This document shows, one piece after another, positions 1 through 34,297 of a stretch of DNA of 34,297 bases. Origin of the DNA: an uncultured Winogradskyella sp. (GTDB lineage: Bacteria > Bacteroidota > Bacteroidia > Flavobacteriales > Flavobacteriaceae); assembly GCF_937958655.1 (NCBI RefSeq), contig NZ_CALGNH010000019.1, positions 1 through 34,297 of the forward strand, written 5' to 3'. The notes under the pieces were generated by a model, which was not told the DNA's origin, did not search any database, and saw only the letters and a list, made by a program, of their open reading frames with translations. The number at the start of each line of letters is the position of its first letter. Positions within the stretch are counted from its first letter, which is position 1. Made by a program: the position numbers and the translations under genes.

Positions 1-1
1 T

Positions 2-1375
2 AATGAGGTAAACACTGCAATTAGTAGATTAAGCACTAGGCTAAATAGAAAAGGTAGTAGGTTACAAAAAACTTTAGACACAGACAGTATATTTATTGAT
101 GTTGAAGATATTATATATATGACCTATGCCCAAACCCACACGTATACGTTTAAAATGATAAGGTCTAATCCAGAATATTACATAGAAAACATTGTCCTCC
201 ATTACAATGTAGATACACAAAGCTATGACGAGTACCTTTTACAGTATGACTTAACAGCTGAGGAATATATAGATATTGCTAATGGTGGTGATTTAAGTGA
301 TGATGTCATTACATATATTACAAATTTAGATACTGGTACTTTATCAGCCGCACTTAATAAAAATAGTTGTACAATTACATGCCAAACCTTAGTACTAACA
401 TGTACAGCTGGCGGTGGGCACTACCCTAACGACCCAGAATGTTGTGTCACCAAAGGAGAATGTAGTGCAGATAAAGGAGGAGCCATATTCAATACCTGTA
501 CTCCAAGCTGTACATACGATCCACCTGTTGAATCTATAGATGAAGGGGATAACTCTAGTGGTGGAGGTGGTGGAGGCAATGGCACCATTGCAACAAACCC
601 TAACCCACGTGAGGTATGTCACCAAAATGGTAGTATTGGTATAAGTGGCAATGAAAGTGAATGTCACTTGCCTGTTTATGATGACTATCAAATAATTAAT
701 GAATTAAATGGAAAAGCACTCTGTGTCTACAATAAGTTAAAATCAAGTAGTAATGGTTTTAAAAACTCTATCAAAAAGTTTGATGGTGAATTTCCAGTAG
801 CGCATATAAAGTTTGACTTGGGGAACCTTGGTATTGCCTTTGGTAAAACTATTCCTCCGAATAGTACAGAAATAGATACCTCTCCAGATTATGTGATTAC
901 TGTTAGGCTAAACAATAATAGCTCTATTAATGGAGTTACCAAAAGACCAAATTTATTGGTCGCTAAAACTATAGCTCACGAGGTTATGCATGCAGAAATG
1001 TTTAGAAAAGTATTATCTTTTATTGATAATGGTGGTAATGTCGATGGAGTAACAAGGCAAGATGTTTTAGATGCACTAGATGGGAATTATCCAGGATTAT
1101 ATGATTATTACAGACGCTATAAAAATTGGCAACATGCACAAATGGCAACTCATTACAGAGAAACTTTAGCGAGAATTTTACAAGAATACGACACTGGTAT
1201 TGCAGTTGCTGATAACCAACAACCTCAACTGCTGTATATGGATTTGGCCTGGGAAGGTTTAATATATCCCGAGATCCCTACTTGGAACAACTTACCTCAA
1301 ACTGAAAAGAATAGGGTTAATAATGTCATTTCTGACTATATAGCTGATAATCAAAATGAAACTTGTACAGAATGA
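2..1375 (+). CDS. Cys-rich protein with C-terminal HEVMH zinc-metallopeptidase-like domain, putative polymorphic toxin (5' end outside window)
   Basis: The frame is open from the left edge, so the first Met inside the window (base 119) is probably not the start. At least 458 codons are visible. Counting from base 119, residues 1-75 form a segment rich in Tyr, Asp and Glu (HTYTF, YYIEN, SYDEYL). Residues 80-140 are Cys-rich, and a Gly-rich linker lies near 146-156. A last domain of about 230 residues carries HEVMH at 287-291, followed by an acidic residue in HEVMHAE. That matches the HExxH zinc-binding signature of zincin peptidases. A later H-x-x-M-A-x-x-Y motif (near 341) may supply another structural or metal-binding residue. 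The stop overlaps the next start in ATGA. A variable enzymatic tail after a linker, followed by a coupled small exported gene, is the plan of a polymorphic toxin with its immunity protein. The toxin role is inference; the metallopeptidase motif is directly seen. Confidence 0.75.
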   Translation, partial: NEVNTAISRLSTRLNRKGSRLQKTLDTDSIFIDVEDIIYMTYAQTHTYTFKMIRSNPEYYIENIVLHYNVDTQSYDEYLLQYDLTAEEYIDIANGGDLSDDVITYITNLDTGTLSAALNKNSCTITCQTLVLTCTAGGGHYPNDPECCVTKGECSADKGGAIFNTCTPSCTYDPPVESIDEGDNSSGGGGGGNGTIATNPNPREVCHQNGSIGISGNESECHLPVYDDYQIINELNGKALCVYNKLKSSSNGFKNSIKKFDGEFPVAHIKFDLGNLGIAFGKTIPPNSTEIDTSPDYVITVRLNNNSSINGVTKRPNLLVAKTIAHEVMHAEMFRKVLSFIDNGGNVDGVTRQDVLDALDGNYPGLYDYYRRYKNWQHAQMATHYRETLARILQEYDTGIAVADNQQPQLLYMDLAWEGLIYPEIPTWNNLPQTEKNRVNNVISDYIADNQNETCTE

Positions 1376-2079
1376 AATTTCAAATAATGAAGAAATTGTT
1401 AATGAATTTAGTAAAAACATTAAATGATATAACATACTTAGTGAGTCTATTATTTTTAATAAGTTTTTGTAGTTGTAAAGAAGGAGAGCAAAAAAAGGTT
1501 GATTTAAATACTAAAATGAAGTCAAATACTTCAGAATTTATAGAAAAAAGAAATTCAAAAATTAGCCAAGACTCTACTATAAAACCACGAAAAGTAGATT
1601 TAATATTTTTACATTCAGAAAATCAAACAGATACATTAATTGGCTTTTGTAATTGCGAAAAAAATATTAAGAATAATACATTGAAAATTCAAGTCAGGAC
1701 CGAGTTTCCATCTTTAAATAAACTGAGAAATAATAATAGAAGTGCGACAGAATTTCAAACAGGTGTGGATAAACAATACCGATTTATAACTTTTTATTTA
1801 AAAGACTCTCTTGTTGATAAAACAAAAATTTTTAAAGCATCAACTAAAGCCCATTTTAATGATAAAAAAATCGATTCATTTTCATTTGATGAATATAAAA
1901 TTAATATTAATCAATTTCATTTTGAAATTGCTCAAAATGTATGGGGAGACTATCAAATAGACTTATCTAAGCCGTTTGGTTTTATTAAAAATGAGAAAAA
2001 ATTGAACGGCACCTTCCGATGTAATAATTGGCGTATTGTGGAATATGAAGACTTACATAATTGGACTTTAAAAGATTAA
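1372..2079 (+). CDS. Predicted lipoprotein coupled to the metallopeptidase gene, candidate immunity protein
   Basis: The ATG at 1372 overlaps the upstream TGA (ATGA), the usual sign of translational coupling; an in-frame TTG nine bases earlier is less likely. The protein is 235 residues. A hydrophobic stretch (residues about 24-34) ends in a Cys-containing SFCSC site followed by charged residues, which fits a lipoprotein signal and would place it in the periplasm. The mature part is Lys/Asn-rich and contains a CNC motif, and I recognise no family. It is not an obvious paralogue of the two small genes downstream. Position, coupling and export make an immunity protein for the upstream metallopeptidase a reasonable guess, not a demonstrated role. 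An alternative start is the ATG at 1387 (MKKLLMN), which would give a more conventional signal sequence but no coupling. Confidence 0.7.
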   Translation: MKFQIMKKLLMNLVKTLNDITYLVSLLFLISFCSCKEGEQKKVDLNTKMKSNTSEFIEKRNSKISQDSTIKPRKVDLIFLHSENQTDTLIGFCNCEKNIKNNTLKIQVRTEFPSLNKLRNNNRSATEFQTGVDKQYRFITFYLKDSLVDKTKIFKASTKAHFNDKKIDSFSFDEYKININQFHFEIAQNVWGDYQIDLSKPFGFIKNEKKLNGTFRCNNWRIVEYEDLHNWTLKD

Positions 2080-2109
2080 ATTAATAATTAAGAATATTTT
2101 TAAGCATAA

Positions 2110-2264
2110 TCAATTTAAGAAAGTTTACTTGTGGCTAAAACAATAGTTAAGAAAATCATCAATGAGGAAATACGTAAAAAAATAAACAGTTCTAATTAGT
2201 GGAAGATTAAAATATCATTTCAGATTAAATAAATGATAACATAAATGAAACCTGTACAGAATGA
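2110..2264 (+). pseudogene. Decayed copy of the metallopeptidase gene 3' end
   Basis: Two blocks resemble the gene ending at 1375. The bases from 2131 read VAKTIVKKIINEEIRKKI, which aligns without gaps to VAKTIAHEVMHAEMFRKV of the intact protein; the HEVMH positions are replaced by KKIIN. In another frame, 2211-2264 read NIISD, a stop (TAA where the intact gene has a Tyr codon), then INDNINETCTE and TGA, matching the intact C-terminus NNVISDYIADNQNETCTE. The part between is deleted and shifted, so no protein can be made. The final TGA still overlaps the ATG of the next small gene. This is a sequence fossil of a second module. Confidence 0.75.
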
Positions 2265-2707
2265 AAACTATGACATTATTATTTTTTATGATTAATACTA
2301 TCACTTGCTTCTCTCAGAAACAAGTGATGGAAAAAGAGACAGTTTATTTATTGTTTGACAAACAAAACAAGGAGCAATGCTTAATTGAAGATGGCTCGGG
2401 TAATTCCAAGTACACGAATAAATATAGAAAAGAGTACTGGAGCAATGGTAATATCATAAATTTCAGAATCTGTAATGAAAGGTTTACTTCTCATAGAACT
2501 AAAAGCTCTATTGATACTTGCTCAGCAAAGGCTTTAGATAACATTAAACTTGTTGATTTTGATTATCTCCAAAAAAAGTATGATTCTGTTTATGAATTTA
2601 AACATCACGTATTTGAGAAGATTTATTTTATTGAGAAAATATCTGAGGATAAAATCATTAAATACGAAGTCAATTGGGTGGATAGTATAATGATGATTCA
2701 AGATTAG
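2261..2707 (+). CDS. Small exported protein, candidate orphan immunity protein (paralogue 1)
   Basis: This 148-residue protein starts at an ATG that overlaps the TGA of the decayed metallopeptidase tail, exactly as in the intact pair upstream. Residues 1-18 form a hydrophobic signal sequence ending CFSQ, so the product is expected in the periplasm or outer membrane. The rest is charged and has a well-conserved core shared with the gene at 2879-3328: NGNIINF, DTCS, KALDNIK, VDFDYL, EFKHHVFEKIYF and KIIKYEV. I estimate about 60 percent identity by eye. Four Cys lie outside the signal region, counting those in IC and DTC. I recognise no named family. It is followed by a strong hairpin. An orphan immunity gene left behind after its toxin decayed is the simplest reading, but this is inferred only from the arrangement. 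Confidence 0.7.
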   Translation: MKTMTLLFFMINTITCFSQKQVMEKETVYLLFDKQNKEQCLIEDGSGNSKYTNKYRKEYWSNGNIINFRICNERFTSHRTKSSIDTCSAKALDNIKLVDFDYLQKKYDSVYEFKHHVFEKIYFIEKISEDKIIKYEVNWVDSIMMIQD

Positions 2708-2751
2708 AATGTGTTCATAAATCTACAATATAGTTTTTGAGAATTTGAGAT

Positions 2752-2788
2752 ACTATCGTTATTCTTGCTAGTCAAGAATAGCGATAGT
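2752..2788 (+). terminator. Strong hairpin after the small exported gene
   Basis: Arms 2752-2767 and 2773-2788 pair over 16 positions with one G-T wobble, and the loop is 5 bases. The tail is only TTTTG, so termination may be partial. It separates the first paralogue from the next remnant module. Confidence 0.6.
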
Positions 2789-2792
2789 TTTG

Positions 2793-2882
2793 CATGATTT
2801 GCCTCAGACCGAAAAAGATAGAGTAGAAGAAGTCATTTCAGATTACATAAATAACAATCAAAACGAAACTTGTACAGAATGA
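2793..2882 (+). pseudogene. Truncated metallopeptidase C-terminal tail (29 codons)
   Basis: Codons 2793-2879 read HDLPQTEKDRVEEVISDY followed by INNNQNETCTE, then TGA. The intact protein ends NNLPQTEKNRVNNVISDY and IADNQNETCTE, so 22 of 29 residues are identical. No start codon or upstream domain remains, because the segment begins just after the hairpin at 2752-2788. The stop at 2880-2882 overlaps the ATG at 2879. This fragment is much less mutated than the one at 2110-2264, so it was probably acquired or truncated more recently. Confidence 0.8.
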
Positions 2883-3328
2883 AAACTATAACATTAATAT
2901 TTTTTTTAATGGTGACCTTAATGTGCTTCTCTCAAAAAGAGGTTAAGAAAAAAGAAACTGTTTATTTATTTTTTAATTTACAAAGTAATGAGAAATGTAA
3001 AGTTGCAGTTAGGGCAAAAGGATATGTAGATATGAATAAATTTAGAAAAGATTATAGGGATAATGGCAATATCATAAATTTTAAAATCTGTGATGAAAGA
3101 TTCGCTGCCCATAAAAATAGAAGTTATAGAGATACATGTTCCATAAAGGCTTTAGATAATATAAAATTTGTAGATTTTGATTATCTAATAGAAAAATACA
3201 ATTCAGTATTTGAATTTAAGCACCATGTATTTGAAAAAATTTATTTTGTAGAGAAAATATCTGATGAAAAAATCATTAAATATGAAGTCAGATGGTTAGA
3301 CGAAAGGATTATGTTTAGAGAAGATTAA
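2879..3328 (+). CDS. Small exported protein, candidate orphan immunity protein (paralogue 2)
   Basis: A 149-residue paralogue of the gene at 2261-2707. It has the same signal sequence type (MKTITLIFF to CFSQ) and the same core motifs NGNIINF, DTCS, KALDNIK, VDFDYL, EFKHHVFEKIYF and KIIKYEV. The start is taken as the ATG at 2879, which overlaps the stop of the truncated metallopeptidase tail; the TTG at 2870 lies inside that tail and is less plausible. The gene ends before a perfect bidirectional terminator facing glyS. It has no intact partner upstream, so it is a second orphan module. The family is unrecognised. Confidence 0.7.
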   Translation: MKTITLIFFLMVTLMCFSQKEVKKKETVYLFFNLQSNEKCKVAVRAKGYVDMNKFRKDYRDNGNIINFKICDERFAAHKNRSYRDTCSIKALDNIKFVDFDYLIEKYNSVFEFKHHVFEKIYFVEKISDEKIIKYEVRWLDERIMFRED

Positions 3329-3354
3329 ATTAACCTCCGTGTAAAATTAAAAAT

Positions 3355-3387
3355 AAATAGGCTTGGGTCTTGACCCAAGCCTATTTT
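3355..3387. terminator. Bidirectional intrinsic terminator
   Basis: Perfect 14-bp stem (3355-3368 with 3373-3386), CTTG loop, A-rich on the left and T-rich on the right. It lies between the rightward small gene and the leftward glyS and can serve both. Confidence 0.85.
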
Positions 3388-3418
3388 AACTAGTTACATA
3401 GTTAGCAATATACTACCA

Positions 3419-4963
3419 CTATTCCATCCGCATCAACCATTCCTTTACATCCACCTCTTTTTTAATGATGCTATGTAAATCTTCAATTTTAACACGCTTT
3501 TGCTCCATAGTATCTCTATGGCGTATAGTTACGGTGTTATTTTCAATACTTTCACCATCTACAGTAATACAAAACGGTGTGCCTGCTGCATCTTGGCGTC
3601 TATAGCGTCTGCCAACAGCATCCTTTTCGTCGTAAGCCACGTTAAAGTCCCACTTTAAGTCTTCAACAATGTCTTTCGCCATGTTGGTTAAAGCCTCATC
3701 TTTTCTAACCAATGGTAAGATCGCGGCTTTTGTAGGTGCTAATACGGCTGGTAGTTTTAATACGGTTCTTTCGCTACCATCTTCTAATGTTTCGTTTTGT
3801 AAACTATTAGCAAATACAGCTAAAAACATACGATCTAAACCTATTGAGGTCTCTAAAACATAAGGAGTATAACTCTCATTATCCTCATGGTCAAAATACT
3901 GTAGTTTTTTGCCAGAGTGTGTTTCGTGCTGTTTTAAATCAAAGTCTGTACGAGAGTGTATGCCTTCTAATTCTTTAAATCCAAATGGGAAATTAAATTC
4001 AATATCAGTGGCGGCATCTGCATAATGCGCTAGTTTTTCGTGGTCATGGAAACGGTAGTTGTCTTCCCCTAAGCCCAGAGATTTATGCCATTTAAGTCGT
4101 GTATCTTTCCAATAATCAAACCATTCCTTTTGCGTCCCTGGTTTAATAAAGAATTGCATTTCCATTTGTTCAAACTCACGCATTCTAAAGATAAATTGTC
4201 TTGCTACTATTTCATTTCTAAACGCTTTACCAGTTTGTGCAATCCCAAAAGGAATTTTTAGACGCCCAGTTTTCTGTACGTTTAAAAAATTGACAAAAAT
4301 CCCTTGAGCTGTTTCTGGTCTCAAATAAAGATCCATCGCTGTATCTGCAGAAGCCCCTAGTTTAGTACCAAACATAAGATTAAATTGCTTAACGTCTGTC
4401 CAATTACGACTTCCTGTCATTGGGTCAGCAATTTCAAGCTCTTCTATTAATGCCTTTACATCTGCTAAATCTTCATTTTCAAGTGATTTACCTAGACGTT
4501 TAAGGACAGTATCTATTTTTTCTTGGTAGCCTAATACACGACCATTTGTAGAAACAAATTCGTCTTTATTAAAAGCATCTCCAAAACGCTTTTCGGCTTT
4601 TTTAACCTCCTTATTTATCTTAGCTTCAATCTTTGCACAATAATCTTCAACCAAAACATCTGCTCTATAGCGTTTTTTAGAATCTTTATTATCAATTAAA
4701 GGATCGTTAAAGGCATCTACGTGCCCAGAAGCTTTCCACGTCGTTGGGTGCATAAAAATAGCAGCATCAATACCCACAATATTATCGTGCATTTGCACCA
4801 TGGCTTTCCACCAATAGTCGCGTATATTTTTTTTGAGTTCTGCACCGTTTTGTGCATAATCGTATACTGCACTTAAGCCATCGTAGATTTCACTACTCTG
4901 AAAGACGTAACCATACTCTTTTGCATGAGAGATTACTTTTTTGAATTTGTCGTCATTTGCCAT
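3419..4963 (-). CDS. glyS: Glycine--tRNA ligase (homodimeric type)
   Basis: This cytoplasmic class II aminoacyl-tRNA synthetase charges tRNA-Gly with glycine. At 514 residues it has the length of the single-chain dimeric enzyme, not the alpha2-beta2 form. The glycine-site signature YLRPETAQGIFVNF is at 213-226, motif 2 (FRMREFEQMEMQFF) at 259-272 and motif 3 (GLDRMFLAVF) at 375-384. From about 405 the C-terminal anticodon-binding domain begins (VLAPTKAAILPL) with the GRRYRRQDAAGTPF segment later. The start ATG at 4963 gives MANDDKF, which matches the usual N-terminus of the family. The gene stands alone between two terminators. Confidence 0.97.
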   Translation of the reverse strand: MANDDKFKKVISHAKEYGYVFQSSEIYDGLSAVYDYAQNGAELKKNIRDYWWKAMVQMHDNIVGIDAAIFMHPTTWKASGHVDAFNDPLIDNKDSKKRYRADVLVEDYCAKIEAKINKEVKKAEKRFGDAFNKDEFVSTNGRVLGYQEKIDTVLKRLGKSLENEDLADVKALIEELEIADPMTGSRNWTDVKQFNLMFGTKLGASADTAMDLYLRPETAQGIFVNFLNVQKTGRLKIPFGIAQTGKAFRNEIVARQFIFRMREFEQMEMQFFIKPGTQKEWFDYWKDTRLKWHKSLGLGEDNYRFHDHEKLAHYADAATDIEFNFPFGFKELEGIHSRTDFDLKQHETHSGKKLQYFDHEDNESYTPYVLETSIGLDRMFLAVFANSLQNETLEDGSERTVLKLPAVLAPTKAAILPLVRKDEALTNMAKDIVEDLKWDFNVAYDEKDAVGRRYRRQDAAGTPFCITVDGESIENNTVTIRHRDTMEQKRVKIEDLHSIIKKEVDVKEWLMRME

Positions 4964-4975
4964 GGCACAAAAATA

Positions 4976-5006
4976 AAAAACCGCTCAAACTAAATGAGCG
5001 GTTTTT
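4976..5006 (-). terminator. Intrinsic terminator between the coiled-coil gene and glyS
   Basis: Stem AAAAACCGCTCA with TGAGCGGTTTTT, 7-base loop. On the minus strand it is followed by a T-rich run, so it ends the transcript from 5914-5027 just before glyS begins. Confidence 0.8.
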
Positions 5007-5026
5007 AAAAATTTATAACTTTAGAT

Positions 5027-5914
5027 TTATTTTAAATCTATACGTGTGCTTCCTAATTTACGATCTTCATGAAAAACATTGATAAAATAAGACCCTTTAA
5101 CAAAAGGTTTATCATCTTCATCTGCTATAATATCAGTACAGAGTTTTAAATTTTTATTATCAAAATTAAAAACTTCTTTTTGACTGTATATTAATGAGTT
5201 ATTGCCAAAAACAGCTTCGCCTTTATCGGCAATAATATTACCTTGTGGACTTACAACTTGTATAAAAATGGTTTTATTACCTTTTAAAGTTAGGGCGTTT
5301 TCGTTTAATGCTATACAAACATCAAATGCATTAGCGCGATTTGCTTTTTCAGTTATTTTTTTCTTGTTTACTTTTAATTTATAAGCTATGACTTCAATAC
5401 GGTTAGCTTTTATAGTAGCTGCGTTAGTAATCGTTTTACTTAAATCAGCATTTTTAGCTTCTAACTGAGCTATTTCTTCAGATTTAGTTTTTATAGTGTT
5501 AAGTGCATAGCGCTTTTGTTCTTTCAGTTTTATATTAACTGAGTTAAGAGAATCAATAGATTTTATTAAAAATTTGCTTTTAGTTTTTAAGCCTAAAAGT
5601 TGATCTTTAAATTTTGTAATTATAGATAAATCTCCTTGCAATAATCTTAGAGAACTTAAAGCATTTTTAGCCTCTAATTTTGCCTCTTGGAGCTCAGAGA
5701 ACATAAGATCATAATCTTGGCTTAACTCGTTATAACTGTTTAAGATATCTGATAGTTCTTTTTCTATCAAAGATTTTTCTTGGTCTAGGAATTCCTCGTA
5801 GGATTTAATGGATTTATAATTTGTAAAACTATATACTCCCAGAACAGTTAAAACAACCAATAAAGAACCTATAATTAATCTGTAGTTAAATAATTGAGGG
5901 TTAACTATCATCAT
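5027..5914 (-). CDS. Membrane-anchored coiled-coil protein of unknown function
   Basis: A 295-residue protein with one N-terminal membrane segment (about residues 12-30) and a long Glu/Lys/Leu-rich coiled coil (about 35-165) with heptad-like spacing. A C-terminal part of about 120 residues looks beta-rich (IEVIAYKLKV, KTIFIQVVSPQG, GSYFINVFHEDRKLGSTRIDL). It has no enzyme motif. Similar proteins occur across flavobacteria and are often labelled vaguely as chromosome-partitioning or hypothetical; I see nothing that supports such a role. It is divergent to comF and is closed by its own terminator, so it is probably a single-gene unit. The start could be either of two adjacent Met codons. Confidence 0.8.
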   Translation of the reverse strand: MMIVNPQLFNYRLIIGSLLVVLTVLGVYSFTNYKSIKSYEEFLDQEKSLIEKELSDILNSYNELSQDYDLMFSELQEAKLEAKNALSSLRLLQGDLSIITKFKDQLLGLKTKSKFLIKSIDSLNSVNIKLKEQKRYALNTIKTKSEEIAQLEAKNADLSKTITNAATIKANRIEVIAYKLKVNKKKITEKANRANAFDVCIALNENALTLKGNKTIFIQVVSPQGNIIADKGEAVFGNNSLIYSQKEVFNFDNKNLKLCTDIIADEDDKPFVKGSYFINVFHEDRKLGSTRIDLK

Positions 5915-5978
5915 TAATTTTATTAGTTTGATGCGAAATTAGATTATATTGAATTCTAAATTTATTTTATTCGATTAA

Positions 5979-6656
5979 ATGGTAAAAAATTTGTTGAATC
6001 TATTTTTTCCTAAAGTTTGTGAAGCTTGCCATGGGATTTTAAAAGATAATGAAGTCCTAATTTGTATCTCTTGCAGACATCAATTACCTGTGACAAATTT
6101 CCATTTTGAAAATTCAGATAGGGTTAAAAAGATATTATATGGGCGTGTGCAATTAGAGTGTGCAACGGCACTTTTATATTTTTCAAAAAAGAGTATTGTG
6201 CAAGAGCTACTTCATAATTTAAAATACAGAAATCATGAAGACATTAGCACTTTTTTTGGTGAATGGTTAGGAGCAGAATTAAAGGAAGTAAAAGCCTATA
6301 AGGCTATTGATGTTGTGGTGCCTGTACCTTTATTTAAAACAAAATTGAGAAAACGTGGTTACAATCAGGTAGCAGAATTTGGAAAGGCTATAGCCAAGGC
6401 TTTAGGTATTGATTATAACGATACAGTGTTAATAAAAATAAAGCCGACTAAAACCAAAGTTTTTGCTGGGCGTACAGGCAGATATAACGATAATGCTGTA
6501 TTCGGTTTGTCTAATACAACAGTTTTAAGTGGTAAGCACATTTTATTAGTAGATGATATTATTACAACAGGCTCTACCGTTGAAGCCTGTGCTAACGAAT
6601 TGTTAAAAATCAACAATATTAAGTTAAGTCTTGCAACTATGGCAATTGTAGACTAA
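5979..6656 (+). CDS. comF: ComF family phosphoribosyltransferase-like protein
   Basis: A 225-residue member of the ComF family, linked in other bacteria to natural transformation, where it probably helps handle incoming single-stranded DNA. Two CxxC pairs (C14/C17 and C29/C32) form the N-terminal zinc finger. The phosphoribosyltransferase-like domain follows, with VVPVPL and KRGYNQ near 110-130 and the PRPP-binding loop VDDIITTGST at 191-200. All the family's hallmark residues are present. The upstream gene is divergent and the next gene starts 60 bases on, so it is probably transcribed alone or with 6717-8336. Confidence 0.93.
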   Translation: MVKNLLNLFFPKVCEACHGILKDNEVLICISCRHQLPVTNFHFENSDRVKKILYGRVQLECATALLYFSKKSIVQELLHNLKYRNHEDISTFFGEWLGAELKEVKAYKAIDVVVPVPLFKTKLRKRGYNQVAEFGKAIAKALGIDYNDTVLIKIKPTKTKVFAGRTGRYNDNAVFGLSNTTVLSGKHILLVDDIITTGSTVEACANELLKINNIKLSLATMAIVD

Positions 6657-6716
6657 TTTTTACGTTTTGACTAAAGTTTTTAAAATCGTTTCTTTGTACT
6701 AAATAGAAAAAGCCTA

Positions 6717-8336
6717 ATGCGCCAATTACTTTTAAGATTATTTAGTGTTTTCATCCTCATATTTTGTATTATGAGTTGTGCCAATAGAGGTACACCAACA
6801 GGAGGCGAAATAGACAAAGAGGCACCAGTAATTACTAAGAGTAATCCAGAGAACTTTTCAACAAACTTTAAAGGAGATGAAATTAAGATTTATTTTAATG
6901 AATACATTAAAATTAAGGATCTTAGAAAACAGCTCATTATATCCCCTCCAATGGATACGGAACCTGTTATAACTCCAATGAGTAGCGCAAGTAAGTATAT
7001 TACCATAAAAATAAAAGATACACTTAAGGAAAATACAACTTATGCCTTTAATTTTGGTGAAAGTATTGTAGATAATAATGAAGAAAACCCTTATTCTTAC
7101 TATCGCTATGTATTTTCAACCGGAGATACCATTGATTCCTTATCTGTAAAAGGCTTTGTTAAAGACGCATTACTAGAAGAACCCGACACCTTTATTTCGG
7201 TGATGCTCTATGAGGCAGATTCTACGTATACCGATTCTATAATTTATAAAGAAAAACCAAGATATATAACCAATACACTAGATAGCTTAACAAGTTTTAG
7301 TATAGATAACATAAAAGAAGGCAAGTATAAACTCATTGCTTTAAAAGATAATAACGGTGATTTTAAGTTTAAGCAAAAGACTGAAAAAATTGGCTTTAAA
7401 GAGGGCTTTATAACCATACCATCGGACGCTAACTATGGACTAACCTTATTTAAGGAAGAGACAAATTTTAAAGCTGTAAAACCAAAACAAGAAGGCGAAA
7501 CTAAGATTATATTTCCTTATGAAGGAAATTATGAAGCTATGCAAATTGAAGTGTTAGGTGAAACACCAGAAGGGTACAAAACAAGGATTGTAAAAAGTGC
7601 AGAAACCGACACACTATATTATTGGTATAAACCAAAATTTGAAATAGATTCTACCTTTTTTATAGTTAAAAACGAAAAGGGGATAGATACGTTTAAACAT
7701 CGATTTAGAAAGCTTGAAAAGGATTCTTTAGTCGTTAAAGCGATTAGTAATGGTACATTAACGGATTTTGAAGATTTTGTATTAGAAGCAAGTACGCCTT
7801 TAACTAAAATAGATACAACCAAGATAACGTTAATGGATAGAGATTCCTCAGTAGTTAATTATAGTGTTAAATATGATTCTATTTTAAATTATTATAGGTT
7901 CTCTCTAAAAAAAGAAGAAGGTCAAAAGTACACGTTTAAAATGCTGCCAGAAACCTTTACTGATTTTTATGAAGATAAAAATAAGGATACTTTAGATTAT
8001 ACCTTTAGAACAAAAATGAAATCTGATTATGGGAGGATTAGGGTAAACTTAGTTAATGCTAAATTGCCTTTAATAGTACAATTGGTTGATAATAAAGGTG
8101 AAGTTATGTACGAGCAGTATGCGGATAAAATTCCTATTGTTGATTTTTTAGATCTAGATCCAAAAAAGTATGCCCTAAGAGTGATACATGATGAAAATGC
8201 TAATGGAAAATTTGATACTGGTAATTACCTCTTAGGTATACAGCCAGAGCGTGTAAGTTACTTCCCTAAAGAAAAAATGGAAGATGTTAGAGCTAATTTT
8301 GATTTAACATTTAGCTTTACACTTTTAGAAGAGTAA
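6717..8336 (+). CDS. Lipoprotein with N-terminal bacterial Ig-like (SbsA/Big_5) domain
   Basis: A 539-residue envelope protein. The signal sequence ends in the lipobox IMSC with Cys at 21, followed by ANRGTPTGG. Residues about 30-125 (DKEAPVITKSNPENFSTNF to YAFNFGESIVD) have the layout of the Ig-like domain that recurs in Bacteroidota surface proteins. The rest is rich in beta-type sequence and Lys/Asp/Thr with no catalytic signature. Homologues in this group are conserved but uncharacterised. The 3' end overlaps the convergent omega-amidase gene by 20 bases. I would not assign a function beyond an outer-membrane or periplasmic lipoprotein. Confidence 0.85.
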   Translation: MRQLLLRLFSVFILIFCIMSCANRGTPTGGEIDKEAPVITKSNPENFSTNFKGDEIKIYFNEYIKIKDLRKQLIISPPMDTEPVITPMSSASKYITIKIKDTLKENTTYAFNFGESIVDNNEENPYSYYRYVFSTGDTIDSLSVKGFVKDALLEEPDTFISVMLYEADSTYTDSIIYKEKPRYITNTLDSLTSFSIDNIKEGKYKLIALKDNNGDFKFKQKTEKIGFKEGFITIPSDANYGLTLFKEETNFKAVKPKQEGETKIIFPYEGNYEAMQIEVLGETPEGYKTRIVKSAETDTLYYWYKPKFEIDSTFFIVKNEKGIDTFKHRFRKLEKDSLVVKAISNGTLTDFEDFVLEASTPLTKIDTTKITLMDRDSSVVNYSVKYDSILNYYRFSLKKEEGQKYTFKMLPETFTDFYEDKNKDTLDYTFRTKMKSDYGRIRVNLVNAKLPLIVQLVDNKGEVMYEQYADKIPIVDFLDLDPKKYALRVIHDENANGKFDTGNYLLGIQPERVSYFPKEKMEDVRANFDLTFSFTLLEE

Positions 8337-9102
8337 AATTATCTTTATCCTTCAAAAAGCCCAGTTTATTTCTGTATTTAGTAATGTGTGATTGCTCTAA
8401 AGTAATCGTTTCAATGGTTTCTTTACCGCTAGCGATGGAATCTAATCTATTCCCTAAAACATCAAAAACTGCAGAGTGCCCAGAATATTCATAATTATTA
8501 CCATCTAAGCCAACTCTGTTAACGCCAATGCAGTAACACATGTTTTCTATGGCACGTGCTTGTAATAAGGCGTCCCAAGCATTTACTCTTACTTTGGGCC
8601 AATTGGCTGCATATACAAGTAGATCATAGTTTTCAATATTCCTAGCCCAAACTGGGAAACGGAGATCATAACAAATTAGAGGACAAATCTTAAAACCCTT
8701 GTAGTCAAATATTATTTTTTTAGATCCGGCTTTATAAACTTTATCTTCACCAGCTAGTGTAAATGTATGTCTTTTGTCGTATTGGTGTACTTTACCAGTA
8801 GGTTCTACACAAACTAAACGATTATAAAATCTCGCATTTTCTGTAATAACTAAACTACCCATTATGGCTGCTTGTTTTTCTTCGGCGAGATTTTTTAACC
8901 ATAACAAGGTATCGCCTTGCATAGTTTCTGCAACCAAGGAAGCATTCATAGTAAAACCAGAAGTAAACATTTCTGGCAAAACAAAAAGATCAACATCATC
9001 CGCAACAGAATTGATTTTATCACTGAGTAAACGTCTGTTTTCGGTAGGGTTTTCCCAAGCGAGGCTTGTTTGTATTAAAGCAACGGTAAGCGTATTAGGC
9101 AT
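8317..9102 (-). CDS. Carbon-nitrogen hydrolase, likely omega-amidase (YafV/Nit2 type)
   Basis: A 261-residue nitrilase-superfamily enzyme with the full Glu-Lys-Cys triad: E44 in VLPEMF, K110 in YDKRHTF and C144 in LICYDLRFP. The sequence around the triad is that of omega-amidases, which hydrolyse 2-oxoglutaramate and 2-oxosuccinamate. These are the products left when glutamine or asparagine donates nitrogen in a transamination. A methionine aminotransferase of the YbdL type lies two genes upstream on the same strand, so the pair could form a glutamine transaminase/omega-amidase cycle that regenerates methionine from its 2-oxo acid. The pairing is family knowledge; the substrate is inferred. 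The start is 3 bases from the stop of the upstream gene. Confidence 0.9.
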   Translation of the reverse strand: MPNTLTVALIQTSLAWENPTENRRLLSDKINSVADDVDLFVLPEMFTSGFTMNASLVAETMQGDTLLWLKNLAEEKQAAIMGSLVITENARFYNRLVCVEPTGKVHQYDKRHTFTLAGEDKVYKAGSKKIIFDYKGFKICPLICYDLRFPVWARNIENYDLLVYAANWPKVRVNAWDALLQARAIENMCYCIGVNRVGLDGNNYEYSGHSAVFDVLGNRLDSIASGKETIETITLEQSHITKYRNKLGFLKDKDNFTLLKV

Positions 9103-9105
9103 AGG

Positions 9106-9594
9106 CTATAATTTACGTTTGGCTTTTTCTGATTTTTCATTAAGTTTTTCTAGTTTTTCAAGCCATTTTTCTTCGTCAATTGGTGAGAGTTTTCCTTTCT
9201 TCTTTAATTTTTCGTATTTCTTTTGTGCTTTGGCTAATTTATCTTTTGCACTCTTGTAATTGTCCTTAAGTTTTTGTTCCTTTTTTAGAGCTTTTTCGGC
9301 TTCTTTTGCTCTCTTTTCTACTTTTTTCTGCTCTTTTTCTACTTTTTTGGCTTCTTTTTCTTTTTTCTTTTCCGACTTTTCTTTTGCTTTTTGTGCTTCC
9401 ATTTTTTTTGTAATGATTGAAGCCTCTTTTAATATTGCAGATTTTTCTTCTGCGCTAATGGTTTGGGTAACATCTTCACCGTTCAAAAAAATCTTTTCTT
9501 TTTTAACCTCATAGGATTTGCCCTCTTTTTCAACTTTTTGGGCATAAGAGGATAATGATAAGCTTAAGAATAATAGTATAATATAATATTTCAT
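9106..9594 (-). CDS. Exported Lys/Glu-rich helical protein
   Basis: A 162-residue protein with a clear signal peptide (residues 1-19, ending SSYAQ). About 40 residues follow that include FLNGEDVTQTISAEEK. From about residue 64 to the end it is almost entirely Lys, Glu, Ala and Leu in long charged helices (KKEKEAKKVEKEQKKVEK is typical), probably a single long helix or coiled coil. No enzyme motif is visible. It sits between the aminotransferase and omega-amidase genes, with 51 and 3 bases of spacing, so the three may be co-transcribed. Nothing links it functionally to methionine recycling. Such sequence gives many false matches to coiled-coil proteins. Confidence 0.75.
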   Translation of the reverse strand: MKYYIILLFLSLSLSSYAQKVEKEGKSYEVKKEKIFLNGEDVTQTISAEEKSAILKEASIITKKMEAQKAKEKSEKKKEKEAKKVEKEQKKVEKRAKEAEKALKKEQKLKDNYKSAKDKLAKAQKKYEKLKKKGKLSPIDEEKWLEKLEKLNEKSEKAKRKL

Positions 9595-9645
9595 TGTAAC
9601 GTAATTTTAGTTGTTATTGAGACACCGAAATTTACAAAAAGTAAC

Positions 9646-10788
9646 TTAAATTTTGTTTAAAATTTCTGCGGCTTTAATTAAGGTTTGGTCAGTTTTTGCA
9701 AAACAAAAGCGAAGCACTTTATCGTCTTTACCATTGGTGTTAAAAACGGAAAGTGGTATGGAGGCTATTTTAAACTCCTTAGTTAAACGTTTTGCAAAAT
9801 CAACCTCATATTCGTCCGTTATTTCTGAATAATCTAACACCTGAAAATAGGTTCCTTTTGACGGTGTAAATCGAAATCGAGATTCGGAAATTAATTGCAA
9901 AAACAGATCGCGTTTTTTTTGAAAAAAAAGGTTTAAACCTAAATAGGTGTCTGGGTCTTGCATATAATCTGCAATTGCTTTTTGAGTAGGATGATTTACA
10001 GAAAACACATTGAATTGGTGTACCTTTCTAAATTCTTGCATCAAGGGTTCTGGTGCGCAGCAGTAGCCAATTTTCCAACCTGTGTTATGAAAGGTCTTAC
10101 CGAAAGACGCGGCAATGAAACTTCGTTTTTTTAAATCAGCAAATAAACAGGCGCTATGATGTGGCTCTCCATCAAAAACAATATGTTCGTAGACCTCGTC
10201 ACTTAGGACAATAATGTTAGTGTTTTGGGTTAATTTTTGTAGTTGTAATAGGTCTGCTTCTGACCAGATTGTGCCGCTCGGATTATGAGGGGAGTTGATG
10301 ATAATCAGTTTTGTCTTTGCAGATATTTTGTGCGCCACCTCATTCCAATCTACTTTATAATTTGGTGCGGATAATTGTATGGGTATTGTTTTACCACCAT
10401 TTAATTCTACAGCAGGCTCATAACAATCGTAAGCAGGTTTAAAAATAATGACTTCGTCGTTTGCTCTAACAAAGGCCGAAATAATAGTATAAATGGCTTG
10501 GGTTGCACCAGCAGTTACGGTAATTTCTTTTTCTGGGTGGTAAGTGCTTTTGTAAAGCAGTTGGTATTTATTAGCAATGGCTAATCGTAACTCTAAATTA
10601 CCAGCCATTGGAGCGTATTGGTTGTAGCCAGTATTTATAGCATTAGCTACTAAATCATTTAGTTTTTGAGAACTTGGATAGTTTGGAAATCCTTGAGATA
10701 AATTAAGAGCCTTATACTCATTAGCCAGAGCACTCATTACCGTAAAAATAGTGGTGCCAACGTTTGGTAATTTAGATTGGTGTTGCAT
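9646..10788 (-). CDS. Methionine aminotransferase-like PLP enzyme (YbdL type)
   Basis: A 380-residue class I/II aminotransferase. The substrate and cofactor region is complete: NSPHNPSGT at 165-173, DEVY at 197-200, the PLP-binding Lys in SFGKTFHNTGWKIGY (K231) and a C-terminal LRFCFAK carrying the carboxylate-binding Arg. The FHNTGWKIGY segment and N-terminal LPNVGTTIF are typical of the YbdL group, which prefers methionine and aromatic amino acids. Together with the omega-amidase downstream it would convert 4-methylthio-2-oxobutyrate to methionine at the cost of glutamine. The exact amino-donor preference cannot be read from sequence. The start gives MQHQSKLP. Confidence 0.9.
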   Translation of the reverse strand: MQHQSKLPNVGTTIFTVMSALANEYKALNLSQGFPNYPSSQKLNDLVANAINTGYNQYAPMAGNLELRLAIANKYQLLYKSTYHPEKEITVTAGATQAIYTIISAFVRANDEVIIFKPAYDCYEPAVELNGGKTIPIQLSAPNYKVDWNEVAHKISAKTKLIIINSPHNPSGTIWSEADLLQLQKLTQNTNIIVLSDEVYEHIVFDGEPHHSACLFADLKKRSFIAASFGKTFHNTGWKIGYCCAPEPLMQEFRKVHQFNVFSVNHPTQKAIADYMQDPDTYLGLNLFFQKKRDLFLQLISESRFRFTPSKGTYFQVLDYSEITDEYEVDFAKRLTKEFKIASIPLSVFNTNGKDDKVLRFCFAKTDQTLIKAAEILNKI

Positions 10789-10823
10789 CTTGTAAAGATA
10801 ATGACTTCTCTATATAATTTAAG

Positions 10824-10853
10824 AGCTTCTAATAAATCACCAAATAAGAAGCT
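10824..10853 (-). terminator. Hairpin between the DUF1569 and aminotransferase genes
   Basis: Arms AGCTTCT (10824-10830) and AGAAGCT (10847-10853) pair perfectly around a 16-base loop. On the minus strand no strong T run follows, so it is at best a weak terminator or a processing site. Confidence 0.35.
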
Positions 10854-10861
10854 ATGATTCT

Positions 10862-11326
10862 TTATTTTAAAATATCTTCAATAATCTTTAAATGATGGTG
10901 CGTATGGAGTTCTAAAAAGCGATATACTCTTGTCATATTAATATTTCCAAATAAGGGATGTTTAAAAAAAGCATTTTTGTCTAAACTGTTAAGGGACTCA
11001 ATATTAGATTTAACTAATTGAACCTGAGTTATTAAATCTTCTTTTAAAATAGTTTCAGGTGGCCTAACGTATTTTGGCGCTTTTGCTTTACCTCTAGGAA
11101 AGAAGCCAAGCGTAAAAAAGAGTTTTCCTAAAAAACTAAAGTTATTTTTATATTGATTTGGATCAGAGGACTGAAGCGCTATACTAACATTATTAATTAC
11201 CTTAAGACTATGATCTATTTGCCAACCTATTGTAGATTTAGAAATATTGGGATTCTTTTCTTCAAATTTTGGGATATGAGATTCTAAAGTGTCAAGATAT
11301 TTAGAAAGCTTTTGGTTGTTTTTCAT
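10862..11326 (-). CDS. DUF1569/DinB-like helical protein
   Basis: A protein of 154 residues from the Met at 11326 (MKNNQKLSKYL). A longer reading frame begins at 11365 but runs through the ahcY terminator, so I reject that start. It is all-helical in appearance. His residues sit in WQIDHSLKV near the N-terminus and ELHTHHHLKII at the C-terminus, which is the DinB-superfamily pattern of metal-binding His. KAPKYVRPPETI in the middle is typical of DUF1569. DinB-like proteins include thiol-dependent transferases and many of unknown role. The gene is separated from ahcY by a terminator. The biochemical function is unknown. Confidence 0.75.
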   Translation of the reverse strand: MKNNQKLSKYLDTLESHIPKFEEKNPNISKSTIGWQIDHSLKVINNVSIALQSSDPNQYKNNFSFLGKLFFTLGFFPRGKAKAPKYVRPPETILKEDLITQVQLVKSNIESLNSLDKNAFFKHPLFGNINMTRVYRFLELHTHHHLKIIEDILK

Positions 11327-11341
11327 ACTTTTAAAAGTAAC

Positions 11342-11370
11342 AAAAAAACCCTCACATTTCTGCAAGGGTT
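11342..11370 (-). terminator. Intrinsic terminator for ahcY
   Basis: On the minus strand the arms AACCCT and AGGGTT (11365-11370 with 11347-11352) are followed by seven T. It lies 40 bases beyond the ahcY stop and before the DUF1569 start. Confidence 0.75.
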
Positions 11371-11382
11371 AATTTATGATGA

Positions 11383-11405
11383 GATGCTGAAACGAGTTCA
11401 GCATC
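11383..11405. repeat. Palindromic interspersed repeat in the ahcY 3' region
   Basis: Perfect 9-bp arms GATGCTGAA and TTCAGCATC with a 5-base loop. The same core, with minor changes, occurs at 14218-14238 (opposite orientation) and twice inside leuS. It lies between the ahcY stop and its terminator. Confidence 0.7.
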
Positions 11406-11409
11406 ACAA

Positions 11410-12726
11410 TTAGTATCTATAATGCTCAGGCTTATAAGGCCCTTCAACAGTAACACCAATATAGTCTGCTTGGTCTTTTTTAAGTTCTGTTAACTCTACA
11501 CCGATTTTTTCTAAATGTAACTTGGCTACTTTTTCATCTAAATGCTTTGGTAACATATAAACATCGTTGCCATAGTTTTCAGAATTATTCCAAAGTTCTA
11601 TTTGTGCTAAAGTTTGGTTGGTAAATGAATTACTCATTACAAAACTCGGATGTCCTGTAGCACAGCCTAAATTCACTAATCTTCCTTCGGCTAAAACTAT
11701 AATATCCTTGCCGTCAATAGTATATTTATCTACCTGTGGCTTAATAGTGTTTTTAGTATCTCCGTAATTGTCATTTAACCATGCCATTTGTATTTCGTTA
11801 TCAAAGTGGCCAATATTACAAACTATGGTTTTGTCTTTCATAGCTGTAAAATGCTCAGCTCTAACAATATCTTTGTTTCCAGTAGTTGTAATCACAATAT
11901 CAGAGTTGCCAACAACCGTCTCTAAACGCTTTACCTCAAAACCATCCATTGCAGCTTGTAAGGCACAAATTGGGTCAATTTCAGTAACGGTTACAATACT
12001 TCCTGCACCTTTAAATGATGCTGCGGTTCCTTTACCAACATCACCATAACCACATACCGTAACACGTTTACCAGCTAACATTATATCGGTTGCACGACGT
12101 ATAGCGTCAACCGCAGATTCTTTACAACCATATTTGTTATCAAATTTAGATTTTGTTACAGAATCATTTACATTGATTGCTGGCATTGGTAATGTGCCGT
12201 TTTTAACACGTTCGTAAAGTCTATGTACACCAGTAGTAGTTTCTTCAGACAGTCCTTTTATACCATCAGCTAAATGAGGGTATTTATCTAAAACCATGTT
12301 TGTTAAGTCTCCACCATCATCTAAAATCATGTTTAATGGTTTACGATCTTCGCCAAAAAATAAGGTTTGTTCTATACACCAATCAAACTCCTCTTCGGTC
12401 ATATCTTTCCATGCATACACGGCAGTTCCTGCATCAGCGATAGCTGCTGCAGCCAGATCTTGTGTAGAAAAAATATTACAAGAACTCCACGTAACGTCTG
12501 CACCTAAAGCTTGTAATGTTTCTATTAATACAGCTGTTTGTATGGTCATATGCAAACAGCCAGCAATGCGAGCTCCTTTTAAAGGTTGTTCGTTTTTATA
12601 CTCTTCACGTAAACTCATTAAGCCAGGCATTTCTGCTTCAGCGAGTTCTATTTCTTTTCTTCCCCAAGCCGCTAAGGACATGTCTTTAACCTTATTTGGT
12701 ACGTAAGCAATTGTTTTAGTACTCAT
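11410..12726 (-). CDS. ahcY: Adenosylhomocysteinase
   Basis: Hydrolyses S-adenosylhomocysteine to homocysteine and adenosine, removing the inhibitor left by SAM-dependent methylation. The start is placed at 12726 ([12 protein letters not shown], 438 residues); an in-frame Met 17 codons earlier adds an unrelated tail. The substrate motif GCLHMT is at 57-62, SKFDNKYG at 193-200, and the NAD-binding GYGDVGKG at 226-233. [14 protein letters not shown] and the C-terminal YKPEHYRY are intact. These are all diagnostic. A TATCTTTG promoter element lies about 105 bases upstream and a terminator follows, so it looks monocistronic. It is near methionine-recycling genes. Confidence 0.97.
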
Positions 12727-12829
12727 ATTCTTTTTACTTTCTGTTTTTTTAAATGAACTGCCCTTGGGATTTAGCACTTAATTTGGTTAAATTCGCTTAC
12801 CAAAAATGTTATATCTGCCTTAGGCAATG

Positions 12830-12837
12830 CAAAGATA
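12830..12837 (-). promoter_or_regulatory. Bacteroidota-type -7 promoter element for ahcY
   Basis: On the minus strand this reads TATCTTTG, an exact TAnnTTTG match. It would give a leader of roughly 100 bases before the ahcY ATG. I see no convincing -33 TTG at the usual distance. Confidence 0.5.
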
Positions 12838-12860
12838 ATCAATAGGATTCGGAATATTAA

Positions 12861-13493
12861 ATGCCACTGTACAAATCCATTAGTATAAACTCACAAACTA
12901 CTGTTAAAATCTGGAAGATTGAAGAATCTTATGACGATTTAATGCAACCATTAAAACTAACACCAAATAGTTTACAGCGTGTTTTAGGTATGAAAAGTGA
13001 GTTGCATCAGCGTGGTTTTTTAAGTGTTAGGCATCTACTAAGAGCGTTTGGATATGCAGATCAGGATTTATTTTATGACCAAAATGGCAAACCTCATCTA
13101 AAGGATGGTAGACACATTTCAATAACACATTCCTTTATTTTTTCAGGAGTTATTATAAGCGATAAAGAAGTAGGAATTGATATTGAAAAACAACGTGCCA
13201 AGATTAGTATTATAGCCAAAAAATTTGTGGATTATGAGTTTAAATATCTTAAAAAACAAGAGAATGACTATGTGAGGAAATTAACCATAATTTGGTGTGT
13301 TAAAGAATCGTTGTATAAACTATTTGCAACACCAGGTATGTTGTTTAAAGATCATTTTTTGGTTATTCCGTTTACAATCCAAGAGGGAAGCACTGTAGCT
13401 TGGATCGATTACAAAGCTAAAAAATACCGATATAATACGGCTTTTTTAGAATTTGAAGGTTTCACTTGTGCATACGTTGTTCCTAATGCATAG
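12861..13493 (+). CDS. 4'-phosphopantetheinyl transferase superfamily protein
   Basis: Transfers the phosphopantetheine arm from coenzyme A to a Ser of a carrier protein, making holo-ACP. At 210 residues it has the two-half Sfp/AcpT length. Visible motifs are ISITHS (86-91), the Mg-binding GIDIE (105-109) and WCVKESLYK (145-153), which holds the catalytic Lys-Glu. It is presumably the main or only activator of acyl carrier protein nearby, though other copies may exist outside the window. The 3' end overlaps pcrB by 8 bases. The start is 24 bases from the ahcY promoter on the other strand, so the two genes are divergently expressed from a short region. Confidence 0.9.
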   Translation: MPLYKSISINSQTTVKIWKIEESYDDLMQPLKLTPNSLQRVLGMKSELHQRGFLSVRHLLRAFGYADQDLFYDQNGKPHLKDGRHISITHSFIFSGVIISDKEVGIDIEKQRAKISIIAKKFVDYEFKYLKKQENDYVRKLTIIWCVKESLYKLFATPGMLFKDHFLVIPFTIQEGSTVAWIDYKAKKYRYNTAFLEFEGFTCAYVVPNA

Positions 13494-14211
13494 CATTTAC
13501 CAAGACATATTAGATGCTAAAATGACAGACAAAAAATTATTGGCGGTTTTAGTAGATCCTGATAAAATGCAGTTTGCACAGGTTTCAAACTTTATTAAAA
13601 AAGTCAATGCATCCATTGCAACACACATTTTTGTGGGTGGCAGTACTGTTAGTGATGGGCTTACTGAAGCTTTAGTAATAGCAATTAAAAAGTACACGGA
13701 TTTGCCAGTAATTTTATTTCCTGGTGATGTTGTACAGATTACCAATAAAGCCGATGGTATTTTATTTCTGTCTTTAATCTCTGGAAGAAACCCAGACTAT
13801 TTAATAGGTAAACAAGTGGCAGCGGTTTCAAAATTGAAACGTTCAGATTTAGAAATTCTACCTACAGGTTATATACTTATTGAAAACGGCAAACAAACCT
13901 CAGTAGAACGTGTAAGCCAAACCAAACCTTTAAGTAGAAAAGCTATTAGTACCATAACCGATACCGCAAAAGCGGGAGAGTTTTTAGGAATGAAATTGAT
14001 TTATCTTGAAGCAGGTAGTGGTGCAACACATTTTATAGAACCAGAAATTATTGAACACGTTAAAGCGGAGTTAGACATTCCATTAATTGTGGGTGGAGGT
14101 ATAAGATCTAAACAAGCACTAGAATCTGTATATAAAGGAGGAGCAGATATTGTAGTTATTGGCACAGCTTTTGAAGATGATGAATCTTTTTTTGACAAAC
14201 TGCGAAAGTAG
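13486..14211 (+). CDS. pcrB: Geranylgeranylglyceryl/heptaprenylglyceryl phosphate synthase family protein
   Basis: A TIM-barrel prenyltransferase of 241 residues from the ATG at 13486, which overlaps the upstream stop. Motifs present are the DPDK Mg/phosphate site (24-27), VGGSTVS (50-56), YLEAGSGA (173-180), VGGGIRS (202-208) and IGTAFE near the end. The family joins a polyprenyl diphosphate to glycerol-1-phosphate, the archaeal ether-lipid step. Members from Bacteroidota belong to a separate group whose physiological product is not clear to me. Position behind a phosphopantetheinyl transferase is common in this group. The enzyme family is certain, the cellular lipid product is not. Confidence 0.92.
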   Translation: MHSIYQDILDAKMTDKKLLAVLVDPDKMQFAQVSNFIKKVNASIATHIFVGGSTVSDGLTEALVIAIKKYTDLPVILFPGDVVQITNKADGILFLSLISGRNPDYLIGKQVAAVSKLKRSDLEILPTGYILIENGKQTSVERVSQTKPLSRKAISTITDTAKAGEFLGMKLIYLEAGSGATHFIEPEIIEHVKAELDIPLIVGGGIRSKQALESVYKGGADIVVIGTAFEDDESFFDKLRK

Positions 14212-14214
14212 TTT

Positions 14215-14239
14215 GTCATGCCGAATTTATTTCAGCATC
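14215..14239. repeat. Degenerate palindromic repeat, reverse orientation
   Basis: Arms ATGCCGAA (14218-14225) and TTCAGCAT (14231-14238) pair with one mismatch. It is the same core as the repeats at 11383 and in leuS, read on the other strand, and lies just after the pcrB stop. Confidence 0.55.
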
Positions 14240-14264
14240 TTTTGATCTTGAATATTTTTGATCG

Positions 14265-14317
14265 CTGAGGCACTCGAAGCGATGTAAATTTAGACACGGT
14301 GATTTCGAGAGCCTCAG
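14265..14317. repeat. Long-loop hairpin repeat
   Basis: Arms CTGAGGCACTCGAA (14265-14278) and TTCGAGAGCCTCAG (14304-14317) pair with one mismatch around a 25-base loop. The TTCGAG element resembles the second half of the leuS insertions. There is no T run, so it is not a typical terminator. Confidence 0.55.
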
Positions 14318-14332
14318 TCACTTAAAGTAATT

Positions 14333-14593
14333 ATGAAAGTATCAATAGAACTAACACTAACACCCTTAAAAGATGATTATGAAAGACATATCATCGACTT
14401 TATAAAGCGCCTACGAGCATCAGAATTCAAAGTCTTAGAAAATCCGCTGAGTACACAGATTTATGGAGATTATGATAAACTAATGCCATTTTTAACACAA
14501 GAGATTAAGCAATCCTTTTCAACTGTTGATATTGCCGTGCTTAATATGAAAATTGTTAAAACAGACCGAAGCGATTATGAGCCAAATTTTTGA
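14333..14593 (+). CDS. YkoF-like thiamine/HMP-binding protein
   Basis: An 86-residue cytoplasmic protein. MKVSIELTLTPLKDDYE at the start, LENPLSTQIYGDY in the middle and VKTDRSDYEPNF at the end match the single-domain YkoF/MTH1187-type ferredoxin-like fold. Bacillus YkoF binds thiamine and its pyrimidine precursor. The next gene is a PnuC-family transporter that overlaps by 17 bases, so the two are probably made together. With a TPP riboswitch three kilobases downstream, a thiamine-related role is likely. Ligand identity is inference. Confidence 0.8.
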   Translation: MKVSIELTLTPLKDDYERHIIDFIKRLRASEFKVLENPLSTQIYGDYDKLMPFLTQEIKQSFSTVDIAVLNMKIVKTDRSDYEPNF

Positions 14594-15209
14594 TTTCTTT
14601 TTTGAAACCTATAAAGAAAGGGAAACCTATTTAATAGTATTAGAAGCCATTGCATTTGTGTTTGGCATACTAAGTGTTTGGTATGCAAAAAATGAAAATG
14701 TATTGGTATATCCAATTGGTTTGGTAGCCACCACTATAACCGTATATCTCTTTTTATACGATGAACTTATGGGAGACATGATGATGAATTTTTATTATTC
14801 CATAATGAGCGTTTATGGCTGGTGGAACTGGTCTCGTAAAAAAAAAAATAAGTATGTAGTGCCTATTTCTCGGACTAATACTAAAGAAAAACTAATAGGT
14901 TTACTATTGTTTTTATTAACTATAATTGTTACCTATTGCGTTTATAAAGCCTACGGAACAGAAATAAATTCATCTAATTATATAGATATTTTTACCTCAG
15001 GTATATTTTTTACGGCTATGTGGTTTATGGCACATAAAAAATTAGAAAACTGGACACTTTGGATCGTTGCAGATCTCATTACAGTGCCACTTTATGCCTA
15101 TAGAGGTTGGGGAATGTTCTCATTACAATACCTTATATTCACAATATTAGCAATTCAAGGTTATTTAGCATGGAAGAAACGCTTAGACAACAACCATCAG
15201 ACTGTATAA
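14577..15209 (+). CDS. pnuC: PnuC-family vitamin transporter (thiamine or nicotinamide riboside)
   Basis: An integral inner-membrane protein of 210 residues from the ATG at 14577. About seven hydrophobic segments can be drawn, including 19-37, 44-61, 107-124, 137-152 and 162-176. The WWNW motif at 82-85 is the PnuC aromatic signature around the vitamin site. PnuC carriers act by facilitated diffusion and need a cytoplasmic kinase to trap the substrate. The next gene is a NadR-like P-loop kinase that overlaps by 40 bases, which fits. The preceding YkoF-like gene and the TPP riboswitch point to thiamine (the PnuT subtype), while the NadR-like kinase points to nicotinamide riboside. I cannot decide between them from sequence. 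Confidence 0.85.
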   Translation: MSQIFDFFFETYKERETYLIVLEAIAFVFGILSVWYAKNENVLVYPIGLVATTITVYLFLYDELMGDMMMNFYYSIMSVYGWWNWSRKKKNKYVVPISRTNTKEKLIGLLLFLLTIIVTYCVYKAYGTEINSSNYIDIFTSGIFFTAMWFMAHKKLENWTLWIVADLITVPLYAYRGWGMFSLQYLIFTILAIQGYLAWKKRLDNNHQTV

Positions 15210-15733
15210 AAGTTGTTTTATTTGGTCCAGAATCCACTGGTAAAACAACACTCTCTCGCCAATTAGCAGACCATTATAATACAGAATGGGTGCCTGAGTA
15301 TGGGAGAGAATATCTGCAAAAAAAATGGGATTTAGAGCAAAGCGTCTGTCAGCCAGTAGATTTGCTTCCCATTGCAAAAGGGCAAATGAGGCTAGAGAAT
15401 TTGTTAGCTCAAAAAGCCAATAGGGTGTTAATTTGTGACACCGACTTGCTTGAGTATAAGGTGTATAGCGAAATGTATTATGCAAATACCTGTAACCCGA
15501 TTTTAGAAGCACATGCTCTAAAAAATTATTACGACCTTTATTTTTTGACCTATATTGACACGCCTTGGCAAGCAGACGACTTAAGAGACAGGCCAAATGA
15601 TAGGCTTCTTATGTTTAATGCTTTTGAGCAAACATTAAAAAAATATGACAGACCTTATGTAGTATTAAAAGGTGATAAAACTAAAAGATTTAAAACCGCT
15701 ACCCAACATATAAATAACCTATTACAACCATGA
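15170..15733 (+). CDS. NadR-like P-loop kinase
   Basis: A 187-residue soluble ATPase starting at the ATG at 15170, inside the end of the transporter gene. Walker A is GPESTGKTT at 19-27, and VPEYGREYL follows at 41-49, as in the ribosylnicotinamide kinase domain of NadR. ICDTDLLEYKVYSEMYY supplies the acidic nucleoside-site residue. There is no nucleotidyltransferase or HTH domain, so this is a stand-alone kinase, shorter than full NadR. It would phosphorylate the substrate entering through the PnuC protein: nicotinamide riboside if canonical, or possibly thiamine given the context. The last bases overlap the next start in ATGA, so the genes are tightly coupled. Confidence 0.85.
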   Translation: MEETLRQQPSDCIKVVLFGPESTGKTTLSRQLADHYNTEWVPEYGREYLQKKWDLEQSVCQPVDLLPIAKGQMRLENLLAQKANRVLICDTDLLEYKVYSEMYYANTCNPILEAHALKNYYDLYFLTYIDTPWQADDLRDRPNDRLLMFNAFEQTLKKYDRPYVVLKGDKTKRFKTATQHINNLLQP

Positions 15734-17286
15734 CATTTACCCAAAACGACCTACAACAAATGAAAACAAAAGCTATTTCTGTTGAAGATGTAGAATCACA
15801 GATTACGCTTTTTAAAAATGGTATTCCTTTTACAAATATTGCAGAAGCTGCCACTATTAATAAGGGTATAATTGCACTCACAGACAAGATTATTGATGAA
15901 GAAATTAAAAGATTTGATACCCATAAAAATGATTTAGACCTTGTAAAGTTTGTGCCAGCCTCTGGGGCAGCTACCAGAATGTTTAAGTTCTTATTTAAGT
16001 TTTTAAAGGACTATAAACCAGCAGAACACTCTATAAATTCTTTCATTAACACTAATGAATTAAAAGACATGTCTTTGTTTATGGTTGGTTTAGAAAAGAT
16101 GCCTTTTTATAACCAAGTATTAGAGCAATTAGTACAGCAAAATATTGATTTTGAAAAATTATCTACAAGTGAAAAAGTTTGGCATTTTGTAAATACAATG
16201 CTAGGTAGCGATCAATTAAATTTTGGAAACCAACCAAAGGGATTATTGCCATTTCATAAATACAAAACAGAACATATTTCTACAGCTTTTGAAGAACACC
16301 TTTACGAAGCAGCGCTTTATGCATCGTCTAAAAATAAGGCCAAACTTCATTTTACAATTTCAGAGCAATACCGAGATAAGTTTAGCGCGGAATTTAAGCG
16401 TATTGAGGAATATGTAGAGCAACATACAGGAGTGTCTTTTGATATTTCATTTTCGTATCAGCATCAATCTACAGATACTATAGCTGTCACCCTAGATAAC
16501 GAACCCTTTAGAGAGGATGATGATACTATACTTTTTAGACCGTCTGGCCATGGTGCCTTATTAAAAAACTTAAACGCAATAGAGGCAGATATTGTATTTA
16601 TAAAAAACATAGATAACGTTGTTGTAAAACAATACAAAGACGATGTAGCTAAGTACAAAAAAGTCTTAGCAGGTATGCTTATAAACCTGCAGAACAAAGC
16701 TTTTAAATTTTTAGAGCTTTTAGATTCCGATGCATTAGCAGAAGAAAATTTTAAGGAGATTGAGACCTTTTTAGTTAAAGACCTATGTGTTAAAATCTCT
16801 AAAGAATACCATAAGTACACCAATAAATATAAGGTTGAATATTTACAACAAAAACTTAATAGACCTATTCGTATTTGCGGAATGGTTAAGAATGAAGGTG
16901 AGCCAGGTGGTGGGCCTTTTTGGGTGAGAGATCAGTATGGTGACTATTCACTTCAAATTGTAGAATCAGCACAAATCAACTTAGAGGATAAAAAACAGCA
17001 CAGCATTTTAAAAAACGCTACACATTTTAATCCGGTAGATTTAATTTGTGGAGTTAAAAATTACAAAGGCGAAAAATTTGACCTTAATGCATTTGTAGAT
17101 CATAATGCAGCCTTTATTACTATGAAGACTAAAAAGGGTAAAGACCTTAAGGCTTTAGAACTACCAGGCCTTTGGAACGGCAGTATGGCCTATTGGAATA
17201 CTATTTTTGTAGAAATCCCTATCATTACTTTTAATCCAGTAAAAACAGTGAATGATCTTCTTAAAGCACCACATCAACTCAGTTAG
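15730..17286 (+). CDS. DUF4301 family protein, nucleotidyltransferase-like signature
   Basis: A 518-residue protein typical of Bacteroidota. Residues 75-84, VPASGAATRM, resemble the glycine-rich PAGGxGTRM loop of sugar nucleotidyltransferases. Near the C-terminus are MVKNEGEPGGGPFWVRD, GDYSLQIVESAQI, HFNPVDLICGV and LPGLWNGSMAYWNTIFVEIP. These suggest a large enzyme that binds a nucleotide, but no activity is established to my knowledge. It is translationally coupled to the NadR-like kinase by ATGA and is 2 bases before arfB. The context says it is co-expressed with the vitamin genes, but linkage need not mean shared function. Confidence 0.85.
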   Translation: MTFTQNDLQQMKTKAISVEDVESQITLFKNGIPFTNIAEAATINKGIIALTDKIIDEEIKRFDTHKNDLDLVKFVPASGAATRMFKFLFKFLKDYKPAEHSINSFINTNELKDMSLFMVGLEKMPFYNQVLEQLVQQNIDFEKLSTSEKVWHFVNTMLGSDQLNFGNQPKGLLPFHKYKTEHISTAFEEHLYEAALYASSKNKAKLHFTISEQYRDKFSAEFKRIEEYVEQHTGVSFDISFSYQHQSTDTIAVTLDNEPFREDDDTILFRPSGHGALLKNLNAIEADIVFIKNIDNVVVKQYKDDVAKYKKVLAGMLINLQNKAFKFLELLDSDALAEENFKEIETFLVKDLCVKISKEYHKYTNKYKVEYLQQKLNRPIRICGMVKNEGEPGGGPFWVRDQYGDYSLQIVESAQINLEDKKQHSILKNATHFNPVDLICGVKNYKGEKFDLNAFVDHNAAFITMKTKKGKDLKALELPGLWNGSMAYWNTIFVEIPIITFNPVKTVNDLLKAPHQLS

Positions 17287-17288
17287 TT

Positions 17289-17693
17289 TTGGATTTAGAA
17301 TTACTTAAATCCGAGCTCGTTTATAAGGCTGTAAGAAGCTCAGGTAGTGGAGGTCAAAACGTAAATAAAGTCGCCACAAAAGTTGTTTTGTACTTTAATT
17401 TAACAGCGTCCTTAGCCCTTAGTGCGCTAGAGAAAAATAAATTAGAAGTATTTTTTAAAAACAGAATTAATAAGGAAGGGATTCTTATTTTAACGGCTGG
17501 TGATAGCCGCAGTCAGTATAGAAATAAAATTAGTGTTACTAAACGTTTATTAGATTTAATTACCGAAGGATTAAAAGAAAACAAAAAACGAAAACCAACT
17601 GTCGTTCCTAAATCTGTAAAGAAAAAACGCTTAAATCTTAAGCGCAGAACCTCAGAAAAAAAAGCCAATAGAAAACCACCGAATATTGATTAA
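17289..17693 (+). CDS. arfB: Alternative ribosome-rescue factor ArfB (peptidyl-tRNA hydrolase)
   Basis: Frees ribosomes stalled on broken mRNA by hydrolysing peptidyl-tRNA. It is a 134-residue protein with the catalytic GGQ (residues 21-23, in SGSGGQNVNKV) and a Lys/Arg-rich tail (KKKRLNLKRRTSEKK) that in this family enters the empty mRNA channel. No ATG fits the N-terminus: the reading starts at TTG 17289 directly after the DUF4301 stop, and the residues following (DLELLKSELVYKAVRSSG) match the family start, so I accept TTG. The weak start and 2-base spacing suggest translation by re-initiation. Confidence 0.92.
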   Translation: MDLELLKSELVYKAVRSSGSGGQNVNKVATKVVLYFNLTASLALSALEKNKLEVFFKNRINKEGILILTAGDSRSQYRNKISVTKRLLDLITEGLKENKKRKPTVVPKSVKKKRLNLKRRTSEKKANRKPPNID

Positions 17694-17733
17694 AATTATT
17701 TTAAAATAATAAGTTTCAATTATTATTACTTAG

Positions 17734-17741
17734 TATATTTG
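17734..17741 (+). promoter_or_regulatory. -7 promoter element before the TPP riboswitch
   Basis: TATATTTG matches TAnnTTTG exactly and lies a few bases before the first riboswitch helix. Transcription should therefore begin at about 17747 and produce the riboswitch at the very 5' end. The -33 element is not obvious. Confidence 0.6.
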
Positions 17742-17744
17742 CGC

Positions 17745-17912
17745 CGTTCTCAAAAAGGGGTGCTTAATTGATTGACGATTTGAGATTGATGATTTATGAT
17801 TTTTGAATTAAACAGTTCTAAAACCTAAAATCCAAAATCTAAAATTTGAAATCTTTTGGCTGAGATCATACCCATTGAACCTGCGCAGGTAATGCTGCGA
17901 AGGAATGTGAAT
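17745..17912 (+). ncRNA. TPP riboswitch (THI element)
   Basis: GGGGTGC (17757-17763), GGCTGAGA (17858-17865), TACCCATTGAACCTG and GCGAAGGAAT are the strictly conserved TPP-sensing blocks in the right order. The aptamer senses thiamine pyrophosphate and normally lowers expression of the gene behind it. Between the first two blocks there are 94 bases instead of a short P3 extension. They are A/T-rich with two imperfectly complementary halves (near 17774-17808 and 17820-17855). The element controls the TonB-dependent receptor 120 bases downstream. Confidence 0.93.
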
Positions 17913-17967
17913 TTCTAAGGTCATTGCTATATTCTCTAAAAGAGATGGTAAGCTCACTTTAGAAATT
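17910..17967 (+). promoter_or_regulatory. Possible expression platform of the TPP riboswitch
   Basis: AATTTCTAAGGT (17910-17921) can pair with ACTTTAGAAATT (17956-17967), starting right where the aptamer's closing helix ends. TCTC and GAGA make a small inner hairpin. There is no strong U tract after it. A second small hairpin, CGATTA with TAATCG (18010-18029), ends two bases before the receptor ATG and could hide the ribosome site. Confidence 0.4.
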
Positions 17968-18031
17968 TAATAACTAATTATTAACTAAGAATAATTACCT
18001 CTTTTTATTCGATTATACATTCGTAATCGAT

Positions 18032-20278
18032 ATGAAAAATTTATTTCTTTTTTTAGTACTTTTTGCACTATCCCTCATTGCACAAGCGCAAAACAATTCA
18101 AAAGTTAAAGATTCTACAAAAACTGAAAAGCTCGATGAGGTTTTAGTAAAAGCAGTGCGTGTAGATGCCGATTCGCCAATAACGCACACTAATGTGTCTA
18201 AAGAGGAGTTGGCAAAACGTAATTTAGGGCAAGATATTCCTATTTTATTAAATTTCTTACCCTCTGTTGTTACCACTAGCGACGCTGGCGCTGGTATTGG
18301 TTATACAGGGATTAGAATTAGAGGTATAAGTGGTGCTTCTACCAATGTTACTATTAACGGTATTCAATATAACGATGCAGAAAGTTTAGGAACGTTTTGG
18401 GTAAATCTGCAAGACTTTTCATCGTCAGTAGAAAATTTACAAGTACAGCGTGGTGTTGGTTCTTCTACAAACGGAGCAGGTGCTTTTGGCGCTAGTGTAA
18501 ATATACTTACCGATGCAGTTGCTAGAGAAAGCAATGCAGAAACGTCTCATAGTTTTGGAAGTTTTAATACCAGACGTCACAACGTAAAATTTAGTACAGG
18601 TTTATTAAACGATAAAGTAGAAATTGCAGGACGATTATCGCAAATAAAATCAGATGGTTATATAGACAGAGCTACGTCAGATTTAAAAAGTTATTTTTTA
18701 CAAGGTAGTTATGTAAACGAAGGCACTTTAATTAAAGCAGTTGTATTCGGTGGTCATGAAATTACATACCAATCTTGGTACGGATTTAACCCAGTTGATG
18801 TGGCTGCTGTTGGAGCAAATCCAAACATAGATGAAAACAGAAGATTCAATATTAGTGGTATTCAGTTAGATGATGAAGGTAATTTTGAAGGCTTTTACGA
18901 AAACCAAGTGGATAATTACAAGCAAGACCACTACCAACTGCATTGGAACCAAAGATGGGACAATAATTGGTCTACAAATTTAGGTTTAAACTACACATAT
19001 GGGCGTGGTTTTTTTGAAGAATATGTGGATAATTATTACTACAGCAATGTGTTTTTTGCCGACGATGCAAGTTTTGACTTCTTAGGTAAGGAGCCTATTA
19101 CGGTTAATGGTGAGACTGTAGACTCTCAAGATTACATAAGAAGACGTTGGTTAGATAATGATTTTTATGTAGTTAATGCCAGTGTAAATTATAAAAACGA
19201 TCGTATAAATTCTATTACAGGTGTTTCTTATAGTAGCTATAAAGGAGATCATTTTGGTGAATTAATCTGGGAGCAGTATGCAGGCGATAATAATTTTGGC
19301 GATCGTTATTACGATGGGAATGGTCAGAAAAATGATTTTAATGCGTTTTCTAAAATAACCTATCGTGCTAATGATAAATTAAGTCTTTATGGCGATGTAC
19401 AGATACGTGCTATTAGTTACCAAACAAGTGGTATTAATTCTGATTTAGATCTTTTTGAAATTGATAAAAACTTTAATTTCTTTAATCCAAAATTAGGATT
19501 TAACTACAACTTAGACTCAAAAAGCGATTTGTATTTGTCATATGCCAGAGCAAACAGAGAACCAAGTAGAGGTGATTTTGAGAATAACGCAGATGTAAAA
19601 CCAGAAAGCCTTAATGACTTTGAGATGGGATGGCGTTACCGCAATAAAAATATTGGTATTAATGCAAATGCTTATTACATGGCTTATAACGAGCAGTTAG
19701 TAGCAACAGGTGCTTTAGATAATTCTGGTTCACAGATTAGAGATAACACTGGTGAGAGTTATAGATTAGGTTTAGAAGTAGAAGCCACAGTTGTTTTAAA
19801 CAAAGTAACCTTACAGCCAAACGTTACACTTAGCTCTAACAAAAACAGAGAAACCTTTTTTAAACGCGATGGTGTTTTGCAAAATTTAGGCAAAACAGAT
19901 ATTGCGTTTTCACCAAACGTAGTGGCCGCCAATGCTATAACGCTTAATGCAGCTCCAAATTTTAATGTGAGTTTACTCAGTAAATATGTAGGAGAACAAT
20001 TTATGAGTAATATAGAAGCAGAAGGCTCTAAATTAGATAGTTATTTTACTAACGATATAAATTTGGTATACGAAATAAAACCAAAAGGTATTTTTAAATC
20101 TATCATATTAACAGGTTTAATTAATAACATATTTGCAGAAGAATATATTTCAAACGGTTTCTTTTTTACGTTTGACGATGACTTCTCTAACCCAGGTACT
20201 GTAACAACTATAGAAGGTGCTGGCTTTTATCCGCAAGCAACTACTAACTTTTTAGTAGGTGCCACCTTTAAATTCTAA
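18032..20278 (+). CDS. TonB-dependent outer-membrane receptor, probably for thiamine
   Basis: A 748-residue outer-membrane beta-barrel. Residues 1-20 are a signal peptide (ending IAQAQ). The TonB box region is near 30-40 (KLDEVLVKA). The plug domain runs to about 165, with RIRGISGASTNVTINGIQ and VQRGVGSSTNGAGAFGASVN. The barrel ends in a terminal aromatic (ATFKF). It lacks the carboxypeptidase-regulatory N-terminal domain and any SusD partner, so it is not a polysaccharide-utilisation receptor. The TPP riboswitch directly upstream identifies thiamine or a related compound as the probable cargo, as in the Omr1 systems of Bacteroidota. Energy would come from the TonB/ExbBD complex. Confidence 0.92.
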   Translation: MKNLFLFLVLFALSLIAQAQNNSKVKDSTKTEKLDEVLVKAVRVDADSPITHTNVSKEELAKRNLGQDIPILLNFLPSVVTTSDAGAGIGYTGIRIRGISGASTNVTINGIQYNDAESLGTFWVNLQDFSSSVENLQVQRGVGSSTNGAGAFGASVNILTDAVARESNAETSHSFGSFNTRRHNVKFSTGLLNDKVEIAGRLSQIKSDGYIDRATSDLKSYFLQGSYVNEGTLIKAVVFGGHEITYQSWYGFNPVDVAAVGANPNIDENRRFNISGIQLDDEGNFEGFYENQVDNYKQDHYQLHWNQRWDNNWSTNLGLNYTYGRGFFEEYVDNYYYSNVFFADDASFDFLGKEPITVNGETVDSQDYIRRRWLDNDFYVVNASVNYKNDRINSITGVSYSSYKGDHFGELIWEQYAGDNNFGDRYYDGNGQKNDFNAFSKITYRANDKLSLYGDVQIRAISYQTSGINSDLDLFEIDKNFNFFNPKLGFNYNLDSKSDLYLSYARANREPSRGDFENNADVKPESLNDFEMGWRYRNKNIGINANAYYMAYNEQLVATGALDNSGSQIRDNTGESYRLGLEVEATVVLNKVTLQPNVTLSSNKNRETFFKRDGVLQNLGKTDIAFSPNVVAANAITLNAAPNFNVSLLSKYVGEQFMSNIEAEGSKLDSYFTNDINLVYEIKPKGIFKSIILTGLINNIFAEEYISNGFFFTFDDDFSNPGTVTTIEGAGFYPQATTNFLVGATFKF

Positions 20279-20301
20279 TAATACGTTAAACAATTTTAAA
20301 G

Positions 20302-20333
20302 CCAGAGGTTAATTATTAAGCCTCTGGTTTTTT
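20302..20333 (+). terminator. Intrinsic terminator after the TonB-dependent receptor
   Basis: CCAGAGG and CCTCTGG pair perfectly around a 12-base loop, followed by six T. It ends the riboswitch-controlled transcript and faces the leftward lipoprotein gene. Confidence 0.85.
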
Positions 20334-20335
20334 AT

Positions 20336-20770
20336 TCAGTTAGAAATAAAAAACTGACCATTACCCAAATTATCTACGCGGTAGGGTTTTAATGTACATT
20401 CACTTATATTACCCTCTAGACCAAAACCTGTACTAAGGCTGTACTGATTGGCATTCTCACAGTTAGATTCTACAACATCTCCAGTAGAAAATGTTAGTGT
20501 TGAGCATGTTGAGGGTGGTTGGCTAGGATCTGAGGCATCCCAAGCCAAAAGCGTAGAAGACGATAATCGCCACAACCAAATACCACTGTTTCCTTGATTT
20601 GATACGTAAACGCCATTACCATTAAATTGTAGCTGATTAAACTGTGGCAAGTTAGTATTTACATTAAGGTTAACACCTGCGTCAAATAGAAAGTTACAAT
20701 TGCTATTAATGACGTCGTCTGCTTTGCAGGAGAGGCATAAAATAGATACAATTAATAAGAGCTTTTTCAT
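20336..20770 (-). CDS. Small lipoprotein, Rieske-like fold without intact cluster ligands
   Basis: The start is the Met at 20770 (MKKLLLIVSILCLSC; 144 residues); the frame extends six codons further but with no better start. The lipobox LCLSC gives a Cys at position 15. The mature sequence VNLNVNTNLPQFNQLQFNG, LLAWDASDPSQPP and CTLKPYRV resembles a flavobacterial family whose other members carry a Rieske 2Fe-2S site. The canonical CxH and CxxH pairs are absent: the first ligand position shows DASDPSQ. This looks like a non-redox paralogue. The homology is from memory and moderately sure; the lipoprotein signal is clear. Confidence 0.6.
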   Translation of the reverse strand: MKKLLLIVSILCLSCKADDVINSNCNFLFDAGVNLNVNTNLPQFNQLQFNGNGVYVSNQGNSGIWLWRLSSSTLLAWDASDPSQPPSTCSTLTFSTGDVVESNCENANQYSLSTGFGLEGNISECTLKPYRVDNLGNGQFFISN

Positions 20771-20822
20771 CGTGTTTTTTGGGGTCAATTTACAATTATT
20801 TCAGCAATAGCTTAATATTTCA

Positions 20823-20830
20823 TATATTTG
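20823..20830 (+). promoter_or_regulatory. -7 promoter element for greA
   Basis: TATATTTG is an exact TAnnTTTG match about 100 bases upstream of the greA ATG. It puts both leader hairpins inside the transcript. Confidence 0.6.
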
Positions 20831-20837
20831 TGATACG

Positions 20838-20860
20838 ATCTCGTTAACGCGAGATTTTTT
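20838..20860 (+). terminator. Terminator-like hairpin 1 in the greA leader
   Basis: ATCTCG and CGAGAT pair perfectly with a 6-base loop and are followed by six T. The stem begins 8 bases after the -7 element. Confidence 0.55.
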
Positions 20861-20866
20861 ATTTAG

Positions 20867-20893
20867 TCCCGAACTCGTTTCGGGATATTTTTT
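20867..20893 (+). terminator. Terminator-like hairpin 2 in the greA leader
   Basis: TCCCGAA and TTCGGGA pair perfectly with a 5-base loop, followed by TATTTTTTG. It is 12 bases after the first hairpin and 40 bases before the ATG. Confidence 0.55.
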
Positions 20894-20932
20894 GATTATT
20901 ACCACAGATTATACAGATTAAACGAAAGAGTC

Positions 20933-21406
20933 ATGAGTAAAGTATCTTATTACACGGCAGAAGGATTAAAAAAATTAAGAGAAGAACTTAATCATCTTAA
21001 AGATGTTGAGCGTCCTAAGGCGTCGCAAGCCATTGCAGAGGCAAGAGATAAAGGAGATTTAAGTGAAAATGCAGAGTATGACGCTGCGAAGGAGGCGCAA
21101 GGAATGTTAGAGATGAAGATTTCTAAAATGGAAGAAACGCTTTCAAATGCAAGAGTTATAGACGAGTCTCAATTAGATACCTCTAAAGTATTAGCACTTT
21201 CTATCGTTAAGATTAAAAACCAAACTAACGGTATGGAAATGACCTATACTTTAGTTGCAGAAAGTGAAGCTGATTTAGCTTCTGGTAAAATTTCTGTTAA
21301 CTCACCAATTGGCAAAGGTTTATTAGGTAAATCTGTAGGTGACACTGCGGAAATACAAGTGCCTAGTGGTATTATGAAATTTGATATTTTAGAGATTTCG
21401 AGATAA
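20933..21406 (+). CDS. greA: Transcription elongation factor GreA
   Basis: Rescues backtracked RNA polymerase by stimulating cleavage of the 3' RNA end. The 157-residue length is normal. An N-terminal antiparallel coiled coil (about 8-75) carries the acidic tip DLSENAEY (42-49), whose D42 and E45 reach the polymerase active site. The C-terminal FKBP-like domain contains INSPIGKGLLGK-like sequence (VNSPIGKGLLGKSVGD) and ends MKFDILEISR. The start ATG 20933 follows a purine-rich GAAAGAG. A terminator follows the stop. Confidence 0.96.
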   Translation: MSKVSYYTAEGLKKLREELNHLKDVERPKASQAIAEARDKGDLSENAEYDAAKEAQGMLEMKISKMEETLSNARVIDESQLDTSKVLALSIVKIKNQTNGMEMTYTLVAESEADLASGKISVNSPIGKGLLGKSVGDTAEIQVPSGIMKFDILEISR

Positions 21407-21432
21407 TTAAAGGATAAAATATAATTAATAAC

Positions 21433-21461
21433 AAAAAGATTTCTTCTAAAGGAATCTTTTT
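21433..21461 (+). terminator. Intrinsic terminator after greA
   Basis: AAAAAGATT and AATCTTTTT pair over 9 bases, with an 11-base loop and a T-rich end. Confidence 0.75.
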
Positions 21462-21486
21462 ATCTTTATAAACAAATCCTCAATTT

Positions 21487-21879
21487 ATGGCTACACTATT
21501 TACCAAGATCATTAATGGCGAAATACCATCCTACAAAGTAGCAGAATCAGATGATTTTTATGCGTTTTTAGATATTAATCCAAACTCAAAAGGACATACG
21601 CTCTGCGTTCCCAAAAAAGAAGTCAACAAGATTTTTGATTTAGATGAAGCCACTTATATGGGTTTAATGCAGTTTTCTAGAAAAGTAGCTATAGCTATAG
21701 AGCAAGCTGTACCTTGCCAACGTGTTGGTCTCTCTGTTATAGGGTTAGAGGTACCTCATGTACATGTGCATTTAATTCCTTTACATTCTATGGAAAATGC
21801 GCGTTTTATTCATAAAGAAAAATTGACTTCAAAGGAATTTGAAACTATAGCGCAAAGTATAGCTTCTAACTTAAGCTAG
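21487..21879 (+). CDS. HIT family nucleotide hydrolase
   Basis: A 130-residue member of the histidine-triad family (Hint/HinT branch). It opens MATLFTKIINGEIPSYKV, has LDINPNSKGHTL in the core and the triad HVHVHLIP at 91-98 (H91, H93, H95). Relatives hydrolyse adenosine phosphoramidates or related nucleotides; the natural substrate is usually not known. The gene ends in TAG that shares CTAG with the stop of the convergent neighbour. Confidence 0.93.
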   Translation: MATLFTKIINGEIPSYKVAESDDFYAFLDINPNSKGHTLCVPKKEVNKIFDLDEATYMGLMQFSRKVAIAIEQAVPCQRVGLSVIGLEVPHVHVHLIPLHSMENARFIHKEKLTSKEFETIAQSIASNLS

Positions 21880-22232
21880 ATATTTATGATACCCATAATT
21901 ATTAAAACTACAATTATAAAAAGCAAAAGATCTAATAGAATAATAATCCATGCTAGTTTTTTTAGTTTTATTGATTTTGGTTTCGGATTAATGCTACGTT
22001 GCTGATAGTCTACAACACGTTCTATATCGTCAGTCCATTGTATAGGGAAAATAGACGTATCACAGTTATAACAATAGATGTCATAAGCGGTATCGTTTGT
22101 AATAGCTTTATAGAATGCGTTCTCAGTAAATTTTTGTTTAAATGTAATTTCTAAACCATCGGTAGAATAACATTCTGGACAGTTATTACTTAATCTTGCC
22201 TCCTTGAGTGTAAAAAATTTTGTTGAACCCAT
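21876..22232 (-). CDS. Small zinc-ribbon membrane protein
   Basis: A 118-residue protein from the Met at 22232 (MGSTKFFTLKEARLSNN). Two CxxC pairs (CPEC and, about 35 residues later, CYNC) form a probable zinc ribbon, and the C-terminal 28 residues are a membrane segment (LAWIIILLDLLLFIIVVLII). It would be a tail-anchored protein with the ribbon in the cytoplasm, if the topology is as drawn. I know no function. An upstream in-frame start would add 14 hydrophobic residues, but MGSTKFF is more plausible. Confidence 0.75.
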   Translation of the reverse strand: MGSTKFFTLKEARLSNNCPECYSTDGLEITFKQKFTENAFYKAITNDTAYDIYCYNCDTSIFPIQWTDDIERVVDYQQRSINPKPKSIKLKKLAWIIILLDLLLFIIVVLIIMGIINI

Positions 22233-22301
22233 AATCAAAATTAAAAAATAAAAATTTACATCCCTAAAGTCCACTCAAGGGTGTTTTTTAAAAGTTAATA
22301 A

Positions 22302-23456
22302 CTAAGACAATATTTTTAAACTAATCTGAATTGTTGTTCCCTTATCAATCTCGGAGTTAAGGACCTTGATTTTCCCTTTATGGTAATCTTCGATAATACG
22401 CTTAGCTAGTGATAAGCCAAGTCCCCAACCACGCTTTTTAGTGGTATATCCAGGTTCGAAAATTTTATTAAATTCATTTTTTGCTAGCCCTTTTCCGGTA
22501 TCAGAAATATTAATAAACACTTGTTTATCTGTCTGCGAAAGTTTGAGCGTTAAGTGTCCTTTACCTTTCATCGCATCAATGGCATTCTTTACCAGATTTT
22601 CAATAGTCCAACTAAAAAGTTGTTCGTTTAAGTTCACCACGATTTTGGTATTAGGAAGCTCTATTTTAAAATCTATAAGTTTAGAGGATCTAGATTTTAA
22701 ATAATCGAATGACGATTTAGTAACATCTACAATGTCTAAGGTTTTTAAGGTTGGTGCAGAACCGATCTTGCTAAACCGTTCTGTAATTGTCTGGAGACGA
22801 TCAATATCTTTTTCAATTTCAAAGATATACTCAGGATTAACCTTTTCTGTCTTTAGTATTTCTGTCCAACCAACTAATGAGGATAATGGTGTGCCAATTT
22901 GGTGGGCTGTTTCCTTTGCCATACCTGTCCATAATTTGTTTTGCTCCGCGTTTTTTGAACTTTTGTAGAAAAAATAAACAACAGAACCAAATAAAACAAT
23001 TATTAATATAAGAGCTAGAGGATAGTATTTTAGTTTATTAATTAAAGGCGAATTGCCATAATAAAGTGTGGTTAAGACCTCACCATCAAATCTAACTTCA
23101 ATGGGCTTATTTTCGGTTTTAAATTTATTAATAAGTGTATTGATATAATCTGGGTCCTTAGCTTTTTCTTCATCGATATTTTTATGATCTATATCTCCTT
23201 CTTTACTAACTGTAATCATTGGTGTAGTTTTATTACTAGAGAGTATTTGTAAGGGCAAATCACTAATGTTTTCCGATAGGTTATCCGTGGTTCTTGCTTC
23301 TTTTTGGGCAGATGACCAATTTTTCATTTTATTACGTTCTTCTGCCTTAAAATTCTGAAAAAAAACATAGGTGTTCCAAAGTATTAATGAAATAATAATA
23401 AATGAAGATAATATTATAATCCAACGGAAGATATTCCGATTTAAAGTTAGGTTCAT
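22302..23456 (-). CDS. Membrane sensor histidine kinase, orphan
   Basis: A 384-residue HisKA/HATPase sensor kinase. Two membrane segments (about 12-33 and 146-163) bracket a periplasmic region of about 110 residues with no recognised sensor fold. The phosphoacceptor is H185 in ETAHQIGTPLSSL. The ATP-binding N box ENLVKNAIDA is at 286-295, G1 DTGKGL at 319-324 and G2 GWGLGLSLAKRI at 343-354. Every catalytic motif is present. No response regulator is adjacent on either side, so its partner is encoded elsewhere. The signal is unknown. Confidence 0.9.
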   Translation of the reverse strand: MNLTLNRNIFRWIIILSSFIIISLILWNTYVFFQNFKAEERNKMKNWSSAQKEARTTDNLSENISDLPLQILSSNKTTPMITVSKEGDIDHKNIDEEKAKDPDYINTLINKFKTENKPIEVRFDGEVLTTLYYGNSPLINKLKYYPLALILIIVLFGSVVYFFYKSSKNAEQNKLWTGMAKETAHQIGTPLSSLVGWTEILKTEKVNPEYIFEIEKDIDRLQTITERFSKIGSAPTLKTLDIVDVTKSSFDYLKSRSSKLIDFKIELPNTKIVVNLNEQLFSWTIENLVKNAIDAMKGKGHLTLKLSQTDKQVFINISDTGKGLAKNEFNKIFEPGYTTKKRGWGLGLSLAKRIIEDYHKGKIKVLNSEIDKGTTIQISLKILS

Positions 23457-23552
23457 TAGTTAGTGCAATTTCTTCTTAAATATAATCGAAAACTGTTAAT
23501 AATATTGTGTATTGGCATACGTAATTTACTTTCATTAGCAAATCAATATAAG

Positions 23553-23560
23553 TATCTTTG
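23553..23560 (+). promoter_or_regulatory. -7 promoter element for the flavin reductase gene
   Basis: TATCTTTG matches TAnnTTTG, 19 bases before the ATG at 23580. That predicts a very short leader, with no Shine-Dalgarno-like sequence. Confidence 0.5.
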
Positions 23561-23579
23561 TTGAAAATCAGTTGACTAC

Positions 23580-24449
23580 ATGGTTTCATTAGATCCTAAA
23601 GACCTTTCTACAGGTATATTGCATGGTTATTTACTTAGTGCGGTTGCGCCAAGGCCTATTGCTTTTGCAAGTACAATTGATACTGAGGGTAATCCAAATT
23701 TGTCACCATTTAGTTTCTTTAATGTCTTTAGTGCCAATCCGCCAGTATTAATATTTTCGCCAGCAAGACGTGTTAGAGATAATACTACAAAGCATACCTT
23801 AGAAAACGTAGAGGCTGTTAATGAGGTGGTTATAAATGTGGTTAATTATGAGATTGTTCACCAAATGTCTTTAAGTAGTACTGAATATCCAGAGGGTGTT
23901 AATGAGTTTGAAAAAGCAGGATTGACAATGCTGCCATCAGATATGGTAAAGCCATTTAGGGTGGCAGAATCCCCTGTACAGTTTGAGTGTACGGTTAATG
24001 ATATTATAAAGTTAGGTACAGAAGGAGGAGCAGGAAATTTAGTAATATGTGAGGTTGTAAAGCTACACATAGCAGAAGAGATTCTTAACGCAGATAACAC
24101 TATAAACCAAGAGGCTTTGGATTTGGTAGGAAGAGCTGGTGGAAGCTACTACAGTAGAGCAAAACGTGGATTTTTTGAAATTCCGAAACCACTGCGCACT
24201 ATGGGAATTGGTGTAGATGCATTGCCGGAGCATGTAAAAAACAGTATGATTTTAACTGGTAATAACTTAGGTATGCTTGCTAATGTAGATGCATTGCCAA
24301 ATAAACAAGAAGTGAATACGTTTGTTAAGGATATTAGTAAACGTTATCCCGAAATTAAAACAGCATCGCATAGGCAAAAACATAAATTAGCTCAAAATTA
24401 TTTGAGCTACGGAGATGTAGAAAGTGCATGGAAGTTATTACTTTCGTAA
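23580..24449 (+). CDS. Flavin reductase-like FMN-binding split-barrel protein
   Basis: A 289-residue protein. The first 190 residues form the FMN-binding split barrel (SAVAPRPIAFASTID, NLSPFSFFNVFSANPP, VVINVVNYEIVHQM, FECTVNDIIKLG). The extra C-terminal part of about 100 residues (GSYYSRAKRGFFEIPKP onward) is typical of a flavobacterial and proteobacterial subgroup. It probably reduces or binds FMN/FAD with NAD(P)H, but split-barrel proteins include other oxidoreductases and the substrate is not readable. It lies 43 bases before the DUF3127 gene, so they may be co-transcribed. Confidence 0.85.
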   Translation: MVSLDPKDLSTGILHGYLLSAVAPRPIAFASTIDTEGNPNLSPFSFFNVFSANPPVLIFSPARRVRDNTTKHTLENVEAVNEVVINVVNYEIVHQMSLSSTEYPEGVNEFEKAGLTMLPSDMVKPFRVAESPVQFECTVNDIIKLGTEGGAGNLVICEVVKLHIAEEILNADNTINQEALDLVGRAGGSYYSRAKRGFFEIPKPLRTMGIGVDALPEHVKNSMILTGNNLGMLANVDALPNKQEVNTFVKDISKRYPEIKTASHRQKHKLAQNYLSYGDVESAWKLLLS

Positions 24450-24492
24450 ACCTAAAACAATTGAATATTAAATTATAGATTAAGCAAAAAAA

Positions 24493-24870
24493 ATGGAAGT
24501 ACAAGGACGTATAAAGATGATTGGTGAGACACAGACCTTTGGAAGTAACGGATTTAGAAAGCGCGAGGTAGTGGTTACAACTGAGGAGCAATATCCGCAA
24601 CATCTTATGGTAGAGTTTATTCAAGATAAAACCGATTTATTAAACAACTACCAAGTAGGACAACAGGTAAAAGTTAGTATTAACTTAAGAGGTAGAGAGT
24701 GGGTAAATCCACAAGGTGAAACAAAATATTTTAATTCTATTCAGGGTTGGAGAATTGAAGCCTTACAACAAGAAGCACCTACAGGAGATATGCCACCTGT
24801 ACCACCTACAGAAGCTTTTGAGCCTGTTACAGATTTAAAAGAAGAAGATCATGACGATTTACCGTTTTAA
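24493..24870 (+). CDS. DUF3127 family protein with SSB-like acidic tail
   Basis: A 125-residue protein. Residues 1-95 match DUF3127 as found throughout Bacteroidota (GRIKMIGETQTFGSNGFRKRE, INLRGREWVNPQGETKYFNS); the pattern of strands looks like an OB fold. The linker is Pro-rich (MPPVPPTEAF), and the last nine residues are EEDHDDLPF. That closely resembles the C-terminal tip of single-stranded DNA-binding protein, which ends in acidic residues then Pro-Phe and recruits repair proteins. A nucleic-acid or SSB-partner role is therefore suggested, but not shown. Confidence 0.85.
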   Translation: MEVQGRIKMIGETQTFGSNGFRKREVVVTTEEQYPQHLMVEFIQDKTDLLNNYQVGQQVKVSINLRGREWVNPQGETKYFNSIQGWRIEALQQEAPTGDMPPVPPTEAFEPVTDLKEEDHDDLPF

Positions 24871-24912
24871 TTAAAGCGGTAAAACGAAAAAATGAAGCTG
24901 TCTAAAAAATAT

Positions 24913-24956
24913 AAAAACCTATGATTCTTTATAACTTTAAGAACTTAGGTTTTTTT
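24913..24956 (+). terminator. Intrinsic terminator after the DUF3127 gene
   Basis: AAAAACCTA and TAGGTTTTTTT form the base, extended by ATTCTT with AAGAAC, and the 3' side ends in seven T. It is 43 bases after the stop. Confidence 0.7.
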
Positions 24957-25010
24957 AGTGTTTTAGGATAGATAAAAAAATAATGACTTTTTAGATAGTC
25001 TTTTTTGTTT

Positions 25011-25093
25011 AAAAAAAAGTCTCGGTGGTTAGCCGAGACTTAGTATTGTGGTTTTAGGTTTAGACCTTTAAAAACAAACTTAAAAAAAGCAAT
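25011..25093 (-). ncRNA. Candidate small RNA on the minus strand
   Basis: The minus strand ends in a perfect 9-bp hairpin (AAGTCTCGG and CCGAGACTT) followed by eight T, a textbook terminator, yet no leftward gene lies upstream within reach. An exact TAACTTTG -7 element lies just before the proposed start. The product would be about 83 bases. The first part is A/T-rich, with no open reading frame of note. I infer this from promoter and terminator only. Confidence 0.4.
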
Positions 25094-25099
25094 GATGAA

Positions 25100-25107
25100 C
25101 AAAGTTA
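25100..25107 (-). promoter_or_regulatory. -7 promoter element for the candidate small RNA
   Basis: On the minus strand this reads TAACTTTG, an exact TAnnTTTG match. TTCG lies 17 bases upstream of it as a poor -33 element. Confidence 0.35.
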
Positions 25108-25212
25108 TACTTAAAGGTCAGTAACGAAGATCGTTAATATTACTCTATTATCAAAACTAAACACTGTTTTTAACTGTTAAAACGTAAATAAACCTAAGAA
25201 AAAGATCCTTCT

Positions 25213-25836
25213 GTGCACTTTTTAAACCAAAAAATAGAATTCCCAGAGGTATCCCTAGCTACGGCAGACGGTCTTTTGGCTATAGGTGGAGATCTATCTG
25301 TTGAGCGTTTGTTGCATGCCTATGCTAATGGAATTTTTCCGTGGTTTGAGGACGAAGAACCAATACTATGGTGGTCTCCAGACCCTAGGTTTGTACTATT
25401 TCCTAAGGATTTAAAAGTGTCTAAAAGTACTAAACAAGTTTTAAATAGTCAAAAATTTAAAGTCACCACAAATAAGAATTTTAGGGCTGTAATAGAACAG
25501 TGTGCAAAAATAAAACGAGACGGACAACTAGGGACTTGGATAACTAATGATATGGTAGAGTCTTATGTAAAATTACACGAGTATGGTTATGCTATTTCTG
25601 TAGAGGTTTGGCAAGATAAAGAACTTGTAGGTGGGCTCTATGGAATAGATTTGGGTAAAAAATTATTTTGTGGAGAAAGTATGTTTTCAAAAGTGAGTAA
25701 TGCAAGTAAAGTTGGCTTTATAACCTTTATTCAAAACTCAGATTATAAATTAATAGACTGTCAGTTACACACTAATTATTTAGAGAGTTTGGGTGCAACA
25801 TATATATCGCGTAAAGCGTTTTTAAAATATTTATAG
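25213..25836 (+). CDS. aat: Leucyl/phenylalanyl-tRNA--protein transferase
   Basis: Adds Leu or Phe to the N-terminus of proteins carrying Lys or Arg, marking them for ClpAP-type degradation. It is 207 residues. The family blocks YANGIFPWF (38-46), [12 protein letters not shown] (53-64), [16 protein letters not shown] and [20 protein letters not shown] (139-158) are complete. The start is GTG at 25213, giving [11 protein letters not shown]. It is convergent to tag and separated from it by 40 bases. No clear promoter element was found. Confidence 0.95.
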
Positions 25837-25876
25837 AGATTCTATTTTTTTGTGATGTAGACGTTGCACTTCAGTT

Positions 25877-26449
25877 TTAAACCTCATTATATCTAAAACA
25901 AGATGTTTCGTGGTCATTAACCATACCTGTTGCTTGCATATGAGCATAAATCACCGTTGTTCCTACAAACTTAAAGCCACGAGCTTTTAAATCTTTACTA
26001 ATAAGGTCGCTTAGTTTTGTGTTGGCAGGCGCATCTTTATAATTTTTAAACGTGTTGATAATAGGTTTATCATCTACAAATCTCCAAATATATTTTGAAA
26101 ATGATCCAAACTCTTCTTGTATCTTTATAAAAGCCTGCGCATTGGTTACAGTAGCGTTTATCTTTAATTTGTTTCGTATAATACCTGCGTTGTTAAGAAG
26201 TGCATTAATTTTAGATTCGTTGTATGTTGCTATTTTTTGGTAGTTAAAATTATCAAACGCTATTCTAAAGTTTTCGCGCTTTCGCAGAACAGTTATCCAA
26301 CTTAAACCAGCCTGAAACGTCTCTAGCATTAAAAACTCAAAAAGTGTGGCGTCATCATAAACGGGAACTCCCCATTCCTCATCATGATAGGCTTCGTACA
26401 GCGGATCACCAACACACCAACCGCATCTAGGTTTAAAGTTAGTTTTCAT
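25877..26449 (-). CDS. tag: DNA-3-methyladenine glycosylase I
   Basis: Removes 3-methyladenine from alkylated DNA, the first step of base-excision repair. It is 190 residues. RCGWC at 8-12 (C9), YHDEEWG at 21-27 (H22), and H180 and C184 in NDHETSCFRY are the four expected zinc ligands. LETFQAGLSWITVLRKR (42-58) forms part of the active-site pocket. The start overlaps the stop of the small membrane protein upstream by 11 bases, so they are probably co-transcribed. Confidence 0.95.
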   Translation of the reverse strand: MKTNFKPRCGWCVGDPLYEAYHDEEWGVPVYDDATLFEFLMLETFQAGLSWITVLRKRENFRIAFDNFNYQKIATYNESKINALLNNAGIIRNKLKINATVTNAQAFIKIQEEFGSFSKYIWRFVDDKPIINTFKNYKDAPANTKLSDLISKDLKARGFKFVGTTVIYAHMQATGMVNDHETSCFRYNEV

Positions 26450-26699
26450 AGTGTGATAACTTTGTTTTAAGCTTTGCTATTTCAATAGTTTTTTCTTTTA
26501 CGGTTAATCTAAGTTCAATGAGATAGACTATCATGTATAAAACAACAGCTAGATTTCTGAAGTCTTTTAGTGAATCTGTTGCAATTAAATTTACGTTTTC
26601 AAACCAATTAAATTGATGGCTTAAAAAGGTAAAAGCCCATAATAATATTGCGATTGTTTTTAAATAAGAAAGTATAGAAATCCATTTTTTAGTCGTCAT
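26439..26699 (-). CDS. Small two-helix membrane protein
   Basis: An 86-residue protein with two hydrophobic segments (about residues 11-27 and 48-64) and a charged C-terminal helix (EKTIEIAKLKTKLSHYEN). No family recognised. It overlaps tag by 11 bases on the same strand, so expression is probably shared. There are no Cys or His clusters and no lipobox. Confidence 0.65.
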   Translation of the reverse strand: MTTKKWISILSYLKTIAILLWAFTFLSHQFNWFENVNLIATDSLKDFRNLAVVLYMIVYLIELRLTVKEKTIEIAKLKTKLSHYEN

Positions 26700-26740
26700 T
26701 GCTGTAAGTTTTTAAAAATTACACTACTAAGTTAACAATT

Positions 26741-26757
26741 GTCATATAAATTATGAC
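26741..26757. promoter_or_regulatory. Inverted repeat, possible operator
   Basis: GTCATA and TATGAC are perfect inverted arms with a 5-base spacer, 11 bases before the -7 element of the thioredoxin-fold gene. The position would suit a repressor or activator. Confidence 0.35.
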
Positions 26758-26767
26758 GACTAAATTT

Positions 26768-26775
26768 TAAGTTTG
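26768..26775 (+). promoter_or_regulatory. -7 promoter element for the thioredoxin-fold gene
   Basis: TAAGTTTG matches TAnnTTTG, 25 bases before the ATG at 26801. Confidence 0.5.
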
Positions 26776-26800
26776 TAAAACAGACAAAATATAACCAACA

Positions 26801-27397
26801 ATGATAAATACTATTATTTCCGAAAGCCTTAAAAAGGCAACATCATATAAAGACTATAGAGATGCAGTATCTCAGCTAGTAGACCAACAATCTACGACAG
26901 GTAATGAAAAAACGGAAGCATTAGTTAACTATACTGTGCTAAATGATAGACGCATGAAGCGTTGGGATAAAACGGTTAAAGTGTCTGATGAGGCAAAGGT
27001 GAAAATTGAAAATTTTAAAGGTAACCATACGTGGTTAGTATTAACCGAAAGCTGGTGTGGTGATGCAGCTCATATAATGCCAGTAATTAATAAAGTGGCA
27101 TCGCTTAACCCTAATATAGAATATAAAGTTGTTTTAAGGGATGAAAATGAAGACTTAATAAATCAGTTTTTAACTAATGGAGGTAAGGCTATACCAAAAC
27201 TAATTGCTATTGATAATGACACTAAAGCGGTAATGCATACATTTGGTCCAAGACCTAGTGTTGCTACTCAAATGGTAAATGATTATAAAGCCAAGCATGG
27301 TCAACTAACACCAGAGTTTAAAGAAGACTTACAACGTTGGTATAATAAAGATAAAGGGCAATCTTCTATTGCGGATTTATTGGAGCTACTAGCTTAA
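26801..27397 (+). CDS. Thioredoxin-fold protein with a single active-site Cys
   Basis: A 198-residue cytoplasmic protein. After a helical N-terminus of about 75 residues comes a thioredoxin-like core: WLVLTESWCGDAAHIMPVINK (the motif is W85-C86-G87-D88-A89) and a cis-Pro motif KAIPKLI near 129-135. The second Cys of the usual CGPC is Ala, so it cannot form an intramolecular disulfide; the mechanism would be monothiol, as in bacilliredoxins, or structural. HTFGPRPSVATQMVNDYK is conserved in relatives of this group. The 3' end shares TTAA with the convergent TonB-like gene. Confidence 0.8.
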   Translation: MINTIISESLKKATSYKDYRDAVSQLVDQQSTTGNEKTEALVNYTVLNDRRMKRWDKTVKVSDEAKVKIENFKGNHTWLVLTESWCGDAAHIMPVINKVASLNPNIEYKVVLRDENEDLINQFLTNGGKAIPKLIAIDNDTKAVMHTFGPRPSVATQMVNDYKAKHGQLTPEFKEDLQRWYNKDKGQSSIADLLELLA

Positions 27398-28131
27398 CGT
27401 TTGCCTCTAAATATAAAGGTAATAGTTCCTATTTGAGAGGTTTTAGAAGACGGGTTAAATTGTACGGCTTTAGCGTACTCTAATGCACGATTTATTAAAC
27501 ATACATTTTTAGAATTCGAAGAATTATTAATAGAGGCATCAGTAACTTTTCCTTTACTATTTACAGTTATGCTTACCACTATTTTTCCGCCATTTTCGCA
27601 CAAATATCTAGGGATGTCATAGGCTTCCATAATTCTACCTTTTAGAGAATACGTTAATGTGCTTTTGGTTTTTGCGTGCTGGTCAGCAATTTTTTTATTC
27701 TCTAAACGCTTATTTAGTTGTTCTTTTAGCTTTTTATACGATTCAGATTCATTGGCGTTTAGAGCATAGGCGTTAGTGTTAGTGTAGGATTTGTTTATAC
27801 TATAGTCTTCTGATAGATCGCTAGTTTTAGACGCTTCAATGCTTTTTGTGGTACGTTCAAAATCATTAGCACTTATGGTTTTAAAATTGCGCAACATGTC
27901 TTTGTAATCTTGGTCTTCATTAAATACTTTATCAGAAGTTGCGCCAGTTAGCGTTTCAGTGTCTTGCAGGGTTTCCTCTGGTGATTTTTCAGGCTCAGGT
28001 TCTAATTCGTAATAACTTTCTGTGATTAAATCTCCTTGTTGTTTTAAGTGAATGCTAAACAACGCTAATACTAAAGTACTAGCCAATAAAAATGTAATAA
28101 TAGCTGCTTTATGTTGCTCAATAAATTTCAA
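27394..28131 (-). CDS. TonB-like energy transducer protein
   Basis: A 245-residue inner-membrane protein. One N-terminal membrane anchor (about 10-27) is followed by a Pro/Glu-rich stretch (YYELEPEPEKSPEETL) and a helical part (about 125-160). The last 80 residues are a TonB C-terminal domain (GGKIVVSITVNSKGKVTDASI, then NRALEYAKAVQFNPSS and GTITFIFRG). It could transmit proton-motive force to receptors like the one at 18032, but no exbB/exbD lies beside it, and TonB-C domains also occur in other scaffold proteins. Two Cys in the C-terminal domain (YLCENG and NVCLI) could pair. Confidence 0.8.
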   Translation of the reverse strand: MKFIEQHKAAIITFLLASTLVLALFSIHLKQQGDLITESYYELEPEPEKSPEETLQDTETLTGATSDKVFNEDQDYKDMLRNFKTISANDFERTTKSIEASKTSDLSEDYSINKSYTNTNAYALNANESESYKKLKEQLNKRLENKKIADQHAKTKSTLTYSLKGRIMEAYDIPRYLCENGGKIVVSITVNSKGKVTDASINNSSNSKNVCLINRALEYAKAVQFNPSSKTSQIGTITFIFRGKR

Positions 28132-28218
28132 AAAAACGGTGTTTTAGTGTAAAAGATATACGTATATAATAATGAAAAAGATTAAAATACTGTATTAAAC
28201 TGTTGTTAAACTGTTATT

Positions 28219-28944
28219 CTACGGGAGGTTAGCAATAAATAGTTCTGGTGTTAGTGCATTTTCAACTTTAAAATCACCAATCCGTGTACGTCTCAATACG
28301 CTTAAATGTGCACCAGAATTTAAGGCTTTGCCAAAGTCGTAAGCTAAAGATCTAATATAAGTGCCTTTGCTACAAACAACTCTAAAGTTTAAGGCTAAAC
28401 TATTGTTAAGGTTGTCGTTTTTATCAGTTTTTAAAGAGGTGATTTTAGTAATCTCAAATGCGGTGATTTCTACTAGTCGAGATTTTATTTCAACATCTTC
28501 TCCGGCTCTAGCAAATTCATACAAGCGTTTACCCTCTTTTTTTATAGCGGAAAATACTGGTGGATATTGTTCAATTTTACCTATGAATTTATGTGTAGTT
28601 TTATAAATGAGATCTTCGGTAATATGAGCGGTTGCAAATGTGGCATCAATTTCAGTTTCTAAATCATAAGATGGAGTTGTACTGCCTAAAATAAAGGTGC
28701 CTGTATATTCCTTTTCCTGACCTTGAAAAGTGCTAATCTGCTTCGTCATTTTACCAGTACAAATAACTAATAAGCCTGTGGCTAAAGGGTCTAAAGTGCC
28801 AGCATGACCCACCTTTATTTTTTTAATATTAAAGGCTTGTTTTATAGACCATCGCAATTTATTTACCGCTTGAAAAGATGTCCAAGTTAAAGGTTTATCT
28901 ATAAGCAGGACTTGTCCATTCTTAAAGTCGTCTAAAGTCTGCAT
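28219..28944 (-). CDS. truB: tRNA pseudouridine(55) synthase
   Basis: Makes pseudouridine at position 55 in the T loop of tRNAs. It is 241 residues, the short bacterial type without a C-terminal PUA extension. The catalytic block GHAGTLDPLATG is at 46-57 with D52 as the nucleophile. VFSAIKKEGKRLYEFAR and VVCSKGTYIRSLAYDFG follow at the expected spacing. The ATG shares one base with the stop of uppP (TAATG), so the genes are coupled. Confidence 0.96.
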   Translation of the reverse strand: MQTLDDFKNGQVLLIDKPLTWTSFQAVNKLRWSIKQAFNIKKIKVGHAGTLDPLATGLLVICTGKMTKQISTFQGQEKEYTGTFILGSTTPSYDLETEIDATFATAHITEDLIYKTTHKFIGKIEQYPPVFSAIKKEGKRLYEFARAGEDVEIKSRLVEITAFEITKITSLKTDKNDNLNNSLALNFRVVCSKGTYIRSLAYDFGKALNSGAHLSVLRRTRIGDFKVENALTPELFIANLP

Positions 28945-29735
28945 TACAAAAGTGTCCAGATTATGGCTGTAATTCCAACAATGATGCAGTAAAGCGCAAA
29001 ATAGGTGAGTTTACTTTGTTTAACAATGGCTATCATCCATTTACAAGCAAATATACCTGCAATAAATGCGGCTATAAAGCCAACACCTAAAATGGTGAAA
29101 TTTGAACTTTCATAATCAATATCACCACTTAAAACATCTTTTGCAATTTTTCCGAAAATTAGTGGTACAACCATTAAAAAAGAAAATCGAGCCGCCTTGG
29201 TTTTATCATTACCTAAAAGTACAGAGGTAGAAATTGTTGCACCAGAACGTGATATGCCTGGTAGCATTGCTATGGCTTGCGATATGCCAATAATAAAGGC
29301 ATTGCTAAAGCTTACATTTTTTTGAGTGTCTTTTGCTCTGTCTGCTAAAAAAAGAAGAATCGCAGTAACGATAAGCATGCATCCTACAAGCATTATGTTT
29401 CCGCCAAAAAGTTGTTCTAATTGCTTTTCAAAAAAGAGCCCTACAATAACGGCAGGTAACATAGAAAGCACAATTTTACTTAGAAATTGTAAATCTTCAT
29501 TCCATTCAAATTTTAAAATACCTTTTAAAATACTCCATATATCTTTTCTAAAGATAACGATAGTACTCAGAGCGGTGGCAAAATGAAGTACTACGGTAAA
29601 TAGCAAACTCTCTTTTGGGAGCGAGTTATCACCAAGTATGGCTTTTCCAAGTTCTAAATGACCACTAGATGATACAGGTAAAAACTCGGTGAGACCTTGT
29701 ATTATTCCTAAAATAACCGCGTCGAGTATATCCAT
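28944..29735 (-). CDS. uppP: Undecaprenyl-diphosphatase
   Basis: Recycles undecaprenyl pyrophosphate to the monophosphate carrier for cell-wall synthesis, in the inner membrane. It is 263 residues with about eight membrane segments. Motif 1 QGLTEFLPVSSSGHL (13-27) and motif 2 PGISRSGAT (159-167) supply the catalytic Glu, Ser and Arg. It carries the BacA-type motifs, not those of PAP2 phosphatases. It lies between the DUF3098 gene and truB in the leftward envelope cluster. Confidence 0.96.
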   Translation of the reverse strand: MDILDAVILGIIQGLTEFLPVSSSGHLELGKAILGDNSLPKESLLFTVVLHFATALSTIVIFRKDIWSILKGILKFEWNEDLQFLSKIVLSMLPAVIVGLFFEKQLEQLFGGNIMLVGCMLIVTAILLFLADRAKDTQKNVSFSNAFIIGISQAIAMLPGISRSGATISTSVLLGNDKTKAARFSFLMVVPLIFGKIAKDVLSGDIDYESSNFTILGVGFIAAFIAGIFACKWMIAIVKQSKLTYFALYCIIVGITAIIWTLL

Positions 29736-29783
29736 AAAAAATACTAGAGTTATATGTAAAATTTAATAATTAATGTGCTGATG

Positions 29784-30053
29784 TTAAACCTTAGGGTTCT
29801 TTCCTTTTGATGGATTAAGTAGAATAGCATATACTTGAAAACCAAATCCTATTAGAACCAAAGTTGGAGCTAATCTAATACGTCTCCAACTAAAAACATC
29901 AGGATTCCAAATATTAGGATCATCACTGCCGCCACCAGACATTAAAATAAAACCAATGACAATTGAAGCTAAACCAATAAGCATAAACTTATAATTTTTC
30001 TTACCGAATATAAATTCGGACTTAGATTGTTCCTTACGTTTTTTCTCTCCCAA
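29784..30053 (-). CDS. DUF3098 family small membrane protein
   Basis: An 89-residue protein with two membrane segments (about 24-39 and 63-80). FIFGKKNYKFMLIGLASIVIGF and the short Gly-Ser loop SGGGSDDPNIWNPDVFSWRRI are typical of DUF3098 from Bacteroidota, where it often sits between ftsX and uppP. Its role is unknown, and the context suggests division or envelope work. It is 48 bases before uppP and 5 bases after the upstream gene. Confidence 0.85.
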   Translation of the reverse strand: MGEKKRKEQSKSEFIFGKKNYKFMLIGLASIVIGFILMSGGGSDDPNIWNPDVFSWRRIRLAPTLVLIGFGFQVYAILLNPSKGKNPKV

Positions 30054-30058
30054 CGTTT

Positions 30059-30418
30059 CTAATTTTTGAATTCTGTAAAAATAATTTCGTCATCCAGAGC
30101 CATTTGCGAAATATGCTCTGATGTAATACCACCCATAATATTGGCTAAGTGCAAAGTAACGGTTTTATTTAAAACTTTTCTCTTAAGAGCTTCTAAATTT
30201 AAGCCTTGCTCCAAACCTCTGTTAATATAGTAGAAGTCCGTTCCATCGTCATGAAAAATAATATCAAAGCTTGTACCCTCAGTAATTTTGGTAATTCTTA
30301 CATCAATAATCGTACAATCTTCGGGCTGTACATTTTGAATAATGCAAGACTTTAATGCTAAAACACAACCGATAACTAAAGCAAATCCAAGAACGGTATA
30401 AATGATACTCTTTTTCAA
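30059..30418 (-). CDS. Small exported protein of unknown function
   Basis: A 119-residue protein with an N-terminal hydrophobic segment (about 5-23) that includes VIGC, a possible lipobox, and a later Cys at KSC. The mature part is acidic (EGTSFDIIFHDDGTDFYYINRGLEQGL) with no motif I know. It sits between ftsX and the DUF3098 gene, a place where many flavobacteria have no gene. The 5-base gap to DUF3098 suggests co-expression with the envelope operon. Confidence 0.65.
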   Translation of the reverse strand: MKKSIIYTVLGFALVIGCVLALKSCIIQNVQPEDCTIIDVRITKITEGTSFDIIFHDDGTDFYYINRGLEQGLNLEALKRKVLNKTVTLHLANIMGGITSEHISQMALDDEIIFTEFKN

Positions 30419-30465
30419 GATTTTTGGTTTGATTTGATTAACGTATTATTTAAAAATTTGTTTTA

Positions 30466-30528
30466 GCCAACAGCCAACAGCCAACAGCCAACAGCCAACA
30501 GCCAACAGCCAACAGCCAACAGCCAACA
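30466..30528. repeat. Nine perfect tandem copies of the heptamer GCCAACA
   Basis: Nine identical 7-base units in a row, then a partial, diverged unit. The tract starts two bases beyond the ftsX stop and ends 48 bases before the next leftward start codon. On the coding strand each unit is TGTTGGC. Such tracts change length by slippage. Confidence 0.95.
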
Positions 30529-30529
30529 G

Positions 30530-31408
30530 CTAATAATACAACTGATCCGTCTTCAAATTTAAGAAGCGTTGCGTTGCAATAAAAGTACTTATCCAAGTAA
30601 TAATAACACCTAAAAGAAAAACACCTACAAATAAGCCAACAATCATAACAGTGTTTCTTAATAACTCTAACTCTGGGAATGTGATGTCTAAATAATAAAG
30701 AACTACAGCCATACCTGCTAAGGCAATAATAGCACCTATAACACCAAGTTGTACACTTTTCCAAACGAATGGTTTACGAATAAAGCTTTTTGTAGCTCCA
30801 ACCATCTGCATGGTTTTAATAATAAAACGCTTAGAATAGACGGCCAATCTTATTGAGCTATTAATTAATAATACAGCAATAAGTGTAAAGAGAGCGCTAA
30901 TGATTAATACCCAAAACGTTATCTTTTTTACATTATCATTCATTAATTCAACAAGGTCATTGTCGTATCTAATTTCTTCAATAAAAGCTTTGCTAGAAAG
31001 GCTTTCAGTAATTTCAGTAAGCTGTTCTGTGGTTACAAAATCTGCTTTAAGGTAAACATCAATTGAATTCTTAAGCGGATTATAACCTACAAAATCCATA
31101 AAGTCTTCACCAGTTTCGGCTTTCATAAGTTCAGCGGCTTCTTCTTTAGAGACGTACTGGGCTTCTTTGGTATAGTCTGCCATAGCTAAACTTTTCTTTA
31201 GCTGATTAACTTCAACCTCTTTGGCTGTATCGTTAAGGTAAATGGTCATAACCACTTGCTCTTTAAAGTGATCTGCTACTTTTTTAGAATTAATTACCAA
31301 AAGGCCTAAGCACCCTAAAAGAAATAAAACCAAAGCAATACTAATGACTACAGAGACGTAAGACGATATTAATTTTCGCTTTTGGTATTTGTCAAAAGAT
31401 GATGCCAT
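30530..31408 (-). CDS. ftsX: Cell-division protein FtsX
   Basis: The membrane component of the FtsEX complex, which activates cell-wall hydrolases at division. It is 292 residues. The N-terminus (MASSFDKYQKRKLISSYVS) precedes a first membrane segment (about 19-40), a periplasmic domain of about 130 residues and three more segments (about 165-185, 217-240 and 248-272), as expected for the four-TM permease fold. LAVYSKRFIIKTMQMVGATKSFIR is the diagnostic cytoplasmic loop that meets FtsE. ftsE is not in the window. It is divergent from leuS and followed by the heptamer tract. Confidence 0.95.
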   Translation of the reverse strand: MASSFDKYQKRKLISSYVSVVISIALVLFLLGCLGLLVINSKKVADHFKEQVVMTIYLNDTAKEVEVNQLKKSLAMADYTKEAQYVSKEEAAELMKAETGEDFMDFVGYNPLKNSIDVYLKADFVTTEQLTEITESLSSKAFIEEIRYDNDLVELMNDNVKKITFWVLIISALFTLIAVLLINSSIRLAVYSKRFIIKTMQMVGATKSFIRKPFVWKSVQLGVIGAIIALAGMAVVLYYLDITFPELELLRNTVMIVGLFVGVFLLGVIITWISTFIATQRFLNLKTDQLYY

Positions 31409-31497
31409 ATAACTAATATTAATAGTGTAAAAATAAAAAAGAAAATGCTTAACTGTAACAATACAACGTTTAGTTTTTTATTGTGTTGCAATACCTT

Positions 31498-31505
31498 TAA
31501 ATTTG
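31498..31505 (+). promoter_or_regulatory. -7 promoter element for leuS
   Basis: TAAATTTG matches TAnnTTTG, 81 bases before the ATG. No good -33 element is seen at the usual spacing. Confidence 0.5.
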
Positions 31506-31549
31506 CAGCTTTAATTTGAATTCGAACCTGAGTCCGAACTTGAAAATAG

Positions 31550-31579
31550 TTTCGATTTCAATTTCGATTTCGATTTCAA
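31550..31579. repeat. Hexamer tandem repeat before the leuS start
   Basis: Five units of TTTCGA or TTTCAA end 7 bases before the leuS ATG. It is low-complexity and lies within the predicted leader. Confidence 0.7.
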
Positions 31580-31586
31580 CTTCATC

Positions 31587-34297
31587 ATGAGATACGATTT
31601 CAATAACATAGAAAAGAAGTGGCAAAAGATTTGGGCAGAGCGTGAAACTTTTAAGGCTGAAAATAATTCGAATAAACCAAAATATTATGTTTTGGATATG
31701 TTTCCTTATCCAAGTGGTGCAGGCTTGCACGTTGGTCATCCTTTGGGTTATATAGCGAGTGATATTTATGCGCGTTACAAACGCCATAAGGGCTTTAATG
31801 TATTGCATCCGCAAGGTTACGATAGCTTTGGTTTACCTGCTGAACAATATGCCATACAAACAGGTCAGCATCCTGCAGTAACCACAGAAGCCAATATTAA
31901 AACGTATCGTCGTCAGTTAGATCAGATTGGTTTTTCGTTTGATTGGAGTAGAGAAGTACGCACATCAAATCCAGAATATTACAAGTGGACCCAATGGATT
32001 TTTATCCAATTGTTCGAATCTTGGTATAATAACGATTTAAATAAAGCAGAACATATTGATACATTAGTTGACCGTTTTAAATCTGAAGGAAATGCAGCTG
32101 TAAACGCAGCTTGTGATGATGATATTGAAACCTTTACAGCGGAAGATTGGAGCAATTTTTCAACGGAACAACAACAAGAAATCTTACTTAAATATAGATT
32201 AACCTACTTAGCAGAAACAGAAGTAAACTGGTGTCCTGCCTTAGGAACCGTTTTAGCTAATGACGAAATTGTGAATGGAGTTTCTGAGCGCGGAGGTCAT
32301 CCTGTTATTCGTAAAAAAATGACACAATGGAGTATGCGTATTTCAGCCTATGCTGAACGACTACTGCAAGGATTAGATGCCATTGACTGGACAGATGCAC
32401 TTAAGGATATTCAAAAGAATTGGATTGGTAAATCTGTTGGTGCTTCAGTGACCTTTAATGTCATTCCTAATAAGATGCTTCGACAAGCTCAGCATGACAA
32501 ACGCAATTCTGTCACTTCGAGCACAGTCGAGAAGTCTCACACTATTGATGTATTTACAACGCGACCAGATACCATTTTCGGAGTGTCATTTATGACTTTA
32601 GCACCAGAACACGAACTTGTATCTCAAATTACTACCGAAGCACAACAAACTGAGGTTGATGCTTATGTAGAAAAAACAGCCAAACGTAGCGAACGCGATC
32701 GTATGGCGGATGTAAAAACCATATCTGGTGTATTTACAGGAGCGTATGCCGAGCATCCTTTTACTAAGGAACCAATTCCGATTTGGATTGGCGACTACGT
32801 ACTAGCAAGTTATGGCACAGGAGCAGTTATGGCTGTACCATGTGGAGATCAACGCGATTATGATTTTGCAAAACATTTCGGAATTGACATCCCTAATATT
32901 TTTGAAGGAGTAGATATTTCTGAAGAAGCATATGCGTCTAAAGACAATGTAACCATCGCGAATAGCGATTTCCTTAACGGCATGAACTATAAAAAAGCAA
33001 CCAAACGCGCGATATACGAATTAGAACAAATAGGCCAAGGCGAAGGCAAAACCAATTATAGATTACGAGATGCCGTATTTTCAAGACAGCGTTATTGGGG
33101 AGAACCGTTCCCAGTGTATTATGTCAACGGCATGCCACAGATGATTGGTACAGAGCATTTACCATTAACCTTACCAGAAGTTGAAAAATATCTACCAACG
33201 GAAGATGGCGAACCACCTTTAGGAAGAGCTACACATTGGGCTTGGGATACAAAAAACAATAAAGTAGTTTCAAACGAGATGCTGAAACAAGTTCAGCATG
33301 ACAAAAAAGACGAAAATGTCACCCTGAGCGCAGTCGAAGGGTCTCACGACAATGGAGTTTACCCTCTAGAATTAAACACCATGCCAGGTTGGGCAGGCAG
33401 TTCTTGGTACTTCTTTAGATATATGGAAGATGTGATGCGCAATGAAACCTTTGCAAGCGCAGATGCGCTCAAGTATTGGGAAAATGTCGATTTATACATT
33501 GGTGGCAGCGAGCATGCCACAGGTCACTTATTATACTCGCGTTTTTGGGTCAAGTTTTTGTATGATCGTGGTTTTGTAGGTGTGGATGAGCCATTTGAAA
33601 AGTTGATTAACCAAGGGATGATATTGGGGACGAGTGCTTTTGTATATGGCGCATGGGTTAATTTTTCAAATTATAACCCAGTGAGTGATTTAGACGAAGA
33701 TAATTTCGAGATAGCAGAAGATGTTACAAGACCTTTTTTACTTCTTTTTTCAAAAGAAAAACAAGATAATATAAACAATAAAGGCGAAATTTCTGAAATA
33801 ATTGCTTGGGTTAAATCAAAATATCCTAATTCTAAGATTATTTCAGAAATTGATAAAAGTAAACCAGCAAATAATGTTTTTAATTTTTCTGCATTTCGAG
33901 GATATGTTGATGTTTCTTTAGTAAATAATTCGGATGAATTAGACTTTGATTCTTTTAAGCAATGGCGACAAGAATTTTATAATGCTCAGTTACTAAATGA
34001 GTCATCGTATAAAGTGCATAGAGAAGTCGAAAAAATGTCCAAATCCAAATACAACGTCGTCAATCCAGATGATATCGTAGAGCAATACGGAGCAGACAGT
34101 TTAAGGCTATACGAAATGTTCCTTGGACCTCTTGAACAATACAAACCGTGGAATACGGCTGGAATAACAGGAGTCCATGGCTTTCTTAAAAAATTATGGA
34201 AGTTATTCCACCAAGGAGAAAACGGTAGTTTTTACGTTTCGAGTGAGGGTTCTTCCCCTCAGGGGAAGCTAGATGGGGCTGCACTTAAGACGCTTCA
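31587..34297 (+). CDS. leuS: Leucine--tRNA ligase (3' end outside window)
   Basis: Class I synthetase charging tRNA-Leu; 903 codons are visible. The HIGH motif appears as HVGH (48-51, in YPSGAGLHVGHPLGY). The CP1 editing domain is intact, with TTRPDTIFG and YGTGAVMAVPCGDQRDYDFA, and KMSKS is at 816-820. Two in-frame segments are foreign to the family: residues 297-318 and 565-587. Each is encoded by a palindromic repeat that is found between genes elsewhere in this window. A further unusual stretch, residues 688-773, precedes KMSKS where I expect a far shorter leucine-specific region. Near the edge there is a third hairpin-derived stretch (SSPQGKLDG). The catalytic and editing motifs all remain readable, so the enzyme is probably functional. 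The start gives MRYDFNNIEKKWQKIW, which matches the family. Confidence 0.95.
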   Translation, partial: MRYDFNNIEKKWQKIWAERETFKAENNSNKPKYYVLDMFPYPSGAGLHVGHPLGYIASDIYARYKRHKGFNVLHPQGYDSFGLPAEQYAIQTGQHPAVTTEANIKTYRRQLDQIGFSFDWSREVRTSNPEYYKWTQWIFIQLFESWYNNDLNKAEHIDTLVDRFKSEGNAAVNAACDDDIETFTAEDWSNFSTEQQQEILLKYRLTYLAETEVNWCPALGTVLANDEIVNGVSERGGHPVIRKKMTQWSMRISAYAERLLQGLDAIDWTDALKDIQKNWIGKSVGASVTFNVIPNKMLRQAQHDKRNSVTSSTVEKSHTIDVFTTRPDTIFGVSFMTLAPEHELVSQITTEAQQTEVDAYVEKTAKRSERDRMADVKTISGVFTGAYAEHPFTKEPIPIWIGDYVLASYGTGAVMAVPCGDQRDYDFAKHFGIDIPNIFEGVDISEEAYASKDNVTIANSDFLNGMNYKKATKRAIYELEQIGQGEGKTNYRLRDAVFSRQRYWGEPFPVYYVNGMPQMIGTEHLPLTLPEVEKYLPTEDGEPPLGRATHWAWDTKNNKVVSNEMLKQVQHDKKDENVTLSAVEGSHDNGVYPLELNTMPGWAGSSWYFFRYMEDVMRNETFASADALKYWENVDLYIGGSEHATGHLLYSRFWVKFLYDRGFVGVDEPFEKLINQGMILGTSAFVYGAWVNFSNYNPVSDLDEDNFEIAEDVTRPFLLLFSKEKQDNINNKGEISEIIAWVKSKYPNSKIISEIDKSKPANNVFNFSAFRGYVDVSLVNNSDELDFDSFKQWRQEFYNAQLLNESSYKVHREVEKMSKSKYNVVNPDDIVEQYGADSLRLYEMFLGPLEQYKPWNTAGITGVHGFLKKLWKLFHQGENGSFYVSSEGSSPQGKLDGAALKTL
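32474..32540 (+). repeat. Palindromic repeat inserted in frame in leuS, copy 1
   Basis: Starts GATGCTTCGACAAGC, continues to AGCATGAC, then GTCACTTCGAGC and TCGAGAAGTCTCAC. It encodes residues 297-318 of LeuRS, just before the editing-domain strand TIDVFTTRPDT. The first half is the core found at 11383 and 14218. Confidence 0.75.
33278..33347 (+). repeat. Palindromic repeat inserted in frame in leuS, copy 2
   Basis: GATGCTGAA and TTCAGCAT arms, then GTCACCCTGAGC and TCGAAGGGTCTCAC. It encodes residues 565-587, between WAWDTKNNKVV and PLELNTMPG. It has the same orientation and reading frame as copy 1, so the peptides resemble each other (MLKQVQHDK and MLRQAQHDK). Confidence 0.8.
34252..34268 (+). 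repeat. Small palindrome within leuS near the window end
   Basis: CTTCCCC and GGGGAAG flank TCA. It lies in a stretch encoding SSPQGKLDG, just before the conserved ALKTLH. Confidence 0.45.

Follow-up and report, generated by a model that had tools for sequence, protein, structure and literature searches.

A candidate polymorphic toxin/immunity family of Flavobacteriaceae with a toxin that would itself be a surface lipoprotein

Background

The SitA/SitI system of myxobacteria is described (PMC5562445) as an outer-membrane lipoprotein toxin with a variable C-terminal toxin domain and a cognate downstream immunity gene, and SitA was presented in 2017 as, so far as its authors knew, the first polymorphic toxin to be a lipoprotein itself. 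The family reported here is like it by description but belongs to another phylum. According to the parts of PMC5562445 used here, a SitB gene accompanies some SitA genes, the ends of SitA1 and SitA3 act in the cytoplasm, and delivery depends on TraA/TraB outer membrane exchange, whereas the tail studied here probably acts in the periplasm and its delivery is something we infer. TANFOR toxins (PMC7073777) are also from Bacteroidetes and combine toxin ends, AHH among them, with immunity genes downstream; they are, however, large proteins and proposed type IX secretion substrates, while the proteins below are mostly lipoproteins of about 450–700 amino acids (AAs). The word "lipoprotein" is absent from the portion of the PMC7073777 text covered. 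An NCBIfam scan gave nothing above cut-off in ten family proteins or the window pieces, with a library in which the presence of the TANFOR model, TIGR02542, is unconfirmed.

The VgrG2b C-terminal domain/PA0261 (Tpe-Tpi; PMC6899460) is likewise an HExxH metallopeptidase, and VgrG2b's toxicity is periplasmic, as is its immunity protein, the product of a small downstream gene. It differs in that type VI secretion delivers it within a VgrG and that its orthologues are classed there as DUF4157; here, none of the 51 tail-bearing proteins in alignment A2 matched DUF4157 (E 0.01), and VipB/TssC had no match in the window's genome. The survey of Zhang 2012 (PMC3482391) includes metallopeptidase and JAB toxin ends (Tox-MPTase1-5, Tox-JAB-1), an exported lipoprotein immunity protein for Tox-JAB-1 (Imm65), and Bacteroidetes proteins (Microscilla-N, APD1/APD2) with signal-peptide/lipobox constant N-termini and polymorphic C-termini, much as here. 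APD1/APD2 are from Amoebophilus and Microscilla-N is from one species, whereas the N-terminal module described below is in 31 of 397 Flavobacteriaceae-family genomes. The present family is not named in the parts of that survey covered, and we found no earlier description of it in the open-licence PMC literature, among the matches listed.

Results and discussion

The window analysed is a stretch of 34,297 nucleotides from an uncultured Winogradskyella sp. (GCF_937958655.1, contig NZ_CALGNH010000019.1, positions 1–34,297, forward strand), and the locus of interest occupies its positions 2–3328, with all features on the forward strand. The original prediction of a polymorphic toxin/immunity array is supported by the presence of other tails on the same N-terminal module, by gene adjacency, by tail remnants and by one natural replacement. 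We consider it very probable that the locus belongs to a polymorphic toxin/immunity family of Flavobacteriaceae whose toxin is itself a surface lipoprotein; most likely these toxins here have a zinc-peptidase tail that acts in the periplasm and exported immunity proteins.

The putative toxin gene and its N-terminal module

The open reading frame at 2–1375 had been taken for an intact gene, which it is not within the window: it is cut by the contig edge and open at base 2. Its first 106 bases are identical to the end of contig C27 (L006:15886-16152), which carries the ATG start and the lipoprotein signal, lipobox included, both outside the window; the two pieces were analysed separately and unjoined. 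Besides the lipoprotein signal, the end of C27 encodes CEKDD, which matches the published Bacteroidetes lipoprotein export signal C-X-K-(D/E)2 after the lipidated Cys (PMC5080379). As presented there, this is a sorting signal rather than part of a toxin system, and it is the Capnocytophaga form, the consensus in Flavobacterium johnsoniae being SDDFE. Family-wide, 59 of the 78 N-module proteins starting with M have a lipobox-like sequence (the remaining 19 seem to be truncated or to have a start that the crude rule missed). Among toxins with a lipobox-like Cys, 16 of 69 have C-x-K-[DE][DE], versus 3 of 135 other ORFs. Positions 2–670 encode the N-module, Cys-rich and about 220 AAs long, on the evidence of the contig overlap, alignment A6 and the family-wide search that gave the sparse distribution noted above. 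Neither gene piece nor the scanned relatives had a Pfam match to RHS or filamentous haemagglutinin repeats.

The probable zinc-peptidase tail

The C-terminal tail (674–1375) is a probable zinc peptidase domain, perhaps SprT-like. The HEVMH motif noted earlier is indeed present, at 977–991, and would bind zinc. A 51-row alignment of tails has 13 invariant positions, including H102, E103, H106, E108, Y145, H154 and M157; H154 (window 1133–1135) is, from the alignment, a candidate third zinc ligand. In the AF2 model of the tail (pLDDT 83.7, pTM 0.85) residues 102–106 (HExxH) lie inside a helix, 93–118, as zincin fold and motif demand. The structural matches are weak, the top Foldseek match being an SPRTN entry with E 0.05, and PF10263 (SprT-like) gives matches in 3 of the 51 tail members (best E 2.9e-4, match position not given), the window protein not among them. 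The substrates may be envelope proteins.

Genes behind the tail, and tail remnants

Three small genes follow. The first, a lipoprotein gene in the cognate immunity slot, ends at 2079 and starts at 1372 or 1387 (230 AAs from 1387); its product has a lipobox-like ...FCSC. The other two, 2261–2707 (148 AAs) and 2879–3328 (149 AAs), are orphan immunity-like genes whose products are 61% identical and in which the hydrophobic stretch ends ..CFSQ, fitting a soluble exported protein; the fold predicted for 2879–3328, and by extension for its relative, is mostly beta. The product of 1372–2079 is unrelated to both and stays outside their profile. All three small genes of the original prediction are there, and their products seem, as judged from the letters, to carry export signals.

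The toxin stop TGA overlaps the next ATG within a 20-mer, GAAACYTGTACAGAATGAAA, at 1358–1377, which recurs at 2247–2266 and 2865–2884 (three copies, none expected and none in 100 shuffles). The last copy closes a remnant of the tail 3' end at 2793–2882, about 29 codons plus stop, which matches tail profile positions 200–227 (E 4e-6), is 76% identical to toxin residues 429–457 (E 6e-7) and belongs to a direct repeat of the toxin-gene 3' end (113 nt, 72% identity). Of the two remnant tails claimed earlier this one is clear, but the other (approximately 2215–2264), recognised by the 20-mer, the direct repeat and its sequence, is a decayed piece of merely about 15 codons with an in-frame stop inside; it is shorter than the tail profile can detect, so the gene behind it, 2261–2707, is scored "no tail" below. 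A 32-nt element at 2178–2209 is shared with C22:108-139, where it precedes another small-gene array; its 27-nt core has only these two sites in the genome.

The two orphan units, each taken with its remnant, are themselves direct repeats that are 76–77% identical and lie 618 nt apart; as tandem duplicates of each other they need not reflect two independent events. Tandem duplication of an immunity gene with the attached tail end, in place of toxin displacement, could by this fact account for the orphans, and we hold it to be a serious alternative, if somewhat short of an even chance. Against it, remnants of differing length precede orphan partners elsewhere, and two close genomes differ by a replacement: L196 and L035 match at 96–98% on both flanks of the toxin position, and in L196 other genes replace the toxin while its last ~44 codons and the partner gene are retained. 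Duplication and displacement can both have acted.

Partner genes across the family

A member of the 150-AA family of 2261–2707 and 2879–3328 lies within 2.5 kb of the tail in 39 of 45 tail loci, which bears out the expected adjacency, although these profile matches are not independent because the loci themselves were used to extend the profile step by step. The 45 are what remains of 49 loci after removal of L029, L046, L055 and L060 (broken or at contig edges), and the 49 come from fewer genomes (a single Sinomicrobium gave five and a single Tenacibaculum two). The partner-match count of 17 includes four weak ones (G004, G005, G022, G267), with partial profile cover inside longer frames, that are probably chance matches to the signal region.

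When 80 family members were mapped (the four removed loci included), the tail domain ahead was complete for 46, truncated for 13 and absent within 150 nt for 21; a match counts as "complete" here if it starts in the first 30 profile positions, even in a broken frame, and the 46 count both L012 and its duplicate L071. Of the 13 remnant cases, L041, L042 and L074 perhaps reflect broken frames or the end of a contig, L015 is a weak match (E 2e-3) with a gap of 147, and in L057 the extreme 3' end is missing. The mapping omits L072, L073 and L088–L091 as copies or overlaps of counted stretches (five of the six checked as identical). Small genes apart from the tail, which would have spoken against the prediction, were therefore seen in part, in 21 of 80, and 17 of these 21 share their stretch with a tail-following member.

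The tail and its neighbour also vary together: tail distances correlate with those between next-gene proteins (r 0.63, 36 pairs, 0 of 2000 permutations). Of 40 N-module regions taken, L155, L157, L166 and L180 gave no N-module ORF; among N-module ORFs with the next ORF within 60 nt, the start of the next product is strongly hydrophobic in 24 of 27, and the remaining three include L158 and L167, which follow the two PD-(D/E)xK-like tails (motif by eye). The family thus has, by adjacency, immunity-like genes directly downstream, as well as displaced cassettes and orphans.

Module exchange

Single-query searches gave 169 homologues: 88 with the tail only, 26 with both parts and 55 with the N-module only. 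The tail was expected behind varied N-terminal parts, and 53 of the 102 tail-bearing proteins with a long N-terminus do have another or more distant one (49 have the window type); but exchange is less free than hoped, since single linkage joins 92 of the 102 (10 lie outside), so many of these N-termini are divergent relatives. The converse is clearer: the N-module bears recognised toxin domains of other kinds. Pfam domains scored above cut-off in 3 of 10 N-module proteins (Tae4, an amidase tail, in P0114, E 4.5e-20; AHH, a nuclease tail, in P0112, E 1.1e-5; DUF6973 in P0097) and, in another scan, in 4 of 20 (Tox-MPTase3 in L162, E 6.5e-10; M23 in L171, E 2.8e-12; DUF6973 in L153 and L184). JAB-like domains are also found, and for these DUF6705 is the next gene in 5 of 5 loci, picked by eye for the tail (L178, without the motif by pattern, was placed by similarity), plus two in the window's genome. 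What we find is an N-terminal part that stays constant while the C-terminal toxin domains on it are exchanged. No toxin-like motif was seen in 9 of 34 N-module tails (37 minus three shorter than 60 AAs).

Proposed mechanism and alternative explanations

We picture the family as follows. A constant part, made of lipobox and acidic surface-export signal, the Cys-rich module and a Gly-rich linker, would bear an exchangeable C-terminal toxin, at this locus the putative zinc peptidase, whose site of action would be the periplasm of an adjacent cell. The overlapping downstream genes would supply small exported proteins that bind the toxin, shielding the producer along with its kin. When recombination swaps a toxin gene, the old 3' end and immunity gene would stay in place; 2261–2707 and 2879–3328 would have been left over in this way, one of the two probably as a tandem copy.

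Which small gene would protect against the window's own tail is uncertain. It may be a 150-AA protein (2261–2707 or 2879–3328), with 1372–2079 encoding an unrelated lipoprotein that has come to occupy the slot: L012 and L013, whose tails (72% identical) are the closest among those with a genome locus, have 150-AA family genes behind the tail, and homologues of the 230-AA protein lie away from tails in 7 of 7 stretches (~1.5 kb flanks, two weak matches left out). We give this reading slightly less than half of our belief, as 1372 overlaps the toxin stop as ATGA within the same junction 20-mer and unrelated exported proteins occupy the slot also in L038, L040, L161 and L183. These last cases make several immunity families per toxin family plausible. 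A broader doubt is whether there is antagonism at all: the tail could instead serve as a surface peptidase for housekeeping or nutrition, with the small exported protein inhibiting it or taking part in its maturation. Enzymes that are surface lipoproteins are widespread in Bacteroidota, the toxicity of the tail is here deduced rather than seen, and the N-module tails without a toxin-like motif fit such a role. We nevertheless think it quite unlikely, given the AHH, Tae4, Tox-MPTase3 and PD-(D/E)xK-like tails on the same N-module, the recurrent remnants and orphan partners, the sparse distribution and the toxin replacement between two close genomes.

That the proteins are aimed at eukaryotes such as algae or grazers seems less probable still. 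Carriers include genera such as the marine, algae-associated Kordia, and Bacteroidota lipobox proteins with variable host-aimed effector ends are on record (APD1/APD2, in the parts of PMC3482391 covered). Most tails are, however, followed by an exported partner gene. Tae4 and M23 tails, which act on peptidoglycan, are moreover present on the N-module.

Returning to antagonism between bacteria, a more speculative extension, which we regard as doubtful, is that the export signal flips whole toxin lipoproteins to the surface, from where they pass, still lipid-anchored, to the outer membrane of a neighbour in direct contact or travel in vesicles, without an injection machine. In that case the Cys-rich module would mediate the transfer, and the periplasmic immunity repertoire would consist of DUF6705, the 150-AA beta proteins and other exported proteins.

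Significance

The family is a candidate weapon system for a major group of marine and soil bacteria. Its new elements would be a constant part that is a surface lipoprotein, a peptidase toxin family and the immunity family of the latter. Two Pfam families of unknown function would also gain candidate roles that can be tested: DUF6705 would confer immunity to JAB-like toxins, and DUF6973 would be a toxin end. A second case of a lipoprotein toxin, in Bacteroidota after SitA, would suggest that lipidation is a general delivery strategy.

The putative toxin gene of the window and the small genes behind it

The gene at 2-1375 is the first on its contig, C19, one of the 93 in the genome assembly, and the contig edge cuts it off. 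The first 106 bases of the window are identical to the final 106 bases of contig C27, where a frame starts with ATG, a hydrophobic signal and then ...WSCEKDD. The two pieces of the toxin gene were each analysed separately; judged from their sequences, the joined gene would encode a lipoprotein in which a Gly-rich linker joins a Cys-rich N-terminal module (the N-module) to an HExxH domain at the C-terminus (the tail). Three small genes follow. The stop codon of the toxin gene overlaps the start codon of the gene behind it in the sequence ATGA, within a 20-mer that has three copies in the window and occurred in none of 100 shuffles. A clear remnant of the tail lies at 2793-2882, and a short one with an in-frame stop at about 2215-2264; the two orphan units (genes 2261-2707 and 2879-3328) are tandem duplicates as well. 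The original prediction had one intact toxin gene and remnant tails before orphan immunity genes: the remnant at 2793-2882 bears it out, but the toxin gene is not intact in the window. With such corrections, both its observation and its interpretation as a probable toxin/immunity array are upheld. A 27-nt core found at only two sites in this genome (within window 2178-2209 and within contig C22, 108-139), in both cases shortly upstream of an orphan small gene, is possibly a recombination or regulatory site.

At 49 genome loci with the tail, the next gene mostly encodes a small protein whose N-terminus is hydrophobic. A profile of these partners, seeded by the two window orphan genes and grown on the same tail loci, finds relatives within 2.5 kb of the tail at 39 of 45 loci (4 of the 49 were left out). 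Eighty partner-family members were mapped from 61 sources: 46 come immediately after a tail domain that is complete, 13 after one that is truncated, and 21 have no tail within 150 nt, although 17 of these 21 share their stretch with another member that stands behind a tail or remnant; at L076 and L083 the tail is nowhere in the stretch. In Salegentibacter echinorum (L054, 4113-6804) five tandem partner-family genes lie behind one tail, and the second of them is preceded by a tail remnant. Tail and partner distances are correlated over 36 pairs (r 0.63, reached by 0 of 2000 permutations), a correlation that linked descent would also produce. The partners diverge faster, with a mean identity of 0.31 against 0.57 for the tails in the 234 comparisons where the tails are at least 0.5 identical. 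Structure prediction gives a mostly beta partner protein (pLDDT 85.8, pTM 0.73), and no known fold matching the predicted structure was found.

The pairing is not one-to-one. Among 299 genomes of the same family the tail profile is present in 43, the partner profile in 17 and both in 11, so distant tails often have other partners, or none was found; other partners stand behind distant tails at L161 and L183, for example. The protein of 1387-2079 is one such alternative partner, a candidate immunity protein. Its relatives occur in 9 of the 299 genomes, its own included, and none of the seven stretches examined, with flanks of about 1.5 kb and two weak matches set aside, has a tail or a gene of the 150-aa partner family.

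Exchange of tails on the N-module

A protein search with 2-1375 gave 209 proteins, and among the best 120 of these some match in the C-terminal half only, some in the N-terminal half only and some in both; a second search with the N-module as query gave 63. By these single-sequence queries, 88 of 169 collected proteins have the tail only, 26 both and 55 the N-module only. Of 102 tail-bearing proteins whose N-terminus is long, 49 match the N-module profile, a partly circular count since 26 of these 49 are rows of the profile itself; the profile does not match the N-termini at L012 and L035. Single linkage places 92 of the 102 N-termini in one group, so many are divergent relatives and not unrelated parts. 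Exchange is clearer from the side of the N-module, which carries other tails, than from that of the tail.

N-module carriers were found in 31 of 397 genomes of the same family. Tae4, AHH or DUF6973 domains are present on 3 of 10 N-module proteins in one scan, and Tox-MPTase3, M23 or DUF6973 on 4 of 20 in another; others have JAB-like tails, with the motif in 21 of 23 examined. Forty fetched regions contain 37 N-module ORFs, in 36 of the 40, and single linkage sorts the 34 tails that reach 60 aa into 11 clusters, which do not map one-to-one onto toxin types. Nine of the 34 (L151, L160, L170, L172, L173, L177, L181, L185 and L187) share a beta-rich tail without a recognisable catalytic motif; these are either toxins of another type or family members that are not toxins.

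The window's own genome holds two loci with a JAB-like tail followed by a DUF6705 gene. One, its second family locus, is on C27 (L006), some 6.6 kb from the end of that contig, with an N-module lipoprotein whose JAB-like tail reads HTHQ..PSGGD at 7904-9520 and DUF6705 at 7289-7891, both on the minus strand. The third locus (L195, C71 506-2370, minus strand) has a JAB-like-tail protein at 1045-2370, then DUF6705, then a 75-aa remnant that resembles a tail piece on C22 (49% over 68 aa); its N-module was missed in the 397-genome search and detected by a wider profile. DUF6705 is the next gene in 5 of 5 other JAB-like N-module proteins, and neither DUF6705 nor DUF6973 is named in any paper of the open-licence PMC literature searched. 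On C22 (L007, 182-1417) two related small genes (25% identity) with no evident export signal probably form an orphan array that belongs to a different toxin family; one of them comes immediately after a fragment of 117 aa that resembles a toxin tail.

Export signals and compartment

PMC5080379 gives C-X-K-(D/E)2-X as the optimum for lipoprotein export in Capnocytophaga and SDDFE as the signal in Flavobacterium johnsoniae. Among 69 toxins, 16 have C-x-K-[DE][DE] at a lipobox-like Cys, compared with 3 among 135 other ORFs and none among the 30 partner proteins that have a Cys in the lipobox zone; at least two acidic residues at +3 to +6 occur in 36, 13 and 2, respectively (Fisher, toxins against other ORFs, p 3e-6 and 1e-10). 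The lipobox rule is crude and makes false calls in all three classes, most in the controls. The next ORF lies within 60 nt of 27 of the 34 tail-bearing N-module ORFs, and 24 of these 27 have a strongly hydrophobic start (hand count). The exceptions follow L152, which has an HExxH tail, and L158 and L167, whose tails have a PD-(D/E)xK-like motif by eye and no Pfam match, and whose next genes are related and without an export signal. This pattern, which depends on two nuclease-like loci, fits immunity proteins located where the toxin acts.

Replacement of a putative toxin gene between close genomes

L196 (genome G152) matches L035 (an uncultured Maribacter) on both flanks, with 96.3% identity along 1.8 kb of left flank and 97.9% along 3.9 kb of right flank. 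Between the flanks the toxin gene of L035 is complete (446 aa) and is followed by its partner, whereas L196 has other genes (1831-4565) and then only the final ~44 codons of the tail gene, followed by the same partner; the right-hand match starts within the tail gene. The replacement genes encode small membrane proteins and, first, a 289-aa lipoprotein, perhaps a pore-former, with a long, Gly-rich hydrophobic stretch near its end. A displaced toxin that leaves its 3' end and partner behind, the arrangement proposed for the window, is thus found between these two genomes.

Relation to known systems

Polymorphic toxins are a known kind of system (PMC3482391), with TANFOR toxins known from Bacteroidetes (PMC7073777), SitA toxins of myxobacteria that are lipoproteins (PMC5562445) and VgrG2b, a periplasmic HExxH toxin with a periplasmic immunity protein (PMC6899460). 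The available portions of these four papers contain no description of the N-module, tail or partners, and on that basis the variant is counted as new. The case for its being a toxin system is built on three observations: the N-module carries exchanged tails, remnants of tails persist, and one toxin gene was replaced between close genomes.
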